A stretch of 64,000 nt of DNA from NCBI GenBank assembly GCA_902787185.1, contig CADAFP010000010.1:42056-106055 (forward strand), given 5' to 3'. Positions 1 through 64,000 of the stretch are shown here, piece by piece; position 1 is the stretch's first letter, and each line of letters opens with the position of its first letter. Origin of the DNA: an uncultured Bacteroidales bacterium. Its GTDB lineage: Bacteria > Bacteroidota > Bacteroidia > Bacteroidales > Muribaculaceae. Below the pieces are notes generated by a model. That model worked only from the letters and a program-made list of their open reading frames with translations, was not told where the DNA came from and ran no database searches. Made by a program: the position numbers and the translations under genes.

Positions 1-2
1 TC

Positions 3-1928
3 AAGGATATCACCTTCGGCGGCGGCAAAGCTTACGTGACTTATGGCTACGGCTTCATGGTTATCGATGAGACTACCAAGCGCGTGATCAAGAACTACGA
101 TTTGGGCCGCAATATCACCGTCAACTCGGTCACCCCCGTCGGCGACAAGCTGGTCATCCTGTCAAACAACTACCTTTATTACGGTGAGCCAGGAGAAGAA
201 TACCCCATCACTACTTATGAGAAAGTTCAAGGCACCTTCGACGGCAATAAGTTCTTTGCCATCAACGATACATCGGCTTTCCTGCTGAAGTCATCCACGC
301 TTTACCGCTATGACTTCCCCGAGGGACAAGCCCCCCGATCGACCAAGTTGTTGAGCATTGTCCCCACCAACATACAACGCACACCCACAGGCTTCATCCT
401 CAATTTTGCCGGAAAAGCCTATTACTACACTGCTGATGCTTTGGGAACAACGACTACTCAAGCCTCGTCGGTTGTGGGTATTGCATCGAGCGACCCCGCT
501 GGAGACGGCACGATATGGCTTCTCGACGGTAACGGCCTGCACGTGTCGGGTAGCACCGAATATTACATGATCAACAGTCTGACGACAAACATCCCCTACT
601 GGCTGAAGTATAACGCAGCGATGAACAAGCTGTATGCCGCGACCTCGGCCCCCAACATGATCACCACCCAGAACATGTCTGCCACCAATGTCGTTAACAC
701 CTACGACGGTGTCACTTGGAAGAAAGCCACCCCCTATAGCACCGAGGGTGGTGCCTATGAGTTCGTATTCAATCCCTTGGATCCTACCCACTACGTACGT
801 GCGAGCTGGAAGAAGGGCGTTCACCGCGTGAAGAACGACACCCACATTGGCACCTACACCTCAAGCAACTCTCCCATGGGCACCTACAAGGCTCATCCCG
901 CATTTGACAACTACGGCAACTTGTGGATTGTCAGCTCATTCGGCTATCCCAGTGCCCCAGCCTCGGTACTCACTGCCGACAAGGTGGCCAAGAGTTCCGT
1001 CACTAAGAGTGACTGGTTCACCCCCAGCGGACTGGAGAACTTGAGCACTGGCTCGATGATGCGCTCCCGTTTCATCATCTCCAAGAAGAACAATGTGAAA
1101 ATCTACTGCGACGGCGATTTTCCCAGCACCTATACCGGCCGTATCCTCTGCTTTGACAACGACAACGAGGATCCCAAGGTGAACACCTACCACATGAGGA
1201 GTATCCAGCACTTTATTGACCAGAACAACAAGCAGGTTGACTGGATCTACCTGCGTCACATGGAAGAGGACAAGGAAGGTCTCATCTGGGTGGGCCACGA
1301 TGCCGGTCTGTTCGTCTTCGACCCTGAGGTTGCCTTTGACTTGCGTCCCAAGGCCATCCGCCCCTATGTCACCAACTTTAACGAGGGTAAGGGCTACCTG
1401 TGTGAGGGTTATGACGTTTATGACATCGGTGTTGACCGTAACAACAACAAGTGGATTGGCACCAACAATGGTTTGTACTATGTTTCTCCCGATGCCAGCG
1501 AGGTGTTCACCCACTTCACCACCGAGAACAGTGACATTCCCAGTGATTTGGTCTATACCGTCGAATGTGACACCGTAAATGACCGCGTTTACATCATCAC
1601 CGACAACGGATTTGCCGAGTATATTGTTAACGGCGATGCCGCTACCCTCAACTATAATGGCACTTATGCCTTCCCCAATCCTGTTGAGCCCGACTTTACC
1701 GGAATGATCAAGATTGCCGGCCTGATGGACAACAGCTACCTGACCATCACCAACAAGAACGGCGTGGTGGTAGCCCAGATCGGCCCTGCAATGGGAAGCG
1801 CGCTGTGGGATGGCTATGGTGAGGATGGCGAGAGGCTACCCACAGGCATCTATAACGTGTATGCCGCTCAAGGGGCATTCCCTGAACCGACAGGCACGCC
1901 ACAGACCACCATCATGATCATCAAGTAA
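3..1928 (+). CDS. PorZ-like beta-propeller protein, 5'-truncated by window edge
   Basis: The frame is open from base 3, so the 5' end lies outside the window; the GTG at 36 is not a real start. The visible 641 residues align along their length with the complete protein at 5384-7699. Shared landmarks include the propeller strand around YGYGFMVID, a repeated WIGTNNGLYYVSP-type blade, and a C-terminal segment starting FPNPVEPDF. That tail looks like a beta-sandwich T9SS C-terminal domain. The family is PorZ, a surface beta-propeller protein of about 770 residues that works with the PorU sortase in attaching type IX cargo to the cell surface. About 130 N-terminal residues are missing. Family assignment is by recognition; whether this copy does PorZ's job or is a paralogue with another role cannot be told. 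A hairpin at 1964-1997 follows the stop. Confidence 0.75.
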   Translation, partial: KDITFGGGKAYVTYGYGFMVIDETTKRVIKNYDLGRNITVNSVTPVGDKLVILSNNYLYYGEPGEEYPITTYEKVQGTFDGNKFFAINDTSAFLLKSSTLYRYDFPEGQAPRSTKLLSIVPTNIQRTPTGFILNFAGKAYYYTADALGTTTTQASSVVGIASSDPAGDGTIWLLDGNGLHVSGSTEYYMINSLTTNIPYWLKYNAAMNKLYAATSAPNMITTQNMSATNVVNTYDGVTWKKATPYSTEGGAYEFVFNPLDPTHYVRASWKKGVHRVKNDTHIGTYTSSNSPMGTYKAHPAFDNYGNLWIVSSFGYPSAPASVLTADKVAKSSVTKSDWFTPSGLENLSTGSMMRSRFIISKKNNVKIYCDGDFPSTYTGRILCFDNDNEDPKVNTYHMRSIQHFIDQNNKQVDWIYLRHMEEDKEGLIWVGHDAGLFVFDPEVAFDLRPKAIRPYVTNFNEGKGYLCEGYDVYDIGVDRNNNKWIGTNNGLYYVSPDASEVFTHFTTENSDIPSDLVYTVECDTVNDRVYIITDNGFAEYIVNGDAATLNYNGTYAFPNPVEPDFTGMIKIAGLMDNSYLTITNKNGVVVAQIGPAMGSALWDGYGEDGERLPTGIYNVYAAQGAFPEPTGTPQTTIMIIK

Positions 1929-1963
1929 TCCAGGATTGCGGTTACTTTGATCGAAGGTTCTCG

Positions 1964-1997
1964 CAAGAGGGTGTGCCGCCCAGGGCATACCCTCTTG
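1964..1997 (+). terminator. Hairpin after the PorZ-like gene
   Basis: Arms at 1964-1977 and 1984-1997 pair over 14 positions with one G-U, around a 6-nt loop. There is no T-run downstream, so it is a stable hairpin and only a possible terminator. Confidence 0.4.
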
Positions 1998-2080
1998 GCA
2001 ATAAATAGGGGCGGGATACGCCAACGGGCAAAGCCCCCCTGACACACATTGAACGCAGAATCCCCTTACATTAGAGACTG

Positions 2081-3526
2081 ATGCTATTTAATTCGTTCAC
2101 ATTCATGATATTCCTGCCAGTAGTGTTCTTGCTCTACTGGTTTGTCTTCAAGCCGTTGAAGTGGCAAAACGTGCTCCTGCTGGTGGCAAGCTACGTGTTC
2201 TATGGCTGGTGGGACTGGCGTTTTCTCCTGCTGATTGTCATCACCTCGTTGAGCAGCTTCTGCAGCGGCCTTCTCATCGAGCGCTATGAGGGCAGGCGAG
2301 GTTTGCAGCGGACCGTCAGCGCCGCGAATATCGTGTTGAACCTGGGCATCTTGGGCACTTTCAAGTATTTCAACTTTTTCAAGGACAGCCTGGCATCGTT
2401 GCTGGCCCTGGCGGGAATCACCCCAGACTGGCCCACGATGAACATTATCCTGCCTGTGGGAATCAGCTTCTACACTTTCCAGGCACTGAGTTATTCCATC
2501 GACGTTTACAGCAAGAAGTTTAAGCCCACGCGCGACATCGTTGCCTTCTTCTCGTTCATCAGTTTCTTCCCCCAGCTGGTTGCCGGTCCCATCGAGCGGG
2601 CATCCAACCTGCTGCCGCAGATGCTGCGTGAGCGTTCATTTGATTACGGCATCGCTGTGGACGGTATGCGCCAGATGCTGTGGGGCTTTTTCAAGAAACT
2701 CATCATTGCCGATGGCTGTGCCGAGGTGGTGAACCAGTTGTGGGCCAACATGGAAAGTTCGACAGGCCTGATGCTGTTGATCGCGTCGCTGTTGTTCACC
2801 TTCCAAATCTATACCGACTTCTCGGGTTACAGCGACATTGCCATCGGATGCGCCAAGTTGTTCGGATTCCGCCTGACCACCAACTTCAGGGTGCCGTATT
2901 TCTCACGCAACGTGAGGGAGTTCTGGCGTCGGTGGCACATCACGCTCAATGCCTGGTTCACCCAATATGTCTATTTCCCGTTGGGCGGCAGCCGCTGTTC
3001 AAAGTGGCGCACTGTCCTGAACACGGTCATCGTGTTTGCCCTGTCGGGACTGTGGCACGGTGCCGATTGGACCTTTGTCCTCTGGGGCTTGTATCTGGGC
3101 CTGCTGTTCATCCCGCTCATCCTGTTCAAGTCACGTCGTTACAAGGATACCGCGGCTCATGGCCGCCTGTTGCCGACAGGCAGTGAATTCCTGTCGATAC
3201 TGGTGACGTTCCTGCTCATCAATTTCGGCTGGGTGCTGTTCCGTGCCCCCAACGTGGCAGCCTTTGCCGACTTCACCGCACGCCTGTTCTCGCCATCGTT
3301 GTTCAATCCCCACGGACTGACGATGAAGATGGCGACGATGTTGCTGTGGTGCGGTGGACTCTTGCTGGCCGAGTGGCTGCAGCGAGAGCGCCAACACGTG
3401 CTGCAGATCGATGGCTATGCCATCTTCTCGACACGCCCCGCCCGCCTGGCACTGTATGCGCTGCTCGTCGCGCTCATCTTCTACTTCGCCGGTGAGGTGC
3501 AAACATTCATCTACTTCCAATTCTGA
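2081..3526 (+). CDS. MBOAT family O-acyltransferase (AlgI/DltB-like)
   Basis: A 481-residue polytopic membrane protein. Membrane-bound O-acyltransferases move an acyl group, often acetyl, across the inner membrane to a polysaccharide or other envelope polymer. The AlgI-type N-terminus (LFNSFTFMIFLPVVFLLYW), the SYVFYGWWDWRF segment and the GISFYTFQALSYSIDVY segment are all present. The two histidines expected of the family are visible: H286 in RRWHITL and H326 in LSGLWHGADW. The next gene starts 8 bp downstream and encodes an AlgJ/AlgX-like protein, the usual partner. Together they suggest acetylation of an exported glycan. The substrate is unknown, and no alginate or teichoic acid genes are nearby. 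Confidence 0.9.
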   Translation: MLFNSFTFMIFLPVVFLLYWFVFKPLKWQNVLLLVASYVFYGWWDWRFLLLIVITSLSSFCSGLLIERYEGRRGLQRTVSAANIVLNLGILGTFKYFNFFKDSLASLLALAGITPDWPTMNIILPVGISFYTFQALSYSIDVYSKKFKPTRDIVAFFSFISFFPQLVAGPIERASNLLPQMLRERSFDYGIAVDGMRQMLWGFFKKLIIADGCAEVVNQLWANMESSTGLMLLIASLLFTFQIYTDFSGYSDIAIGCAKLFGFRLTTNFRVPYFSRNVREFWRRWHITLNAWFTQYVYFPLGGSRCSKWRTVLNTVIVFALSGLWHGADWTFVLWGLYLGLLFIPLILFKSRRYKDTAAHGRLLPTGSEFLSILVTFLLINFGWVLFRAPNVAAFADFTARLFSPSLFNPHGLTMKMATMLLWCGGLLLAEWLQRERQHVLQIDGYAIFSTRPARLALYALLVALIFYFAGEVQTFIYFQF

Positions 3527-3534
3527 CCCCAGCC

Positions 3535-4584
3535 ATGCGAAAATTTCTCACCATCATATCCTATACCGTGTTGCCCGTCTGGTTGATTCTCGTCGGGCTG
3601 GCCACCTGGCTATGGGCTACCAATGACAATTCCGGTGACCTGATGCGCTTGGGTCTCATCGACGGCGGCGCCGAATATACCGACTCCATCAGCAAGCGCT
3701 TGCTGCCCGAAGTCTATTACGACGGCCAGGACAACGACAGCCTGCTGCGCCTTGACACATGCGGCGTGCTGGTTATCGGTGATTCGTTCTCACATGGCGG
3801 TGGCGTGGGCAAATCCGGCGACTATGTCAATTATCTGGCCCATGACAGCGGACGCAGGGTGGTCGTGTTCACCCCCTCGGACCCCACGCTGGGCAGCCCC
3901 ATGCAGGTCGCCTATGATATCTTGAAACTGGGTGTCATCGACTCGACCAACGCCCCCAACCTGGTCGTCCAAGAGGTGGAGCGTTACCTGGTTGACCGCC
4001 ACTGCAAGTTCGTCACCACCCACGACTCGATTCCGCGCCCCAAGCCCGAAGAGGAGTCGGAGGCTCCTCTTGATCGCCCCGAGCACGAGGACTACAGCCC
4101 GCTGCTGCGAGTCAAGGACTATGTGTTCTACCATTTCTTGGGCGCAAACCCGATTTATACCGCCCAACTGAATCACCCCATGTTTGGCGGCAAGGAGCCT
4201 GACAAACTCTATTTCTACAACGATGATGTGAAACTGGGCTTTAACGTGACCGACGGTGAGCGCAAGAAGGTGGTGTCCTGCTTTGAGGATGTCATCGCCA
4301 TGGCACGCCGCCAGGGTGTGAACCTGATTATCCTCATTGCTGCCGACAAGTATGACATGTACCAGGATTTCATTGTCGAAAACCGCTTCCCTGCCAAGAC
4401 CCTCAACGAGGATATCGCCCGTTGGTTGCAGCCTGCCGACAGGGAGCACCTGCTGTTTTCCAAAGACATCCTCTACCCGCTGCTCGAGCAGGGCGTAATG
4501 GACGTGTATCTGTTCAACGACACCCACTGGTCGCCAGCCTCGTCACAGGTCATTGCCGGGGAAATCATCAAGAAGCTCAAGTAA
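3535..4584 (+). CDS. AlgJ/AlgX-like SGNH acetyltransferase partner protein
   Basis: 349 residues with one N-terminal membrane anchor (about residues 5-27), then a presumably periplasmic SGNH-hydrolase-like domain. The nucleophile block is GDSFSHGGG (S84). The Asp-x-His pair is in NDTHWSP (D329, H331), the same arrangement as in AlgJ and AlgX. These proteins take the acetyl group passed through an MBOAT protein and place it on a polysaccharide. It sits 8 bp after the MBOAT gene and is surely co-transcribed. A charged, proline-containing insert lies near residues 165-185. The glycan acceptor cannot be named from sequence. Confidence 0.8.
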   Translation: MRKFLTIISYTVLPVWLILVGLATWLWATNDNSGDLMRLGLIDGGAEYTDSISKRLLPEVYYDGQDNDSLLRLDTCGVLVIGDSFSHGGGVGKSGDYVNYLAHDSGRRVVVFTPSDPTLGSPMQVAYDILKLGVIDSTNAPNLVVQEVERYLVDRHCKFVTTHDSIPRPKPEEESEAPLDRPEHEDYSPLLRVKDYVFYHFLGANPIYTAQLNHPMFGGKEPDKLYFYNDDVKLGFNVTDGERKKVVSCFEDVIAMARRQGVNLIILIAADKYDMYQDFIVENRFPAKTLNEDIARWLQPADREHLLFSKDILYPLLEQGVMDVYLFNDTHWSPASSQVIAGEIIKKLK

Positions 4585-4621
4585 ATTTCTGTCATTCGCT
4601 GACAACTGACAATCACAGGCT

Positions 4622-5092
4622 ATGGACATCAATTCGGTCGAATTTTACACGCTGGCATTTGTAGTGGCGATGGCTCTGGTGGCGTTGCTCATGGGGCGTA
4701 CCGAAAAACGCCCTCCCAGCACCTACATCGTGCAACTCGACACAGCCGAAGCCGAAGATGACGAAGCCGAGGACACCGTGACGCTTGAGCCCTCAAGCGA
4801 GAGAAAAGCCGTCCTGCTCAAGCGCAGCGGCATCAGCCTTGCACCTGACGAGACCGTCAACCTGGTCATCACCATTCAGGAAGACCATTGCACCATCGTG
4901 GAGAAGAAGGGCAGGAAAAACCGAGTCAAGGGCATTGAGGGTGACCCTGTCGCCGGGGAGGCTGTGCTCAAGTGTCTGCGCCCAAACTGCAAATACCGGA
5001 TGCGCTACGAGAGCCAGTTGACCAGCACATGGGCAACGTTCACCCTCGACACGGCATCGCCAACCGCCCGGGTGGTGAAGCTGAATTACTGA
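4622..5092 (+). CDS. Small single-pass membrane protein of unknown function
   Basis: 156 residues: a short N-terminus, one hydrophobic helix (about residues 9-24, FYTLAFVVAMALVALLMG), an acidic linker rich in Glu and Asp (about residues 40-58), and a C-terminal beta-rich region. No family was recognised. It starts 37 bp after the SGNH gene on the same strand and is probably the third gene of that cassette. An accessory or anchoring role in the acetylation cassette is only inferred from position. Confidence 0.6.
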   Translation: MDINSVEFYTLAFVVAMALVALLMGRTEKRPPSTYIVQLDTAEAEDDEAEDTVTLEPSSERKAVLLKRSGISLAPDETVNLVITIQEDHCTIVEKKGRKNRVKGIEGDPVAGEAVLKCLRPNCKYRMRYESQLTSTWATFTLDTASPTARVVKLNY

Positions 5093-5166
5093 GCACACAA
5101 TTTATTGAGGCTTATTTACGTTATAAATAAGAACTCAAGTTTATAAAGTGGCTTTGCCCCTTTAGG

Positions 5167-5287
5167 AAACTTGAAGATTAGGGATTAAAGATTAGAGATT
5201 AGGGATAGACCCATAGGGTCGAAAACCCGCAAACTTTGAAAAAGTTTTCTTCACTAATCACTCATCACTAATCTCTAATCTTCAAGT
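5167..5287. repeat. Fold-back repeat built of 7-bp GATTAGN units
   Basis: This fills most of the 291-bp gap between 5092 and 5384. The left arm (5167-5206) starts AAACTTGAAGATTAG and runs as tandem GATTAGG, GATTAAA, GATTAGA heptamers. The right arm (5251-5287) is its imperfect reverse complement. Each arm is flanked by a smaller hairpin, for example GAAGTGCTTAGCACTT near 5290. It belongs with the other heptamer arrays in this window. No promoter was seen in the gap. Confidence 0.6.
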
Positions 5288-5383
5288 TCTGAAGTGCTTA
5301 GCACTTTAGAAACTTGAATAAGAATATCAACCAGGACGCATAGTTCTGCGGTTCCACAATAATTGACAATAACAATCAACGAT

Positions 5384-7699
5384 ATGGCTAAGAAAGTATT
5401 ATTGTTATCTCTCGTGACAGTGTTGACAGCGCTGTGGGCATCGGCGCAGCACGCCGTGGGTGACTGGCGCATCCACACCTCATTTGTGGGCGACAACGTG
5501 ATGGCTGTGGCCGAAGGCAACCAGTGGGTCTATTACCTGAGCGGGGGCAATCTGTTCAGGCTTGACAAGGAAACCAAAGAGAACGAGTCGCTGAATATCA
5601 TGAATGACTTGAGCGATATGACGATTTCCCAGATCTACTACAACAACGAGCGGGACTATCTGGTCGTCATCTACAGCAACACCAACATCGACATCATCTT
5701 GAGCGATGGCCAAGTCATCAACATGCCCGAGGTGAAAGACGCCGTGCTGACCGCCAGCAAGGCCATCAACGATGTCACCTTTGCCGACGGGTTGATATAT
5801 CTCGCCACGGGCTTTGGCTATGTCGTGATTGACGACAAACGCTTTGTCGTCAAGGAGTCGCACATCTATGGCACCCCCCTGACTACGGTGGCACAGATAG
5901 ACAAGTGGCTGCTGCTGTCAACCGAGAGTGACCTGTACTACGGCCTTGCCAGCGATTATCATGAGCAACTCGAGTCGTTCAAGACCGTATCGTTCCACAA
6001 GAATTGCATCATCAGACCCATCACCGACAGCACACTCTTCTGCGTGACGGGTGGTAATACCTATTTCGGAACGTTGAAGCCCGTGAGCGACGATAAACTC
6101 AAAATTGACGGTAGCACAATCATTGAACAGAAAACCAGCATTCTGCAACCTACCCTCGACGGTTGGCTGCTGTGGGTACCCAAAGAGAACCAGTGTTATA
6201 AGACCGATGCCGAGGGCAAGAACCCCGTCGTCATCGACACCGAGGGTGAGATGTGTAGCGCCAATCCCCGTGGCGACGGCAAGCTATGGCTTGCGGGACC
6301 ACAGGGACTGCACTTGCAGGGCGAGGGCAACTACTTCCTTCCCAACGCATTAAGCTTCAAGAATCCCTACTGGATGACTTACAACAAGCAGCAGGACAAA
6401 CTGTACGTCTCCAGTCCCACGGCCAATGTCCACTTTGGGGATCCCCTGCCGTCTTATATTAACACCTATGACGGCATCATGTGGCACGACGTCACCCCCG
6501 AGGGTGCTCCGGCCACGGGTACCTATTGGATAGAGTTCATGCCTGGCGAGAGCGACACTTACTTTATAGGCACGTGGACTAAAGGCCTGCTCAAGGTGTA
6601 CCAGGATGAGATCGTATTCAAGTACGACACGGCTAACAGCCCCATTTCATACAGAGGCGGGGCTATGCATCCCGTCACCAGTATGGACCGCAACGGCAAC
6701 CTGTGGGTCGTCCAACCCTATGAGAGCTCAGAACACCCCGCCATGGTGTTACCCGCCGCCAAGACCAAGCTAAACCAGTCCACCGCCGACGACTGGTTCT
6801 TGCCCCAGATTGATGGCTTGACCTCAACTGACAGCCAGCGCTCCAGCTTCATCTCCACCAAGCAGGGAAGCCAGGACATTAAGATATTTAACGACGGCAA
6901 CTTCAGAACGCCCCTCTTCATCTGGAACACCAACGGTACAATGTCGACCAAACCGCCACAAGTGGCCCTCAAGTCGCTCAACGACCAGGACGGCGAGCAG
7001 ATCTCCTGGACCAACATCTTGTGCTTGACCGAGGATTTGAGCGGCAACGTGTGGATGGGCAGCACCGAAGGCATCTGTTACTTCAATCCCAACCAGGACC
7101 TCAACTCCAACACCTTTAAAGCTGTCCGCCCCAAGGTGCCCCGTAACGACGGCACGGGCTATGCCGACCGCCTGATGGACGGTATCCAGGTCAACTGCAT
7201 CGACGTGGACGGCGCCAACCGCAAGTGGATTGGCACCGAGAGTTCAGGCTTGTTCCTCGTGAGTGCCGACGGCAGTGTGGTCATCGACCGCTTCAACGCC
7301 ACCAACAGCCCGCTGGCCAGCAACACCATCTATCGCGTGTGCTGCAATCCGAACAGCAACTCGGTCTATGTCACCACCCCGGCAGGCCTGTATGAATACT
7401 TCAGCGACAGCAGCCCTGCTGCCAGCAGCTATTCCGACATCCTCGCCTTCCCCAACCCCGTGCGTCCCGACTATGGCGGCGATGTCACCATCACCGGCCT
7501 GATGGAGGGTTCACTCGTCAAGATTGCCGATGCCAGTGGCAACGTCATCCGCCAACTCAAGTCAACTGGCGGCATGGTGACGTGGGACTGCCGTGACGAG
7601 AGCGGCGAGCATGTCAAGTCAGGCGTTTACCTGGTGCTGTGCTCACAGTCGAGCGGCAGCGGCAAAGCCGCCGTGACCAAGATTGCCGTCATCCGCTAA
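5384..7699 (+). CDS. PorZ-like T9SS-associated beta-propeller protein
   Basis: A 771-residue exported protein. The start is the ATG at 5384, giving a signal peptide MAKKVLLLSLVTVLTALWAS followed by AQHAVGDWRIHTSF. An upstream TTG at 5363 would put extra polar residues ahead of it. The body is WD/YVTN-like propeller repeats (for example NRKWIGTESSGLFLV). The end is a FPNPVRPDYGG-started beta domain like T9SS C-terminal domains. Length and N-terminal DWRIH-type opening match PorZ of Porphyromonas gingivalis (about 776 residues), a surface protein that supplies anionic LPS to the PorU sortase. It is a paralogue of the gene at 3-1928. Having two such genes close together is unusual and suggests one has diverged. 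Confidence 0.8.
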   Translation: MAKKVLLLSLVTVLTALWASAQHAVGDWRIHTSFVGDNVMAVAEGNQWVYYLSGGNLFRLDKETKENESLNIMNDLSDMTISQIYYNNERDYLVVIYSNTNIDIILSDGQVINMPEVKDAVLTASKAINDVTFADGLIYLATGFGYVVIDDKRFVVKESHIYGTPLTTVAQIDKWLLLSTESDLYYGLASDYHEQLESFKTVSFHKNCIIRPITDSTLFCVTGGNTYFGTLKPVSDDKLKIDGSTIIEQKTSILQPTLDGWLLWVPKENQCYKTDAEGKNPVVIDTEGEMCSANPRGDGKLWLAGPQGLHLQGEGNYFLPNALSFKNPYWMTYNKQQDKLYVSSPTANVHFGDPLPSYINTYDGIMWHDVTPEGAPATGTYWIEFMPGESDTYFIGTWTKGLLKVYQDEIVFKYDTANSPISYRGGAMHPVTSMDRNGNLWVVQPYESSEHPAMVLPAAKTKLNQSTADDWFLPQIDGLTSTDSQRSSFISTKQGSQDIKIFNDGNFRTPLFIWNTNGTMSTKPPQVALKSLNDQDGEQISWTNILCLTEDLSGNVWMGSTEGICYFNPNQDLNSNTFKAVRPKVPRNDGTGYADRLMDGIQVNCIDVDGANRKWIGTESSGLFLVSADGSVVIDRFNATNSPLASNTIYRVCCNPNSNSVYVTTPAGLYEYFSDSSPAASSYSDILAFPNPVRPDYGGDVTITGLMEGSLVKIADASGNVIRQLKSTGGMVTWDCRDESGEHVKSGVYLVLCSQSSGSGKAAVTKIAVIR

Positions 7700-7736
7700 C
7701 ACGCCCCTACCCTGTCTAACGACTATAATGGCAATT

Positions 7737-7784
7737 GGCATCCGCCCACTCACAAAAATGTGGCAGGCGGATACCATCCTTTTT
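7737..7784 (+). terminator. Rho-independent terminator after PorZ-like gene
   Basis: GGCATCCGCC (7737-7746) pairs with GGCGGATACC (7766-7775) with one G-U; five T follow at 7780-7784. The stem is the same GGCATCCGCC motif found in other intergenic elements here. Confidence 0.65.
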
Positions 7785-7855
7785 ACGGCAAGCGCCCTTG
7801 AGCGTTTTTACAGAAAATTCACATCCATTAGCAGGTCTGTTTGAAAAATAATGGC

Positions 7856-7863
7856 TAACTTTG
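7856..7863 (+). promoter_or_regulatory. Bacteroidota -7 element upstream of pdxJ
   Basis: TAACTTTG matches TAnnTTTG. No TTG was found at the preferred 19-bp spacing. The leader to the ATG at 7966 would be about 95 nt. Confidence 0.45.
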
Positions 7864-7965
7864 CGGCTTGAGGTGTGCGGCAATACACCTTTTATCAAAA
7901 TAAGTCTTTAGACTTCACATTTTTAGTTTTTTTACTGACAACCAGGAACCAGAAATAAAGAGATA

Positions 7966-8679
7966 ATGATCAACCTGAGTGTAAACGTCAACAAGATAGC
8001 CACCCTGCGCAACGCGCGAGGCGGCAATATGCCTGATGTGCTGCAAGTAGCAATGGACTGTGAACGGTGGGGTGCCGATGGCATCACCGTACATCCGCGA
8101 CCTGACGAGCGACACATCCGGCGCAGCGACGTCTATGCACTGCGCCCGCTGGTACGCACCGAGTTCAACATTGAGGGCTATCCCAGCGAACAGTTTATGG
8201 ATTTGGTTTTGGCGGTACGTCCCACCCAGGCCACTTTAGTCCCTGATGCCCCCGGCGTGCTCACCTCGTCGGCAGGCTGGGAAGTGGCGCCCAACATGGA
8301 ACTGCTCACCGGCATTGTGGACCGCCTGAAGGAAGCCGGCATCCGCACCAGCATCTTTGTCGGCACCGACGAGGAAAACATCCGCGCCGCTGCCCGCACT
8401 GGTACCGACCGTGTGGAGCTGTACACTGGCCCCTATGCCGAGCAATTCCATGACAACCCCGCCCTTGCCGTGGCCCCGTTCACCGCAGCCGCCATCGCTG
8501 CCCACAACGTCGGCCTGGGCATCAACGCCGGCCATGACCTGAACCTGGACAATCTCAAGTATTTCCAACAGCATGTGCCTCACTTGAGCGAGGTCTCGAT
8601 TGGCCATGCCCTAATCTGTGACGCGCTATACCTGGGCCTGGAAGCAACCATCAAGGCCTATAAAGAGCAACTGATTTAA
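7966..8679 (+). CDS. pdxJ: Pyridoxine 5'-phosphate synthase
   Basis: 237 residues, the normal length. PdxJ condenses 1-deoxy-D-xylulose 5-phosphate with 3-amino-2-oxopropyl phosphate to make pyridoxine 5'-phosphate, the ring-closing step of the DXP-dependent vitamin B6 pathway in the cytoplasm. The family signature is clear: [17 protein letters not shown] at the N-terminus, [10 protein letters not shown] at residues 42-51 with the conserved His and Arg residues, and [13 protein letters not shown] and EVSIGHALI near the C-terminus, which bind phosphate. It appears to be transcribed on its own from a TAACTTTG promoter and is followed by a heptamer repeat array. Confidence 0.95.
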
Positions 8680-8682
8680 CAA

Positions 8683-8874
8683 TTAGGCTTTAGGCTTTAG
8701 GCATTAGGCATTAGGAATTAGAAATTAGGAATTAGGAATTAGGAGTTAGGAGTTGGCGGATGCCAACTAGGGACTAGGGACTAGAAACTAAGGACTAGGG
8801 ACTAAGGACTAAGGACTAAGGACTAAGGACTAAGGACTAGAAACTAAAAAAGACTAAGGACTAGAAACTAAAAA
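8683..8874 (+). repeat. Heptamer array A with palindromic core
   Basis: Fills the pdxJ-exbB gap, starting 4 bp after the pdxJ stop. Ten in-phase 7-bp units TTAGGNN (TTAGGCT, TTAGGCA, TTAGGAA, TTAGGAG) run 8683-8752. A 14-bp core TTGGCGGATGCCAA follows at 8753-8766, exactly two units long. Then come CTAGGGA / CTAAGGA / CTAGAAA units to 8874 with one 3-bp slip near 8851. The core with its flanks forms a hairpin AGTTGGC-GGAT-GCCAACT. Because 7 is not a multiple of 3, TAG or TAA falls in all frames. Confidence 0.9.
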
Positions 8875-8908
8875 CAGAATACTAACAACTTTAAAATAGA
8901 AATATAAC

Positions 8909-9709
8909 ATGTCAATTCTCAACATGATTCTCGCCCAAGTGACGCCTGCCGACACGATGATGCAGCAGGCCGCCGACACCGTGCAGCAAGCTATCGACAG
9001 CGCCGCACAGGTTGTTACCGACAGCGCTGCCGCCCTTGCCGCTGCAGCAGCCCCCGTAGCCGAGGCCGCCGAACCTATTGTCAAGGAACTCTCGGTATGG
9101 GAACTTATCAAAGCCGGTGGCTGGTTCATCATGATTCCGCTGGCACTGCTGGCTGTCGTGAGCATCTACATCTTCTTTGAGCGCCTGTTCGCCATCAATC
9201 ATGCCAACCGTCAGGACCGCTCGTTCATGGACCGCATCAAGGAGTATATCCACCGTGGTGACGTGAACCAGGCGCTGCAACTGTGCCAGGACACCAACAC
9301 CCCCTACTCCCGCATGATTGAGAAGGGTGTCACCCGCATTGGCCGTCCCATGAACGATGTGCTCGTCGCCATCGAGAACGTGGGCAACATGGAGGTCGCC
9401 AAACTCGAGAAGGGCTTCTCATGGCTCGCCACGACGGCTGCCGGCGCTCCCATGATCGGTTTCTTGGGCACCGTCATCGGTATGGTACAAGCCTTCTTCC
9501 AGCTCGCCAGCGCCGGTAACAACAGCAACGTGACCATCCTGGCCAGCGGCATCTATCAGGCCCTGGTAACCACCGTAGCCGGTCTGGTTGTCGGTATCAT
9601 CGCCCTGTTTGCCTACAACTTCCTGACCTCGCGCGTCAACAAGGTGATGAACAAGCTCGAGGGCAAGACGATGGAATTTATGGACCTGCTCAACGAGCCG
9701 GCAAAGTAA
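8909..9709 (+). CDS. exbB: MotA/TolQ/ExbB proton channel family protein
   Basis: 266 residues. ExbB forms the pentameric inner-membrane channel that, with ExbD, uses the proton gradient to energise TonB and outer-membrane transporters such as SusC. Three membrane helices are visible: WFIMIPLALLAVVSIYIFFE (about residues 71-90), APMIGFLGTVIGMVQAFF (about 178-195, the conserved family segment) and IYQALVTTVAGLVVGIIALF (about 214-233). The N-terminus before the first helix is longer than in E. coli ExbB and is Ala-rich (about residues 25-55). exbD and a TonB-family gene follow on the same strand. Repeat arrays A and B flank this gene exactly. Confidence 0.9.
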   Translation: MSILNMILAQVTPADTMMQQAADTVQQAIDSAAQVVTDSAAALAAAAAPVAEAAEPIVKELSVWELIKAGGWFIMIPLALLAVVSIYIFFERLFAINHANRQDRSFMDRIKEYIHRGDVNQALQLCQDTNTPYSRMIEKGVTRIGRPMNDVLVAIENVGNMEVAKLEKGFSWLATTAAGAPMIGFLGTVIGMVQAFFQLASAGNNSNVTILASGIYQALVTTVAGLVVGIIALFAYNFLTSRVNKVMNKLEGKTMEFMDLLNEPAK

Positions 9710-9710
9710 G

Positions 9711-9906
9711 TCAGGAATTAGGAATTAGGAATTAGAAATTAGGAATTAGAAGTTAGGAGTTAGGAATTAGGAGTTGGCGGATGCCAACTAAGGACTAGGG
9801 ACTAGGGACTAGAAACTAGGGACTAGAAACTAGGGACTAGAAACTAAGGACTAAGGACTAAGGACTAAGGACTAGGGACTAGAAACTAAGGACTAAGGAC
9901 TAAAAA
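9711..9906 (+). repeat. Heptamer array B with palindromic core
   Basis: Fills the exbB-exbD gap, starting 1 bp after the exbB stop. About nine TTAGGNN-type units occupy 9711-9773, then the same 14-bp core TTGGCGGATGCCAA at 9774-9787, then 17 in-phase CTARRRA units to 9906. Layout and orientation match array A, but unit order and number differ. A and B are therefore related by family rather than by a recent simple copy. Confidence 0.9.
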
Positions 9907-9918
9907 CTTATAAGAACT

Positions 9919-10425
9919 ATGGCACTCAAGAGACAACATAACACTCTGTCGATGTTCAGCATGGCATCGATGACCGACGTCATCTTCCTGCTGCTCATCT
10001 TCTTCCTGGTCACCTCGACGTTCGTCTTCCCGTCGGCGCTCGAAGTGAACCTGCCCCAGAGTAGTGAACAGACATCCATCAAACCCTCGACGCGCATCTA
10101 TGTGGACAAGGACCTGAACATGTATGCCACCCAGACGAGCGAAACGGGCGAGAGCGACTTGCTGCCCATCGCCCCCGAGCAGCTCGAAGGCTTCATGCAG
10201 GCACTCAAGGCCGGCAACCCCGACGAGTTTGTTGCCGTCTATGCCGACGAGGAAGTGAACTATGGCAAGATTGTCGAGATTCTGGACAAGGGCTCGCGCC
10301 AGGGCGTGAAAATCGTCCTCGCCACCAAGCCCAGCGAGGCCACCTTCGGTCCCGTCACCGACCAGCAGGCCGCCACTGGACAGGATATCGTCACCGAACC
10401 CCTACCTACCACCACCAACCCGTAA
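9919..10425 (+). CDS. exbD: ExbD/TolR family biopolymer transport protein
   Basis: 168 residues: a short cytoplasmic N-terminus, one membrane helix (about residues 19-40) and a periplasmic domain. The helix carries the essential proton-carrying Asp of the family, D20 in SMTDVIFLLLIFFLV. ExbD pairs with ExbB to energise TonB. The C-terminal 20 residues are Thr/Pro-rich. It is followed 12 bp later by the TonB-family gene, so these two are certainly co-transcribed. exbB is the same strand but separated by array B. Confidence 0.9.
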   Translation: MALKRQHNTLSMFSMASMTDVIFLLLIFFLVTSTFVFPSALEVNLPQSSEQTSIKPSTRIYVDKDLNMYATQTSETGESDLLPIAPEQLEGFMQALKAGNPDEFVAVYADEEVNYGKIVEILDKGSRQGVKIVLATKPSEATFGPVTDQQAATGQDIVTEPLPTTTNP

Positions 10426-10437
10426 CAGGTTATCACG

Positions 10438-11328
10438 ATGGAAGACGATCGCCGCAAAAATAGCCTCTGGGCGCTGCTGCTCACCCTCTTGATCACGGTG
10501 GGCACGCTGGCGCTGTTGCTGCGCTTCACGCTGCGCTACGAGCAGGTCCCCAACCCGCCCGACATGACGCAGCTGGCACAGGACTCCATCTTGTTTGGCG
10601 GTGAGTTTGTGATGCTGGGCAACACCATGGATAACATCCAGAACGACCTCATGGACCAGGAATCGGCCGACCCGAGCGCGTCGCCCGAACAAGGCGACAA
10701 CCCCGACATCGAGGCCGATGACATGGAAGATGCCGGCGAGGTGGCACACAAGACGCCACCCCTGGTGACACAGACCACCGAATCGCCCCACAAGGTGAAG
10801 GAGAAACCCAAGGAGCCCGAACCCAAGAAGTCGGGACCCACACGTGAGAACGATAAGCAGGTAGAGAAACCCAAGGCCCAGAACAAGAACTCTGAGTCTC
10901 AGGAGACCAAGTCCAAGAATACCAACGAGCAGAAAACCACCGCCAGCAACGCCACCAACAACAGGGTAAAAAACGCCTTCGGCAACGGTAGCGGCAACGG
11001 CGGCGGCAAGCAAGGCTCGGAAGGTGGCAACTCCAGCCAGGGCGTGCTCGCCGGCAAGCCCGGCATCGCCGGACTCGTGGGCTACACCCTCGACTATTGG
11101 GCCAAGCCCGTCCCCAACAGCAAGTGGTCGGGACGCGTGGTGGTGCGAGTCACCGTCAACCCGCGCGGACAGGTCACCCAGGCCAAGGCCGTGAGCGCCA
11201 CGGGCGACCTGGCCTCACATCCCGAGGTGCGCCGCGCCTGTGAGCAGGCAGCCTTGAAATCGAGTTTCTCGGTACCCAAAAACACGATGACCGAGGGCAT
11301 CGGCACCGTGACCTACATCTGGCATTAA
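10438..11328 (+). CDS. TonB/TolA-family energy transducer
   Basis: 296 residues. It has an N-terminal membrane anchor (about residues 8-30, SLWALLLTLLITVGTLALLL), a long Lys/Pro/Glu-rich periplasm-spanning stretch (about 100-185), a Gly/Asn-rich hinge and a C-terminal TonB-type domain (about 215-296). The tail includes WSGRVVVRVTVNPRGQV and ends in GTVTYIWH. The protein would carry ExbB/ExbD energy to outer-membrane receptors. In Bacteroidota this architecture is often named either TonB or TolA; no pal or tolB lies nearby, so TonB is the better guess. A strong terminator follows. Confidence 0.8.
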   Translation: MEDDRRKNSLWALLLTLLITVGTLALLLRFTLRYEQVPNPPDMTQLAQDSILFGGEFVMLGNTMDNIQNDLMDQESADPSASPEQGDNPDIEADDMEDAGEVAHKTPPLVTQTTESPHKVKEKPKEPEPKKSGPTRENDKQVEKPKAQNKNSESQETKSKNTNEQKTTASNATNNRVKNAFGNGSGNGGGKQGSEGGNSSQGVLAGKPGIAGLVGYTLDYWAKPVPNSKWSGRVVVRVTVNPRGQVTQAKAVSATGDLASHPEVRRACEQAALKSSFSVPKNTMTEGIGTVTYIWH

Positions 11329-11354
11329 CCGCCAACATCAGACAACAATCAATA

Positions 11355-11390
11355 AAACCGCCCCTATTGCTACCGCCTTAGGGGCGGTTT
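11355..11390 (+). terminator. Rho-independent terminator of the exbB-exbD-tonB block
   Basis: AAACCGCCCCTA (11355-11366) pairs perfectly over 12 bp with TAGGGGCGGTTT (11379-11390), 12-nt loop, T-rich 3' side. Confidence 0.85.
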
Positions 11391-11423
11391 AATTGATACA
11401 TTCTAATTGATGGCTGAAAATAT

Positions 11424-11454
11424 TTTGCAGTACAGCACAGTATGATTATCTTTG
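11424..11454 (+). promoter_or_regulatory. Bacteroidota promoter of the LytS/LytTR pair
   Basis: TTTG at 11424-11427, 19-bp spacer, TATCTTTG at 11447-11454. This is a full match to the TTTG / TAnnTTTG consensus, 29 bp before the ATG at 11484. Confidence 0.75.
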
Positions 11455-11483
11455 CTTGACTTTTATCAAACAATGTTACACCC

Positions 11484-12599
11484 ATGAGCGATTACTACAA
11501 GCAGACCAGACAAGAAACCATCATCTACACCATCATTTGGTTTGTCATCTTCTTGGCGCCTCTCGCGGAGTTTGTCGTCAACTTTGACCCCGAACATCCG
11601 ATTTGGATCAAGAACGGGTTGTTTGACACATGGGTTCACATGCTGATGTTCTTTGTCGCTTTCCTCATCCATAACCACATCCTGGCCCCCATCTTGGTAA
11701 AGCAGAAGAAAGTGGCCAAATACATCGCCTGTAGCATTGTCGTCATAGCCCTGTTCCAAACAGCTCAATGCGTCCACAAGCCTAACCATCACATGATGCC
11801 AAACGGCCAACAGACGGAAAATGTCATCGAGATGGAGCCACCTCCTCCCGACGGACGTCCCCCCATCCACAGGCACGACATCACCATGTTCATTCTGGTC
11901 ATCATGATGATGGGAGCCAACCTGGGCGTAAAGACCTTCTGCCAGAGTGAGGAGGAGAAAAAGCACCTGGCCAAGCTCAAGGAGCAGAGCCTCAAGCAGG
12001 AGCTGGACTACCTGCGCTACCAGGTTAACCCGCACTTCATCATGAACACGCTCAACAACATCCATGCCCTGGTCGATATTGACCCTGAGCAGGCCAAGGA
12101 CAGCATTGTTGACATGTCCAGGATGATGCGTTACCTGCTCTATGAGAGCGACAAAAACTGCGTGTCGCTCAGTAGCGCCATACTCTTCCTCAAGAAATAC
12201 CTCAACCTGATGAAGTTGCGCTATATGGACACCGTGGAAATCAACCTCGACGTGCCCCAGTCGTGCAGCGAGGATCTGGCACTTGTGCCCCTGGTGTTCA
12301 TCCCCTTTGTGGAAAACGCCTTCAAGCATGGCGTGGGCATCGACAAGACATCGACCATCGACATCGACATCGAGCACAAGAACGGACGCCTCCTGTTCCA
12401 CTGCCATAACACCAAGAGCGGCGTTAAGCACGAGTATGGCGGCGTGGGACTGAACAATGTCACCAAGCGCCTGGAACTTATCTACGGCAATGACTACAAC
12501 CTCGACATCCGTGACGAGGACGACAGTTATGACGTGCGACTCGACCTGCCCGCCAAGTACCCTGGGGATTTCAAGGCACGCACTAACACGAACAATTAA
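11484..12599 (+). CDS. LytS/YehU-type sensor histidine kinase
   Basis: 371 residues. Four hydrophobic segments lie in the first 150 residues (for example TIIWFVIFLAPLAEFVV and ILVIMMMGANLGV), with no recognisable extracellular sensor domain. The kinase core is the His_kinase (LytS) type. The phospho-accepting histidine is H184 in YQVNPHFIMNTLNNIHALV, and an ATPase region contains PFVENAFKHGV and GVGLNNVTKRLELIYG. It phosphorylates the response regulator encoded 25 bp downstream. The pair has its own promoter. The signal it senses cannot be read from the sequence. Confidence 0.9.
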   Translation: MSDYYKQTRQETIIYTIIWFVIFLAPLAEFVVNFDPEHPIWIKNGLFDTWVHMLMFFVAFLIHNHILAPILVKQKKVAKYIACSIVVIALFQTAQCVHKPNHHMMPNGQQTENVIEMEPPPPDGRPPIHRHDITMFILVIMMMGANLGVKTFCQSEEEKKHLAKLKEQSLKQELDYLRYQVNPHFIMNTLNNIHALVDIDPEQAKDSIVDMSRMMRYLLYESDKNCVSLSSAILFLKKYLNLMKLRYMDTVEINLDVPQSCSEDLALVPLVFIPFVENAFKHGVGIDKTSTIDIDIEHKNGRLLFHCHNTKSGVKHEYGGVGLNNVTKRLELIYGNDYNLDIRDEDDSYDVRLDLPAKYPGDFKARTNTNN

Positions 12600-12624
12600 A
12601 AACCGCTAAAACCGCTATACGACT

Positions 12625-13362
12625 ATGATCAAGTGCATTGCTATCGACGACGAACCGTTGGCTCTCAAGAAGCTGGTGACCTATATCAAGAAGATTCCAT
12701 ATCTGGAACTCGTGGCAGAGTGCCGCAGTGCCATTGAGGCGCAACAGGTGGTTGACCAGCAGCAGGTCGATGCCATCTTCCTCGACATCAACATGCCCGG
12801 CCTGAACGGCCTGGACTTTGCCAAGTCGATGCAAGACCACAGCAAGGGCCCCATCATGGTGTTCACCACAGCCTATAGCGAATATGCCATCGAGGGCTAC
12901 AAGGCCAATGCTGTGGGCTACCTGCTGAAGCCCTACAGCTTCGATGAGTTTGAGACAGCCGCCCAAAAGGTCAAGGACATCATGGAAATACGCCATCAGT
13001 CCAGTGCCGAAGTGTCGGCCGACCCCAACGACAACGTCATCTATGTCAAGAGCGACTACAGGATTGTGCGCATCGACATCAGCAGTATCCGCTACATCGA
13101 GGCGATGAGCGAGTACCTGCGCATCTCATGTGACGACAAGGAAAAACCCGTCATCGTGCTGCTGAGCATGAAGAAAATCGAGGAACACCTGCCCACCAAC
13201 ACCTTCATGCGCATCCACCGCTCCTACATCATCAACCTGGACAAAATCCGCGAGGTCAAGAAAAACCATGTCATCCTTGAGGGCGACGCCTCCCTGCCCA
13301 TCGGCGACAACTACAAGGACACCTTCATGAACTACCTCAACAGCAAAATCCTCACCAAATAA
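12625..13362 (+). CDS. LytTR-family response regulator
   Basis: 245 residues: a receiver domain (about 1-120) with phospho-acceptor D54 in FLDINMPGLNG and the conserved Lys in LLKPYSF, then a LytTR DNA-binding domain (about 140-240; IRYIEAMSEYLRI, MRIHRSYIINLDKI). It is the cognate regulator of the LytS-type kinase immediately upstream. LytTR regulators bind paired direct repeats upstream of their targets; none was identified. The 3' end is followed by a long non-coding region. Confidence 0.92.
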   Translation: MIKCIAIDDEPLALKKLVTYIKKIPYLELVAECRSAIEAQQVVDQQQVDAIFLDINMPGLNGLDFAKSMQDHSKGPIMVFTTAYSEYAIEGYKANAVGYLLKPYSFDEFETAAQKVKDIMEIRHQSSAEVSADPNDNVIYVKSDYRIVRIDISSIRYIEAMSEYLRISCDDKEKPVIVLLSMKKIEEHLPTNTFMRIHRSYIINLDKIREVKKNHVILEGDASLPIGDNYKDTFMNYLNSKILTK

Positions 13363-13467
13363 CACAACGGCATCCGCACAACTATACAAAAACTACGGAT
13401 TCTACTGATTTTTTCTGATGGCATCTGCATTCTGACAACTGCCAGCGGATTAAAGGATTAGAGGGGT

Positions 13468-13620
13468 GCTGGTGCGCCATTAATCAACTATATTCAACAT
13501 AACCGCCCGTTGGGCGGGAAATTAAGCAAATTATGTTTAAAATTAAGCATAATAATTAATATATTTATAATTTTAATTTTAAATTTGTTTAATTTCCCGT
13601 GCGTTAGCATGGTTAAGTTG
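13468..13620 (-). mobile_element. Fold-back (MITE-like) element, copy 2
   Basis: Lies in the 555-bp gene-free stretch 13363-13917. Read on the minus strand it matches the element at 36066-36216. Shared pieces are TCAACTATATTCAACATAAC, CCGCCCGTTGGGCGG, GGGAAATTAAGCAAATT and, at the other end, AATTTGTTTAATTTCCC then GGTTAAGTT. The outer end at 13468 keeps a degenerate terminal repeat; the other end loses similarity after GGTTAAGTT. No reading frame is present. Confidence 0.7.
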
Positions 13621-13727
13621 CCAAGACGGATCGTCAAAGTGAGCGGATGCCAATTGTCATTATTGTGCTTATTGTCTTCCTTTTATTTTAGTTGTTTTTT
13701 GTCGTCCTTTTATTCTTATTGTCTTTG

Positions 13728-13754
13728 CGCCCTTTGCGTGGGGCAAAGAGGGCG
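13728..13754 (+). other. Hairpin in the gene-free region before pheT
   Basis: CGCCCTTTGC (13728-13737) pairs with GCAAAGAGGGCG (13743-13754), with one bulged base. A T-rich stretch precedes it rather than follows, so it is not a normal terminator for the plus strand. The rest of 13621-13860 holds nothing recognised apart from one AGCGGATGCCA motif at 13642. Confidence 0.4.
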
Positions 13755-13873
13755 GGAATGACGGTTATTTGTCTGGGTCGTCGTGAGGCTGTGTGGCATC
13801 GATGTGATTGGGCCGCAAAACGGGTGCGAGTAAAAAAACTTGGTACAATCAACTCTATACGCTAAACTTTTTG

Positions 13874-13881
13874 TAACTTTG
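13874..13881 (+). promoter_or_regulatory. Bacteroidota -7 element of pheT
   Basis: TAACTTTG, 36 bp before the ATG at 13918. No well-spaced TTG was found. Confidence 0.5.
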
Positions 13882-13917
13882 CACGTTTTTAAGCGATTAT
13901 AATCTTTATTCGACGTT

Positions 13918-16383
13918 ATGAATATATCCTATAAGTGGCTCAAACGCTATATTGACACCGACCTGACACCTGAGAAGGTGGCCGAGGCACTGACCTCGCT
14001 GGGTCTGGAAGTGGGAGCAGTTGAACAAGTGGAAACCATCAAGGGCGGCCTGCGCGGACTGGTTGTGGGACAGGTGATGACCTGCATCGACCATCCTAAC
14101 AGCGACCACCTGCACATCACCACAGTGAACCTGGGTGACGGCAATGAGCCGGTGCAGATCGTGTGCGGTGCCCCCAATGTGGCCGCTGGCCAGAAGGTCA
14201 TCGTCGCCACGCTGGGCACCAAGCTCTATGACGGCGACCAGGAATTTACCATCAAGCGCAGCAAGATGCGCGGCGAGGAGTCGCTGGGCATGATTTGCGC
14301 CGAGGACGAGATTGGCGTGGGCACCAGCCACGACGGCATCATCGTCCTGCCCGAGGACGCTGTAGTGGGCACTCCCGCTGCCGATTACTATGGCATCGAG
14401 GATGATTACCTGATTGAGGTCGATTTGACGCCCAACCGCATCGACGGCGGCTCGCACTATGGTGTGGCCCGCGACCTGTCGGCATGGATGCATCGCCATG
14501 GCATGGACGGAAACCTGCACAAGCCCAGTGTCGAGGAGTTTGCCATCGACCGTCAGGACGGCGGCATCCCCGTCACCGTCGAGAACGCCGAGGCTTGCCC
14601 CCGCTATGCCGGTCTGACCGTGCGCGGCGTGAAGGTGCAGGAGAGCCCCAAGTGGCTCAAGGACCTGCTGCTCGCCGTGGGACAGCGTCCCATCAACAAT
14701 ATCGTCGATATCACCAACTACATCCTGCTGGGCACGGGACAACCCATGCACTGCTTTGACCTGAGCAAGGTCAAGGGCGACCGCATCGTGGTCAGGACCG
14801 CCCCCGCGGGCACCAAGTTCGTCACCCTCGACGGCGTGGAGCGCACGTTGACCGACCGTGACCTGATGATCTGCAACGGCGAGGAGCCGATGTGCATCGG
14901 TGGCGTGTTTGGCGGTCTGGACTCGGGTGTGACCGAGACGACCACCGACGTGTTCCTGGAGTCGGCCTACTTCCACCCCACGTGGATCCGCAAGACGGCC
15001 CGCCGCTTTGGCCTGAACACCGACGCCTCGTTCCGCTTTGAGCGCGGCATCGACCCCAACGAGGTCATCTATAACCTCAAGCTGGCCGCTATGCTCGTCA
15101 AGGAGCTGGCAGGTGGCGAAATCTGCGGCGACATCGTTGACGTGAAGGCGCACGACTTCCCCGGCTTCCCCGTGGAGTTGCGCTACGACTATGTGAAGCG
15201 CCTCATCGGCAAGGACATTCCCCACGATGAGATCCGCGACATCGTGAAGAGCCTGGAGATGGAAATCACCGCCGAGGACGACGAGAAGATGAACCTCGTC
15301 GTGCCCACCTATCGTGTTGACGTTCGCCGCCCCTGCGACGTGGTGGAGGACGTGCTGCGCGTCTATGGCTACAACAACGTCGAGTTCACCGACGCCGTTC
15401 ACGGCAGCCTGTCGAACAAGACCGACGTCGATTGGCGCGACGACATGCAGGAGACCGTGAGCAACCAGCTCACCAGCGTGGGCTACCACGAGATGATGAA
15501 CAACTCGTTGACCGTGGGTGCCTACTACGAGGGGCTGACGACGTGGCCCGCCGACTTGTGCGTGCGCATCATGAACCCGCTGAGCAGCGACCTGAACGTC
15601 ATGCGCCAGACGCTGCTGTTTGGCGGCCTGGAGAGCATCGCCCGCAACATCAACCACAAGAACGCCAACCTGCGCCTCTATGAGTTCGGCAACGTCTATA
15701 GCCACGACGGCAGCGTGAGTCAGGAGGAAAAAGCCCTCGCCCCCTACAGCGAGAGCACCCAGATGGCGATGTGGCTCACCGGCAACAACCACGACGAGTC
15801 GTGGGCCGACAAGGTGAGGGCACTCACCGTCTATGACCTCAAGGCCGACCTCGAGAACGTGCTCGTCAACATGGGCATCAACCTGCACGACCTCGTCGTC
15901 GAGCAGCACGAGGACGAAATCCTCAACCCCGCCCTGCGTTACAGCAACCACGGCGGCAAGACCATCGCCGTGATGGGTGTCGTTGACGAGGCGCTGGCCA
16001 AGAAGTTTGACGTCGATCAGCCCGTCTATTACGCTCAAGTGAACTGGAACCTCGCCTGCAAGCTGGCGATGAAGAAGGACATCAAATATACCGACCTGCC
16101 CAAGACGCTACCGCTGCGCCGCGACCTGGCGCTGCTGGTGGACCGCACGGTGACTTACGACGACATCCGCCGCGTGGTGGAGGCCAGCGAGAAGAAGTTG
16201 CTGCGCTCGATGACACTGTTCGACGTCTATGAGAGCAACAAACTGGAGGCCGGCAAGAAGTCCTATGCCATCAGCATGATTCTGCAAGACAACGAGAAGA
16301 CGCTCAACGACAAGCAGATCGATGCCATCATGAACAAGATTATCAAGAATCTGGAGACCCAGCTGGGAGCCAAGCTCAGATAA
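13918..16383 (+). CDS. pheT: Phenylalanine--tRNA ligase beta subunit
   Basis: 821 residues, full length. It is the beta chain of the alpha2-beta2 enzyme that charges tRNA-Phe. In order: N-terminal tRNA-binding OB fold (about 40-155, with the DHPNSDHLHI motif), B3/B4 editing domain (about 215-390), B5 domain (about 400-475), catalytic-like core, and a C-terminal anticodon-binding FDX-ACB domain (about 730-820, KTLPLRRDLALLVD). pheS is not adjacent, as is usual in Bacteroidota. The stop codon TAA forms the first unit of a TAACAGT heptamer array. A long open frame on the opposite strand is a codon-bias shadow. Confidence 0.97.
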   Translation: MNISYKWLKRYIDTDLTPEKVAEALTSLGLEVGAVEQVETIKGGLRGLVVGQVMTCIDHPNSDHLHITTVNLGDGNEPVQIVCGAPNVAAGQKVIVATLGTKLYDGDQEFTIKRSKMRGEESLGMICAEDEIGVGTSHDGIIVLPEDAVVGTPAADYYGIEDDYLIEVDLTPNRIDGGSHYGVARDLSAWMHRHGMDGNLHKPSVEEFAIDRQDGGIPVTVENAEACPRYAGLTVRGVKVQESPKWLKDLLLAVGQRPINNIVDITNYILLGTGQPMHCFDLSKVKGDRIVVRTAPAGTKFVTLDGVERTLTDRDLMICNGEEPMCIGGVFGGLDSGVTETTTDVFLESAYFHPTWIRKTARRFGLNTDASFRFERGIDPNEVIYNLKLAAMLVKELAGGEICGDIVDVKAHDFPGFPVELRYDYVKRLIGKDIPHDEIRDIVKSLEMEITAEDDEKMNLVVPTYRVDVRRPCDVVEDVLRVYGYNNVEFTDAVHGSLSNKTDVDWRDDMQETVSNQLTSVGYHEMMNNSLTVGAYYEGLTTWPADLCVRIMNPLSSDLNVMRQTLLFGGLESIARNINHKNANLRLYEFGNVYSHDGSVSQEEKALAPYSESTQMAMWLTGNNHDESWADKVRALTVYDLKADLENVLVNMGINLHDLVVEQHEDEILNPALRYSNHGGKTIAVMGVVDEALAKKFDVDQPVYYAQVNWNLACKLAMKKDIKYTDLPKTLPLRRDLALLVDRTVTYDDIRRVVEASEKKLLRSMTLFDVYESNKLEAGKKSYAISMILQDNEKTLNDKQIDAIMNKIIKNLETQLGAKLR

Positions 16384-16422
16384 CAGTTAACAGTTAACAG
16401 ATAACAGATAATAGATAACAAG
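16381..16422 (+). repeat. Heptamer array E (TAACAGT type)
   Basis: Six in-phase 7-bp units: TAACAGT twice, TAACAGA twice, TAATAGA, TAACAAG. The first TAA is the pheT stop codon itself. It fills most of the gap to the yebC-family gene. Confidence 0.8.
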
Positions 16423-16453
16423 ATTATAAAACCAAAATAAAAAAAGACCAATC

Positions 16454-17188
16454 ATGGGAAGAGCTTTTGAATACCGCAAAGCAAGAAAGATGAAACGCTG
16501 GGGCAGCATGTCCCGCACGTTTACACGCATCGGCAAGGAAATCACCATCGCCGTTAAGGCTGGTGGTCCCGATGCCGAAGGTAACTCCCGCCTGCGCGCG
16601 TTGATCGCCAACGCCAAGGCTGCCAACATGCCCAAGGAGAACATCGAGCGCGCCATCAAGCGTGCCAGCGAGAAAGATGCTGGTGACTACAAGGAGGTGA
16701 TCTACGAGGGATTCGGCCCCCACGGCATTGCCGTGCTGGTAGAGACCGCTACCGACAACACCACCCGCACCGTGGCCAACCTGCGCAACTACTTCAACAA
16801 GAAGGGCGGCAGCCTGGGTAACTCTGGCAGCGTGGCCTTCATGTTCAGCCACAAGTGCTACTTCCATGTGGCTCCCAAGGCCGACGTGGACCCCGATGAG
16901 CTCGAGCTGGAACTCATCGACTGCGGCGCCGAGGAATTTGCCATCGACGAGGAAGAGATGCTCGTGTCGGGCGACTTTGCCGCTAACGGCGACATCATGA
17001 AGTACCTCGAGGACAACGGCTTCGAGATCAAGAGCAGCGAGTTCGTCTATGAGCCCGCCGACTACAAGGACGTGACCGACGCCGAACGTGCCGACGTCGA
17101 GGCCCTCATCGAGGTGCTCGAGGAGGACGACGACGTGCAGAACGTCTTCACCACCATGGCCGAAGGCGAAGGCGGCGACGAGGAGTAA
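16454..17188 (+). CDS. YebC/PmpR family protein
   Basis: 244 residues, standard length. The family signature is present: MGRAFEYRKARKMKRWGSMS at the start, then KEITIAVKAGGPD and a VETATDNTTRTVANLR stretch. YebC-type proteins act as DNA-binding regulators or, in some bacteria, as ribosome-associated factors that relieve stalling at proline-rich sequences; which applies here is unknown. The C-terminus is acidic (EEDDDVQNVFTTMAEGEGGDEE region). It probably shares a transcript with pheT, 70 bp upstream. Confidence 0.93.
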   Translation: MGRAFEYRKARKMKRWGSMSRTFTRIGKEITIAVKAGGPDAEGNSRLRALIANAKAANMPKENIERAIKRASEKDAGDYKEVIYEGFGPHGIAVLVETATDNTTRTVANLRNYFNKKGGSLGNSGSVAFMFSHKCYFHVAPKADVDPDELELELIDCGAEEFAIDEEEMLVSGDFAANGDIMKYLEDNGFEIKSSEFVYEPADYKDVTDAERADVEALIEVLEEDDDVQNVFTTMAEGEGGDEE

Positions 17189-17263
17189 CCTCGACCCATC
17201 TTCACTCGCCCCACAACTTCACTCGCCCCACGCTAAGGCGCCAAGGCGCGAAGACTTTTATTT

Positions 17264-17305
17264 GGCATCCGCACACTGAAGTGAACAAATCAGAATGCGG
17301 ATGCC
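17264..17305 (+). terminator. GGCATCCGCA hairpin after the yebC-family gene
   Basis: GGCATCCGCA (17264-17273) and TGCGGATGCC (17296-17305) pair perfectly over 10 bp with a 22-nt loop. There is no clean T-run after it. Just upstream, CTTCACTCGCCCCAC is repeated directly at about 17202 and 17218. Confidence 0.5.
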
Positions 17306-17366
17306 ATTTGTCTATTCTGTCAAAAAATGAATTATGGCTATGAACTATAAAATAGGGGGTAAAAAC

Positions 17367-17395
17367 TTGGGGCTTGAAAAAAAAATGTAATTTTG
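17367..17395 (+). promoter_or_regulatory. Promoter of the TPR/HTH regulator, possibly leaderless
   Basis: TTG at 17367-17369 (CTTG), 18-bp spacer, TAATTTTG at 17388-17395. Only 5 bp separate the -7 element from the GTG at 17401, so transcription would begin at or next to the start codon. Confidence 0.6.
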
Positions 17396-17400
17396 CAGGT

Positions 17401-19062
17401 GTGAAACGGTTGCCGTTGGTCATATTGGTCTTTGCGCTGCTCGTGGCGGTGGTCGCGGGGTGCAGCCACAGTGCCCGCTATGACGGGCGGCTGGTGGCGG
17501 CCGACAGCCTGATGTGGGACACGCCAGACAGCGCCCTGGCCGTCCTGACCGCCATCGACAGCCTGAGCAGCGAGGCCAATCAGGCCTACCGCGACCTGCT
17601 CGTGACGCAGGCCCGCTACAAGTGCTATCTCGAAATCACTGCCAGTGACGACAGCGCCATCAGCCGTGCCATCACCCATTACCGCCGCCACAGCGATGAG
17701 CGCGAGAAACTCACCCGCGCCTATCTCTACAAGGGAGCCGTCATGGAGGAACTGGGCCACATCGATAGCGCCATGTACTACTATAAGACCGCCGAGGTTA
17801 GCGCAGAGGAAAAAGACTACACCAATCTGGGCCAAATCAATACCAGAATAGCCGACCTGTACCGCCTCTATTATGCTGACAGGCAAATATGCTTCGACAA
17901 ATTCAAACAAGCATTGAAATATTATCAGTTAACTGATAATAAGCCATTGCAGTTTGATTGTTTACTCAACATGGGGGCATGTAGTGCCACAACCCACATC
18001 GGCAACACTAAACAGCTCTTACTTCATGCCATAGATCTTGCTATAGAATTAAATGATAGTGCTGGTTATTATACATGTCAAGAACTGCTATGTCGTCAGT
18101 TGTATTATTCTGATAATTCACTGACTAAAGCCAAGCAGATTGCATTAGCTTGCCTAAATAACTACCGACAATATGTTAACCAAGATCTTCTGCTCGACTT
18201 GGCCGATATCTACGCACTTAGCAGTATGCCCGACTCAGCAAGGTATTATTTGAACTTAGTAAAAATCAATGCCAATGTTCCTAATATCGGCCAAATAAAA
18301 ACGAGACAGTATCTAATTCTATCTCGAATCTACAAATTAGACGGCGATAACGTTAAAAGCAGTCACTATGAATCTTTGGCTCATCAGGTCTCTGATTCCA
18401 TACTCAACAATAAAAAGAAATACCAAATACAAGATACGGAGAATACAATCAATTTCAAACAAGCCAAACAAACACAGAAAAACAAGCGGATAATACATTC
18501 TTTGCGTTTACTGATTATAGTTCTACTTGCCATAGCAATCATTCTAACAGTTCTATTCTGGCACTACCATCACCGCAGGGTTAAACAAATTCAAGCAGTT
18601 ATTAACGAGTTGCGGCTCGCTGGCGTGGATCGACATGAGGATTTATTGGAGCAAATTGATTCTCAAGACGGGACTGTCAGTAAGTTTATAGAAAACTTGG
18701 TATCGTTGATGCAAACATTAATTGATTCAAGCCAGCACGATTCTCCTTCAGTGATTCGGAAACGTGTCAATGAAGAGATTAGTAAACTCACGGCAACTGA
18801 GGAGTTTTGGAATGCATTAAGGACACATATTGACCAAAACAACAATCAATTAATAACCAATTTAGCCCAAAAACCACGTATTACAGAAAACGATTTACAA
18901 TTCATTGAACTGTGCTGCTGTGGGTTCAATTATATAGAAATAGCCATTATAATGGGCTATACACCCCAATATATTAGCCAAAAGCGCAGAAAGATTGCAT
19001 CAAAGCTAAATCTTCGAGTCCCCCTTCAAGAATACCTTAATCAAGAAATGAAACTGCATTGA
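17401..19062 (+). CDS. TPR-containing membrane lipoprotein with C-terminal HTH (putative regulator)
   Basis: 553 residues from the GTG at 17401. An in-frame TTG at 17374 is rejected because the promoter -7 element lies inside that extension. In order: a lipoprotein-type signal with C21 in LLVAVVAGC, TPR-like helical repeats (about 40-330), one membrane helix (about 365-385, LLIIVLLAIAIILTVLF), a short coiled linker, and a C-terminal helix-turn-helix (IAIIMGYTPQYISQKRRKIA) of the LuxR / sigma-region-4 type. Bacteroidota use such membrane TPR-HTH proteins as regulators of nearby surface genes. Composition is odd: up to about 17880 the gene is GC-rich like its neighbours, and beyond that it turns sharply AT-rich to the end, suggesting a recombinant gene. 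Confidence 0.7.
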   Translation: MKRLPLVILVFALLVAVVAGCSHSARYDGRLVAADSLMWDTPDSALAVLTAIDSLSSEANQAYRDLLVTQARYKCYLEITASDDSAISRAITHYRRHSDEREKLTRAYLYKGAVMEELGHIDSAMYYYKTAEVSAEEKDYTNLGQINTRIADLYRLYYADRQICFDKFKQALKYYQLTDNKPLQFDCLLNMGACSATTHIGNTKQLLLHAIDLAIELNDSAGYYTCQELLCRQLYYSDNSLTKAKQIALACLNNYRQYVNQDLLLDLADIYALSSMPDSARYYLNLVKINANVPNIGQIKTRQYLILSRIYKLDGDNVKSSHYESLAHQVSDSILNNKKKYQIQDTENTINFKQAKQTQKNKRIIHSLRLLIIVLLAIAIILTVLFWHYHHRRVKQIQAVINELRLAGVDRHEDLLEQIDSQDGTVSKFIENLVSLMQTLIDSSQHDSPSVIRKRVNEEISKLTATEEFWNALRTHIDQNNNQLITNLAQKPRITENDLQFIELCCCGFNYIEIAIIMGYTPQYISQKRRKIASKLNLRVPLQEYLNQEMKLH

Positions 19063-19185
19063 ATCTCACGAAATACACTTCTTCAAAGTCTTCACGGCAT
19101 AAAGAAGCTACTGTTTTTGGTAGTTAAAGAGAGGCCTATACATAATCCTTTGTGTCTCTGTTGATTACATCTTTTTTTTGTACAC

Positions 19186-19212
19186 ACCCCGAAAAAGTCT
19201 TTTTGGGGGTAA
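19186..19212 (+). other. Hairpin downstream of the TPR/HTH regulator
   Basis: ACCCCGAAAAAG pairs with CTTTTTGGGGGT with one mismatch and almost no loop. The surrounding 19063-19340 is AT-rich and otherwise empty apart from a -7 element at 19308. Confidence 0.4.
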
Positions 19213-19307
19213 TTTTTAATAACACTCTATTTATCAACGTATTATAATCTTTAAAATTTCTTTTTAAATAATTTCAGGATATCTATTATTCCTATTTCCC
19301 TTACCAT

Positions 19308-19315
19308 TATTTTTG
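19308..19315 (+). promoter_or_regulatory. Bacteroidota -7 element before the small secreted protein
   Basis: TATTTTTG, 25 bp before the ATG at 19341. No TTG at the preferred distance. Confidence 0.45.
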
Positions 19316-19340
19316 CACCGTGTAAACCAATATAAAAAAA

Positions 19341-19514
19341 ATGAAAATGAAAAACATTCTATTTTTCTTATTTGCATCAATGTGTTTCATGGTGTATGCT
19401 GATCCAGATGAAATTGTTTTGAATCCGAGTGGCTCGGGTGATGTGACCCTGGCTGGCGGCTTTGAAGTTGAGCTGGGTGCCAGATTTACCGTGCAGAGGA
19501 CTTCGTATAAATAA
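19341..19514 (+). CDS. Small secreted protein (57 aa)
   Basis: The frame reads MKMKNILFFLFASMCFMVYA (signal peptide), then DPDEIVLNPSGSGDVTLAGG, and ends FEVELGARFTVQRTSYK. The mature part of about 37 residues resembles one unit of the repeated strand motif (VTL-x-GFEVELGA) common in Bacteroidota surface proteins. A -7 element lies 25 bp upstream and the next gene starts 36 bp downstream, so the two are probably one transcript. It is AT-rich in the signal part and GC-rich in the mature part. Function unknown. Confidence 0.6.
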   Translation: MKMKNILFFLFASMCFMVYADPDEIVLNPSGSGDVTLAGGFEVELGARFTVQRTSYK

Positions 19515-19550
19515 CCTATTATTTACAAACCATTTAATACAAGTAAAGTT

Positions 19551-21116
19551 ATGAAAAAGATTTTAATGATTATGACGATGGCCTTCTTGGGCTTGTCACA
19601 GGTGGTGGCTCAGGACGGCTACACGCCGTTTGTGCGCGAGGGAGTGCAGTGGGTCTGCTATTTCTATTGTGACAACGATTATATGGGTTTCGAGCCAGGT
19701 CAGACGTTCTTCACGCTGGAACTCAAGGGCGACACCGTCATCAACGGCAAAGAGTACAAGATGATGCACAAATACAGCGGCATCGGTGTCAACCCTGACG
19801 ATGACACGGTCCTGGCCTGTCTGCGCGAGGAGGACCGCGTCGTTTATGCCATCATCCCTGAAGGGATGGCCAGCAATTCATTCCTGGTGGGGTATGGCGA
19901 CGTGTGGGGCAACAGCCTCTATAACATGGCCAGATCAGGACAAGAAATCATCTTGTATGAGTTCAATGAGACGGAAGCTTACTACAAGTACATCTATACC
20001 TTCGATAGTAACCACCTCAGCTATCTGGGCGTTGACATGGTGGAAGTGGGCGGACAGCAGGTCAATCGTCACACCTTCAATCGTCATGAACGGGACTTTT
20101 ACTTCATCGAGGGAATAGGATATGACGGGTTCTATCCCGGCTATCCGCTGAGTTATGGCGAGGATGGCTTCCCATACTATCTGAGCCATGTCGTTCAGGA
20201 CGGTAGGATCATCTACAAGGGCGTCAATTACCTGGACGTGGCACCCCCCGACGGCCGCATGCCCATGGAGCGCGAAGGCATGCAGTGGGTGTTTGAACGC
20301 GTCACCATCGACCACGGCGTGACAAAGAGCGAATACTACACTTATGAGATCGGTGGCAAGGATGCCCGTGGGGACATTTCGTCAGATAACTATGAAAAGA
20401 TCTATGCTGGAGCCAGATACTGCCGCTACTACGAGGGCATGAAACCGGACGGTGACGGAGAAATCGTGTGCTCGCTGAAGTTCGATAGCTGGGATGAGAG
20501 GGCCATCGACAACACCATCATGGACAAGGTGGCTAGCGAAGGCCGCAACCTGATGCGCCGAATGTTCGTAGGGGCGGACAATATGGAACTGCTCTACTAT
20601 TTTGACCATAAAAATCCCGAATATGTGTTGTATTATTATACCCACTTTCAGCAGTCTCCCAAGATCCTGACCAGCGACAACTTCACGCTCGTGGAGCCGG
20701 TCGAGATTGACGGCTACAGCTGCAACCGCTACGCCTACGTGGACGAGAGCGGAGAGGTGCAGTGCTACCTCATCGAGGGCATTGGCATCGACAGCCGCGA
20801 CATGGGCGACCTGCTGGCTCCGTTCACCCGCAAGCCCGACCCCGATGCCGACTACCAGGAGTACTGCGGCCTGAGCCACGTCATCAAGGACGGTAAAATC
20901 ATCTACAAGGGCATGCGCTACAACGCCGAGGCCGTGGAGGGCAACCCATACGACGTGGATGGTGACGGACAGGTGAATATCGCTGACGTGACCGCCCTGG
21001 TTGACATGCTGATGAGCCCACAGACACTCTTGATGCAACACGCTGACGTGGATGGCAGCGGTGAGCTGAACATCGCCGATGTGACTTTCCTGATTGACTA
21101 CATCCTGGGTCGATGA
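19551..21116 (+). CDS. Secreted protein with internal duplication and dockerin-like C-terminus
   Basis: 521 residues with signal peptide MKKILMIMTMAFLGLSQVVA. Two similar modules of about 220 residues follow. Module 1 opens YTPFVREGVQWVCYF and closes LSHVVQDGRIIYKGVNYLD; module 2 opens MPMEREGMQWVFERV and closes LSHVIKDGKIIYKGMRYN. The end is a dockerin-like pair of calcium-loop repeats, DVDGDGQVNIADVTALVDML and DVDGSGELNIADVTFLIDYI. No enzyme motif was recognised. A terminator at 21181 follows. Its role may be tied to the regulator upstream; that is inference from position only. Confidence 0.65.
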   Translation: MKKILMIMTMAFLGLSQVVAQDGYTPFVREGVQWVCYFYCDNDYMGFEPGQTFFTLELKGDTVINGKEYKMMHKYSGIGVNPDDDTVLACLREEDRVVYAIIPEGMASNSFLVGYGDVWGNSLYNMARSGQEIILYEFNETEAYYKYIYTFDSNHLSYLGVDMVEVGGQQVNRHTFNRHERDFYFIEGIGYDGFYPGYPLSYGEDGFPYYLSHVVQDGRIIYKGVNYLDVAPPDGRMPMEREGMQWVFERVTIDHGVTKSEYYTYEIGGKDARGDISSDNYEKIYAGARYCRYYEGMKPDGDGEIVCSLKFDSWDERAIDNTIMDKVASEGRNLMRRMFVGADNMELLYYFDHKNPEYVLYYYTHFQQSPKILTSDNFTLVEPVEIDGYSCNRYAYVDESGEVQCYLIEGIGIDSRDMGDLLAPFTRKPDPDADYQEYCGLSHVIKDGKIIYKGMRYNAEAVEGNPYDVDGDGQVNIADVTALVDMLMSPQTLLMQHADVDGSGELNIADVTFLIDYILGR

Positions 21117-21180
21117 TCCAGTGGTAACATTTGCCAAATAGAAGTGCTAAGGGAAGAATAGTTTATTTTCAGGTTTTCAG

Positions 21181-21227
21181 GGTGCAGCGCCCGGATTCAA
21201 TCCACAACGGCGCTGCACCTGTTTTTT
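21181..21227 (+). terminator. Strong rho-independent terminator
   Basis: GGTGCAGCGCC (21181-21191) pairs perfectly over 11 bp with GGCGCTGCACC (21209-21219), followed by TGTTTTTTT. Confidence 0.85.
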
Positions 21228-21305
21228 TCAATCCTAAAACTTTGATCGGGCTACGCCCGAGAAAACTTGTGCAAACCAAACGCAGCGGCGGGGGCGGTGC
21301 ATCAT

Positions 21306-21362
21306 TGGGACGGTTCTAACTGATAGCGCCGCTTCGCTTACCGCATCATTAGAACCGTCCCA
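21306..21362. repeat. Large inverted repeat in intergenic region
   Basis: TGGGACGGTTCTAA (21306-21319) and TTAGAACCGTCCCA (21349-21362) are perfect 14-bp arms. Imperfect pairing extends outward (GGTGCATCA against TGATGGCACC). The loop is 29 nt and GC-rich. Just upstream, TCGGGCTACGCCCGA (21246-21260) is another small hairpin. No reading frame. Confidence 0.6.
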
Positions 21363-21387
21363 GCTGATGGCACCCGTGCTCTCACTA

Positions 21388-21423
21388 GCATCCGCACTCT
21401 GTAAACTATCAGGGTGCGGATGT
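21388..21423. repeat. GCATCCGCA-type hairpin
   Basis: GCATCCGCACTCT (21388-21400) pairs with AGGGTGCGGATGT (21411-21423) with two G-U positions and a 10-nt loop. The core is the same GGCATCCGC motif seen in the heptamer arrays and several terminators. Confidence 0.55.
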
Positions 21424-21473
21424 TGGTTTGTATCAGGATTCCTTGTGATTTTACAAAAAATATTGAATAAGAT

Positions 21474-21504
21474 ATTGTTCAATTCCGAATTTATTGTAAT
21501 TTTG
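21474..21504 (+). promoter_or_regulatory. Promoter of the AAA/DUF4143 gene
   Basis: ATTG at 21474-21477, 19-bp spacer, TAATTTTG at 21497-21504, 17 bp before the ATG at 21522. Confidence 0.7.
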
Positions 21505-21521
21505 CAGAAAATTCAGAATTA

Positions 21522-22781
21522 ATGATGGCAAACTATATTAAACGTGATATCTATCTGCAGAAACTCGTCAACCGGATGAATAATGGTGAGGTGAAAGTCA
21601 TTACAGGCCCTCGTCGCAGTGGCAAGTCATGGCTCTTGAGCCGCATCTTCAAGGATTATCTCCAGTCTAACGGAGTGGACGAGAAAAACATCATCATCGT
21701 TTCTTTTGATACCGATGAAGAGATATATGGTGACTTAACCGACCATCAAGCCCTCAAATCTTTCTTGTATAGCCGCATCACCTCGTCAGAGACAAACTAC
21801 TATGTGATACTTGACGAAGTTCAAGAAGTTGACGGCTTTGAAAGAATCGTGAATGGCCTAAATGCAAAAGAGAATGTTGATGTCTATGTGACGGGAAGCA
21901 ACTCGCATTTCCTGTCATCAGATATTCGCACCATCTTCAGGGGGCGAAGCGATGAAATCAGGGTTTATCCGTTCTCGTTTAATGAATTCTGCACCGATCG
22001 CACTGAACCGGTCACCGAATTGTGGAAAGAGTATTACACCTACGGCGGCATGCCCGGCTTGCTGCGCCAACGCACACCCGAGCAAAAAGTGGCTTACCTG
22101 CAACGGTTGTGGAACAAGACGTATCTTGATGATGTCGTCGAGCGCAATGGAGTGAAGGACAAAGTTGCGCTCTCGACTCTTGCCGATGCCTTGTGCTCCT
22201 CAATCGGTTCACTGACCAATCCTCATCGCATCAGTAACATTTTGAAAAGTGTACAGCACACAGCCATTGACCCAAACACTGTGGGGAAATATATCGGTTA
22301 TTTGGAAGACGCTTTTCTTTTTGAGGGTGCTAAGCGTTTTAATATTAAGGGAAACAAATATTTTGATAGCATTAAGAAGTATTATGCCGTTGACGTGGGA
22401 CTAAGGGCCGCTAAACTGAATTTTCGTCAGCAAGAACCTTCCCATATCATGGAAAACGTCATCTATAATGAATTGCGATTGCAGGGATATACTGTTGATG
22501 TAGGGCTTGTTGAGTCACGGGAAAAGCGTGATGGGAAACTGGCTTACATACAGTATGAGGTCGATTTTATTGCCAGTAACGGCATTGATCGATTCTATAT
22601 CCAGTCGGCCTTTGAGTTGGGCAGCGAAGAGAAACGGCAGCAAGAGCTGAACTCGCTCTTGAAAATTCCCGACAGTTTCAAGAAAATCGTCATTGTAGGA
22701 ACAGATATCGCTCCATACATAGACAACAAGGGCATCCATTACATGGGGCTGTTCCAATTCCTTCGCTCAGGCTTGCAATAA
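21522..22781 (+). CDS. AAA family ATPase with DUF4143 domain
   Basis: 419 residues. The N-terminal AAA_14 domain has Walker A GPRRSGKS (29-36), Walker B YVILDEVQEV (about 87-96) and a sensor-like TGSNSHFLSS. The C-terminal half is DUF4143, a nuclease-fold-like domain (YEVDFIASNGIDRFYIQSAF). These proteins are common and numerous in Bacteroidota. Their role is not established; some are found near mobile or defence genes, but nothing of that kind is next to this one. It is transcribed alone from its own promoter and converges with the beta-helix gene downstream. An ATG pair at the start (21522, 21525) leaves one codon of uncertainty. Confidence 0.85.
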   Translation: MMANYIKRDIYLQKLVNRMNNGEVKVITGPRRSGKSWLLSRIFKDYLQSNGVDEKNIIIVSFDTDEEIYGDLTDHQALKSFLYSRITSSETNYYVILDEVQEVDGFERIVNGLNAKENVDVYVTGSNSHFLSSDIRTIFRGRSDEIRVYPFSFNEFCTDRTEPVTELWKEYYTYGGMPGLLRQRTPEQKVAYLQRLWNKTYLDDVVERNGVKDKVALSTLADALCSSIGSLTNPHRISNILKSVQHTAIDPNTVGKYIGYLEDAFLFEGAKRFNIKGNKYFDSIKKYYAVDVGLRAAKLNFRQQEPSHIMENVIYNELRLQGYTVDVGLVESREKRDGKLAYIQYEVDFIASNGIDRFYIQSAFELGSEEKRQQELNSLLKIPDSFKKIVIVGTDIAPYIDNKGIHYMGLFQFLRSGLQ

Positions 22782-22841
22782 CCCTGATGTGTAATTGAAA
22801 GGAATAGACAGAACGGACGGAGGTATCCGCTCGTGTGGAAA

Positions 22842-24197
22842 TCAATAGCTGATTTCCACGAGGCGGGGATCGGTGTTGTCGAGGGTGGTGTAGCCGTCGG
22901 CAATGGTGGTCGTGCCGTCCACGTCGAGGGCCTTGCCATTGGGAGCGCAACTGTAGAAGTAGCCACCGCTGATGGTGCAATCGGTGTCGCACTTCACGCC
23001 CTTGGGAGCGACATTATTTTGGCGGCCCGTTACCACTACATTCAGCTCACCGCCAGTGAACAAGAAGGGCTGCGCCACGTTGATGCCCTTGGCATCGTCG
23101 CCCATCGACTTAATGTTGAGGGTGCCGCCCGTCATCTTCATGTTATAGTCGGCCTTCACGCCTGCCGCACCCGTCGAGACGGGATTGCCCAGTGAGTCGG
23201 TCTCAATCCTTGAGGTGCCGCTGTTGATGATGGTAGTGCGGCCGCCCGTGATATAGACGAGGCTGTCGCAGTTGATGCCCTTGGCACCGTCGGCAGCGAT
23301 TTCCATGTTGATGACACCGCCCTTGATATGGACATAGTCTTTGCCCTTGAGGCCGTGGCCGCTGGTGCTGTTCAGATAGAGGTGGCAACCCGGGCGCACA
23401 AAGATGTAGTCATCGCTGGCGACGCAATGCTTGCCCACGCTATAGACGTTGAGCGTACCCTTGCCGCTGACCAGTATCTGCCCCTCGCTGAAGACGGCGG
23501 CCTTCTGGTCCTCGTCATCCACCATGGCATAATTCTCACCATCGCGCAGGGTGTTCTCGGTGCCCGCGTTGAGCACCAGGTAGAGCGACTTGCCGCACTG
23601 GTTGTTGATGGCGGCACCATTGGGATTGGTGATGTCCGCGCCGTTGAGCAGCAGTTGGAATTTGCGTTCGCTGTAGAACTTGAGGGAACCGTTGGGAGTG
23701 CTGCCCGTCACCACATAGCGCACGCGCTTGGCGGTGCTGGTGACGGTGACATGGGCGCCCTCGATGCTCACCATCACCGTCGATGGATTGCCCGTCACCG
23801 TTGCCGTCTCCCCGTCAAAGCTGATGTTCACCGAGGTGGACCATGAGGTGTTCTCCACATAGTCGCCATAGTCGCTGGCATCCTCATCGTCGGGAATCCG
23901 CTCGGCAGGTTCAGTGAGGTCCGAGAAGTCCAGAGCAATTTCCTTGGGCACTATTTCGTCTTGCTGCGAGCCACCGCCCAAAATCAAGTTGATGACCTGG
24001 TTCACGTCGCTCACATTGACTGTGCCATCATTGTTGACATCAGCCTCGGTGCTGTAACTATCGGCCAGAATGCTGTTGATGACCAGGTTCACATCTGTGA
24101 TGTTCACCGTGCCGTCACCATTCACATCGCCCGTCATGGCACTGGCGGGCACACCGATTGCCGCCGCTATGACTGTGAGCAGTAAAAATCTCTTCAT
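22842..24197 (-). CDS. Secreted Cthe_2159-like beta-helix protein with N-terminal dockerin-like repeats
   Basis: 451 residues. The signal peptide (MKRFLLLTVIAAAIGVPASA) is followed at once by two calcium-loop repeats, GDVNGDGTVNITDVNLVINS and DVNNDGTVNVSDVNQVINLI. The rest (about 100-451) is the carbohydrate-binding family typified by Clostridium thermocellum Cthe_2159, a right-handed beta-helix that binds acidic sugars. Characteristic turns include GAAINNQ, KAAVFSEGQ, GVKADYNMKMTGG and DDAKGINV. It is the last gene of a minus-strand operon, 28 bp after a paralogue. The dockerin-like part sits at the N-terminus here, the reverse of the proteases in this window. The stop codon lies inside a short hairpin (22836-22861). 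Confidence 0.75.
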   Translation of the reverse strand: MKRFLLLTVIAAAIGVPASAMTGDVNGDGTVNITDVNLVINSILADSYSTEADVNNDGTVNVSDVNQVINLILGGGSQQDEIVPKEIALDFSDLTEPAERIPDDEDASDYGDYVENTSWSTSVNISFDGETATVTGNPSTVMVSIEGAHVTVTSTAKRVRYVVTGSTPNGSLKFYSERKFQLLLNGADITNPNGAAINNQCGKSLYLVLNAGTENTLRDGENYAMVDDEDQKAAVFSEGQILVSGKGTLNVYSVGKHCVASDDYIFVRPGCHLYLNSTSGHGLKGKDYVHIKGGVINMEIAADGAKGINCDSLVYITGGRTTIINSGTSRIETDSLGNPVSTGAAGVKADYNMKMTGGTLNIKSMGDDAKGINVAQPFLFTGGELNVVVTGRQNNVAPKGVKCDTDCTISGGYFYSCAPNGKALDVDGTTTIADGYTTLDNTDPRLVEISY

Positions 24198-24225
24198 TGC
24201 TTTTGTCTTGAATTTCTTGGTTACT

Positions 24226-25443
24226 CTAATAGGAGATGGTCAATACTTTGGGAGCCAGATCGTAGGTCTTATAGCCCGGTGCCACCGTGGTTGTGCCGGC
24301 CACGTCCATCGGGTCACTGCGCTTGCTGTAACTGTAGAAATAGCCGCCGTCGATGGCAAAATTGCCGTCAATCTTCACGCCTCTGGGTTTCTTGAGTTTT
24401 CTGGTGCCCGTGGCGACCGCCATCGTGTTGCCCCCGTGGATGGTGACATCGCGTTTGGCATTGATGCCCTTGCCGCCATCGCCCGTGGCCTTGAACTTGA
24501 GCGTTCCACCATTGACAATCAGCAGGGTGTCGCACGCCAGTCCGGCACACGATGTGGTGTCAAGCAGTCCCTCGTCGGTGGTCTCGATGCGCGTGTCGCC
24601 GCTGCTCATGGCGATGAGGCGACCGCCGTTAACGGTCATCACGCCGCCGCTGCGCACACCCTTGGCACCATTGCCGCTGGCCAGCACGTTGATGACGCCG
24701 CCATCCATGATGATGCCATCGTTGGCGCGCAGGCCATCGAGGGCACTGCTCTCGACATAGAGCTTCACGCCGGGACGGACGCGGATGTAGTCATCGCTGC
24801 GGATGCCGCCACGCCCCAAGGCCGAGACGTCAAGCCGCCCCTTGCCGCTAAAGATGATTTGTCCCTCGCTGAAGAGGGCTGCCTTCTGGTCTTCCTCACC
24901 CACCATGACGTAGTCGGTACCATCTTGCAAATGGTTGGTGGTGCCGTCGGCCAGCACGACGTACATCGTCTTGCTGCCCTGATTGTTGATGGCAGCGCCG
25001 TTGGGATTGGTCAGGTCAACATTATTGAGCATCAGCTGGAAACGCTTGTCACCGTAGAACTTCAAGGAGCCATTGGCCGACTGTCCGCCGACCACAAACT
25101 TCACGGGTCCCGACAGGTTGGTGACGGTGACATGGGCTCCTGTTATCGAAACGGCGACACCACTCACGCGTCCAGTAACTGTCGCGGTTCCATCAGCAAA
25201 CTCGATATTCATCACCTTGCCCCAGGAGGTGTTCTCCACATAGTCGTTATAGGCAGGGTCGGCCTCGTCGGTGACGGGGACATCGGCAGCCTCGGTCAAC
25301 TCGGTGAAGTCCAGTTCCACCGCAGCGGGTTCCACCTGATACTGGGCAATGACGTCGTCCATGTCGGTGTCATCTTTCACACACGATGCCATGACCAGGG
25401 TCAAAGCGGCCAGCATGAGGCTATAGCGTAAAAACTTCTTCAT
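24226..25443 (-). CDS. Cthe_2159-like beta-helix lipoprotein
   Basis: 405 residues with a lipoprotein signal (MLAALTLVMASC, C at about residue 21), so it is probably anchored in the outer membrane. The body is the same Cthe_2159-type carbohydrate-binding beta-helix as the next gene: GAAINNQGSKTMYVVLADG, KAALFSEGQIIFSGKG and SCAGLACDTLLIVNGG. It lacks the dockerin-like repeats. Its start is 6 bp after the DUF2490 gene ends, and the paralogue follows 28 bp later. The pair probably arose by tandem duplication. Likely ligands are acidic polysaccharides or calcium, by family. Confidence 0.75.
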   Translation of the reverse strand: MKKFLRYSLMLAALTLVMASCVKDDTDMDDVIAQYQVEPAAVELDFTELTEAADVPVTDEADPAYNDYVENTSWGKVMNIEFADGTATVTGRVSGVAVSITGAHVTVTNLSGPVKFVVGGQSANGSLKFYGDKRFQLMLNNVDLTNPNGAAINNQGSKTMYVVLADGTTNHLQDGTDYVMVGEEDQKAALFSEGQIIFSGKGRLDVSALGRGGIRSDDYIRVRPGVKLYVESSALDGLRANDGIIMDGGVINVLASGNGAKGVRSGGVMTVNGGRLIAMSSGDTRIETTDEGLLDTTSCAGLACDTLLIVNGGTLKFKATGDGGKGINAKRDVTIHGGNTMAVATGTRKLKKPRGVKIDGNFAIDGGYFYSYSKRSDPMDVAGTTTVAPGYKTYDLAPKVLTISY

Positions 25444-25449
25444 AACGGT

Positions 25450-26205
25450 TTAAAATTTATAGGTGTAACCCATGCCCAGCATGTGGATGTTGGGCTCACT
25501 GCTGCTGCCACTCACCTGGTAGCGGTAATAGAGCTTGAAGCTGTGCGTCTTTTTGACGGTGTGGCTCACACCGGCAATGCAGCGCGTCTTTTCCAAGTCG
25601 CGCGTGGTGTGGAACTCCACGCTGGCAAACGGGTCGAACTTGCACTTGGGGATGTCCCATTCCAGCTGCAGTCGGCTGCGCAGCACGTTTTTGCCCTTGC
25701 CGCGCACCTCATGGTCCTCCCATTCGCCCTCATCAAAGTCGAAGTTGTCAATCATTTTGCTGTGGCGGTAGGTGTACTGCCAGCGCTCGCGCAGGCTCAC
25801 CTCGACACGCCTGATCTTGTAGCTACCCGTGAGCGACACATTGAAGCGGTGGCGCACACCCCAATAACTGGGACGCCAGTTATTATAGCTCACGCCATCG
25901 TCCTGATAGGTGATTTCCTCGCGGTTGTTGTCGATGAGCAGGGTGTAGCCCGCACTTGCCTTGAGCCACGGCAGCACTTTGTAGCTGACGTCACCGCCCA
26001 GGCTGACGCGGTCGGCGGTGCGGAAATCGTTGCGCGAACGGAATTCCATCTCTACTCCCGCGTTCAACTTCTTGGAGAACTTGTGGGAGGCCTCGACCGA
26101 AGCAACCAACCCGGCATCGTCGGCTAACGAGGATGTCGGGATGAAAGCTGCGCACAACAGCCACAGCAGGCTTGCTATCAGTTGTTTTCTTTCACGTCTT
26201 GCCAT
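25450..26205 (-). CDS. DUF2490-family outer-membrane protein
   Basis: 251 residues with a signal peptide (LIASLLWLLCAAFIPTSSLA). The mature part alternates strands rich in aromatic residues and ends in GMGYTYKF, the terminal-Phe form typical of outer-membrane barrels. DUF2490 members are predicted barrels with no known substrate. The first 28 bp overlap the end of the DUF4956 gene, so translation of the two is likely coupled. It may offer an exit path or anchor for the secreted beta-helix proteins encoded next to it; that is inference. Confidence 0.75.
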   Translation of the reverse strand: MARRERKQLIASLLWLLCAAFIPTSSLADDAGLVASVEASHKFSKKLNAGVEMEFRSRNDFRTADRVSLGGDVSYKVLPWLKASAGYTLLIDNNREEITYQDDGVSYNNWRPSYWGVRHRFNVSLTGSYKIRRVEVSLRERWQYTYRHSKMIDNFDFDEGEWEDHEVRGKGKNVLRSRLQLEWDIPKCKFDPFASVEFHTTRDLEKTRCIAGVSHTVKKTHSFKLYYRYQVSGSSSEPNIHMLGMGYTYKF

Positions 26206-26915
26206 TCGTATTTAGGTACTTTTAACGTATCATTAATTTGCTTGTCACCATTGCCGTCATTCTCATATTCTATCTTGATGATGGCGGTATCCTTGAGAAA
26301 ATCGACCGAGCCGATATTCAACTTGGTAATTTCCAAACCAGTACGCTTGCGCAGGTCGGCGAGCAGTTCCTCGCGTCTCTCGGGTGTAATCAACTCGATG
26401 CGGTCATAGAGGATGAGTTTGCTGGCCAGGTTCTTGCGCAGCACATAGGTCTCAAACAGCCAAATCAGGAGTGCTATCGCCACATTGGGCAGCAACAACT
26501 CGGCGATGCTCAACGAGTCGGCCAGCGCATTGATGACCGACAGGCTGATGACACCGAACATATAAGACATCTCGCGCACGGGAATCGTCTCGGTGCGGTA
26601 TCGCAGCACACCGAAGATGGCAAACAGTCCCAAGGCAAAGCCAATCTTCACCTTCACGCTTCCCAACAGGTAAATCAGGAAAAAGATGCTCACACTCAAC
26701 AGCACGAGTGTGAAGAAATAGTCGCGGCGGTGTGTCTTACGGTAATAGAGAAAATAAACGATGAACCACAACACCAGCATGAAGAAACCGAAGCGTATCA
26801 ACATCTCGGTCACTCCCGCGGCGTCAAACCACTTAAAACCAGTGGCAGCCTTGATGGCTTCATGCACGGCTTCGTTGCCGTCTTCAAGAGCGGATAAATC
26901 TTGCAATAGTATCAT
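26178..26915 (-). CDS. DUF4956-family membrane protein
   Basis: 245 residues. Four or so membrane helices lie in the first 150 residues (for example FGFFMLVLWFIVYFLYY and YFFTLVLLSVSIFFLIYLL), followed by a soluble C-terminal domain of about 85 residues. The signature KIGFALGLFAIFGVLRYRTE is typical of DUF4956, a family regularly found next to VTC-domain polyphosphate polymerases. It may be the membrane partner of the polymerase. It overlaps the DUF2490 gene and follows the VTC gene by 45 bp, a gap filled by heptamer array F. Confidence 0.82.
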   Translation of the reverse strand: MILLQDLSALEDGNEAVHEAIKAATGFKWFDAAGVTEMLIRFGFFMLVLWFIVYFLYYRKTHRRDYFFTLVLLSVSIFFLIYLLGSVKVKIGFALGLFAIFGVLRYRTETIPVREMSYMFGVISLSVINALADSLSIAELLLPNVAIALLIWLFETYVLRKNLASKLILYDRIELITPERREELLADLRKRTGLEITKLNIGSVDFLKDTAIIKIEYENDGNGDKQINDTLKVPKYEWQDVKENN

Positions 26916-26920
26916 ATTTT

Positions 26921-26962
26921 AGTCCTTAGTTGTTAGTCCTTAGTCCTTTGTTGTTAGTCCTT
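26921..26962 (-). repeat. Heptamer array F (AAGGACT type)
   Basis: Six 7-bp units; on the minus strand AAGGACT and AACAACT/AACAACA variants, the same sequence class as the CTAAGGA halves of arrays A-C. It overlaps the TAA stop of the VTC gene (26961-26963) and fills the gap to the DUF4956 start. Confidence 0.75.
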
Positions 26963-27749
26963 AGTTAGTTGAGAGGAGGCGGTCAATCATGTGGAGGCGT
27001 TCCTTGAAGTTGTTGCGCTTGAGCGCGGGATTGGTCAACGCCGACCCCATGCAGTACTTGCTGAAACCACTCGGCTTGATGCGCAGCTCACGCAGCATCC
27101 CCAGGATGGGCGACGGCTGCAGGCCGTCACGCTTCAGCTCGATGATGACCAGGCCCGTCAGGTCAACATCCTTGCCGGTAACAAGGTTGTGGAAACACAA
27201 GGCGGAATCGATGGTCAGGCGCTCAGTTTTTGCCTTGTTGACCAGCGTGATGCGGTTGAAGTGGTTCTCCAGCTGCTCCGTCAGGATCGTCGGATCGTAG
27301 CGCAAGTGCTTGTGCAGGAACTCATCATATTGCCTGAACTGCTCGTCCTGGCGCAGGAAACGGATGCCGTGGTCTGGGTTCATAGGGTCAAAGCCCACCA
27401 TATCCACGCGTTTCTTCTTGGTACGCCCGTGATTGTTCTTGGTCTTGACCTCCAGGAAATTCAAGCCCGAATCGACATAAGAGCGGATGCGCAGCTTCTG
27501 TCGGCCGACATGCCCGTTCTGGTGAACAATGTACATATTGTTGTCGGGCGTGTCAAAGTAGGCCGTATAGTAGCGGGCAATGCGCTTGCCGTTAATCTCC
27601 TGAACGCGATAATCGTCATGGGCAAGCACCAACAGCTGGCGCAAGCGGCTGGCCGTCGTGACAAACTTGGTGTCAGTGCGGTTCATCAGCTTAATGCCGC
27701 TCATTTCATCGAGCGAAATGGGATGATATGTCCTGATGATGCTCTCCAT
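26961..27749 (-). CDS. VTC-domain polyphosphate polymerase-like protein
   Basis: 262 residues, essentially one VTC domain, the tunnel-shaped fold that in yeast Vtc4 makes polyphosphate from ATP. Basic and acidic tunnel residues are visible in order: KLMNRTDTKFVTT, YFDTPDNNMY, KLRIRSYVDSG, FLEVKTKNNHGRTKK and VIIELKRDG. No SPX domain is attached, as usual in bacteria. It heads the operon with DUF4956, DUF2490 and two beta-helix genes. Whether it makes polyphosphate is inferred from the family. The promoter -7 element TACATTTG lies only 7 bp before the ATG, so the mRNA may be nearly leaderless. Confidence 0.85.
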   Translation of the reverse strand: MESIIRTYHPISLDEMSGIKLMNRTDTKFVTTASRLRQLLVLAHDDYRVQEINGKRIARYYTAYFDTPDNNMYIVHQNGHVGRQKLRIRSYVDSGLNFLEVKTKNNHGRTKKKRVDMVGFDPMNPDHGIRFLRQDEQFRQYDEFLHKHLRYDPTILTEQLENHFNRITLVNKAKTERLTIDSALCFHNLVTGKDVDLTGLVIIELKRDGLQPSPILGMLRELRIKPSGFSKYCMGSALTNPALKRNNFKERLHMIDRLLSTN

Positions 27750-27756
27750 TGGGCTG

Positions 27757-27764
27757 CAAATGTA
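27757..27764 (-). promoter_or_regulatory. -7 element of the VTC operon, adjacent to the start codon
   Basis: TACATTTG on the minus strand, 7 bp before the ATG at 27749. No well-spaced TTG was found. Confidence 0.5.
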
Positions 27765-27905
27765 CTAATTAAAAAACGCATTAGCAGCACAATAATTGCT
27801 TGATTTGCCGCTAAAATCAACAAATCCAACCGATTGTTCAGCAAAAATAATAGGATTCCACTGCAATTAGGCCATCGGGCACTCTATGCACCCCACGACA
27901 TCACA

Positions 27906-27957
27906 TCCCGCCCAAGGGGGCGGTTATGCATAATTCAGTTGACGGATGACACGCCGC
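27906..27957 (+). mobile_element. Partial copy of the fold-back element
   Basis: CCCGCCCAAGGGGGCGGTTATG followed by a degenerate AATTCAGTTGA and ATGACACGCCG matches the right half of the element at 36066-36216. The left half is missing. It ends within 2 bp of the DUF4923 stop codon. Confidence 0.5.
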
Positions 27958-27958
27958 T

Positions 27959-28657
27959 TTATCGCATGGGAGCGATGTCAAAGCCCAGGCGCACGCCGTC
28001 ATACTGCTTGCTCAGCTCGCCCACCGTCTGCAGGGTGCTGTTGCCGCTCAGGGCTGCAACGGCCTGCAACACCTTCAACAGGTTCTTGCTCTCAAAGGTG
28101 AGGCCCAGACCGCTGGTGGTGCGGGTGATGTAGGCATTGGTGGTGAACAGCATTGTCTGCAAGCGGATGGTGCCGCTCGACGGGTCGTATGCATAGCTGC
28201 CGTTCAAGGGGATACCCTTGATTTTGGCGGCGAACTGATGGTCCTGAGTGAACTGGAACTGCGTATTCTGGCCACTGATGCCCAAGCTGTTATAGACGGG
28301 CAAGAGCTTCTCTTTACAGTTCTGGGCAGCCACGGCACCACCAGCCTTAGCCAACAGGTTCTCACTGGTGAAAGCACAGGTCGGCGCAGCGTAATACCAG
28401 TTGCCGTACAGTTCGTTCTCCTGCACCTTCACGCTGCCGATGACCAGGCCCAGCAAGCCGTCAACGGTGTTCTGCGAGCCCAGTGTGCCCAACACACCGC
28501 CGAGCACGCCACCCAGAATATCTCCCAAGTTACCGTTGCCGCTCTCATTACCTGTTCCTTGGCCCATTCCCAGATTGCCAAGCAGTCCGGTTGTGCATCC
28601 CGTTGCCATCGACAACATCACGATGGCGGCCAACAAAGTAGTGTAAATCTTTTTCAT
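27959..28657 (-). CDS. DUF4923-family lipoprotein
   Basis: 232 residues from the ATG at 28657; a TTG four codons earlier is less likely. A lipoprotein signal (MLSMATGCTTG, C at about residue 21) is followed by a Gly-rich stretch and then a beta-rich domain with ENELYGNWYYAAPTCAFTSE. DUF4923 proteins are secreted or outer-membrane lipoproteins of Bacteroidales with no known activity. It has its own full promoter and precedes the VTC operon on the same strand by about 200 bp. Confidence 0.8.
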   Translation of the reverse strand: MKKIYTTLLAAIVMLSMATGCTTGLLGNLGMGQGTGNESGNGNLGDILGGVLGGVLGTLGSQNTVDGLLGLVIGSVKVQENELYGNWYYAAPTCAFTSENLLAKAGGAVAAQNCKEKLLPVYNSLGISGQNTQFQFTQDHQFAAKIKGIPLNGSYAYDPSSGTIRLQTMLFTTNAYITRTTSGLGLTFESKNLLKVLQAVAALSGNSTLQTVGELSKQYDGVRLGFDIAPMR

Positions 28658-28686
28658 TGTCCTAAACAATTAATGACTATCTGCTG

Positions 28687-28717
28687 CAAATATATAACAA
28701 ATGGATGACATGACAAT
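28687..28717 (-). promoter_or_regulatory. Promoter of the DUF4923 gene
   Basis: On the minus strand: ATTG (28714-28717), 19-bp spacer, TATATTTG (28687-28694), 29 bp before the ATG. Confidence 0.7.
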
Positions 28718-28933
28718 CCAAACACAGAAAAAAACCAACGAATCACGTGGTTATCGCTATCAACAGGCTACCACCTCATGACAGCGCATGATGATGCCCG
28801 CATGGCCGTTTCTCGACACGCGACTTGCCGCAATAATAGCCGTTTTTCTAAAAAAAAGTTATTTTTAAGGCCACAAATCGTCCTTCGGGCTATTATTTAA
28901 CCTAATTTTTAGTATAAGTGACAAAAAATACTG

Positions 28934-28941
28934 TAATTTTG
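28934..28941 (+). promoter_or_regulatory. -7 element of the first M6 protease gene
   Basis: TAATTTTG, about 100 bp before the ATG at 29043. The rest of the 385-bp divergent gap holds only the opposite promoter. Confidence 0.5.
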
Positions 28942-29042
28942 CGTGCTTTTATATAATGTCCGATGGTGCGACAACATTAGTTTTTGTGCTATCGGCCGTT
29001 TAAACCTGCGTGAAATAAATCAAGATATCAAAAAAGAGAAAA

Positions 29043-31262
29043 ATGAGAAAATCTGCATTCATGCTGCTTGTAGCAGTGCTCATGGGACTTCAGGCCCTTG
29101 CGATTCCCGCTCACCGTGGCTTTGTTCCCATGCCTCAACCCGACGGCTCAATGGTTTCCATCGGCCTGGTAGGTGACGAGTATTACCATTACAACATTAC
29201 CGAGGACGGTTACACCTTGATGTTTGACGAGCGTGGCGCATACGTTTACGCCCAACGCGAAGGCGAAACCTTGATTCCCAGTACCATTCTTGCCCACAAC
29301 GAGGGAGAGCGCGATGCCGCCGAGTTGGCGTTACTCGCCATCACCCCGAAGCATCTGACCGACAGGGCTGAGGTCCAGCAGGCCAACATTCGCCGCGCCA
29401 AGCGCAATGTGGACCTGTCAAACTTCGACTTCGCTAACTTCCGCGGTCTGGTGATCCTCGTTGACTTTGCCGACAAGACATTCAACGTCGAGGATCCCAA
29501 AACATTTTATACCGAGATGTTCAGCACCGAGAATCTAAGCAGTTTCATTGACCCGTTGACCGGCAATGAGGTGAACGTCTTGGGTAGTGTGCGTGACTAT
29601 TTCAGCGACCAGTCCAACGGCGCGTTCGCACCCCCCTTTGACGTGTATGGTCCTTACACCACCACCCGCAAAGCCGCTCAAGGAAACAACTACGCGACCA
29701 CCATCTTCACCAACGCGGTGAAGGAGGCCAACGCCGAGATTGACTTCACCCGATATGACAACAACAAGGACGGCAAGGTGGATATGATTTACTTCCTGGT
29801 GGCTGGCTACTCGTCAAGCTACGAGGGCAATAACAAGGGTTACTTGTGGCCCCACGCCTCCAACCTGTCGTTCTATAGCGGCACCACCTATGACGGAAAG
29901 AGGCTTGACCGCTATGCCTGCTCGACCGAGCTCTATGGTTTTGAGGGTACCCCCTCGACGGTGAAGGTTGAAGGCATTGGCACCATCTGCCACGAGTTCA
30001 GCCATGTGTTGGGTCTGCCCGACTTCTATGACACCGACTATGAAGACGGCGGCGGCAAGAGCCATGACCCCGGAGGTTGGGACGTGATGGCTGGTGGAGC
30101 TGACTACAATTACGGCCGTTCTCCTGTGGGCTACACCTTCTATGAGCGCTACGCTCTGGGATGGGCTCAAGCCAACACCATTACAGAGTCTGGTGAATAC
30201 TCGATGGAGCCCGTGAACACCGCCCGTGAGGGTTACATCCTGCGCACGCCTGTCGAGAACGAGTTCTTCACCATCGAGAACCGTCAACGCACCAGTTGGG
30301 ACTCCTATCTGCCGGGACACGGCATGATTGTGACCCGTGTGGACAGCACCAACACCAGCATCTGGTCTAACAATAAGGTGAATGCCAACCCCGCACACAA
30401 CTACTTTGAGCTCCTGCGTGCCGGCAACAGCAGCAGCGGTGACTCGGGTAGCGATCCATTCCCCGGTACGTTGGGCAACCCCATGCTCACTAACGAAACG
30501 CTGCCTAACCTCAAGACGTGGGCAGGCAAGAAAAACGATTTCTGCATCGTGGGAATCCAAGAGCATGACGGCATCATCAGCTTTAACGTGGTTGAGAACG
30601 ATGCCTTGTACAAAGCGGTTGAAGACTTTGAGAGCATGCCCGTGAGCACTGGCACCACCGATGCCGACGTCAAGGGCAAACTGGCCAACTGGACATTCAA
30701 CAAATCGGGCGTTCGCGCCCCCGGCGAGGACCTGGCCAACGGCGAGAACAGCGTGCTGATGAAGCTCCCCAGCCAGTTCTACAGCGTCACCCCTGTTTAC
30801 TACGACACCTACCTTGCACAACTGACGGTATTCAACCCCACCACCACCCTTGCCAAGTACTCGCTGGACTATTCGGTGGACGGTGGCCAGACGTGGACCA
30901 AGGCGTTGACGCCGACGGGTGCAACCACAGCAGAGGTTCCATCCAAAACGAACGGTAACTGCTACTGGAACCTGAACCTTGACTCGAAGACTCCTGTACA
31001 GTTCCGCGTCAGCCAGATGGGCGGCAACAAGAACTCGCCCACCTATGTTGATGACTTCACGCTGTACTATAACCAGGACGGCCAGAGCACGCTGCCTGGC
31101 GACGTGAACGGCGACGGCAAGGTCAACATCAGTGACATCAATGTCATTATCCAAGTAATTCTCTCGGGTAACGGCGGCTCGGTCGGTGACGTGAACGGTG
31201 ACGGCCAGGTCAACATCAGCGACGTGAATTTCACCATCGCCATCATCCTGAAGAACAATTAA
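29043..31262 (+). CDS. M6 family metalloprotease with dockerin-like tail (copy 1)
   Basis: 739 residues with signal peptide (MRKSAFMLLVAVLMGLQALA). The zinc-binding site is HEFSH (H317, E318, H321) inside GIGTICHEFSHVLGLPDFYD, with the family's DVMAGG methionine turn about 35 residues later. A propeptide-like region precedes (MPQPDGSMVSIGLVGDEYYH). A beta-sandwich of about 160 residues follows the catalytic domain. The C-terminus has two dockerin-like calcium loops, GDVNGDGKVNISDINVIIQV and GDVNGDGQVNISDVNFTIAI. M6 (immune inhibitor A) enzymes are secreted endopeptidases. It is the first of three tandem paralogues and has its own -7 element. Confidence 0.88.
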   Translation: MRKSAFMLLVAVLMGLQALAIPAHRGFVPMPQPDGSMVSIGLVGDEYYHYNITEDGYTLMFDERGAYVYAQREGETLIPSTILAHNEGERDAAELALLAITPKHLTDRAEVQQANIRRAKRNVDLSNFDFANFRGLVILVDFADKTFNVEDPKTFYTEMFSTENLSSFIDPLTGNEVNVLGSVRDYFSDQSNGAFAPPFDVYGPYTTTRKAAQGNNYATTIFTNAVKEANAEIDFTRYDNNKDGKVDMIYFLVAGYSSSYEGNNKGYLWPHASNLSFYSGTTYDGKRLDRYACSTELYGFEGTPSTVKVEGIGTICHEFSHVLGLPDFYDTDYEDGGGKSHDPGGWDVMAGGADYNYGRSPVGYTFYERYALGWAQANTITESGEYSMEPVNTAREGYILRTPVENEFFTIENRQRTSWDSYLPGHGMIVTRVDSTNTSIWSNNKVNANPAHNYFELLRAGNSSSGDSGSDPFPGTLGNPMLTNETLPNLKTWAGKKNDFCIVGIQEHDGIISFNVVENDALYKAVEDFESMPVSTGTTDADVKGKLANWTFNKSGVRAPGEDLANGENSVLMKLPSQFYSVTPVYYDTYLAQLTVFNPTTTLAKYSLDYSVDGGQTWTKALTPTGATTAEVPSKTNGNCYWNLNLDSKTPVQFRVSQMGGNKNSPTYVDDFTLYYNQDGQSTLPGDVNGDGKVNISDINVIIQVILSGNGGSVGDVNGDGQVNISDVNFTIAIILKNN

Positions 31263-31287
31263 GAAATTAAATAGAACTTTATCCACC

Positions 31288-31364
31288 GATTTCGGAAACA
31301 CATGGAAAAACGAACATACGGGACCGCAAGGCCTTGAGACTGTCCTCCAAGTGTTTCCGAAATC
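31288..31364 (+). terminator. Long-loop hairpin between M6 copies 1 and 2
   Basis: GATTTCGGAAACAC (31288-31301) and GTGTTTCCGAAATC (31351-31364) pair perfectly over 14 bp, then ATTTTAT. The loop is 49 nt with its own small palindrome AAGGCCTT. It could end the first transcript or cap it. Confidence 0.6.
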
Positions 31365-31431
31365 ATTTTATAATTTACAACCTATGCACTAAGCATCACA
31401 ACTTTAGTGTTTTAACATGATTGAAGCCAAA

Positions 31432-33636
31432 ATGAAAAAGAATCTGATTATGTTGCTCATGACGGGACTGCTGGCACTCTCGATGCACGCAATTCCTGCC
31501 GACCCGACTCCCATGCCAGTGACTCAACCCGATGGCACCACAGTGACCATCAAGCTGCATGGTGACGAGTTCTTCCATGTGACCACCACCCTCGACGGCT
31601 ATACCGTGCTCAAGAATGCCGCTGGCTATTACACCTATGCCCGCCAGCAGGCCGACGGCAGCCTGGTGCCTGGTGACCTGATTGCACGCGATGCTGCAAA
31701 CCGCACCGCTGCCGACCGCGCCTTCCTGGCCCGCACCCCTAAGGGCCTCACCGACAAAGCCAACGCCGCCAACGGCACCAAGAAACTGGGCCGCCGTAAC
31801 GCAGCGATGCGCCGTGTGGGCTCAGATGGAATGATGGATTACGAGCGCTTTCGCGGTCTCATCATCTTGATTAACTACACCGACAAGAAATTCTCCATGC
31901 CCGAGGTCAACGCCTTCTATGATGACATGGTCAACACGCCCAATTTCACGGGCTATACCCTCAACGGCCGTCGTGTGAACATGCCTGGCAGCGTGAGGGA
32001 CTATTTCTATGACAATTCCTACCACATCTTTGACCCCACATTTGACGTGGTGGGTCCCGTGGAGGTGAACTACAAGTGCACCGACCCCAGGGGAACGGAC
32101 GGAGCCGAGCCGATTTTCTATGCCGCACTCAACGCTGCCGATTCACTGGTCAACTACAATGACTATGACACTGATGGTGACGGATATGTCGATATGGTCT
32201 TCTTCCTGGTGGCAGGCCTGTCGGCCAACTACAGCGGCAACAACTCGAACTACCTGTGGCCCCACATGTACTATCTCTACAGGGCCCCCAGGCTGGATGG
32301 CGTGGGATTTGGCCTGTATGCCTGCTCGACCGAAATCGCCGGTTGGGAATCCTATTACCGCGACGTGAACGGCATCGGCACCTTCTGCCACGAGTTTGGT
32401 CACGTGCTGGGCTTGCCCGACCTGTATGACACCGACTATGAGCAAGGCGGCGGACAGAGCCGCGATCCCGGCGAGTGGTCGATTATGGCAGGCGGCAGCG
32501 GCAACAACTTCGGGCGCGATCCTGTGGGCTACAGCCTGTATGAACGCTATGCCCTGGGATTCACCGAGCCCATTCTCATCACCGAGCCCGGCGAGTTGTC
32601 GATTCAGCCCCTGGACGAGAGTAACACAGGCTACCGCCTGGACACCAAGAGGGAGCACGAGTTTTTCCTCATCGAGAACCGTCAGGACAAGGGCAAGTGG
32701 GACAGATACCTGCCTGGTCACGGCATGCTCGTGGCCCACGTGGACTCGACCAACGCCCGCATCTGGGATTACAACGAGGTGAACTGCAACCCCAGCCACA
32801 TGTGCTACGACCTGCTGCGTGCCAGCTACAAGGGCCGTGACAGTGACAGCGACCCGTATCCCGGCACCGACATGGTGACCTCGCTCAACAACTTCACCAA
32901 TCCCAACCTGATGTCATGGGACAGGAAGTTCAGCGATCTTGTTTTCAACGACATTGCCGAGAACAATGGCATCATCACCTTAACGGTGGATATGGACACC
33001 TCGATTGTCTCCATCATTGAAGACTTTGAGCTCATGCCCGCAACCGATGACATGAGCGCCAAGGGTGTTCAGGGTGTGTACAGCAAGTGGGACTTCTCCA
33101 AGTGCGCCATCCAGACGCTGGATGACGGCACCAAAGCCGTTGCCATGAAGAAACCCAGCCAAATCACCACCTCCACCCCAATGCGCATCAAGCCCTACAT
33201 GGTTCAATATACCATCACCAACCCGACCGCGACCGAAGCCAAGTTCGTGTTCTATTACTCGCTTGACAAGGGTAAGACCTGGACTTCGAGCGTTGAGGGA
33301 CAAGTCTCGGTATCGGGCGGCAATTTCACCAATGTTGCGGTGACACTGCCCACCACTGCCCCCATCATGATGCGTATCTCACAGACGGCAGGCAACGCCA
33401 AGAGTCCCTGCTATCTCGACGATGTACAGCTTTATTATGATGAATTCTGGCCCGAGCCTATTACCGGTGACTTGAACGAGGACCAACTGGTCAACATCAG
33501 CGACCTGAACCAGATGATTGACTATGTCTTGAAGGGTTCGGTGGATGCCTATACAATGGAGCTGGCCGATTTGAACCATGACGGCCAGATCAACATCAGC
33601 GATATCAACCTGCTGATTAACATCATCGTCAGGTAA
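31432..33636 (+). CDS. M6 family metalloprotease with dockerin-like tail (copy 2)
   Basis: 734 residues from ATG 31432 (MKKNLIMLLMTGLLALSMHA); an in-frame ATG at 31417 would add five residues before the signal peptide. The active site is HEFGH (H320, E321, H324) in GIGTFCHEFGHVLGLPDLYD, then SIMAGG. The order matches copy 1: propeptide with LHGDEFFHVTTTLDGYTVL, catalytic domain, beta-sandwich, dockerin-like pair. In the first loop of that pair, GDLNEDQLVNISDL, Gln and Leu occupy positions that are Gly and Lys in copy 1. No separate promoter was recognised. Confidence 0.88.
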   Translation: MKKNLIMLLMTGLLALSMHAIPADPTPMPVTQPDGTTVTIKLHGDEFFHVTTTLDGYTVLKNAAGYYTYARQQADGSLVPGDLIARDAANRTAADRAFLARTPKGLTDKANAANGTKKLGRRNAAMRRVGSDGMMDYERFRGLIILINYTDKKFSMPEVNAFYDDMVNTPNFTGYTLNGRRVNMPGSVRDYFYDNSYHIFDPTFDVVGPVEVNYKCTDPRGTDGAEPIFYAALNAADSLVNYNDYDTDGDGYVDMVFFLVAGLSANYSGNNSNYLWPHMYYLYRAPRLDGVGFGLYACSTEIAGWESYYRDVNGIGTFCHEFGHVLGLPDLYDTDYEQGGGQSRDPGEWSIMAGGSGNNFGRDPVGYSLYERYALGFTEPILITEPGELSIQPLDESNTGYRLDTKREHEFFLIENRQDKGKWDRYLPGHGMLVAHVDSTNARIWDYNEVNCNPSHMCYDLLRASYKGRDSDSDPYPGTDMVTSLNNFTNPNLMSWDRKFSDLVFNDIAENNGIITLTVDMDTSIVSIIEDFELMPATDDMSAKGVQGVYSKWDFSKCAIQTLDDGTKAVAMKKPSQITTSTPMRIKPYMVQYTITNPTATEAKFVFYYSLDKGKTWTSSVEGQVSVSGGNFTNVAVTLPTTAPIMMRISQTAGNAKSPCYLDDVQLYYDEFWPEPITGDLNEDQLVNISDLNQMIDYVLKGSVDAYTMELADLNHDGQINISDINLLINIIVR

Positions 33637-33664
33637 TCACCTGATGCCATCATCGTCAGGTGAT
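33636..33664 (+). other. ATCACCTGA hairpin and repeats between M6 copies 2 and 3
   Basis: ATCACCTGA (33636-33644) pairs with TCAGGTGAT (33656-33664) over 9 bp. Further copies of TCACCTGATG and TGATCATCTGAT follow to about 33702. No T-run. Confidence 0.45.
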
Positions 33665-33762
33665 CATCTGATAATTCCATGGTCACGTGGTCACCTGATG
33701 ATTCCATTAAACTATAAACCTGATTTTCATTAGTATTTATAAACCAACTAAAACTTGTGGTT

Positions 33763-36009
33763 ATGAAAAACTTTTTATTACTTTTTGTTTTGGGGTTAGT
33801 GTGCTTGTGCGCACAAGCGACCCCCGCTGACCCGACACCCGGACAGGTGTCTCAGCCCGATGGTTCCAAGCTCACCGTGGTACTGCATGGTGACGAGTTC
33901 TTCAACTACTTGACGACGAGCGACGGCTACACCGTTGTCAAGAACGACGCGGGCTATTACACCTATGCCCGCATGGACGGCAACCGCTTGGTACCCAGCA
34001 ACACTATCGCCCGCGATAACCGCACCGCTGCCGACAATGCCTACCTCGCCAGCCTGCCCAAGGGCTTGACCAGCCCCGAGATGGTTCAACGTGGCAAGAT
34101 GATGAAAAACCACCGCGACAACCTGATTCGCGGCATCGGTCATGGTGGCCACATGGACTACAGCAAGTTCCGCGGCCTGATTGTCCTCATCAACTACACC
34201 GACATCACGTTTGACGATTGCACCCCTTCTAACTACACCCCCTATGGCTTCTACAACGAGATGATCAACGGTCATGACTACAAGGGCTTCACGCTTCCCG
34301 CAGGCACCAAGGTGGACTGCATGGGCAGTGTGCGCGACTACTACTATGACAACTCCTATCATCAGTTCGACCCGCAGTTCGACATCCTGGGTCCGGTGAA
34401 TGTGCCCTTTGCCAGCACCGACGCCCACCAGTTCAAGTGCGACTCCATCTTCTTTGCCGCCCTCGAGGCGCTTGACCCCGAAGTGGACTTCAGCCAGTAT
34501 GACACCGATGAGGACGGCACTGCCGACATGGTGTTCTTCCTGGTGGCTGGTTACGGCTCGGACCACAGCGACAACAACCGCGACTACCTGTGGCCCCACA
34601 TGAAGGATTTTACCGATTCTCCCGTGCTTGACGGTGTGAACTTCCGCCTCTATGCCTGCTCAACCAGTATGATGGGAGCACAGGGCGACTTCATCTCATT
34701 GGGCAGCATCGCCGGTATCGGCACCATCTGCCACGAGTTCAGCCATTGCCTGGGTCTGCCCGACTTCTATGATACCGACAATGACGGCAGCGGTGGTGTC
34801 AACCACCAGTATCCCTTGACCTGGTCGGTCATGGCAAGCGGTTTCAAGAACAACACCGGCCGCAATCCTGCAGGCTACAGCCTGTTTGAGCGTTATGCCC
34901 TGGGCTTTGCCCAGCCCACCCTCATCGAGGGCACAGGTACGGTTACCGTTACTGCCCTTGAAAAGGATAACATGGGTTACCGCCTGAACACTGCCAACGA
35001 CAAGGAGTACTTCCTCATCGAGAACCGCCAGCGCATCAAGTGGGACAAGAACCTGCCCGGTCCCGGTATGCTCATTTGGCGTGTTGACTCGACCAATGCC
35101 GCTGTTTGGGAGAACAACCTGGTCAACGCCAATCCCAACCACAATTACTATGAGCTGCTGCGTGCCAACTTCAACGGCATGAACGACAGTCCTCGTGACC
35201 CGTTCCCCGGCACCTCCAATGTCACCTCAATCTCTAACGCCACCCAGCCCAACCTGCGCACTTGGGACGGCAAGTTGAGCCAGTATGCCTTCACCAACAT
35301 CACCGAGGCCGACAGCATCATCACCTTTGAGGTGGTTGTTGACAACTCCAAGAGTTCTATCGAGGACTTCGAGAGAATGCCCGTGGGCGCTACGCTCAAC
35401 GAGCGCGGTGTAGCCGGTGTTTATGCCAACTGGGACTTCTACAACTGTGCTGTTGTTGACACCGCCCAGGTGGGTAACGGTCATGTCGTTGCCATGAAGA
35501 ACGGCAGCTACTTCAACACCGCCAATAACCTGAACAAGATTCCCAAGGTTGTGCGCTTCAAGATTTACAATCCCACCTCAACAGGCGTTTACATTACGCC
35601 GCAGTATTCTAACAACAACGGCGGTCGCTGGAGGAGCCTGGACACTTATCCCTACGACTTCTATCTCGCAGCCGGTACCGAGACTTCGGCCACGATCACC
35701 TCGCTGCCCACCAACACGCCCATCATGCTGCGTCTCAAGTGCCAGGGCAGCTCGACCGAGTATTGCTACATCGACGACATCGAGATTTGCTACGAGAACA
35801 CCTGGGAGCCCGAGGAACCCGAGTACACCCCCGGTGACGTTGACGAAGACGGCATCGTTGGTATCAACGACGTGATCCTGCTCATCGACTATATCCTGTA
35901 CGGTGACTCCGTCACAATCAATTTCCTGGCAGGTGACATGGATAGCGACGGCCAAATCATGATTGGTGACGTTACCACAATCATCGACATGATCCTGTTC
36001 CATGATTGA
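33763..36009 (+). CDS. M6 family metalloprotease with dockerin-like tail (copy 3)
   Basis: 748 residues from ATG 33763 (MKNFLLLFVLGLVCLCAQA); a GTG two codons earlier is possible. The active site is HEFSH (H324, E325, H328) in GIGTICHEFSHCLGLPDFYD, then SVMASG. Domains follow the order of the other copies. The dockerin-like pair is DVDEDGIVGINDVILLIDYI and DMDSDGQIMIGDVTTIIDMI, separated by YGDSVTINFLAG; the C10 protease downstream has the same spacer type (HGDSVEINLLAA). The two genes also share the sequence around the start (TGGTTATGAAAAA). So copy 3 and the C10 gene share their ends although their catalytic domains are unrelated. Confidence 0.88.
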   Translation: MKNFLLLFVLGLVCLCAQATPADPTPGQVSQPDGSKLTVVLHGDEFFNYLTTSDGYTVVKNDAGYYTYARMDGNRLVPSNTIARDNRTAADNAYLASLPKGLTSPEMVQRGKMMKNHRDNLIRGIGHGGHMDYSKFRGLIVLINYTDITFDDCTPSNYTPYGFYNEMINGHDYKGFTLPAGTKVDCMGSVRDYYYDNSYHQFDPQFDILGPVNVPFASTDAHQFKCDSIFFAALEALDPEVDFSQYDTDEDGTADMVFFLVAGYGSDHSDNNRDYLWPHMKDFTDSPVLDGVNFRLYACSTSMMGAQGDFISLGSIAGIGTICHEFSHCLGLPDFYDTDNDGSGGVNHQYPLTWSVMASGFKNNTGRNPAGYSLFERYALGFAQPTLIEGTGTVTVTALEKDNMGYRLNTANDKEYFLIENRQRIKWDKNLPGPGMLIWRVDSTNAAVWENNLVNANPNHNYYELLRANFNGMNDSPRDPFPGTSNVTSISNATQPNLRTWDGKLSQYAFTNITEADSIITFEVVVDNSKSSIEDFERMPVGATLNERGVAGVYANWDFYNCAVVDTAQVGNGHVVAMKNGSYFNTANNLNKIPKVVRFKIYNPTSTGVYITPQYSNNNGGRWRSLDTYPYDFYLAAGTETSATITSLPTNTPIMLRLKCQGSSTEYCYIDDIEICYENTWEPEEPEYTPGDVDEDGIVGINDVILLIDYILYGDSVTINFLAGDMDSDGQIMIGDVTTIIDMILFHD

Positions 36010-36065
36010 AGTGACAGGATAACGAAATCAAGTCTCTGACACCCGTCAGCAAGACTTCACCTTAT

Positions 36066-36216
36066 GGCGGTGTGTCATAATTCAGTCTCTGAACTTAACC
36101 GTGCTTACGCATGGGAAATTAAGCAAATTTGTAAATTAAAATTTTAAATATAATTTGTTTAATTTCCCGCCCAACGGGCGGTTATGTTGAATAGAGTTGA
36201 TTTATGACACACCGCC
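36066..36216 (+). mobile_element. Fold-back (MITE-like) element, copy 1, with 15-bp terminal inverted repeats
   Basis: Perfect 15-bp terminal inverted repeats GGCGGTGTGTCATAA (36066-36080) and TTATGACACACCGCC (36202-36216). Inside are a second inverted pair, GGGAAATTAAGCAAATT against AATTTGTTTAATTTCCC, and a GC hairpin CCGCCCAACGGGCGG. The 151-bp unit can fold over nearly its whole length and has no reading frame. No clear target-site duplication was seen. A second copy is at 13468-13620 (opposite strand) and half a copy at 27906. Confidence 0.72.
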
Positions 36217-36221
36217 TTTTT

Positions 36222-36368
36222 TTTGCCATTGCGACTCGATAACTTGACAATGATATCGCGGTCGCCATCCTGGCACCGAAGAAGGGCGGGTTGCCCATGA
36301 TGCAGTCGGGCAATTTAATGGTCGGCAGATTATGGGGATTGATGGGATTGGCGTCCGTAGCGAGCTGA
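36222..36368 (-). pseudogene. Fragment of an N6-adenine DNA methyltransferase
   Basis: After an in-frame TGA, the minus strand reads NQLATDANPINPHNLPTIKL then PDCIMGNPPFFGARM. DCIMGNPPF is the catalytic (D/N)PP(F/Y) motif of N6-adenine methyltransferases; the preceding ATDAN and following FGARM are typical of large class I enzymes of restriction or phage-defence type. Only about 35-48 codons remain. The frame then runs into a T-tract and the end of the fold-back element. It is read as the last trace of a lost gene; there is no functional product. Confidence 0.5.
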
Positions 36369-36542
36369 TTTCAGGCGATAATTCGTTTAATCCGCTTAAT
36401 TCGCCGACAACTATCGAGTGCGGATGCCCATCAGAAACCTCACAAGCTTCAGGTTTTGGAGATTTTCATTTGCTTTGCCGACCTATCATTTTCTCCCTAC
36501 CAAAATTAGTTAACTAATAATAACAATTTTTTACCTTTAAAA

Positions 36543-36575
36543 TTTGGTGGATTGACAAAAACAGTAGTATCTTTG
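36543..36575 (+). promoter_or_regulatory. Promoter of a putative short RNA
   Basis: TTTG at 36543-36546, 21-bp spacer, TATCTTTG at 36568-36575. A terminator follows within about 75 bp and no start codon with a frame lies between. The stretch 36369-36540 upstream is empty apart from a TGCGGATGCC motif at 36419. Confidence 0.5.
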
Positions 36576-36581
36576 CGACAA

Positions 36582-36649
36582 AGTTGGAAATATTAATACT
36601 ATTCATCCTAAATGAACATTTCGTTGTGAAACGAGGTGTTCATTTTTTA
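36582..36649 (+). ncRNA. Putative terminated small RNA or orphan leader (about 67 nt)
   Basis: Begins about 7 nt after the TATCTTTG element. It ends in a strong terminator: AAATGAACA (36610-36618) pairs with TGTTCATTT (36637-36645) and an inner TCGTT pairs with AACGA around a GTGA loop. The T-run at 36643-36648 is six T long. No reading frame fits. The next promoter (36789) is separate, so this looks like an independent short transcript. Confidence 0.45.
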
Positions 36650-36788
36650 TGGGCAAGCCCACCGTTTTCTCTCTATATGGGCATGATACCATCTTACAAA
36701 ATGCCACGAATTTCCCACTCCCCTTAAGTATTCCTTATTAATTGGCATAATTAGATGTGAAACATTATGTATTTTTTTCCCAAAAAAT

Positions 36789-36819
36789 TTTGACGTTTTC
36801 AGTAAATAGTCTAATTTTG
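36789..36819 (+). promoter_or_regulatory. Promoter of the C10 protease gene
   Basis: TTTG at 36789-36792, 19-bp spacer, TAATTTTG at 36812-36819. This is a full consensus match. The leader to the start codon is about 165 nt and AT-rich. Confidence 0.75.
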
Positions 36820-36992
36820 TCGCCTGAAAATTAACTGGATATGAGATGTAACAACGTGATATGGTTGATTGAAAGCCCCCCTATTAGGTTTCACTCAATT
36901 CTTATTATTTTGCAAACATAAACCATATTAACCAACTATATACTTAAACAACTGATTATTCATTATTATTATTTCTATAATTACTTATGGTT

Positions 36993-38720
36993 ATGAAAAA
37001 ATTTTTATTTTTGATTGCAATGCTCGGCGTATGCTCGCAGGGCATTGAGGCTAAGAGCATTACCCCCAACCAGGCCATGGGTATTGCTAAGCAGCAGTTT
37101 GCAACCACCACCAAGTTGAATGCTTCGAATGTCAAGATGAACTTGACCTATCAGGCCATCAACTTGAAGGGACAGACTGACTACTATGTGTTCAACCGTG
37201 ACGGTGGTCAGGGTTACGTTGTCGTTGCTGGTGATGACATGACTGATCCCATCTTGGCTTACAGCGACCGTGGTTCGTTTGACATCAACCAGGCTCCCGA
37301 GCCCATTCAGAGGATGTTCAAGGTTTATCAGAAGAGCATGGAGTCGATGCGCAAGCACTCGCAGAGCGTTCAGACCCCTTCGATCAAGATGAACCCCAAT
37401 GGTGTTTCTCCCATGTTCCTGAATGAATATGGCGAGGGTCCCCACTGGCATCAGTTTGGTCCTTACAACAACTACTTCCCCGTTTATAACGGCGAGCACT
37501 GCTATGCTGGCTGCGTGCCCATCGCTGTCGCTCACATCATGAAGGGTTTGCAGTACCCCGCCTATGGTAATGGTTCTAACACCTTCCACTACATGCTGGG
37601 TAACGAAGAGAAGACCGCTACCGCCAACTTCAACCACAGCTACAAGTACCGCAACATGAAGAACGGTTACACCGAGTCTTCGACCAACTGGCAGGATTGC
37701 GCACAGATGATTTATGACATCGCTGTCGCTCTCCAGGCCAGGTTCTCGACCAGCAGCACCAACGTTAGCTATGACCAGATCATCAAGGGTATGGTTGCCT
37801 ACTTTGACTACAACCCCAACATGCAGTTCCTGCAGAAGGCCAGCTATGCCGATGCTACCTGGCGTGAGATGGTTTACACAGAGCTCGATGAGGGCCGTCC
37901 CGTTCTCTACTTCGGTTACAGGACCGTTCTTAACGATGGTACCCAGAATGCACACGTTGGTCACGCTTTCGTGATGGACGGTTATGATTCAGAGGGTAGG
38001 GTTCGCGTCATCTGGGGCTTCCAGCCCGAGGAGTACAACAGCTGGTTCAGCTTCGACCTGCTGTCGCCGCGCATCTATGGTGACACCCCCTATGAGCATG
38101 ATGAAGTGCTTGAGGGCTTCAACACCGACCAGTATGCCATCATGGGTATCCGTCCCTCACAGGAGGGTGAGAACGGTGGTGTTGTCGTAACCGGTACAAC
38201 CTATCTCCAGGAGATCATGCCCGCCAACGACGTGCGTGGTTCGTTCGAGGTTAAAGCTCTGAGCGGTCCCTGGCAGGGCACCATCCGCTGGGCTCTCGCT
38301 ACCAGGAACGACGAAGGCAAGTACACTGTAGCTACTTCGGCTCAAACCACCCAGGTGGATCTGCAGGAGAACGAGACCGCTACCATCGACATCAGCGGTT
38401 CTTACTACCTGACCGAAGGCACCAAGTATTATGTTGTTGTTTGGTCGCCCTACTTCCCCAACAACTATGACTGGAACTGGTTCGTTAACGATCCCGTGCC
38501 CTTCACCGTTGGTAACTGGGTAACTCCTCCCGATCCTCAGTTCATCCCTGGTGACGCTAATAATGACGGCCTGGTAGGTATTGCCGACGTGACCACTATC
38601 ACCGACTATATCCTGCACGGTGACAGCGTTGAGATCAACCTCCTCGCTGCCGATATGGATGGCGACGGTATCATTGGCATTGCCGACGCAACCTTGATTA
38701 TCGACATGATTCTCCAATAA
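36993..38720 (+). CDS. C10 (streptopain-like) cysteine protease with dockerin-like tail
   Basis: 575 residues from ATG 36993; ATG 36987 would add Met-Val. Signal peptide MKKFLFLIAMLGVCSQGIEA, then a Spi-type propeptide (GGQGYVVVAGDDMTDPILAY). The catalytic domain has C174 in CYAGCVPIAVAHIMK and H324 in HVGHAFVMDGYD. The usual NWGW segment after the histidine is replaced by IWGFQPEEYNSWF, so activity should not be taken for granted. A beta domain follows, then two dockerin-like loops, GDANNDGLVGIADVTTITDY and DMDGDGIIGIADATLIIDMI. C10 enzymes are secreted proteases such as streptopain and interpain. Codon use leans towards T-ending codons more than the M6 genes, hinting at high expression or a separate origin. 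Confidence 0.85.
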   Translation: MKKFLFLIAMLGVCSQGIEAKSITPNQAMGIAKQQFATTTKLNASNVKMNLTYQAINLKGQTDYYVFNRDGGQGYVVVAGDDMTDPILAYSDRGSFDINQAPEPIQRMFKVYQKSMESMRKHSQSVQTPSIKMNPNGVSPMFLNEYGEGPHWHQFGPYNNYFPVYNGEHCYAGCVPIAVAHIMKGLQYPAYGNGSNTFHYMLGNEEKTATANFNHSYKYRNMKNGYTESSTNWQDCAQMIYDIAVALQARFSTSSTNVSYDQIIKGMVAYFDYNPNMQFLQKASYADATWREMVYTELDEGRPVLYFGYRTVLNDGTQNAHVGHAFVMDGYDSEGRVRVIWGFQPEEYNSWFSFDLLSPRIYGDTPYEHDEVLEGFNTDQYAIMGIRPSQEGENGGVVVTGTTYLQEIMPANDVRGSFEVKALSGPWQGTIRWALATRNDEGKYTVATSAQTTQVDLQENETATIDISGSYYLTEGTKYYVVVWSPYFPNNYDWNWFVNDPVPFTVGNWVTPPDPQFIPGDANNDGLVGIADVTTITDYILHGDSVEINLLAADMDGDGIIGIADATLIIDMILQ

Positions 38721-38776
38721 GGTGAGTCATTAACATGAGTTCATCGCCTCGCGATGGCTCAAGAGTAAAGCACATG

Positions 38777-38813
38777 ACTGTGCCGAGAGCGGAAACGCTC
38801 TTGGCACAGTTTT
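38777..38813 (+). terminator. Rho-independent terminator after the C10 gene
   Basis: ACTGTGCC-G-AGAGCG (38777-38791) pairs with CGCTCT-T-GGCACAGT (38796-38810) around GAAA, then TTTG. Confidence 0.85.
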
Positions 38814-38877
38814 GTTATGGCCAGAGTGCTTCACAATGTGATTTTGCTCGATTGCTTTCTAAAAAAATTGCCGCATT

Positions 38878-38909
38878 GTTGTCAATACTATGTTTTTTCA
38901 CTAATTTTG
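38878..38909 (+). promoter_or_regulatory. Promoter of the polyferredoxin gene
   Basis: GTTG at 38878-38881, 20-bp spacer, TAATTTTG at 38902-38909, 48 bp before the ATG at 38958. It shows that the longer frame opening at 38817 is not translated from there. Confidence 0.6.
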
Positions 38910-38957
38910 CGCTCTATACTTAACATCTTTCACTTTTTGACACTAAATCATATTTCT

Positions 38958-40442
38958 ATGTTAAGAAAAATCCGTATAGCACTGGCAACCATCATGATGC
39001 TCATGGTGACGTTGCTATTTCTTGATGTGAGCGGCGTCCTGCATCATTATCTGGGATGGACGGCACGCATCCAGTTCCTGCCCGCATTACTGGCGCTCAA
39101 CGTTGTCGTCATCGTGGCGCTGGTGGTGCTGACGCTCATCTTCGGGCGCATCTATTGCTCGGTCATCTGCCCGCTGGGCATCTTTCAGGACATCGTGTCG
39201 TGGATACACGGCAAGAGGAAGAAAAACCGTTTCACGGCAAGTCCCGAGCGGCGGTGGCTGCGCTATGGCGTGCTGGTGGTGTTCATCGCCGCCTTTGTCG
39301 CCGGCATTCACTCGCTGGTGGCCCTGCTGGCTCCCTACAGCAGCTATGGGCGCATGGTGACCAACCTGCTGCTGCCCATCTACCAGTGGGGGAATAACCT
39401 GCTGGCCTCGATTGCCGAGCGTGTGGACAGCTATGCCTTCTACGGCGTTGACGTGTGGATGAAGAGTTTGCCCACCTTCCTCATCGCCCTGGCGACATTT
39501 GTCATCATCGCGGTGCTGGCATGGCGCGGCGGACGCACATATTGCAACACCATCTGCCCCGTGGGCACCATCCTGGCGCAGTTGGCCCGCTTCTCGTGCC
39601 TGAAGGTCTATTTTGACGCCGACAAGTGCAAAGCGTGCAGCTTGTGCACCAAGAACTGCAAGGCCTCGTGCATCGACTTCAAGACGCACAAGGTGGACTA
39701 TACGCGCTGCGTGACCTGCGGCAACTGCATCGAGAAGTGCAACTTCGGTGCCCTGCACTACGGCCATCCCAAGGCCAGCGTGCAACCCGTGAGCGAGGAG
39801 AAGCCCAATGCCGACCAAGCCCGCCGCGCGTTCCTCGTGGGAACAGCCATCGTGGGTGCCGACATCGCCCTGGCACAGGCGGCCAAGAAGGTGGACGGCG
39901 GACTGGCCATCATCGAGGACAAGGTGCCCGCCAAGCGTTCCACGCCGTTGACGCCTCCCGGCTCGGTGAGCGCCAGAAACTTTGCACAACACTGCACCGC
40001 TTGCCAGCTGTGTGTCGCCAAGTGCCCCAATGGCGTGCTGCGTCCCTCGAGCGACCCGATGCGCCTCATGCAGCCCGAATTGAGCTTCGAGCGCGGTGCG
40101 TGCCGTCCCGAGTGCGTCGAGTGCTCCACGGTGTGCCCCACCGGAGCCATCAAGCCCATCACCGTGGCCGAGAAGTCTTCGACCATGATAGGCCACGCCG
40201 TTTGGGTTAAGGACAACTGCGTCATCCTCAAGGACTGCGTGAACTGCGGCAACTGCGCCCGCCATTGCCCGGCTGGAGCCATCATGATGGTACCCAGCGA
40301 CCCCAACGATGAGAACTCACCCATGGTGCCTGCCGTGAACAGTGCGATGTGCATCGGCTGCGGCACATGCGAGTATGTGTGTCCCGCAAGACCCTTCAGC
40401 GCCATCTATGTTGAGGGCCACGAGATGCACAGCCAGCTTTAA
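38958..40442 (+). CDS. Membrane-bound polyferredoxin (NapH/NosR-like 4Fe-4S protein)
   Basis: 494 residues from ATG 38958. The N-terminal half has about five membrane helices with two CxxxCP motifs near the cytoplasmic face (YCSVICPLG, YCNTICPVG). Then follow several 4Fe-4S cassettes, for example CKACSLCTKNCKASC, CVTCGNCIEKC, CTACQLCVAKCP, CVNCGNCARHCP and CIGCGTCEYVCP. A twin-Arg-like stretch RRAFLVGTAIVG lies mid-protein. It would pass electrons between a membrane donor and a periplasmic or cytoplasmic partner. The Tat-exported reductase encoded next is the obvious partner; the pair recurs in Bacteroidota by my recollection, with no defined substrate. Confidence 0.85.
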   Translation: MLRKIRIALATIMMLMVTLLFLDVSGVLHHYLGWTARIQFLPALLALNVVVIVALVVLTLIFGRIYCSVICPLGIFQDIVSWIHGKRKKNRFTASPERRWLRYGVLVVFIAAFVAGIHSLVALLAPYSSYGRMVTNLLLPIYQWGNNLLASIAERVDSYAFYGVDVWMKSLPTFLIALATFVIIAVLAWRGGRTYCNTICPVGTILAQLARFSCLKVYFDADKCKACSLCTKNCKASCIDFKTHKVDYTRCVTCGNCIEKCNFGALHYGHPKASVQPVSEEKPNADQARRAFLVGTAIVGADIALAQAAKKVDGGLAIIEDKVPAKRSTPLTPPGSVSARNFAQHCTACQLCVAKCPNGVLRPSSDPMRLMQPELSFERGACRPECVECSTVCPTGAIKPITVAEKSSTMIGHAVWVKDNCVILKDCVNCGNCARHCPAGAIMMVPSDPNDENSPMVPAVNSAMCIGCGTCEYVCPARPFSAIYVEGHEMHSQL

Positions 40443-40445
40443 TAA

Positions 40446-40609
40446 TTAGAAATTAGGAGTTAGGAATTAGAAATTAGGCTTTAGGTATTAGGCTTTAGGG
40501 GCGGATGCCAACTAGAAACTAGGGACTAAGGACTAGGGACTAGGGACTAAGGACTAGGGACTAAGGACTAAGGACTAAGGACTAGGGACTAAGGACTAAA
40601 ACCTAAATA
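40446..40609 (+). repeat. Heptamer array C
   Basis: Starts 3 bp after the polyferredoxin stop. Seven to eight TTAGNNN units, then a core GGGGCGGATGCCAA (40498-40511), then 14 CTARRRA-type units to 40609. The left half is offset by 3 bp relative to the core, unlike A and B. It ends 13 bp before the next start codon. Confidence 0.88.
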
Positions 40610-40622
40610 ATCGATAACGGAT

Positions 40623-42074
40623 ATGAACAATAATCAGAATAACGACAATAACAGCGGCAAGAGGCTGTCACGCCGCACCTTCCTCAAGGCCCTGGGACTG
40701 GGTACCGCCACAGCAGCAGCTCCCGCTATCGTGAGTTGTGCCACTGGCGATGAGAGAAAACCTGCCGCTCAGGAGCCTCCCGTGGGCAAGATGACCTACC
40801 GTGAGAATCCCAAGACCCATGAGAAGGTCTCCATCTTGGGCTACGGCATGATGCGCCTGCCGGCCACCAACGGCGAGCCCTTTGGCAGGGACAATAATGC
40901 CGAGATCGACCAGGAGATGATCAACAAGCAGATTGACTATGCCATCGAGCATGGCGTAAACTACTTTGACACGTCGCCTGCCTACAGCAAGGGATTGAGT
41001 GAACGCGCCACGGGCATCGCGCTGAGCCGCCACAAACGCGATGAGTACTTCATCGCCACCAAGCTCTCTAACTTCGCTCCCGAGACACAGACCCGTGAAG
41101 CCAGCATCGAGATGTTCCAGAACTCGCTCAAGGAACTGCAAGTGGACTATATCGACTATATGTTGCTGCACGCCATCGGTGGCGGCACTGGCGAGGAGGC
41201 CATGGAGTTGTTCAGGCAGCGGTATATCTATAATGGCATTCTCGACTACCTGATGGAGCAGCGCGAGAAGGGCGTGATACGCAACCTGGGATTCTCCTAT
41301 CATGGCGAAATTGCCGTATTTGACCATCTGCTGGCCAATCACGACAAATACAAATGGGATTTTGTGCAGATTGAGCTGAATTACCTTGACTGGCAACACG
41401 CCAAAGCCTTCAGTGAGGAGAACACCAACGCCGAATATCTGTATGCCGAGTTAGACAAGCGAGGCATCCCCGCCGTTATCATGGAGCCGTTGTTGGGTGG
41501 ACGTCTCGCCTCGCTGCCAAAGCCGCTGGCACGCAAGATTCTTGAGCGTGACCCCGAGCGGACAATTGCTTCCTGGGCGTTCCGTTATGCCGGATCCTTC
41601 CCCCGCGTGCTCACAGTGCTGAGCGGCATGACCTATATGGAGCACCTCAAGGAAAACCTGTGCACTTACTGTCCCCTGAAGGAACTCACCGACGAGGAGA
41701 AGGAATTCCTCTACGGCATCGCCGAGGAAATCGTGGGCTACAACACCATCCCCTGCAACGACTGTAAGTACTGCATGCCGTGCCCCTATGGCATCGACAT
41801 CCCGGGCGTGCTCACCCACTACAACAAGTGCATCGCCGAGGGCAACCTGACGCGCGACCGCAAAGACCCGGACTATGCCCGTGCCCGCCGCGCCTTCCTC
41901 ATCGGCTATGACCGCAGTGTTCCCAAACTGCGGCAAGCCGACCATTGCATCGGCTGCGGACATTGCGTGCAACACTGCCCGCAACGCATCAACATCCCCA
42001 GGGAGATGGAGCGCATCAACAACTACGTCGAGGCCCTCAAACGTAACATCGACCGCGGATTGGATCCTAAATAG
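40623..42074 (+). CDS. Tat-exported aldo/keto reductase with C-terminal ferredoxin domain
   Basis: 483 residues. The N-terminus is a twin-arginine signal, SRRTFLKALGLGTATAAAPA (R17, R18), with a Cys after the hydrophobic part that could be lipidated. The middle is a TIM-barrel aldo/keto reductase (VNYFDTSPAY with catalytic Asp/Tyr; IATKLSNFA; DYIDYMLLHAIGG). The C-terminus carries 4Fe-4S ligands, CNDCKYCMPCPYG and CIGCGHCVQHCPQ. Export in folded form fits a cofactor-bearing enzyme. The polyferredoxin encoded just before it probably supplies electrons. The substrate is unknown. Confidence 0.88.
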   Translation: MNNNQNNDNNSGKRLSRRTFLKALGLGTATAAAPAIVSCATGDERKPAAQEPPVGKMTYRENPKTHEKVSILGYGMMRLPATNGEPFGRDNNAEIDQEMINKQIDYAIEHGVNYFDTSPAYSKGLSERATGIALSRHKRDEYFIATKLSNFAPETQTREASIEMFQNSLKELQVDYIDYMLLHAIGGGTGEEAMELFRQRYIYNGILDYLMEQREKGVIRNLGFSYHGEIAVFDHLLANHDKYKWDFVQIELNYLDWQHAKAFSEENTNAEYLYAELDKRGIPAVIMEPLLGGRLASLPKPLARKILERDPERTIASWAFRYAGSFPRVLTVLSGMTYMEHLKENLCTYCPLKELTDEEKEFLYGIAEEIVGYNTIPCNDCKYCMPCPYGIDIPGVLTHYNKCIAEGNLTRDRKDPDYARARRAFLIGYDRSVPKLRQADHCIGCGHCVQHCPQRINIPREMERINNYVEALKRNIDRGLDPK

Positions 42075-42210
42075 GCTTTAGGCATTAGGCTTTAGGCATT
42101 AGGTTTTAGGCTTTAGGTGTTAGGCTTTAGGTGGCATCCGCCCAATTCCTAACTCCTAACTCCTAATTCCTCATTCCTCATTCCTCATTCCTAATTCCTC
42201 ATTCCTCATT
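42071..42210 (-). repeat. Heptamer array D, core in opposite orientation
   Basis: The TAG stop of the reductase is part of the first unit. Eight or nine TTAGGNN units (TTAGGCT, TTAGGCA, TTAGGTG) run to 42133. Then comes the core GGCATCCGCCCAATT, the reverse complement of the A-C core, then CCTAACT / CCTAATT / CCTCATT units to 42210. On the minus strand the order AGGAATN units - GGCGGATGCC - other units is the same as in arrays A-C. Confidence 0.85.
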
Positions 42211-42218
42211 AAAAAAAG

Positions 42219-43067
42219 ATGAACTACTTTATTGTTGACGCATTTACGAGTGAGCCCTTCGGCGGCAACCCTGCCGGAGTGGTGCTGTTGGGAAAAGACT
42301 CTCCTTTTCCTGACGATGGCTTGATGCTCAAGATTGCAGCCGAACTGCGCTATAGCGAGACCGCCTTTGTTCAGCAAAACGGTCCCGCTGAATTTACCGT
42401 GCGCTATTTCACCCCAGTGAGCGAGGTTGACCTGTGCGGACACGCCACCATCGCAACATTCGGGGTACTGCTGCAAGAGGGCATTGTCGCCGACGGCACA
42501 ACCTGCATCAACCACACCCTGGCAGGAGACCTCACCGTGAGTGTGGGCGAGCAGGTGATGATGCAGATGGCAACACCCCAAGACTTGGATACGCCCATCG
42601 ACAGCCAGCGCCTGAACCGCATCATGGGATTGCCCGACAATCCCGACACAGGGCTCTCTCCCGAGGTCATCTCCACTGGCTTGCCCGACATCATCATGCC
42701 CATAGCCAGTGTGGACCTCTTGCAGCGAATCGCCCCCGATATGGAGGCATTGACGACGCTCAGCAGGGAGCTGAATGTCGTTGGCGTCCATGCCTTTGCG
42801 ATGGCCGAGGACGGCTATACCGCCCACGTCAGGAATTTCGCACCCCTCTACGGCGTACCCGAGGAGTCGGCCACAGGCACCGCCAACGCCGCCCTCACCC
42901 ACTACCTCGCCCTGCACGGCATCGTCAGCGGCACCGCCCGATGCCGCTTCCTGCAAGGCGAAGCCATGGGCCGCCCCTCCATCATCACCACAGAAATCCG
43001 TCCCGACGGCACCATCCACGTCGGCGGCTCCTCCCGCATCGTCGCCCACGGCACCCTCTACCCATAG
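42219..43067 (+). CDS. PhzF family isomerase
   Basis: 282 residues, full length for the PhzF fold of two similar diaminopimelate-epimerase-like halves. Motifs: MNYFIVDAFTSEPFGGNPAGVVLL at the start with the conserved small-residue turn, RYFTPVSEVDLCGHATIA (Cys/His turn), and ESATGTANAALTHYL near residue 215. PhzF itself isomerises a phenazine precursor, but no phenazine genes are nearby. Most bacterial members are metabolic isomerases of unknown substrate. The codons of the last 60 or so residues are unusually C-rich. Confidence 0.9.
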   Translation: MNYFIVDAFTSEPFGGNPAGVVLLGKDSPFPDDGLMLKIAAELRYSETAFVQQNGPAEFTVRYFTPVSEVDLCGHATIATFGVLLQEGIVADGTTCINHTLAGDLTVSVGEQVMMQMATPQDLDTPIDSQRLNRIMGLPDNPDTGLSPEVISTGLPDIIMPIASVDLLQRIAPDMEALTTLSRELNVVGVHAFAMAEDGYTAHVRNFAPLYGVPEESATGTANAALTHYLALHGIVSGTARCRFLQGEAMGRPSIITTEIRPDGTIHVGGSSRIVAHGTLYP

Positions 43068-43143
43068 CCCCACCCTACCCCATTGGGCGTTGGGAAAATG
43101 TGTGTCATCAATATTGGGGATGTTGACCACAACGCATAACAAT

Positions 43144-43177
43144 AAGGCAGGAAGCGTGTCGGGCGCTTCCTGCTTTA
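43144..43177. terminator. Bidirectional terminator between phzF-like gene and the PUL
   Basis: GCAGGAAGCG (43147-43156) pairs with CGCTTCCTGC (43164-43173), 7-nt loop, A-rich on the left and TTTAT on the right. It serves the two convergent transcripts. Confidence 0.75.
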
Positions 43178-43203
43178 TAAGTATAAGTAACCTTGGTTGT
43201 CGG

Positions 43204-46200
43204 TTATAAGACGGTGAAGGAGGTTTTCAGCGGGAGGTTGTCGCTGGCTGTACCCACGAGGATGGTGCGCTTGCCGTGAGAGACGGCCCAGTCGCCCTTT
43301 GCCTCATCCCAGTACTGGAAGGCGCGGCCACTGATTTGCAAGGTGACATCGCGGCTCTCGCCAGGCTGGAGGGTAACCTTCTGGAAGGCACGCAGCTCCT
43401 TGACAGGCATCTCGACAGTGGTGTTCAAGTCGCTGACGTAGAGTTGGATGACCTCGGCACCAACGCGGTTGCCGGTGTTCTTGACGGTCACGGTAGCGGT
43501 GACAGTGCCGTCGGCAGCCACCTCACTCTTGTCGATACGCAGGTTGCTCACGGCAAAGGTCGTGTAGCTCAGTCCGTGGCCAAAGGCAAACATCGGTTTC
43601 GTCCCCTGCTTGTCGGCCCAGCGGTAACCCACATAGATGCCCTCCTTGTAGTCCTCGTCAATGATCTTGTGGTCCTCACGCCAGTTGCCGGGATAGGCAC
43701 CTAAAGCATGTGCACCCACATCATTGAGCTTGTGATACCAGGTGAAAGGCAGTTTTCCCGAGGGATTGGCATCGCCCACAAGAATGCTGGCGAATGCTTT
43801 GCCCGTTTCGCTGCCGATGAACCAGCCTTGAACGATGCTGGCCACCTTGTCACGCCACGGCATCGCCACGGCGTCGCCCGAGATGTTGACAAACACCACG
43901 TTCTTGTTCACGCGTGCCAACGCCTCGACCAGAGCATCCTGACCGTAGGGCATATCCATGTCCTTGCGGTCATGGCCCTCAGCATCCTGATAGTCGCTCT
44001 TATTGAGGCCGCCAAAGATGATGACATAGTCGGCACCTTTGGCCTTAGCCACTGCCTCGGCGATGAGTTCGCTGGCAGGACGGTTCTCGGCCAACGATTG
44101 CTTAGCCACAACGCCATTATACTCACCTGTGGTGTCACCCACATAGCCACGGGCATAATCCACCTCGATGCCAGTGCCTGCCAGACGGGCTTTCAAACCC
44201 TCGAGCGGCAAAATCTCGTGTTGAACCTTGAGCGAACTGCTGCCGCCGCCAACGGTCATCATCTTGATGGCGTTCTCGCCAACAACCAGCACACGCTTGG
44301 TGTTATTGAGGTCGATGGGCAGCACATTGCGCTTATTCTGCAGCAGCACGATGCCATCCTGGGCAATCTTGAGCGCCGCGTCATAGTGCGCCTCGCTGCA
44401 CAGGAAGCCCTGTGCGCGCTTGCTGCTCATTGTCGTGCGGAAGAACAGGCGCAGCACGCGGCGCACCTTGTCGTCCAGCTCGCGGGTCGTGAACTTGCCC
44501 TCCTCAATCAGCTTCTTGTAGGGCATTGCCATGTAATAGGCGTCATAGGCATTGCTTGCGCCCCATGCCAGACCGTCGGTCCAACTGCCGAATTCCATAT
44601 CCAAGCCGTTTTTGACAGCCATCTCGGTATCGTGAACTCCACCCCAGTCGCTGACCACCACGCCGTCATACTGCCAGTCCCCTTTCAGGATTTGGTTGAG
44701 GGTGTACTCGTTTTGACAGCAATGCTGGTTCTTGTAGAGGTTATAGGAGCCCATGATGCCCCAGGTATGGCCATCCTTAACGGCAGCCTCGAAGGCAGGC
44801 AGGTAAATCTCACGCAGGGCACGGTCGCTGACGCTCACGTTGACCTGATGGCGGTATTCCTCATCATTGTTGAGGCAGAAGTGCTTGACACAGGCCGATG
44901 TGCCCGTGCTCTGCAGGCCCTGAACATAAGGCACCACCATGCGAGAAGCCAGCAAGGGGTCTTCGCCCATATACTCAAAGTTGCGGCCGTTCAGCGGAGT
45001 GCGGTTGATGTTCACGCCAGGGCCCAGGATCATATCCTTGCCACGATAGCGCGCCTCCTCGCCCAGGCTGCGTCCGTACAGTTCGGCAAGCGCCGGGTTC
45101 CACGAGGCGGCAAGGCACGTCAGGGCGGGAAATGCCACACATGAGTCGTTGGTCTGTCCAGCCTGTACCCACTCGTCCCACAGGACATCGGGACGCACAC
45201 CGTGAGGTCCGTCGTCGGTCCAGAAGTCGGGCATACCCAAGCGCTTCACTCCAGGCGACGAGAACTTGCTCTGTGCATGGATGACGGCGATTTTTTCGTC
45301 GAGCGTCATGCGTGACAAGGCATCCTCAACACGCGACTCGATGGGCATACTCTCGTCAAGATACAACGGCGACTGCGGCGTCATCCCCAGCGACTGGATG
45401 TAACCGGTCTGCGGGGTGCAACGCTCATAGCGGCTGTTCTCGACATACTGCATCAGCAACTTGCGGAAGGTCTCCTGGTCGGGACGGGCTTCGCGCAATT
45501 CAGTATAGGTGGTGCGGGGAGCCTCGGAATACTTCACGACGATGCTGTCCCACATCTCGGGACGGGTGATGCCCATCATGCACGAGCCGTCAATCTTCTT
45601 GTAGGGCCAGAAGGTGTAGCCGATGTTGGCCTGTTTCATCACATCGACCAACTGGGCCTGCCACTCGTTGGTGTTGTGGCCCGTCTCACCCATGTACATG
45701 GGCAGACCGGTCTTGTCGCGAAAATCGATGTAATCCTTGATGGCCTCGGCCGTGGCGTCGCCGCCATAGCGGTGGCAGGTGTACATGATGTTGTCATCAA
45801 ATTTCCAGTCACTGAACACATAGAAGTCGGAGTTCCAGCGGGCACCGCCCAGCAGAATCACATGGTTAGTGTCCACCTGACGGATGGCAGCCACGGCACG
45901 CTTGTACAGCGGCTCCAGCTGCTTGTTCAGTTCCTCCTTGTTCTCAAAGTAGTGGGCGATGGGCTCGTTCATCAGCTCATAGCCGAGAATCACGGGCTCG
46001 TCCTTGTAGCGGGCGGCGATGCGCTGCCAGATGTCGCAGAACAACCGCTGGCTCGGCTCGCTCTCAAACAGCCACGGATAGCCATGGCCGTCGTCGATGT
46101 TGTCGCCCGTCTGACCACCGGGGCAGTCGTGCATGTCGAGAATCAGGTAGAGCCCTGCGGCACGGCACCAATTCACCACCGAGTCGATGCGGGCAAATCC

Positions 46201-46599
46201 GTCTTGCTCACGTGAGCGTCCCATATAGTCTTCATCGGTGAAAAGCCTGTAGTTGAACGGCAAGCGGATGGTGTTGGCACCCTGTCGGGCGATGAAGCTG
46301 ATGTCGGCGCGGGTGATGTAGTTGTCCTTGAACTGTCGCCAGAAATCGGCAGCAAAGTCAGGCCCCACGGCCTCCTTAATCATCAAGTCAATCATCCATG
46401 GCGAATTGGTCTTGCTCAGGCCGAACATGTAGCCCTCGGGGTTGAGCCAGTTACCCAGGTTAGTGCCCTGGATATAAAGCTTCTCGCCGTTAGGCTTCAC
46501 CAGGTTGGTTCCCTCGACGCGGACAAACCTGTCTTGGGGCTTAGCATGAAGCCCCAAGGCAAGCACGAGAGAGAGTATGATAACTAAAGTTCCTCTCAT
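43204..46599 (-). CDS. Fused GH5 endo/exo-glucanase and GH3 beta-glucosidase
   Basis: 1131 residues with signal peptide (LVIILSLVLALGLHA). Residues about 25-385 are a GH5 domain: acid/base E212 in GYELMNEPIA and nucleophile E305 in MYMGETGHN. Residues about 415-1130 are a complete GH3 enzyme with nucleophile D651 in VVSDWGGVHD and a C-terminal fibronectin-III-like domain (AEVIQLYVSDLNTTVEMPVK). The order suggests cleavage of a beta-glucan and release of glucose from the product within one protein. It is the last gene of the SusC/SusD operon, 20 bp after the GH16 gene. The exact linkage is not readable; the GH16 neighbour favours beta-1,3- or mixed-linkage glucan. Confidence 0.88.
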   Translation of the reverse strand: MRGTLVIILSLVLALGLHAKPQDRFVRVEGTNLVKPNGEKLYIQGTNLGNWLNPEGYMFGLSKTNSPWMIDLMIKEAVGPDFAADFWRQFKDNYITRADISFIARQGANTIRLPFNYRLFTDEDYMGRSREQDGFARIDSVVNWCRAAGLYLILDMHDCPGGQTGDNIDDGHGYPWLFESEPSQRLFCDIWQRIAARYKDEPVILGYELMNEPIAHYFENKEELNKQLEPLYKRAVAAIRQVDTNHVILLGGARWNSDFYVFSDWKFDDNIMYTCHRYGGDATAEAIKDYIDFRDKTGLPMYMGETGHNTNEWQAQLVDVMKQANIGYTFWPYKKIDGSCMMGITRPEMWDSIVVKYSEAPRTTYTELREARPDQETFRKLLMQYVENSRYERCTPQTGYIQSLGMTPQSPLYLDESMPIESRVEDALSRMTLDEKIAVIHAQSKFSSPGVKRLGMPDFWTDDGPHGVRPDVLWDEWVQAGQTNDSCVAFPALTCLAASWNPALAELYGRSLGEEARYRGKDMILGPGVNINRTPLNGRNFEYMGEDPLLASRMVVPYVQGLQSTGTSACVKHFCLNNDEEYRHQVNVSVSDRALREIYLPAFEAAVKDGHTWGIMGSYNLYKNQHCCQNEYTLNQILKGDWQYDGVVVSDWGGVHDTEMAVKNGLDMEFGSWTDGLAWGASNAYDAYYMAMPYKKLIEEGKFTTRELDDKVRRVLRLFFRTTMSSKRAQGFLCSEAHYDAALKIAQDGIVLLQNKRNVLPIDLNNTKRVLVVGENAIKMMTVGGGSSSLKVQHEILPLEGLKARLAGTGIEVDYARGYVGDTTGEYNGVVAKQSLAENRPASELIAEAVAKAKGADYVIIFGGLNKSDYQDAEGHDRKDMDMPYGQDALVEALARVNKNVVFVNISGDAVAMPWRDKVASIVQGWFIGSETGKAFASILVGDANPSGKLPFTWYHKLNDVGAHALGAYPGNWREDHKIIDEDYKEGIYVGYRWADKQGTKPMFAFGHGLSYTTFAVSNLRIDKSEVAADGTVTATVTVKNTGNRVGAEVIQLYVSDLNTTVEMPVKELRAFQKVTLQPGESRDVTLQISGRAFQYWDEAKGDWAVSHGKRTILVGTASDNLPLKTSFTVL

Positions 46600-46619
46600 T
46601 GAGTCATTCGGTTAAACGG

Positions 46620-47723
46620 TTAGTTCTTTTGGAACACGCGCACGTAGTCCACCTCCATGGTCACGGGCAGGGCACTCTCGTCAACGCCTTGAGCGCCACC
46701 CCAGTCACCACCCCAAGCGAGGTTGAAGATGACGTAGAAGGGGTCGTCGTAGGGCCAATCGTCACGTCCCAAGCCACGGTTGTTGTAGGTCAGCTGCACT
46801 TTACCGTCAACATAGGTGGTGATGTTCTTGCCCGTCCATTCGATGGCATAGGTGTGGAACTCGCCCTCGGCACCCTTGCAGTACATCTCGTTGGTCACTT
46901 GCGTGCCGTTGGAGTGAACATGCGCGTTGGCATGCAGGCTCGATGACACATAGTCGGGGTGGTAGCCCACCTCTTCCATGATGTCAATCTCGCCATCGGC
47001 AGGCCACGACTTGAAGTTGACAGGCATCATCCAGAATGCGGGCCACGTTCCCTTACCCTTAGGCAGCTTGATGCTGGCCTCGATGTAGCCATACTTCCAA
47101 CCCGTGCTGCGCTTGGCATACACGCGGCCGGAATACACCTTACCGTTCTCCTTGAGGGCGGTGATGCGCAAGTGGCCATCGCGAACCTCGGTCACGGACT
47201 TGCCGCCAGGGGTCTTGTGATTCACATAGTTCTGTAACTCGTGATTCACCCAACCGCTGTTCTGCACCTCATGCGTCCAGTCATCAGGATTCAACTCCGA
47301 ACCCATGTCAAACTCATCGTGCCACACCAGGCGGTAGCCTTCGGGAGCGTAGTAGGGCGACTCCTCGGCGGCCTCTTGCGTGATGGCGATGGTTTTGCGG
47401 GCTGCACCTGACTGGATGGTGACCTCACCCTTGCGGACCTCGGTCAACGGGTTAGCGGCGACCGTAATCGTAATCGAACCCGACTGTGACAACGTGTTCT
47501 TCGTGTCAAACGTGATGAAATCCTGATTGGTATAGGCACCCCACTCCTTGCCCGTGGTCGTGACGTTGATGGAGTATTGACCACCGTTGGCAGGAACAGA
47601 AATGCTCTCCTGCGAGACAGTGATGTTTATCGCAGGTGTTGGCTCGTCCTTGCCGTCTCCACCGCAGCCCCACAGGACTGCGGCGAGAGATAGCAATAGC
47701 GTATAAAGCATGTATTGTCTCAT
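46620..47723 (-). CDS. GH16 beta-glucanase lipoprotein with BACON domain
   Basis: 367 residues with a lipoprotein signal (LLSLAAVLWGCGG). A BACON domain (about 33-120, ITVSQESISVPANGGQYSI) precedes the GH16 catalytic domain (about 130-367). The catalytic motif is EIDIMEEVG: nucleophile E245, D247, acid/base E250. The sub-motif with an extra residue (ExDxxE) is that of laminarinase-type GH16 enzymes. Anchored at the cell surface it would make the first cuts in a beta-1,3- or mixed-linkage glucan for the SusC/SusD importer. It sits 107 bp after the surface-binding lipoprotein; that gap has heptamers and a perfect hairpin. Confidence 0.9.
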   Translation of the reverse strand: MRQYMLYTLLLSLAAVLWGCGGDGKDEPTPAINITVSQESISVPANGGQYSINVTTTGKEWGAYTNQDFITFDTKNTLSQSGSITITVAANPLTEVRKGEVTIQSGAARKTIAITQEAAEESPYYAPEGYRLVWHDEFDMGSELNPDDWTHEVQNSGWVNHELQNYVNHKTPGGKSVTEVRDGHLRITALKENGKVYSGRVYAKRSTGWKYGYIEASIKLPKGKGTWPAFWMMPVNFKSWPADGEIDIMEEVGYHPDYVSSSLHANAHVHSNGTQVTNEMYCKGAEGEFHTYAIEWTGKNITTYVDGKVQLTYNNRGLGRDDWPYDDPFYVIFNLAWGGDWGGAQGVDESALPVTMEVDYVRVFQKN

Positions 47724-47753
47724 TTTGAATAGTTAACAGTTGACTTGAAAAAA

Positions 47754-47816
47754 TCCCCTAATCACTAATCTCTAATCACTAATCAATTGGTGAAGCGGTT
47801 AGCCGCTTCACCAATT
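47754..47816 (-). repeat. Heptamer array G plus perfect hairpin inside the PUL
   Basis: A hairpin AATTGGTGAAGCGG-TTAG-CCGCTTCACCAATT (47785-47816) with a perfect 14-bp stem and 4-nt loop. On the minus strand it is followed by GATTAGT, GATTAGA, GATTAGT, GATTAGG units (to about 47757). There is no T-run, so it need not stop transcription. It could stabilise the upstream SusC/SusD message or lower expression of the enzymes. Confidence 0.7.
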
Positions 47817-47829
47817 AAATTACTGAGCT

Positions 47830-49770
47830 TTATTTATGCTTTTGGATGATGATGTTGCTGATTTTGGCCTCAAATCCTGCGGGACAGCCACCAAAGTCAA
47901 AGATCATCTTACCCTGGTCAAACTCGATTTCCTCACCAGCGTTCATGGCAACCACACCGACGAACTGAAGGACGTTCTCTCCGTCTTCGAGGACAAAGTC
48001 ACCCTTGTAGCACAGTGTGTTGGGATCGTTTTGCACGTCAGGATCCTTATTGACCTTGACGGTGGCACGGCCCAGCTCCATGTTGGTGGTGATGGTCACG
48101 CGCACGTCATAGGCCTGGCCCTTCTCGATGTGCAGGGGAGCACCATTGATGGCGCACTGTGCCTGCCACTCTGAAGAGGTAGCGTTATCGGCATGGATGG
48201 TGTAAACGCCATCGGCAAACGAGAAGGAGGGATCGGCAATCTGCGACCAGCCGGCATCAGCCCACCAGAAGCTCATGGCACCGATGGTGTTGAAGGCAGC
48301 ACCCAGGTTCTCGGGAGAATTCACATCCACCCATTCCACAGTGGGCTCGTCGGGGGTGACGGGCAGCACGGTGCCGTCATCGTTGGCGTGGTCCTTGAGC
48401 ACGATGTTCGAGATGTTGACGGTGGTACCAGCCTGGCAGCCGCCGAAGTCGAAGAACAGGTTCACACGCTCCATGTCGATACCGGGCATGTCACTCTTCC
48501 AGAAGATGTAGTCCTGGCCAGCCTTCAGGTCAACGCGGTCGGCAAAGTAGAAGACGTTGTCGTCGCCTTCCATCACGAGCTTCACGGTGACACCGTTGAT
48601 GTCCTTGTCACTGTTGAGGATGCACGAGAAGTCGTAGTTATGAGCTGCCGAGGTCGAGATGTTGGTGGTCTTGAATGCCATCTGAGCCTGCCACTGGTCG
48701 GTAGTGGCCTCGGGCAGGAAGACGGTATAGTCATTACCATTGGCCTCAAAGCCAGGATCAGCGATCTGGTTCCAACCGGGAGCATACCAGAAGAACATGC
48801 TGTAATCGACGTTCTTCCACATATTGAAGTCGCTGTTGGGGTCGAAACCGGTGAATCCCTTCTCCTCGGGCTCGCTGGTGAAGATGAAGCGCCATGCGAT
48901 GCTACGGTTAGGGGTCTCATAGATGAGGACCATTTTCTTGGCCGTCAGCGTCTCGATGCGGAACTTGGGGTTCTCATACTGGGCATCGTCGCAAATATAG
49001 GGGAAGGCGGTGTTGGGGGCAAGCTGGATATAGGTCTGCTTGCTCACGTTGCCGTCGGCATCCTCCCAATCATACTCTTCAAAGCTCCAGGTGCTGTTCT
49101 GGTTGCCCACGTTGGCATCCCAGTCATCATTGGCCTGAGGACCCCACTTGGTAGTGCCCTTGTTGACATAGGTCAGGCCGTCTTCACCAGCATCGTAATA
49201 GAAGTTACCGCCCTTGCGGTTCTCAGCGGTGAAGCTGATGCGGTCGTCATACATACCGAAGTCCTTCTTCTCATCAGGCTGAGCTGCCCACCATCCGTCA
49301 CCGGCGGTACCGGCAGGGCCGCAACCCAAGTGGGCCCTTTCCTTGTGGTCAAAGCGCCACTCCTTCTCGCAAATGCGACGGAAGTCGTTGGTGTAGTCAA
49401 TCTTGGACTCGTTGAAGGTGTATTCCTTCTTGATACCCGTCTGGCTGATGCCATTGCGGTTACCCAGGCGCAACTCAATGGTGTGAGTGCCAGCCTCGGC
49501 GCTCTTGTAACCCACCTCGGGAAGGGTGGAATAGGACGTACCGTCAAGGATCCAGATGGGATAGGTGCCAGGCTCTGCATTGTAGCTGGCAATCATCTGG
49601 TTGGTCTCCTGATCAACAGACATCTGGAAGTCAATACCGCTCACCGTGGGGAGCCCATTGGGGTCAGCGCCCTTGAAGTCATCGGGCGAGCAGGCAGTGA
49701 AACCAATCGCCAATAAGCAATAACTGATGATTGCTAATGCGCTGCTTATTTTGTTTATCTTGGTAATCAT
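47830..49770 (-). CDS. Surface glycan-binding lipoprotein of the PUL
   Basis: 646 residues with a lipoprotein signal (CLLAIGFTACSPDD). The N-terminal 100 residues look Ig/PKD-like. The C-terminal part holds two similar carbohydrate-binding-like modules: one around MFFWYAPGWNQIADPGFE and one around MSFWWADAGWSQIADPSFS. Each ends with FFDFGGC or IFDFGGC and a SNIVLKDH / SNIIIQKH strand. It occupies the SusE/F (SGBP) position after susD. Binding of beta-glucan at the cell surface is inferred from operon context. No catalytic motif was seen. Confidence 0.75.
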   Translation of the reverse strand: MITKINKISSALAIISYCLLAIGFTACSPDDFKGADPNGLPTVSGIDFQMSVDQETNQMIASYNAEPGTYPIWILDGTSYSTLPEVGYKSAEAGTHTIELRLGNRNGISQTGIKKEYTFNESKIDYTNDFRRICEKEWRFDHKERAHLGCGPAGTAGDGWWAAQPDEKKDFGMYDDRISFTAENRKGGNFYYDAGEDGLTYVNKGTTKWGPQANDDWDANVGNQNSTWSFEEYDWEDADGNVSKQTYIQLAPNTAFPYICDDAQYENPKFRIETLTAKKMVLIYETPNRSIAWRFIFTSEPEEKGFTGFDPNSDFNMWKNVDYSMFFWYAPGWNQIADPGFEANGNDYTVFLPEATTDQWQAQMAFKTTNISTSAAHNYDFSCILNSDKDINGVTVKLVMEGDDNVFYFADRVDLKAGQDYIFWKSDMPGIDMERVNLFFDFGGCQAGTTVNISNIVLKDHANDDGTVLPVTPDEPTVEWVDVNSPENLGAAFNTIGAMSFWWADAGWSQIADPSFSFADGVYTIHADNATSSEWQAQCAINGAPLHIEKGQAYDVRVTITTNMELGRATVKVNKDPDVQNDPNTLCYKGDFVLEDGENVLQFVGVVAMNAGEEIEFDQGKMIFDFGGCPAGFEAKISNIIIQKHK

Positions 49771-49797
49771 AATTTTTAATCTCTAAATCAGTGATTA

Positions 49798-51336
49798 TTA
49801 ATAGTTGTTCTGAACCAGAGTGGGGTCAGCATCAAGCTCGCTCTGAGCCAGAGGGATGTACTTCTTGCTGGGCGTCCACGAGTGGGTACGATAGCCGTAG
49901 CTGTCAGGAACGAGCACGGTCGAGGCCTTCTGGGTTGCACCAGCGATGCCCTCGGCACGCACGAGGTCGAAGTAGCGCTTGCCCTCGCCGCAGAATTCCA
50001 GATGACGCTCGGTGAAGATGTCGTCGATGGTAACGTTGTTGAGGTTATCAAGGCCGGCACGGTTGCGGACCTCATTCACATAACCCGTAGCCTCGGCTAC
50101 ACTGCCTCCGGTCTGGAGCAGCAGCTCGGCAGCGTTGAGCAGGGTCTCGGCATAGCGGTAGATGCGCTTGTTGTTGTTATAGTTCAGGTTTTTGGAGGTC
50201 GGGCAGTCCTTGTTGTTGTCCGACTGCGGGCGATACTTGCCGTGCCAGATGTGGGTGTCCTGATAGCGCTCGGTGTAGCTGTAGCCACGCACGTCCCAGC
50301 AGGTAACATCACGACGCTTGTCGTTATCGGCATACATGTTGTAGGTCTCGACACGCATGGGCAGGAAGCCCCAGCCGTCGTTGCCGCTGTCCCAGCCTTC
50401 GCCGCCGCCCCAGCCGTTGGGCGAGCACAAGGTGGGGAATACGGTACCACCGGCATTCAGTGCTGCAACACCCCAGTCACGCTGGGCCTGGTCGTCGTTG
50501 TAGTTGATCTCAAAGATGCTCTCGGAGCACCACTCGCCGCGCTCCTGCCACAGGTCACTGAAGCTGGGATTGAGCGAATAGTCCGGGTCGGCAATGATCT
50601 GCTTCATGTAACCCAGAGCGGTAGCATAACGGGAATTGTCGTTCTGGTACATCACCATCTCGGCGTAGAGCATGTAGGCGAAAGCCTGGCTCACGCGACC
50701 GGCATCGGCATTGGGCCAACGCATGGGCAGCACGTTAGATGCGATGATATCCTCGAGCTCAGGCATCAGCCTGTTGTAAATCTCGTCGGCCGAAATCTGC
50801 TCAGCGGTGTAAGGCTGCGAAAGGTTCTCCAGATAGAAGGGCACGTTGCCGTAGTAGTGCCACAGGATATTATAATAGTACACGCGCAACAGGCGGGCCT
50901 GCATCTCCATGGAGCGGCAGAAGCTTGCGCTGGCCGAAGTCTCCCAAGAGGCATACTTGATGGCATCGTTGCAACGCTTCACGCCGCTGTAGAAGTCGCC
51001 CCACAGGGTGGAGAGGGTGTTGTTACCGTCGGCCTCGAAGTTGAACAGACGGTGCCAGTGCTGGTTGTCGGTGTTATCCGTACCGCCTACCCAGAAGTCG
51101 TCGCCCATGATTTCACCGTCAACGGTGAGGTCGTTATAGGCCACATTGTCCCAGTCGGGCCAGTGCAGGGGAGCATAGGCCGCCGTGAGTGCCTCGTTGA
51201 GGGTCTCCTCGCTGGTATAATATTCCTCAAGGGGCTCACCCGTCGGGTTCTTCACCTCAAGAAAATCGTCGCTGCAGGAGGTCAGTGCCATTGTCACTGC
51301 GCAAAAACCTGCTATGATAAAAATATACTTTTTCAT
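49798..51336 (-). CDS. SusD/RagB family nutrient-binding lipoprotein
   Basis: 512 residues with a lipoprotein signal (CAVTMALTSCSDDFLEVKNP), the standard SusD start. TPR-like helices are present, with ARLLRVYYYNILWHYYGNVP and FGEGKRYFDLVR-type end motifs (here ERHLEFCGEGKRYFDLVRAE). SusD proteins form the hinged lid over the SusC channel and bind the glycan. It lies 21 bp after susC and 27 bp before the surface lipoprotein. Confidence 0.93.
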   Translation of the reverse strand: MKKYIFIIAGFCAVTMALTSCSDDFLEVKNPTGEPLEEYYTSEETLNEALTAAYAPLHWPDWDNVAYNDLTVDGEIMGDDFWVGGTDNTDNQHWHRLFNFEADGNNTLSTLWGDFYSGVKRCNDAIKYASWETSASASFCRSMEMQARLLRVYYYNILWHYYGNVPFYLENLSQPYTAEQISADEIYNRLMPELEDIIASNVLPMRWPNADAGRVSQAFAYMLYAEMVMYQNDNSRYATALGYMKQIIADPDYSLNPSFSDLWQERGEWCSESIFEINYNDDQAQRDWGVAALNAGGTVFPTLCSPNGWGGGEGWDSGNDGWGFLPMRVETYNMYADNDKRRDVTCWDVRGYSYTERYQDTHIWHGKYRPQSDNNKDCPTSKNLNYNNNKRIYRYAETLLNAAELLLQTGGSVAEATGYVNEVRNRAGLDNLNNVTIDDIFTERHLEFCGEGKRYFDLVRAEGIAGATQKASTVLVPDSYGYRTHSWTPSKKYIPLAQSELDADPTLVQNNY

Positions 51337-51357
51337 ATTGATAATTCTTTTAGGATG

Positions 51358-54300
51358 TTAAAGTGCAATGTTAAACCCGATAGTGAAGGTGCGAGCCTGA
51401 GGATATACACCGTAGTCAACACCCAGGCTGGTGGAACCGGAACCAATCTCGGGATCGAAGCCCCAGTACTTGGTCCAGGTGAAGAGGTTCTCGGCACGTC
51501 CGTAGATGCGCAGGCGGTTGATGCCGATCTTGTTGGTTAACATCGTGGGCAGGGTGTAGCCCAGGGTGATGTTCTTCAGACGCAGGTAGCTGCCGTCCTG
51601 GATATACATGTCACTGCAAACCCAGTTCTTGGAGTCACCCAGGGTGGGAACCTTGTTGCTGGTGCCCTCACCGGTCCAGCGCTGGAGCACCCAAGTGGGA
51701 TAGTTACCCGAGGCAATGTCCTGGCGGAAGGTGGCGTCAAACACGTCAGCACCATGTACGCCCTGGAAGAATACGCCGAAGTCGATGCCCTTCCAGTCGA
51801 AGTCGAAGTTGAGACCGAAGGTCCAATCGGGCACACCGCTACCGATGTTGGTGCGGTCGTCGCTGCTGATGCGGCTGTCACCGTTGGTGTCCACAAAGCG
51901 GAAGTCACCAGGATGGGAGGTGGTGCCGTACTTGGCGTTATAGGCGTCGGCCTCGGCCTTGTTCTGCAGGATGCCGTCGGTCTTGTAGCCGTAGAAGAAG
52001 GGGAAGGGCTGGCCGTTCTCGGCGCGCGTGCCACCGTCGCTGAACTGCGAGATGCCGTAGTTCAGGAAACCGGTGTCGTTACCCAGGTTCTTCAGTTTGT
52101 TCTTCAGATAAGAAGCGTTGCCCTTGATGGCAAAGTGAGCGTCGGCGATGTTCCAGCGGTAACCCAGCTCAAACTCGACACCGCTGTTCTCCATATCACC
52201 CACGTTGGCAAAGGGACGGGCCTCACCCACATAGCTGGGGATGGGCATCTCGATAATCATGCCGTTGGTCTTCTTGATGAAGTAGTCAAAGCTGAAGGTC
52301 AGCTTGTTGTTCCAGAAGCCGAAGTCGAGGCCGAAGTCAGTCTGCTCGCTCTCCTCCCACTTCAGGTCTTCGTTGGCCAGGCGGTTAGCCTTTGAACCGT
52401 AGACCATGGCAGCGGTCTGTCCGTAGTAGTAGTTGCTCGAACCGCCCATTGCGGTAAGGGTGGTGTACAAGAAGTCATCGATGTTGTCGTTACCGTTCTT
52501 ACCCCAGCTGAAACGCAGCTTCAGGTTGTTCATCCAGTCACGGGTGTTCTCCATGAATGCTTCGTTCATGATGTTCCAACCCACCGAGAACGAGGGGAAC
52601 ACACCATACTTATTATTGGAGCCGAAGCGGCTCGAACCGTCGCGACGCACGGTTGCCTGGAACATGTAGCGCTCGTCGTAGTTGTAGCTTACACGGGCAA
52701 ACAGCGACGAGAGCCTGTGCTCGGTATAGGGGCCGCCCCATACACCCACGAGGCTCTTGGCACCCGTCACCTTGCCGTCGGCATCGGTCGTGAGTTCCAA
52801 ATCACCGCCGGTGGTGTAGTTGATGCTGGGCTTGTCGGGGTTCACGAGATACCAGTGGGAACCGCCCAGCTCGTCGCCCTTGAACTTCAAGGCACTCTGG
52901 CCGAGCACGACGCCGATGGTGTGCTTGCCGAAGGTCTTGTCATAGGTCACGGTGTTCTCAACCTGCCAGGTGCTGTTGTTGCCCTTGAACGAGGTTGCCG
53001 AGGTGTGGTCGGCATTGTTGTTACCCGAGAGGTAGTACTCCTGCTTGGTGGCGCCGCTGTAGCCCCAGAATGAGAGCTCGGCGCTGTAGGTGAAGTGATA
53101 CTTCAACGCATCCCACAGTTGCAGGTCAATCGAGAACTTGGGCATGAACTTGTGGCTCCAGTTCTTGTTGGGAGTGCCCTGCATCATGGCCATGGGGTTG
53201 TTCTGCTCCTGATAGCTGCCGATGAAGCCGGGGATGGTGTAGGGGTTGCCATTCTCGTCACGATACAGGTCATAGGCACTGTAGCGGTCGATCATTTCCT
53301 GGGCCACGTCGCCACGCAGGGTGACGGGCAGTGTGGGAGCCAGATAGAGGGCCGAACCCAGGGGTGAGCCCCAAGTGGAGTTGGCCTCGATGCCGGTGCT
53401 GTGCACGCGCATATACGAAAGGTTAGCGCCCAGGTCAAGTTTGTTCAAGAAGTTACGCTCCTTGGTGGCATCCAGGAGGTTGAACATGTTGTTGGCGCGG
53501 ATGGTCAGACGGTCATAGTTTGACTGGCCAAAGTTACCGCCCACGATACCGTCCTGATCAAAGTAACCCAACGAGAGGTAATAGTTCACCTTCTCAGAGG
53601 CACCGCTCACGCTCACGTCATGCTGCATGATGGGGGCGTTGTCGTTGAACAGGAGCTCCTGCCAGTTGGTACCAAAGCCCACAATCTTGTCGCCATTGGC
53701 GTCAATCAGGTTGTAGGGATCCTGATAGAGCGGGGACAAACCGTTCTGGATGCGGCGCTCGTTCTGCAGGATGGCATAGTCGGTGGCACCCGTCACGTCA
53801 CGCTTGCGCCAGGCGCTCTGCCAGCCGTACGAGAAGTTGTAGTTGATGGCTGCCTTGCCCATTTTACCCTTCTTGGTGGTCACCAGGATGACACCGTTGG
53901 CGGCGCGGGCACCGTAGATGGCACCCGAGGCGGCGTCCTTCAACACCTCGATACTCTCGATATCGTTGGGGTTCACGCTCTCCATACCATATTGGTCGGT
54001 GGGCATGCCGTCGATGATGTAGAGGGGATTGGAGTTGTTGATGGTGCCGATACCGCGAATGCGGATCATCGACTGCGAACCGGGCTGGCCCGACGACGAG
54101 GTGACGTTGACACCAGCGGCCATACCCTTTAGGGCATCCTCGGCACGCAGGCGGGTCTTACCGGCCAGGTCCTCTGACGAGACCTTGGCGATAGACGCCG
54201 TCACAACGCTCTTCTTCTGCACGCCATAACCGATAACGACCACCTCGTTGAGCAACTCGGAGTCCTCGGTCATCACGATTTCCATGTTGTGGCGGGCAAG

Positions 54301-54546
54301 CACGGTCTGCTTGACGTAACCCACAAAACTGATTTCCAACTCAGCACCAGCAGGCGCATTGATGGAGAAACTGCCGTCGAAGTCGGATGCAACCGTGTTC
54401 GACGTTCCCTTTTGCACAATCGTCGCACCAATCACGGGTTCACCGTTGACGTCAACGATCTTGCCCGTGAAGGTCTGATTCTGTGCAAATGCCACTATCG
54501 CCAGCATGACTGACAACAGCAGTGAAAGTAATCTCTTCTCTTTCAT
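51358..54546 (-). CDS. SusC/RagA family TonB-dependent glycan transporter
   Basis: 1062 residues. Signal peptide, then a carboxypeptidase-like regulatory domain (about 24-95, GKIVDVNGEPVIGATIVQKG), a TonB-box/linker region with NEVVVIGYGVQKKSVVTASI, a plug (RIRGIGTINNSNPLYIIDGM) and a 22-strand barrel ending FTIGFNIAL. It imports oligosaccharides released at the surface, using TonB energy. The leader is about 95 nt from a TATTTTTG element. It is the first gene of the five-gene operon. Confidence 0.95.
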   Translation of the reverse strand: MKEKRLLSLLLSVMLAIVAFAQNQTFTGKIVDVNGEPVIGATIVQKGTSNTVASDFDGSFSINAPAGAELEISFVGYVKQTVLARHNMEIVMTEDSELLNEVVVIGYGVQKKSVVTASIAKVSSEDLAGKTRLRAEDALKGMAAGVNVTSSSGQPGSQSMIRIRGIGTINNSNPLYIIDGMPTDQYGMESVNPNDIESIEVLKDAASGAIYGARAANGVILVTTKKGKMGKAAINYNFSYGWQSAWRKRDVTGATDYAILQNERRIQNGLSPLYQDPYNLIDANGDKIVGFGTNWQELLFNDNAPIMQHDVSVSGASEKVNYYLSLGYFDQDGIVGGNFGQSNYDRLTIRANNMFNLLDATKERNFLNKLDLGANLSYMRVHSTGIEANSTWGSPLGSALYLAPTLPVTLRGDVAQEMIDRYSAYDLYRDENGNPYTIPGFIGSYQEQNNPMAMMQGTPNKNWSHKFMPKFSIDLQLWDALKYHFTYSAELSFWGYSGATKQEYYLSGNNNADHTSATSFKGNNSTWQVENTVTYDKTFGKHTIGVVLGQSALKFKGDELGGSHWYLVNPDKPSINYTTGGDLELTTDADGKVTGAKSLVGVWGGPYTEHRLSSLFARVSYNYDERYMFQATVRRDGSSRFGSNNKYGVFPSFSVGWNIMNEAFMENTRDWMNNLKLRFSWGKNGNDNIDDFLYTTLTAMGGSSNYYYGQTAAMVYGSKANRLANEDLKWEESEQTDFGLDFGFWNNKLTFSFDYFIKKTNGMIIEMPIPSYVGEARPFANVGDMENSGVEFELGYRWNIADAHFAIKGNASYLKNKLKNLGNDTGFLNYGISQFSDGGTRAENGQPFPFFYGYKTDGILQNKAEADAYNAKYGTTSHPGDFRFVDTNGDSRISSDDRTNIGSGVPDWTFGLNFDFDWKGIDFGVFFQGVHGADVFDATFRQDIASGNYPTWVLQRWTGEGTSNKVPTLGDSKNWVCSDMYIQDGSYLRLKNITLGYTLPTMLTNKIGINRLRIYGRAENLFTWTKYWGFDPEIGSGSTSLGVDYGVYPQARTFTIGFNIAL

Positions 54547-54647
54547 GTCACATTTGATATTGGTTGATAAATATTGGTTGTTTCAATCGATAGTCACATT
54601 ACTGGTTTTCATAGACAGGTAAGCGTAATCGCCTATGAGTCACATCG

Positions 54648-54655
54648 CAAAAATA
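54648..54655 (-). promoter_or_regulatory. -7 element of the PUL operon
   Basis: TATTTTTG on the minus strand, about 100 bp before the susC ATG. No TTG at preferred spacing, as would fit a promoter that needs an activator. The 364-bp divergent gap holds this and the regulator's promoter. Confidence 0.5.
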
Positions 54656-54874
54656 TAGAATATAGAAATGTGTTGTTAACTCCAACAGCAAAAAAGTGGA
54701 TGATTTTGACCACATTAATTTTATAGCTATTTGTGTATCAATAAATTACACAAAACTGACAATCGTTAAAAAGTGGTTAAATTATAGGACTACCGAAAAC
54801 CTTTAAAATGAGAAGAAATAACGATTTCATCGAAGATTTTGCCCATTTTGTTAGAAAATGCTGTTTTTTCTGCC

Positions 54875-54882
54875 TACATTTG
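54875..54882 (+). promoter_or_regulatory. -7 element of the DUF6377 regulator gene
   Basis: TACATTTG, 28 bp before the ATG at 54911. Confidence 0.5.
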
Positions 54883-54910
54883 CCGCACCGTTAATTAAAC
54901 CCTGAGCATC

Positions 54911-56584
54911 ATGAAGGATTTGACCCTGTCAGCAGCCCTGCTGTTGCTCTTTACGGTCCAGGCCCTTGCGGGCGGCATTGACCTGGAGCAGGAATACCGC
55001 AAGCTGGACATTGCCATCGGGCAGACCAACCGGTATGTTGAGCAGCGCGAGGCCCGCATCGATAAATTTAAGACTGCCCTTGGCGTGAGTGACGACCCCA
55101 AGGTGCAGTATGAGCTGTGCCACAGCCTGTACAAGGAATACCACCCCTACATGAGCGACTCGGCCATTCACTACATCGGCCGTTGCATCACGCTGGCCGA
55201 GGCCATGGGGGACGACGAGCGCGCCGACGAGTGCCGCCTGCAGCTGGCCCACCAATGCACCGAGTCGGGCATGTATCACGAGGCGATGGACGTGCTCAAT
55301 TCCTTAGACGAGCTGCGCATCAACGCGTCCAGCAACCGCCGCCGCTACTACAGCACGCTGGCACACCTGTATGGCGAGTTGGGCTATTACTGCAAGGTGC
55401 CCCAGCTGCAAGGCAATTATTCTGCCCAGCACAACCACTACAACAGCCTGATTGGCACCGCCGGCATCTCAAGCAACGATGATGAATTCCTGCAGATGAA
55501 GGAGGTGGAGCGCTTTGCCGCCGGCGATGGCGAGGGGGCCTTGCGCTACAGCGACCAGCGCCTCAAGCAGGTCAAGAAGGGGTCTCACGAGTATGCCATC
55601 GTGGCCTTTTACCGCTACCTCGACTACTCATTGCTGGGCGACTCGGTGCAGTCCCGCTACTGGGTGACGCAGTCGGCACTGAGCGACGTTGAGAACGCTG
55701 TGATGGACCAGGGCGCAATGTGGGAGTTGGCCAACAAGCTCATGGCCGACGGCGACATCGACCGCGCCTACCGCTACATCCACTTTGCCTGGCAGTGCGC
55801 CAACCGCTTCAACACCGTAAAACGTAATAACCAGATCTCGCCCGTACTCACCGCCATCAGCGACAACTACGAGGCCTCGCTAAAACGCGCCAACCGCCTG
55901 CTGCAGGCGCTGGTAGTCGTGTCGAGCCTGCTGGCGGCCCTTCTGACGGTCATCCTGTTCTACAGCAACAGCCAGCGCAAGAAACTCGCCCGTGCGCGTA
56001 ATGAGCTCAGCGTGAGCAACAGGCAGCTGGCGCAGCTTAATAGCCAGCTGAGCAACCTGAACAGCCAGCTGAGCGAGACCAACCAGGCGCTAGGCGAGTC
56101 AAACCAGGCGCTAGGCGAGTCAAACCGCGTCAAGGATGAGTATGTGGGGCGCTTCATCCACCTGTGCTCCTTCTACATCGACCGCCTGGACGAGCTGCGC
56201 AAGCAGGTCAACAAGATGGTCAAGGGCAAGGACCTGAACGCGCTGCACCGTTTCACCAGCGACAGCGAGCTGCGTGACAAGAATCTCGCCGAGTTGTACG
56301 AGATGTTCGACAGCACCTTCCTGCACCTGTTCCCCAACTTTGTTGACGACTTTAATGCCCTGCTCAGGCCCGAAGCCCGCGTCACGCTACCCGAGCGCGG
56401 CACGCTGAACACCGACGTGCGCATCTTCGCCCTCATCCGCCTGGGGATCGAGGACAGCAGCCGCATCGCCGAATTTCTGCACTACTCGGTCAACACCATC
56501 TACAACTACCGGGCGAAGATCAAAAATGGCGCTTTGGGCGACCGTGACACCTTTGAGGCACAAGTCAAAGCCATCGGAATGTAA
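54911..56584 (+). CDS. DUF6377-family TPR/membrane/HTH regulator of the PUL
   Basis: 557 residues. Signal peptide (LTLSAALLLLFTVQALA), helical TPR-like sensor region (about 20-320), membrane helix (about 335-355, LLQALVVVSSLLAALLTVIL), a coiled coil of plain heptads (QLAQLNS, QLSNLNS, QLSETNQ, ALGESNQ, ALGESNR) and a C-terminal DUF6377 part ending in a helix-turn-helix (IAEFLHYSVNTIYNYRAKI). It is divergent from susC, so it is the probable regulator of the operon. A 21-bp exact tandem duplication (56081-56101, 56102-56122) encodes one heptad twice. Confidence 0.82.
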   Translation: MKDLTLSAALLLLFTVQALAGGIDLEQEYRKLDIAIGQTNRYVEQREARIDKFKTALGVSDDPKVQYELCHSLYKEYHPYMSDSAIHYIGRCITLAEAMGDDERADECRLQLAHQCTESGMYHEAMDVLNSLDELRINASSNRRRYYSTLAHLYGELGYYCKVPQLQGNYSAQHNHYNSLIGTAGISSNDDEFLQMKEVERFAAGDGEGALRYSDQRLKQVKKGSHEYAIVAFYRYLDYSLLGDSVQSRYWVTQSALSDVENAVMDQGAMWELANKLMADGDIDRAYRYIHFAWQCANRFNTVKRNNQISPVLTAISDNYEASLKRANRLLQALVVVSSLLAALLTVILFYSNSQRKKLARARNELSVSNRQLAQLNSQLSNLNSQLSETNQALGESNQALGESNRVKDEYVGRFIHLCSFYIDRLDELRKQVNKMVKGKDLNALHRFTSDSELRDKNLAELYEMFDSTFLHLFPNFVDDFNALLRPEARVTLPERGTLNTDVRIFALIRLGIEDSSRIAEFLHYSVNTIYNYRAKIKNGALGDRDTFEAQVKAIGM

Positions 56585-56604
56585 AAAATTCTTTCCCCAT
56601 TTGA

Positions 56605-56635
56605 GTTGTCGCTTATGCAACTTATTGTATCTTTG
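56605..56635 (+). promoter_or_regulatory. Promoter of the RND efflux operon
   Basis: GTTG at 56605-56608, 19-bp spacer, TATCTTTG at 56628-56635, 54 bp before the ATG at 56690. Confidence 0.72.
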
Positions 56636-56689
56636 CGCCATCTTGAGAATTATACATTTAAAAAAACTTCATAATCATAAAAAAACAAG

Positions 56690-57865
56690 ATGATGAACAG
56701 TAACAAGATCTGTACATGGATGTGCACTATTCTGGCAATGGCTATGATGAACGCCTGTGGGGTGGACATCCCTAAGGAGAAGCCGTCGTCGTTTGAAACG
56801 ATGACCGTGCAAAAGTCAGATATTGAGGTCCCCATAAAGTACAGCGCCAAGATGAAAGGCCAGGCAGATGTGACCATCATGCCCCAAGTGAGCGGACAGT
56901 TGATGAAAATCTGCGTGACCGAAGGCCAGCAGGTGCGTAAAGGGCAGACGCTCTTCGTCATTGACTCACGCAATGCGCAACATGAGCTGGAGTCGGCCCG
57001 GGCCAACCTGCAGGCGGCCAACGCCAACCTGCAGGCGGCCATCTCTCAAGCCAACAGCGCCAAGCTGGAGTATGAGAGCAACAAGAACCTGTATGAGAAA
57101 AAGATCGTGAGCAATTACATGCTCGAGAGCTCGTTGAACACCTACAAGCAGGCACAGGCCACCGTCAGCCAGGCGCGGGCATCGGTCAGCCAGGCGCAGA
57201 CCGCCGTGAACCGGGCGCGGGTGAACCTTGGCTTCTGCACCATCACCTCGCCGGTGTCGGGCGTCATTGGCGAGATTCCGGTCTATGCCGGCGACCAGGT
57301 GACCCCGATGACGCAGCTCACCATCGTCAGCGGCAACCAGAAGATGGAGGCCGAATTCTCGATTCCAGAGTCTGTTCTCGAGGCGGGAATGTCGTCGGGC
57401 TACACCCAGACTGACAAGGCCAGAAACATGGCCAACCTGCCCGACGTGACTTTCGTCATGAAGAACGGCACCGAATATCCCATCAAGGGACGCATCTCGA
57501 CCTTGACAGGCGTGGTGAACGCCACCACCGGTTCGCTGGCTTGTAAAGCCACATTCCCCAACCCCGACGGTATCCTGTACTCTGGCATTCAGGGCACCGT
57601 GGTGATACCCTATAGCCACCATGATGTGATGGTCATTCCCCAGGCCGCCGTTGTGCGCCTGCAGGACAAGTCGCTGGTGTATAAAGTGAAAGCCGACAGC
57701 ACCGCCACGGCTATTACCGTGATTACGACAGATGTGGGCAACGGCAAGGATGTCATCGTGACCGATGGCCTGAATGTTGGAGACCGCATTGTCACCGTTG
57801 GCGCCAACAACGTGCAGGAAGGCCAGCGTGTCCTGTACCCCGCCGCAGCTAACAAGAAAGACTGA
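56690..57865 (+). CDS. RND efflux periplasmic adaptor (membrane fusion protein)
   Basis: 391 residues with a lipoprotein-type signal (MNACGV, C at about residue 23). Typical order: lipoyl half (VTIMPQVSGQLMKICVTEGQQV), long coiled-coil hairpin with repeated NLQAANANLQAA and ASVSQAQTA heptads, second lipoyl half (GFCTITSPVSGVIGEIPVYA), beta-barrel and membrane-proximal domain. AcrA/MexA-type adaptors link the inner-membrane pump to the outer-membrane channel. A second ATG is at 56693. The pump gene starts 5 bp after the stop. Confidence 0.93.
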   Translation: MMNSNKICTWMCTILAMAMMNACGVDIPKEKPSSFETMTVQKSDIEVPIKYSAKMKGQADVTIMPQVSGQLMKICVTEGQQVRKGQTLFVIDSRNAQHELESARANLQAANANLQAAISQANSAKLEYESNKNLYEKKIVSNYMLESSLNTYKQAQATVSQARASVSQAQTAVNRARVNLGFCTITSPVSGVIGEIPVYAGDQVTPMTQLTIVSGNQKMEAEFSIPESVLEAGMSSGYTQTDKARNMANLPDVTFVMKNGTEYPIKGRISTLTGVVNATTGSLACKATFPNPDGILYSGIQGTVVIPYSHHDVMVIPQAAVVRLQDKSLVYKVKADSTATAITVITTDVGNGKDVIVTDGLNVGDRIVTVGANNVQEGQRVLYPAAANKKD

Positions 57866-57870
57866 ACGCC

Positions 57871-60800
57871 ATGAAGAATAACATCTTCATCAAGAGATAT
57901 GTGATGGCATGCGCAATAGCGATTGTCATCACGCTGGTGGGCGTTATCTGCATGAGCATACTGCCCATCGAGCAATACCCGAACATCGCGCCGCCCACGG
58001 TGCGCGTCTCCACCTCCTATACCGGTGCCGACGCCAACACCATCATGAAGGCGGTGGTGCAGCCCCTTGAAGAGAACATCAACGGCGTGCCGGGCATGAC
58101 CTATATCACCAGTTCAGCTTCGGCCTCGGGCGATGTCTCGATTCAGGTCTTTTTTGAGCAAGGAACCGACCCCGACCTGGCAGCCGTGAACGTTCAGAAC
58201 CGCGTCAGCCGCGCCACGGCCTTGTTGCCCTCTGAGGTGACCAAAGTGGGCGTGCAGGTGATGAAGCAGCAGAGCAACATCCTGCACATCGGCGCGCTGA
58301 AGAGTGTGGACGGCAAATATGACACCGACTTCATTGCCAACTACATTGACATCAACGTCAAGCCCCGGCTGATGCGCATCACCGGCGTGGGCGACGTGAT
58401 ATCGCTGGGAAACACCTATGCCCTGCGCATCTGGCTCAAGCCCGACGTGATGGCACAATACGGGCTGGAACCTAACGACGTGTTCGCCGCCATCGGAGGC
58501 CAGAGCTTCGTTGCCGCCACGGGTTCGCTGGGTGAACAGTCCGAGAATGCCTACCAGTACTCGATGGAGTACAAGGGAACATTGAAGACCGTCGAGGAGT
58601 TCAACGAGATTGTGCTGCGCACCAGCGAAGGCGGTCACCTGCTGCACCTGAGCGACGTGGCCGAGGTGGAGATTGGAGCTGTCAGCTACAACTTCACGTC
58701 TAACATTGACGGCCAGCCAGGTACCATCTATATGGTGTTCCAGGCTCCGGGTGCCAACGCTACCGAAGTGAATGCCCGCATCAATAAACTCTACGAGGAA
58801 CTCAAGCCGACGATGCCTGCCGGCTTGGAGTTTGAGATTCTGGAGACCAGCGATGACTTCCTTTTCGCCGCCATCCACAATGTGGTGGAGACGCTGGTTA
58901 TCGCCATCATCCTGGTCATCCTCGTGGTGTATTTCTTCCTGCAGAGTTTCAGGGCAACGGTCATCCCCTCGTTGTCAATCATTGTGTCGCTGCTGGGAAC
59001 GTTTGCCATCGTGTCGCTTGCGGGGTTCTCTCTCAACATCCTGACGCTATTCGCCCTGGTGCTGGCCATCGGTACGGTCGTGGACGATGCCATTGTGGTC
59101 ATCGAAGCGGTCATGGCCAAGATGGAGGGCGGCATTTCAGACGCCCGCCGTGCCACCCGCGAAGCGATGAGCGACGTGTCAATCGCCGTTATCTCGTGTA
59201 CGCTGGTCTTCATGGCGGTGTTTATCCCCGTGGCCTTCATGCCGGGCACATCGGGCTCGTTCTTCACGCAGTTTGGTGTCACCCTGGCCTCGGCAGTGGG
59301 CTTGTCGTGCGTTTCGGCCCTGACGCTGTGTCCTGCCCTGTGCGCCATCATGATGCGCTATTCCAAGGAAAATAAGGAAAAAAAGAACCTGAATTACTAC
59401 GTCACCAAGGCCTATACCGCCAGCTACAACGCTATCCTCAAGAAGTACAAGAAGAGCGTCGGCGGTTTCATCAAGCGCCCGAAATTGGCTTGGCTGCTGC
59501 TCGCTGTCGCTGCCGTGCTGCTGATTATCTTCATGCGCGGTCTGCCATCGGGACTTGTGCCCCAAGAGGACCAGGGCGTGTTCTTTGCCGAGGTGCGCGC
59601 GCCTGAGGGCTGCACCTTGCATGAGACAGAGGAGATTGTCAAGAAAGTGGAGGAGAAGGTGAAGAAGATTCCCGAACTGGAGAGCTATGCCGTAGTCAGT
59701 GGCTACGGTATCATGGCCGGACGCTCGGGCAGTTGCTATGCCACGTTCATCATCCGCCTCAAGAACTGGGACGACCGCCCGGGCATGAACCACAACATCA
59801 TGCTGGTTTACGGGCGTTTTGCCTTTGACTGCAGGGAAATCAAGAATGCGATTGTCATTCCCTTCCAGATGCCTCAGGTGCCGGGCTACGGTTCAAACAA
59901 CAGCGTGAACCTGGTGCTGCAGGACTTGCAGGACCGCCCGATGTCGGAGTTCAACGCCGATGCCACCAAATTCCTCGCCAAACTCAACGAACGGCCTGAA
60001 ATCATGATGGCGATGTCCACCTATTCGGAACGATTCCCGAAGTATCAGGTCAATATCGATGCGACGCAATGCGACCGTGCCGGTGTGTCGCCAGCCGCTG
60101 TCCTGCGCACGCTGGGCGCCTATTGCGGCGGCACCTATGTGGGCAATTTCAACCAGTTCGGCAAGGTGTATCGCATCATGGCCAATGCCGCCCCCGAATA
60201 CCGTCTTGACCCCTCGTCGCTCAACAATATCTTTGTGCGCGTGCAGGGTGGCAAGATGGCGCCGATTTCTGAGTTCGTCAGATTGAACGAAATCGTCGGT
60301 TCGGCATCGGTCGACCATTTCAACCTGTACCAGAGCATCACCGCCGCTGTGATGACCGCCAACGGATTCTCGGAGGGCGATGCCCACGAGGCCATTGCCG
60401 AGGTGTTCAAGCAAGAGATGCCCAATGGCTACAGCTATGAGTACGGCGGCATGTCGCGCGAGGTCGAAGAGGCAGCGGGCTCTTATGCCACGGTGCTGAT
60501 TTATGTCATCTGCGTCATTCTGATTTACCTCATTCTGGCCTCATTGTATAACTCATGGTTCACGCCGATGGCCGTGCTGCTGAGCGTGCCTTTCGGACTG
60601 ATGGGCTCATTTGGCGCAATCTGGCTGGTATCGCTGCTCCACCTGCCTGGCATGGAGAACAACATCTACCTGCAAACGGGTGTCATCATGCTTATCGGTC
60701 TGCTGGCCAAAACGGCCATCCTTATTACCGAGTTTGCCTCGGAGCGCCGTGCCCAGGGCATGAGCATCCGCGATGCGGCCTTCACCGCCTGTGAGGAACG

Positions 60801-61104
60801 CTTGCGCCCCATCCTGATGACCGTCGTCACGATGATTGCGGGTATGATTCCGCTCATCATCGCCGGTGGCGCTGGTGCCAACGGTAACCGCGTGCTCGCC
60901 CTCGGCGTGACCGCCGGTATGGCTGTCGGCACGCTTGCCCTGCTCTATGTGGTGCCCGTGTTCTTCATGTTCTTCCAGCGGCTGCATGAAAAATTCCAAG
61001 GCAAAGACGGTGGGGAGCTGGAAACCAGCATTGTGGAAGCACAAATCAGTAATGACCCTAAAGACCCTAAGGACCTTAATGACCTTAAAGGCTCTCACAA
61101 ATAA
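57871..61104 (+). CDS. RND multidrug efflux permease (HAE1/AcrB-like)
   Basis: 1077 residues with the 12-helix RND plan. The N-terminus matches the family (ITLVGVICMSILPIEQYPNIAPPTVRVS). The proton-relay aspartates are in GTVVDDAIVVIEAV (helix 4). The second helix bundle and its periplasmic loops follow, ending GVTAGMAVGTLALLYVVPVFF. It expels hydrophobic compounds or drugs in exchange for protons. The cytoplasmic tail is odd: the last residues DPKDPKDLNDLK come from four 9-bp units (61054-61089). Substrates cannot be predicted. Confidence 0.95.
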   Translation: MKNNIFIKRYVMACAIAIVITLVGVICMSILPIEQYPNIAPPTVRVSTSYTGADANTIMKAVVQPLEENINGVPGMTYITSSASASGDVSIQVFFEQGTDPDLAAVNVQNRVSRATALLPSEVTKVGVQVMKQQSNILHIGALKSVDGKYDTDFIANYIDINVKPRLMRITGVGDVISLGNTYALRIWLKPDVMAQYGLEPNDVFAAIGGQSFVAATGSLGEQSENAYQYSMEYKGTLKTVEEFNEIVLRTSEGGHLLHLSDVAEVEIGAVSYNFTSNIDGQPGTIYMVFQAPGANATEVNARINKLYEELKPTMPAGLEFEILETSDDFLFAAIHNVVETLVIAIILVILVVYFFLQSFRATVIPSLSIIVSLLGTFAIVSLAGFSLNILTLFALVLAIGTVVDDAIVVIEAVMAKMEGGISDARRATREAMSDVSIAVISCTLVFMAVFIPVAFMPGTSGSFFTQFGVTLASAVGLSCVSALTLCPALCAIMMRYSKENKEKKNLNYYVTKAYTASYNAILKKYKKSVGGFIKRPKLAWLLLAVAAVLLIIFMRGLPSGLVPQEDQGVFFAEVRAPEGCTLHETEEIVKKVEEKVKKIPELESYAVVSGYGIMAGRSGSCYATFIIRLKNWDDRPGMNHNIMLVYGRFAFDCREIKNAIVIPFQMPQVPGYGSNNSVNLVLQDLQDRPMSEFNADATKFLAKLNERPEIMMAMSTYSERFPKYQVNIDATQCDRAGVSPAAVLRTLGAYCGGTYVGNFNQFGKVYRIMANAAPEYRLDPSSLNNIFVRVQGGKMAPISEFVRLNEIVGSASVDHFNLYQSITAAVMTANGFSEGDAHEAIAEVFKQEMPNGYSYEYGGMSREVEEAAGSYATVLIYVICVILIYLILASLYNSWFTPMAVLLSVPFGLMGSFGAIWLVSLLHLPGMENNIYLQTGVIMLIGLLAKTAILITEFASERRAQGMSIRDAAFTACEERLRPILMTVVTMIAGMIPLIIAGGAGANGNRVLALGVTAGMAVGTLALLYVVPVFFMFFQRLHEKFQGKDGGELETSIVEAQISNDPKDPKDLNDLKGSHK

Positions 61105-61116
61105 TTGTAATCGACA

Positions 61117-62502
61117 ATGAAAACATCGTTCAAAATAATAGTCCTTAGTCTGGCGGCACTGTCTCTAACAGGCTGTGGCACCATCAAGAGTTTACATAGC
61201 GAGTACCAGTCCCAAGCGACGATTCCGGCCGACGTTTTCGGTAGCGCCGTCAATATGGCGGCCGACAGCACGTCGCTGGCCGACCTGTCGTGGCGTGAGT
61301 TCTTTACTGACCCGTTGCTGCAGCGGCTCATCGACACCGCCCTCGTGCACAATACCGATATCAACTCGGCGCGTATCGCCATCCAGCAGTCCGAGGCGTC
61401 GCTGGCGGCCGCCAAGCAGGCATTTTTCCCGTCGGTGTATCTCTCGCCCTCGGGCTCCATCTCCTCCTTTGGCGGCAGCGCTGCGTCCAAGACCTATAAC
61501 GTGCCGCTGCAGGTCAACTGGGATATTGACGCTTTCGGCTCCATCAAGGACAAGAAGCGTAAGGCCGAGATGGTTCTCCTCCAGGCTCAAGTCGGCGAGC
61601 AAGCCGTCCGCGCCAACATCATCTCGGCGGTGGCCCAGCAATACAGCACCTTGCTCCTGCTCGACCAGCAGCTTGAAATCCTCTTGGCCACCGACAGCCT
61701 GTGGAATATCTCGCTCGAGACGCAAAAGATCCTTTGGGAAAACGGCAAGTCCTATTCTACCGCCGTCAACCAGATGGAGTCGTCCTATCTGGGCGTGAAG
61801 ACGTCGATTGTGGATGCACGGCGCAACATCCGCGAGGTGGAGAACTCCCTTTGCCGCCTGTTGGCCATCACGCCACAGCATATCGAGCGCAGCCATTTGG
61901 GCAAATACTCCCTGCCCCGGCGTTTTGCCACGGGGGTGCCCGCCATGCTGCTCCAGAACCGTCCCGACGTCAAGCTGGCCGACCTGGCCATGGCCGAGGC
62001 CTTCTACAATACCCAAGCGGCCCGTGCGGCCTTTTATCCCTCCATCAGCCTTCAGGGAATAGCCGGTTGGACCAATAGTGCTGGCGGTGGTGTCGTGAAC
62101 CCTGGCAAGATTTTGCTCAATGCCGTTGCATCGCTCACGCAGCCCATCTATGCCCAAGGCAAATTGAAGGCTAACCTAAAAATCAACCAGCTGGCGCAGG
62201 AAGACCTGATGAATCAATATGTGCAGACGGTCATCGAAGCCGGCAGCGAGGTGAATGAAGCGCTCGCCGACTGTCAGGCGGCAGTCGAGAAGCATGGCTA
62301 TTACCATCGCCAGGTCGAGGTATTGAAAGATGCTTACCGCGGGACCCATGAACTCATGGACAACGGCAAGGCCAGCTACCTGGAGGTGCTCACGGCTCAG
62401 GAAACCCTCCTGAATGCTCAACTCAACGAGGCCACCAACATGTATAACGGTGCCTTGGGCATCATCGCCCTGTATATCGCCCTGGGTGGCGCCACACGAT
62501 AA
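61117..62502 (+). CDS. TolC/OprM-like outer-membrane efflux lipoprotein (NodT family)
   Basis: 461 residues with lipoprotein signal SLAALSLTGCGTI (C20). Two OEP repeats follow (about 60-250 and 265-455), with DLSWREFFTDPLLQRLIDTA at the start and NRPDVKLADLAMAEAFYNTQ in the middle, as in OprM. It forms the outer-membrane exit duct of the pump encoded by the two genes before it, 12 bp upstream. Confidence 0.94.
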   Translation: MKTSFKIIVLSLAALSLTGCGTIKSLHSEYQSQATIPADVFGSAVNMAADSTSLADLSWREFFTDPLLQRLIDTALVHNTDINSARIAIQQSEASLAAAKQAFFPSVYLSPSGSISSFGGSAASKTYNVPLQVNWDIDAFGSIKDKKRKAEMVLLQAQVGEQAVRANIISAVAQQYSTLLLLDQQLEILLATDSLWNISLETQKILWENGKSYSTAVNQMESSYLGVKTSIVDARRNIREVENSLCRLLAITPQHIERSHLGKYSLPRRFATGVPAMLLQNRPDVKLADLAMAEAFYNTQAARAAFYPSISLQGIAGWTNSAGGGVVNPGKILLNAVASLTQPIYAQGKLKANLKINQLAQEDLMNQYVQTVIEAGSEVNEALADCQAAVEKHGYYHRQVEVLKDAYRGTHELMDNGKASYLEVLTAQETLLNAQLNEATNMYNGALGIIALYIALGGATR

Positions 62503-62533
62503 CGAAACAATCATTTCTATCATCAATCATTCT

Positions 62534-63562
62534 ATGAGACATACGCTTTTTTATCTCCTTCTGGCGGTTTGCGCTGTATGGTTGGCCTCGTCATGCTCGC
62601 ACGACGAGCCCGTCAACCCCATCAAGCCGGTCGATGAGCGCACGGTGCTGCTGGTGACCCCCAGTGGCGAGATTTATGACCAAAACGGCGAGTTTGTCAC
62701 GCAATTGCCCAACTGCACTTTCGCCGCTGAAATCATCTCGGACGGTGACGACTACTTCGTGTCAGGTGTTCAGTCTAAGGGGCGCGTGGGCTATTGGAAA
62801 AACGGCAAGTGGAACACCCTGCATGTCGATTTTATCGATGATGTGGACCACTGGACCTACGGAATCGGCAAATGGGATTACTACATCTACTTGCTTGATA
62901 TTCCCAATGTGCTGAAAAACAGCGGTATCTTCCCCCTCGAGAACTTCCACGACTTCGTGCCCGCCAATCATGCGCTCGCCGTGAGCGAGGGCAAATGTTA
63001 TGTAATTGGTTACGGCTTTAGTGAAGTCAATCCAGATGGGCATTATCAGCCGGTGCTCTACACCAATTACAAGAAAGAGTACCTGCCCATGCCCGAGGGT
63101 GCCGTGACCGGAGAATGTCATGCCATTTATGCCTATGACCGAGACCATACCATCATCGGTGGCATGATCGACGCCATGCCTGCCGTCTGGGTAGATAAGC
63201 AATATGAGGTTTATCCTGTCACCTATCCCAGGGAAGCACTCGGTGACAACGAGTACTTGATTGGACGCGTGGAGTCGGCGACGAAGTGTAATGACCACAT
63301 CTATGCGGCAGGCTTTGAATATGACTACGATAAGACGATAATTGCCACACTGTGGGTCGATGGTGTCCCCTCTCATTATCTGTCGGGGTGGGAATGTACC
63401 AGTTCACAAGCCATCGAAATCCTTTCCTATGGCGATGATGTGTATATGCTCACATATGAATATAATAACGACACTGACGAGTCCAGAGCCCACCTGTGGA
63501 GGAATGGCCAACTCGTCAAGACCTATGATAACATCCAAGTATCTGGATTTACAGTGCTATAA
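62534..63562 (+). CDS. Lipoprotein of unknown function, propeller-like repeats
   Basis: 342 residues from ATG 62534; a longer frame from 62414 would overlap the efflux gene. Lipoprotein signal MRHTLFYLLLAVCAVWLASS then C21. Short repeated strands of the type YFVSGVQSKGRVGYWKNGKW, HTIIGGMIDAMPAVWVDKQY and IYAAGFEYDYDKTIIATLWV suggest a beta-propeller. No family was named. It follows the efflux operon by 31 bp and may be on the same transcript; a functional link is uncertain. Confidence 0.6.
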   Translation: MRHTLFYLLLAVCAVWLASSCSHDEPVNPIKPVDERTVLLVTPSGEIYDQNGEFVTQLPNCTFAAEIISDGDDYFVSGVQSKGRVGYWKNGKWNTLHVDFIDDVDHWTYGIGKWDYYIYLLDIPNVLKNSGIFPLENFHDFVPANHALAVSEGKCYVIGYGFSEVNPDGHYQPVLYTNYKKEYLPMPEGAVTGECHAIYAYDRDHTIIGGMIDAMPAVWVDKQYEVYPVTYPREALGDNEYLIGRVESATKCNDHIYAAGFEYDYDKTIIATLWVDGVPSHYLSGWECTSSQAIEILSYGDDVYMLTYEYNNDTDESRAHLWRNGQLVKTYDNIQVSGFTVL

Positions 63563-63589
63563 TCAACCAGAAACAAAAAACTAAAAAAT

Positions 63590-64000
63590 ATGAACTACAC
63601 GAGAGCAATATATCTGGCGTTGATGGCACTGGTTGGCTTGCCTCTGATGGGCCAGATTGTTACGTCAAGACAAGGCGTGGAGAATAAAATAGATGTGGAC
63701 AGCATTATCAATGACTTTGACAGCAGGCCTGCCTTTGGCATCTACAAGGACACTTATTTTGTCGGTGGAACGGCACTCAACACCAAGCCCACCGAGTACA
63801 ACAGCGACGTGAAGTTCCAAATCAGCTTCCGCCACAGGCTCACCAAGTCCATCCTGCCCCTGCACAGCCACCTGTTCCTGCAATACTCACAGAAGGCGAT
63901 ATGGAACGTGTTTGAGGAGTCGTTGCCCTTCCACGACCTGAACTTCAATCCCGGCATCGGTATTCAGAATCTGGTTGTGTATAACGGTAAACTTGTGGGT
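63590..64000 (+). CDS. Outer-membrane phospholipase A-like protein, 3'-truncated by window edge
   Basis: 137 codons are visible. Signal peptide (YLALMALVGLPLMGQ), then the start of a barrel. KFQISFRHRL, LFLQYSQKAIWNVFEESLPF and HDLNFNPGIGI match the pattern of PldA (strand, YTQKSxWQ, SPFRExNYEP). The catalytic His/Ser pair (NHxSNG) would lie beyond the window end, so activity cannot be checked. PldA hydrolyses phospholipids misplaced in the outer leaflet of the outer membrane. It lies 27 bp after the lipoprotein gene. Confidence 0.75.
   Translation, partial: MNYTRAIYLALMALVGLPLMGQIVTSRQGVENKIDVDSIINDFDSRPAFGIYKDTYFVGGTALNTKPTEYNSDVKFQISFRHRLTKSILPLHSHLFLQYSQKAIWNVFEESLPFHDLNFNPGIGIQNLVVYNGKLVG

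Follow-up and report, generated by a model that had tools for sequence, protein, structure and literature searches.

The window, a 64,000-nucleotide stretch of a contig from an uncultured Muribaculaceae bacterium, contains exbB on the plus strand (8909–9709; MotA/TolQ/ExbB family, Pfam PF01618, E = 8.7e-29), which is matched in 61 of 61 genomes of the genus. It lies between pdxJ and exbD, with gene names around the arrays taken from Pfam. Two heptanucleotide arrays on the same strand, A and B, fill most of the gaps on either side, A between the pdxJ stop (8679) and exbB (8909), and B between the exbB stop (9709) and exbD (9919). In array A, a 5′ arm of TTAG-type units (8683–8752; TTAGGCT, TTAGGCA, TTAGGAA, TTAGAAA and TTAGGAG) begins 3 bp past the pdxJ stop and leads into the core TTGGCGGATGCCAA (8753–8766), which is followed by a 3′ arm of CTAR units (8767–8874; CTAGGGA, CTAGAAA, CTAAGGA and CTAAAAA). 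Array B has the same layout: its 5′ TTAG arm (9711–9773) begins 1 bp past the exbB stop with TCAGGAA as the first heptad, the core TTGGCGGATGCCAA spans 9774–9787, and the 3′ CTAR arm (9788–9906) stops 12 bp short of exbD. All arms were delimited from the sequence and with TRF, both 5′ arms also by a lag-7 test, and the cores from the sequence.

An earlier note on this DNA had described both arrays as strictly 7-bp periodic, with TTAGGNN units on the left. A period of 7 is present in both, but array A is not strictly periodic, because a 24-bp duplication at 8828–8874 shifts the phase of its right arm, and the left units are better written TTAG(G/A)NN, as they are TTAG-type heptads that do not always read TTAGG. 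The two different unit types of the note are also there, although they are related to each other, as the TTAG and CTAA arms of one degenerate inverted repeat. Its other local claims are upheld: the core takes exactly two heptad units, in heptad phase at both sites, its orientation is identical on both sides of exbB, and stop codons fall in every frame of both strands (8–9 in each of the six, with no open stretch longer than 42 nt). With stops on both strands in most units, neither A nor B leaves any of the six frames open.

Further copies and variants are spread along the window, which holds 15 lag-7 arrays in 8 of 34 gaps and, for any one lag not divisible by 7, 0–1 arrays. Between two co-directional genes, a TTAG arm, GGGGCGGATGCCAA and a CTAR arm follow one another at 40443–40601 (plus strand; TRF and sequence), and a copy at 42075–42212 (plus strand; TRF and sequence) has an inverted core, GGCATCCGCC, between arms of TTAGGCT and (AATTCCT)n units. 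An inverted pair of another flavor, GATTAGN and ACTAATC, lies at 5175–5282 without a core (plus strand; TRF and lag-7 test). Single arrays, all found with TRF, occur directly past a stop codon (16384–16422, plus strand; TTAACAG/ATAACAG flavor), just ahead of a start codon without a core (26919–26948, minus strand; CTAAGGA/CTAACAA), and in gene direction at 47755–47788 (minus strand; GATTAGT/GATTAGA). At 17264–17305, with no strand assigned, the sequence contains an inverted core pair, GGCATCCGC-N24-GCGGATGCC, without heptads.

In the 3.22-Mb assembly (81% complete), we count 53 copies of the core GGCGGATGCC (28 and 25 by strand), compared with 4 (2 and 2) for a reversed-pattern control. At 30 of these 53 sites a lag-7 array lies no more than about 80 bp away, and at 20 of them this is true of both sides; the remaining sites are intragenic or in intergenic sequence of other kinds. 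We sampled 21 stretches of this genome, consisting of the window and the first 20 kb of contigs C1–C20, in which genes were called with a purpose-made codon-usage caller whose start positions are approximate. This sample holds 53 lag-7 arrays in 36 of 259 gaps, 11 arrays at lag 9 and at most 4 at lags other than 7, 9 and multiples of 7, and its 345 kb of coding DNA holds only 2 lag-7 arrays. The word GCGGATGCCA likewise occurs 16 times in 97.6 kb of gaps versus once in 344.6 kb of genes, an excess that is not seen in small samples of G012, G018, G041, G068 and G015. Arrays A and B are not chance products but two members of a dispersed, patterned element family. The search for further copies that the earlier note had proposed thus bears out its modular element, and its alternative, a lack of other copies or an assembly artefact, does not hold: arrays also stand in the orthologous exbB–exbD gap of 15 of 29 relatives (best 30 of 61 exbB loci), where the gap ranges from 15 to 191 bp, the flavors differ and the core is present in 4.

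Lag-7 arrays occupy 84 of 676 gaps in 11 genomes of the genus, our own included; the stretches from the relatives are not all random, because they were partly picked around exbB or on contigs known to bear the core. No lag-7 array was found in the fetched stretches of three of the ten relatives (G012, G015 and G068), and lag-9 arrays outnumber lag-7 ones in G015 and G041. Of 101 genomes of the genus, 34 contain the core extended by CTA, GCGGATGCCAACTA (control, 0), with 38 copies in our genome, 31 in G051 and 1–12 in each of the other 32. In a sample of 295 genomes of the order, a 15-mer, GGCGGATGCCAACTA, matches three, namely our own (24 copies) and two others with one match each; its reversed control also matches two genomes once, so that elsewhere in the order the signal is at control level. 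Among the matches listed for a half-core-plus-CTAR pattern (80 of at least 101 stretches), most named genomes are MAGs under the labels Bacteroidales, Prevotellaceae or Muribaculaceae, several of them ruminant-derived by name, with isolated matches elsewhere such as a Capnocytophaga and a Tychonema. In cultured Capnocytophaga gingivalis ATCC 33624 (locus L136), a different hairpin, GTTGGCT...AGCCAAC, precedes an (ACTAAAA)n array that extends to an ATG.

The order of the arms is nearly invariant. We called polarity from TTAG (or AACAG/AATAG) versus CTAA (or CTGTT/CTATT); flavors include TTAGGAR, TTAGGCT, TTAACAG and TTAGTCC among others, with CTAA-type flavors to their right. When both polarities share a gap, the TTAG-type array comes before the CTAA-type array in 23 of 24 cases and after it in 1 (21:0 in co-directional gaps), and the whole is therefore a degenerate inverted repeat. 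The core sits at the polarity switch in most, not all, of the two-arm gaps. Its single fixed orientation, as claimed in the earlier note, applies around exbB but does not extend to the genome, where 15 cores are forward and 4 inverted in gene direction; nor is a fixed core the rule there, as some two-arm gaps lack it and it also joins non-heptad repeat phrases.

The element lies almost only between genes, mostly co-directional ones, with arrays in 73 of 498 tandem gaps versus 11 of 178 other gaps. The leading TTAG-type array begins a median of 0 bp past the called stop codon (10 bp or less in 29 of 44 gaps), and CTAAAAA units tend to be the last ahead of a start codon. In tandem gaps with a single polarity, TTAG arrays are stop-side in 21 cases and start-side in 3, and CTAA arrays stop-side in 9 and start-side in 12 (Fisher p = 0.0035); CTAA-type arrays of two-polarity gaps are start-side in 17 cases and stop-side in 7. 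We rejected the idea that the two arm types mark the 3′ and 5′ ends of genes, which mostly reduces to the strand-symmetric polarity, although one-polarity gaps still follow the gene side.

Within the heptad, constraint is concentrated on the tetramer YTAR, which contains a stop on both strands and is held by the consensus of 97 of 117 arrays. Over the 511 units of YTAR arrays, deviation from consensus is 6.1, 4.1, 5.5 and 7.0% at the YTAR positions versus 19.4, 18.0 and 19.8% at NNN, roughly a threefold difference; units within one array are not independent, and p-values computed from unit counts are for that reason too small. Both-strand stops occur in 98 of 117 arrays and in 32 of 45 distinct flavors, compared with 24.6% of shuffled units and 18.4% of non-array intergenic 7-mers. 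Arm pairing is not the sole constraint, because YTAR is equally conserved in gaps with one detected arm and in two-arm gaps. Sense-strand stops alone are also insufficient, since they would protect one edge of YTAR, whereas its two edges, positions 1 and 4, differ little in conservation.

The predicted RNA fold of both exbB-flanking gaps is a ladder of UUAG/CUAA rungs separated by 3 × 3 internal loops, capped in array A by the core RNA AGUUGGC-GGAU-GCCAACU. Each gap has a minimum free energy of −45.6 kcal/mol, with z-scores of −5.6 and −5.1 and none of 200 shuffles as stable in either case. Of 28 elements folded, 22 reach z < −2 and 6 do not. Pairing of 5′ with 3′ arms averages −23.5 kcal/mol, versus −11.9 for 5′–5′, −10.5 for 3′–3′ and −11.0 for a composition control. 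Element-specific co-evolution of the arms was rejected, because native arms pair no better (−24.8) than arms permuted among the elements of a species (−25.3). In tandem gaps the CTAG tetramer appears 3 times in 5′ arms and 41 times in 3′ arms (units not independent), and it keeps a U–G wobble pair only in the 3′ arm. An intrinsic terminator was also rejected, as neither A nor B contains a terminator-like site; the core in both is followed by CTAGGGA or CTAAGGA units and not by a T run. Rfam gave no match above the gathering score in the 64-kb window, which argues against a known RNA family there.

Comparison with relatives reveals that these gaps turn over fast, elements being present in one species and absent from another. 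The pdxJ–exbB gap was compared in 29 of the best 30 of 61 exbB loci, our own genome being one. In all 28 relatives it measures 51–87 bp and contains no lag-7 array; in our genome it measures 232 bp, with the element placed 3 bp past the stop, and a leader resembling that of the relatives still follows the element. From this comparison we read the element as a probable gain in our genome. It is dispensable at this gap, because relatives live without it there, and the flanking of exbB, which the earlier note had emphasized and which is real in the window, is incidental, because the pdxJ–exbB copy is absent from every relative compared. No target-site duplication flanks it, as judged by eye at this one site against 7 relatives. 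Synteny with relatives is lost beyond about 20–28 kb. Within arrays, adjacent units show no significant excess of identity. Between loci, 6 pairs share at least 5 units, a count reached in 6 of 300 permutations; the longest shared run, 6 units, is within the permuted range, and copying of long unit runs en bloc was rejected on this ground.

The closest known counterparts are the cyanobacterial STRR, which share with our arrays a 7-bp tandem unit, an intergenic position and hairpin formation (here predicted) between co-directional genes; the earlier note had chosen the right comparison. A passage on the STRR between hupS and hupL describes putative hairpins, suggests a part in transcript stability or translational coupling, and calls their function unknown (PMC2670836), and short repeated intergenic sequences are described in part of a report on the Nostoc hyp operon (PMC2408588). 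Apparent differences from the STRR are the two arms of fixed polarity around a GGCGGATGCC core, the mostly both-strand stops and the many flavors of the element described here, which belongs to Bacteroidales. A Tychonema record, among the matches listed, holds ACTAAGG-type heptads resembling the present arrays. Direct repeats of TAACTGA are reported from Beggiatoaceae, some cyanobacteria and Bacteroidetes, in sections of an article that places these heptamers between genes, and in one genome mostly directly upstream of the start codon (MacGregor 2015, PMC4679880). The same sections note that most differences between closely related strains of Cyanothece are insertions or deletions in steps of 7 nt (PMC4679880). 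The main text of that article has no word starting 'palindrom' (PMC4679880). TAACTGA is the consensus unit in 1 of our 117 arrays, and as a repeat it is open on the reverse strand and by itself is not predicted to form RNA structure.

Dispersed inverted repeats are likewise known from a TAACTGA-bearing genome, that of Thiomargarita, as MITEs, one family of which is suggested, in an excerpt of the report, to derive from a PD-(D/E)XK_2 element (PMC4853749). That nuclease family differs from the one discussed below, and in the same excerpt TAACTGA lies outside the repeat consensus and heptad arms are not mentioned (PMC4853749). Compared with a MITE, the arms here are inverted with the core at the center, and some copies have an inverted core pair. 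The REP/BIME sequences of enterobacteria are dispersed intergenic palindromes in mosaic combination, whose hairpins have been suggested to shield mRNA ends or uncouple cistrons. The present units are heptads instead of longer palindromic units. We found no description in open-licence PubMed Central of a heptad family with arm polarity and a palindromic core. The element belongs to a known kind, the intergenic heptanucleotide repeats, and its novelty appears to lie in its built-in order of polarity and core. Unrelated bacteria carry such repeats, for which no function or origin is generally accepted, and this family offers testable rules in its arm polarity, its YTAR against a freer NNN, its both-strand stops, its palindromic center and its rapid gain and loss.

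We propose that A and B are mosaic inverted-repeat spacers, typically (TTAGNNN)n - GGCGGATGCC - (CTAANNN)n, most likely serving as cistron punctuation, a reading to which we give a probability of about 0.45. Once transcribed, TTAG tetramers are predicted to pair with CTAA tetramers as 4-bp rungs with 3 × 3 internal loops, and the core stem–loop is predicted to cap the resulting ladder. The stops would soon halt any translation that enters or leaves the spacer. By analogy with STRR and REP/BIME, the ladder hairpin may shield the upstream mRNA end or uncouple two cistrons. We infer this punctuating function from the pattern and its predicted fold. Arms seem to lengthen and shorten by slippage in heptad steps, in keeping with the lag-2 unit identity given below, and whole elements could be gained and lost quickly, perhaps by gap-to-gap copying through recombination in shared repeats. 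Were the ladder hairpin to act in this way, the element would be a reusable gene separator in Bacteroidales operons.

The main rival is that the arrays are functionless, neutral repeats, produced by polymerase slippage at hairpin-prone seeds beside stop and start codons and confined between genes only because heptads destroy reading frames. We regard this as doubtful, although it retains some weight. It agrees with the fast turnover of one gap across species and the absence of the element in relatives, with a lag-2 unit identity of 0.34 against 0.24 when permuted (reached in 1 of 300 permutations), and with the proposal of polymerase slippage for heptanucleotides that is summarised in part of PMC4679880. 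Slippage alone, however, does not predict that YTAR deviates less than NNN, that TTAG leads to CTAA, that stops fall on both strands or that the core recurs.

The core also occurs around a gene. In locus L284 of our genome (G000:C11; 1012–1511), two cores in inverted orientation, some 490 bp apart, enclose a GxxExxY gene of 132 aa (NCBIfam TIGR04256, E = 1.1e-42). We fetched 35 of 89 GxxExxY (PF13366) matches and, after dropping L327 for an internal stop, retained 34 genes from 17 genomes of the genus, our own and 16 relatives (loci L284 and L308–L342). For mirror symmetry of their flanks, 30 of the 34 score higher than the 95% point of 193 control genes. The mean mirror score over the 34 is 56.6, compared with 31.0 for swapped flanks and 22.3 for controls, none of which reaches the GxxExxY median of 55. 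Swapped flanks often contain the same phrases, and many loci represent the same site in different species; measured against swapped flanks, only 11 of 34 genes lie above the 95% point and only 1 above the 99% point, and a gene's own partner flank is the best for 17 of 34. The core is present in the flanks of 11 of 34 genes (5 of 16 sites) versus 15 of 193 controls, and the 13 loci with at least the core 8-mer always have GCATCCGC before the gene and GCGGATGC after it. Heptads match in 1 of 34 flank sets and no heptad-armed GxxExxY gene was found among the 34; because of this, the tie between heptad arrays and these genes appears to run through the shared core and plan only.

In other genera of the order, 28 GxxExxY genes (29 loci, L343–L371, with L363 dropped because the ORF rule missed its gene) have a mean mirror score of 46.4 versus 30.1 for swapped flanks; 11 of the 28 pass the 95% point, and the control comprised only 2 genes. 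Many of these genes also have inverted flanking phrases, for which reason the association may be order-wide. The phrases themselves are different ones, such as cacagagtaacacggag... and cgcaaagacgc.... A search of open-licence PubMed Central under the name GxxExxY returned no description of inverted arms around these genes, and by that name the family has a single mention in each of 2 papers there.

These observations admit a broader and speculative reading, which we hold to be unlikely, in which the gaps are inverted-arm mosaics joined by GCGGATGCC and spread by GxxExxY proteins, and the heptads a gene-less derivative tolerated or used by the host. GxxExxY genes would sit inside the same arm–core–core′–arm′ plan, and the heptad version might serve the host as a six-frame-stop, ladder-hairpin cistron separator. 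If true, this would give a little-described family a role and intergenic heptanucleotide repeats an origin. In a rival explanation, arms and core would be gene-less copies of a mobile element encoding the small PDDEXK_3 protein, which would cut gaps and so spread the arms by break repair; we consider this improbable. The bounding inverted core pair, the mirrored flanks inside and outside the genus, the constant core orientation and a mean shared heptad run of 2.02 units, higher than in any of 300 permutations (1.82), speak for it. It has to contend, however, with GxxExxY genes that bear other repeat phrases as arms and share the core alone, with the modest counts against swapped flanks and the two-gene control in other genera, with the lack of an evident target-site duplication at the pdxJ–exbB gain, and with shared heptad runs that never exceed 6 units. 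Should the link hold, GxxExxY would be a candidate engine for spreading intergenic repeats.

Two further explanations fare worse. Protein-binding DNA arrays, or slippage-driven expression switches for the downstream gene, would suit 3′ arms that end near the called start codon (median 38 nt, 41 gaps) and a palindromic tetramer conserved on both strands, but they are very unlikely given that arrays are scarce in divergent, promoter-bearing gaps (4 of 94) and that the annotated neighbor genes have no evident common function. Movement by a RAYT (Y1) transposase, which acts on REP-like palindromes and whose gene is usually flanked by its own REPs, was rejected as hardly credible: the element is a dispersed intergenic palindrome and our 81% complete assembly has four Y1_Tnp matches, yet none of these four loci has the 9-mer core or the searched heptad strings within 3.3 kb (2.2 kb for one), which already contradicts this origin and further separates the element from REP/BIME.

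Repeats of other kinds were also noted. In the window, about 3 copies of a 27-bp unit with a near-palindrome (TCAGGTGATCACCTGA-like) span a gene end and the following gap at 33621–33707, and another 27-bp tandem repeat (TTATTGTCTTTTGTCGTCC...) lies beside a GCGGATGCC at 13660–13726, in a 555-bp gap ahead of the gene at 13918. In a relative (locus L242, G053), gaps near 180–1150, 2830–3590, 6850–7420 and 9700–10400 are long mosaics of a few repeated phrases, many of which join at GCGGATGCC.
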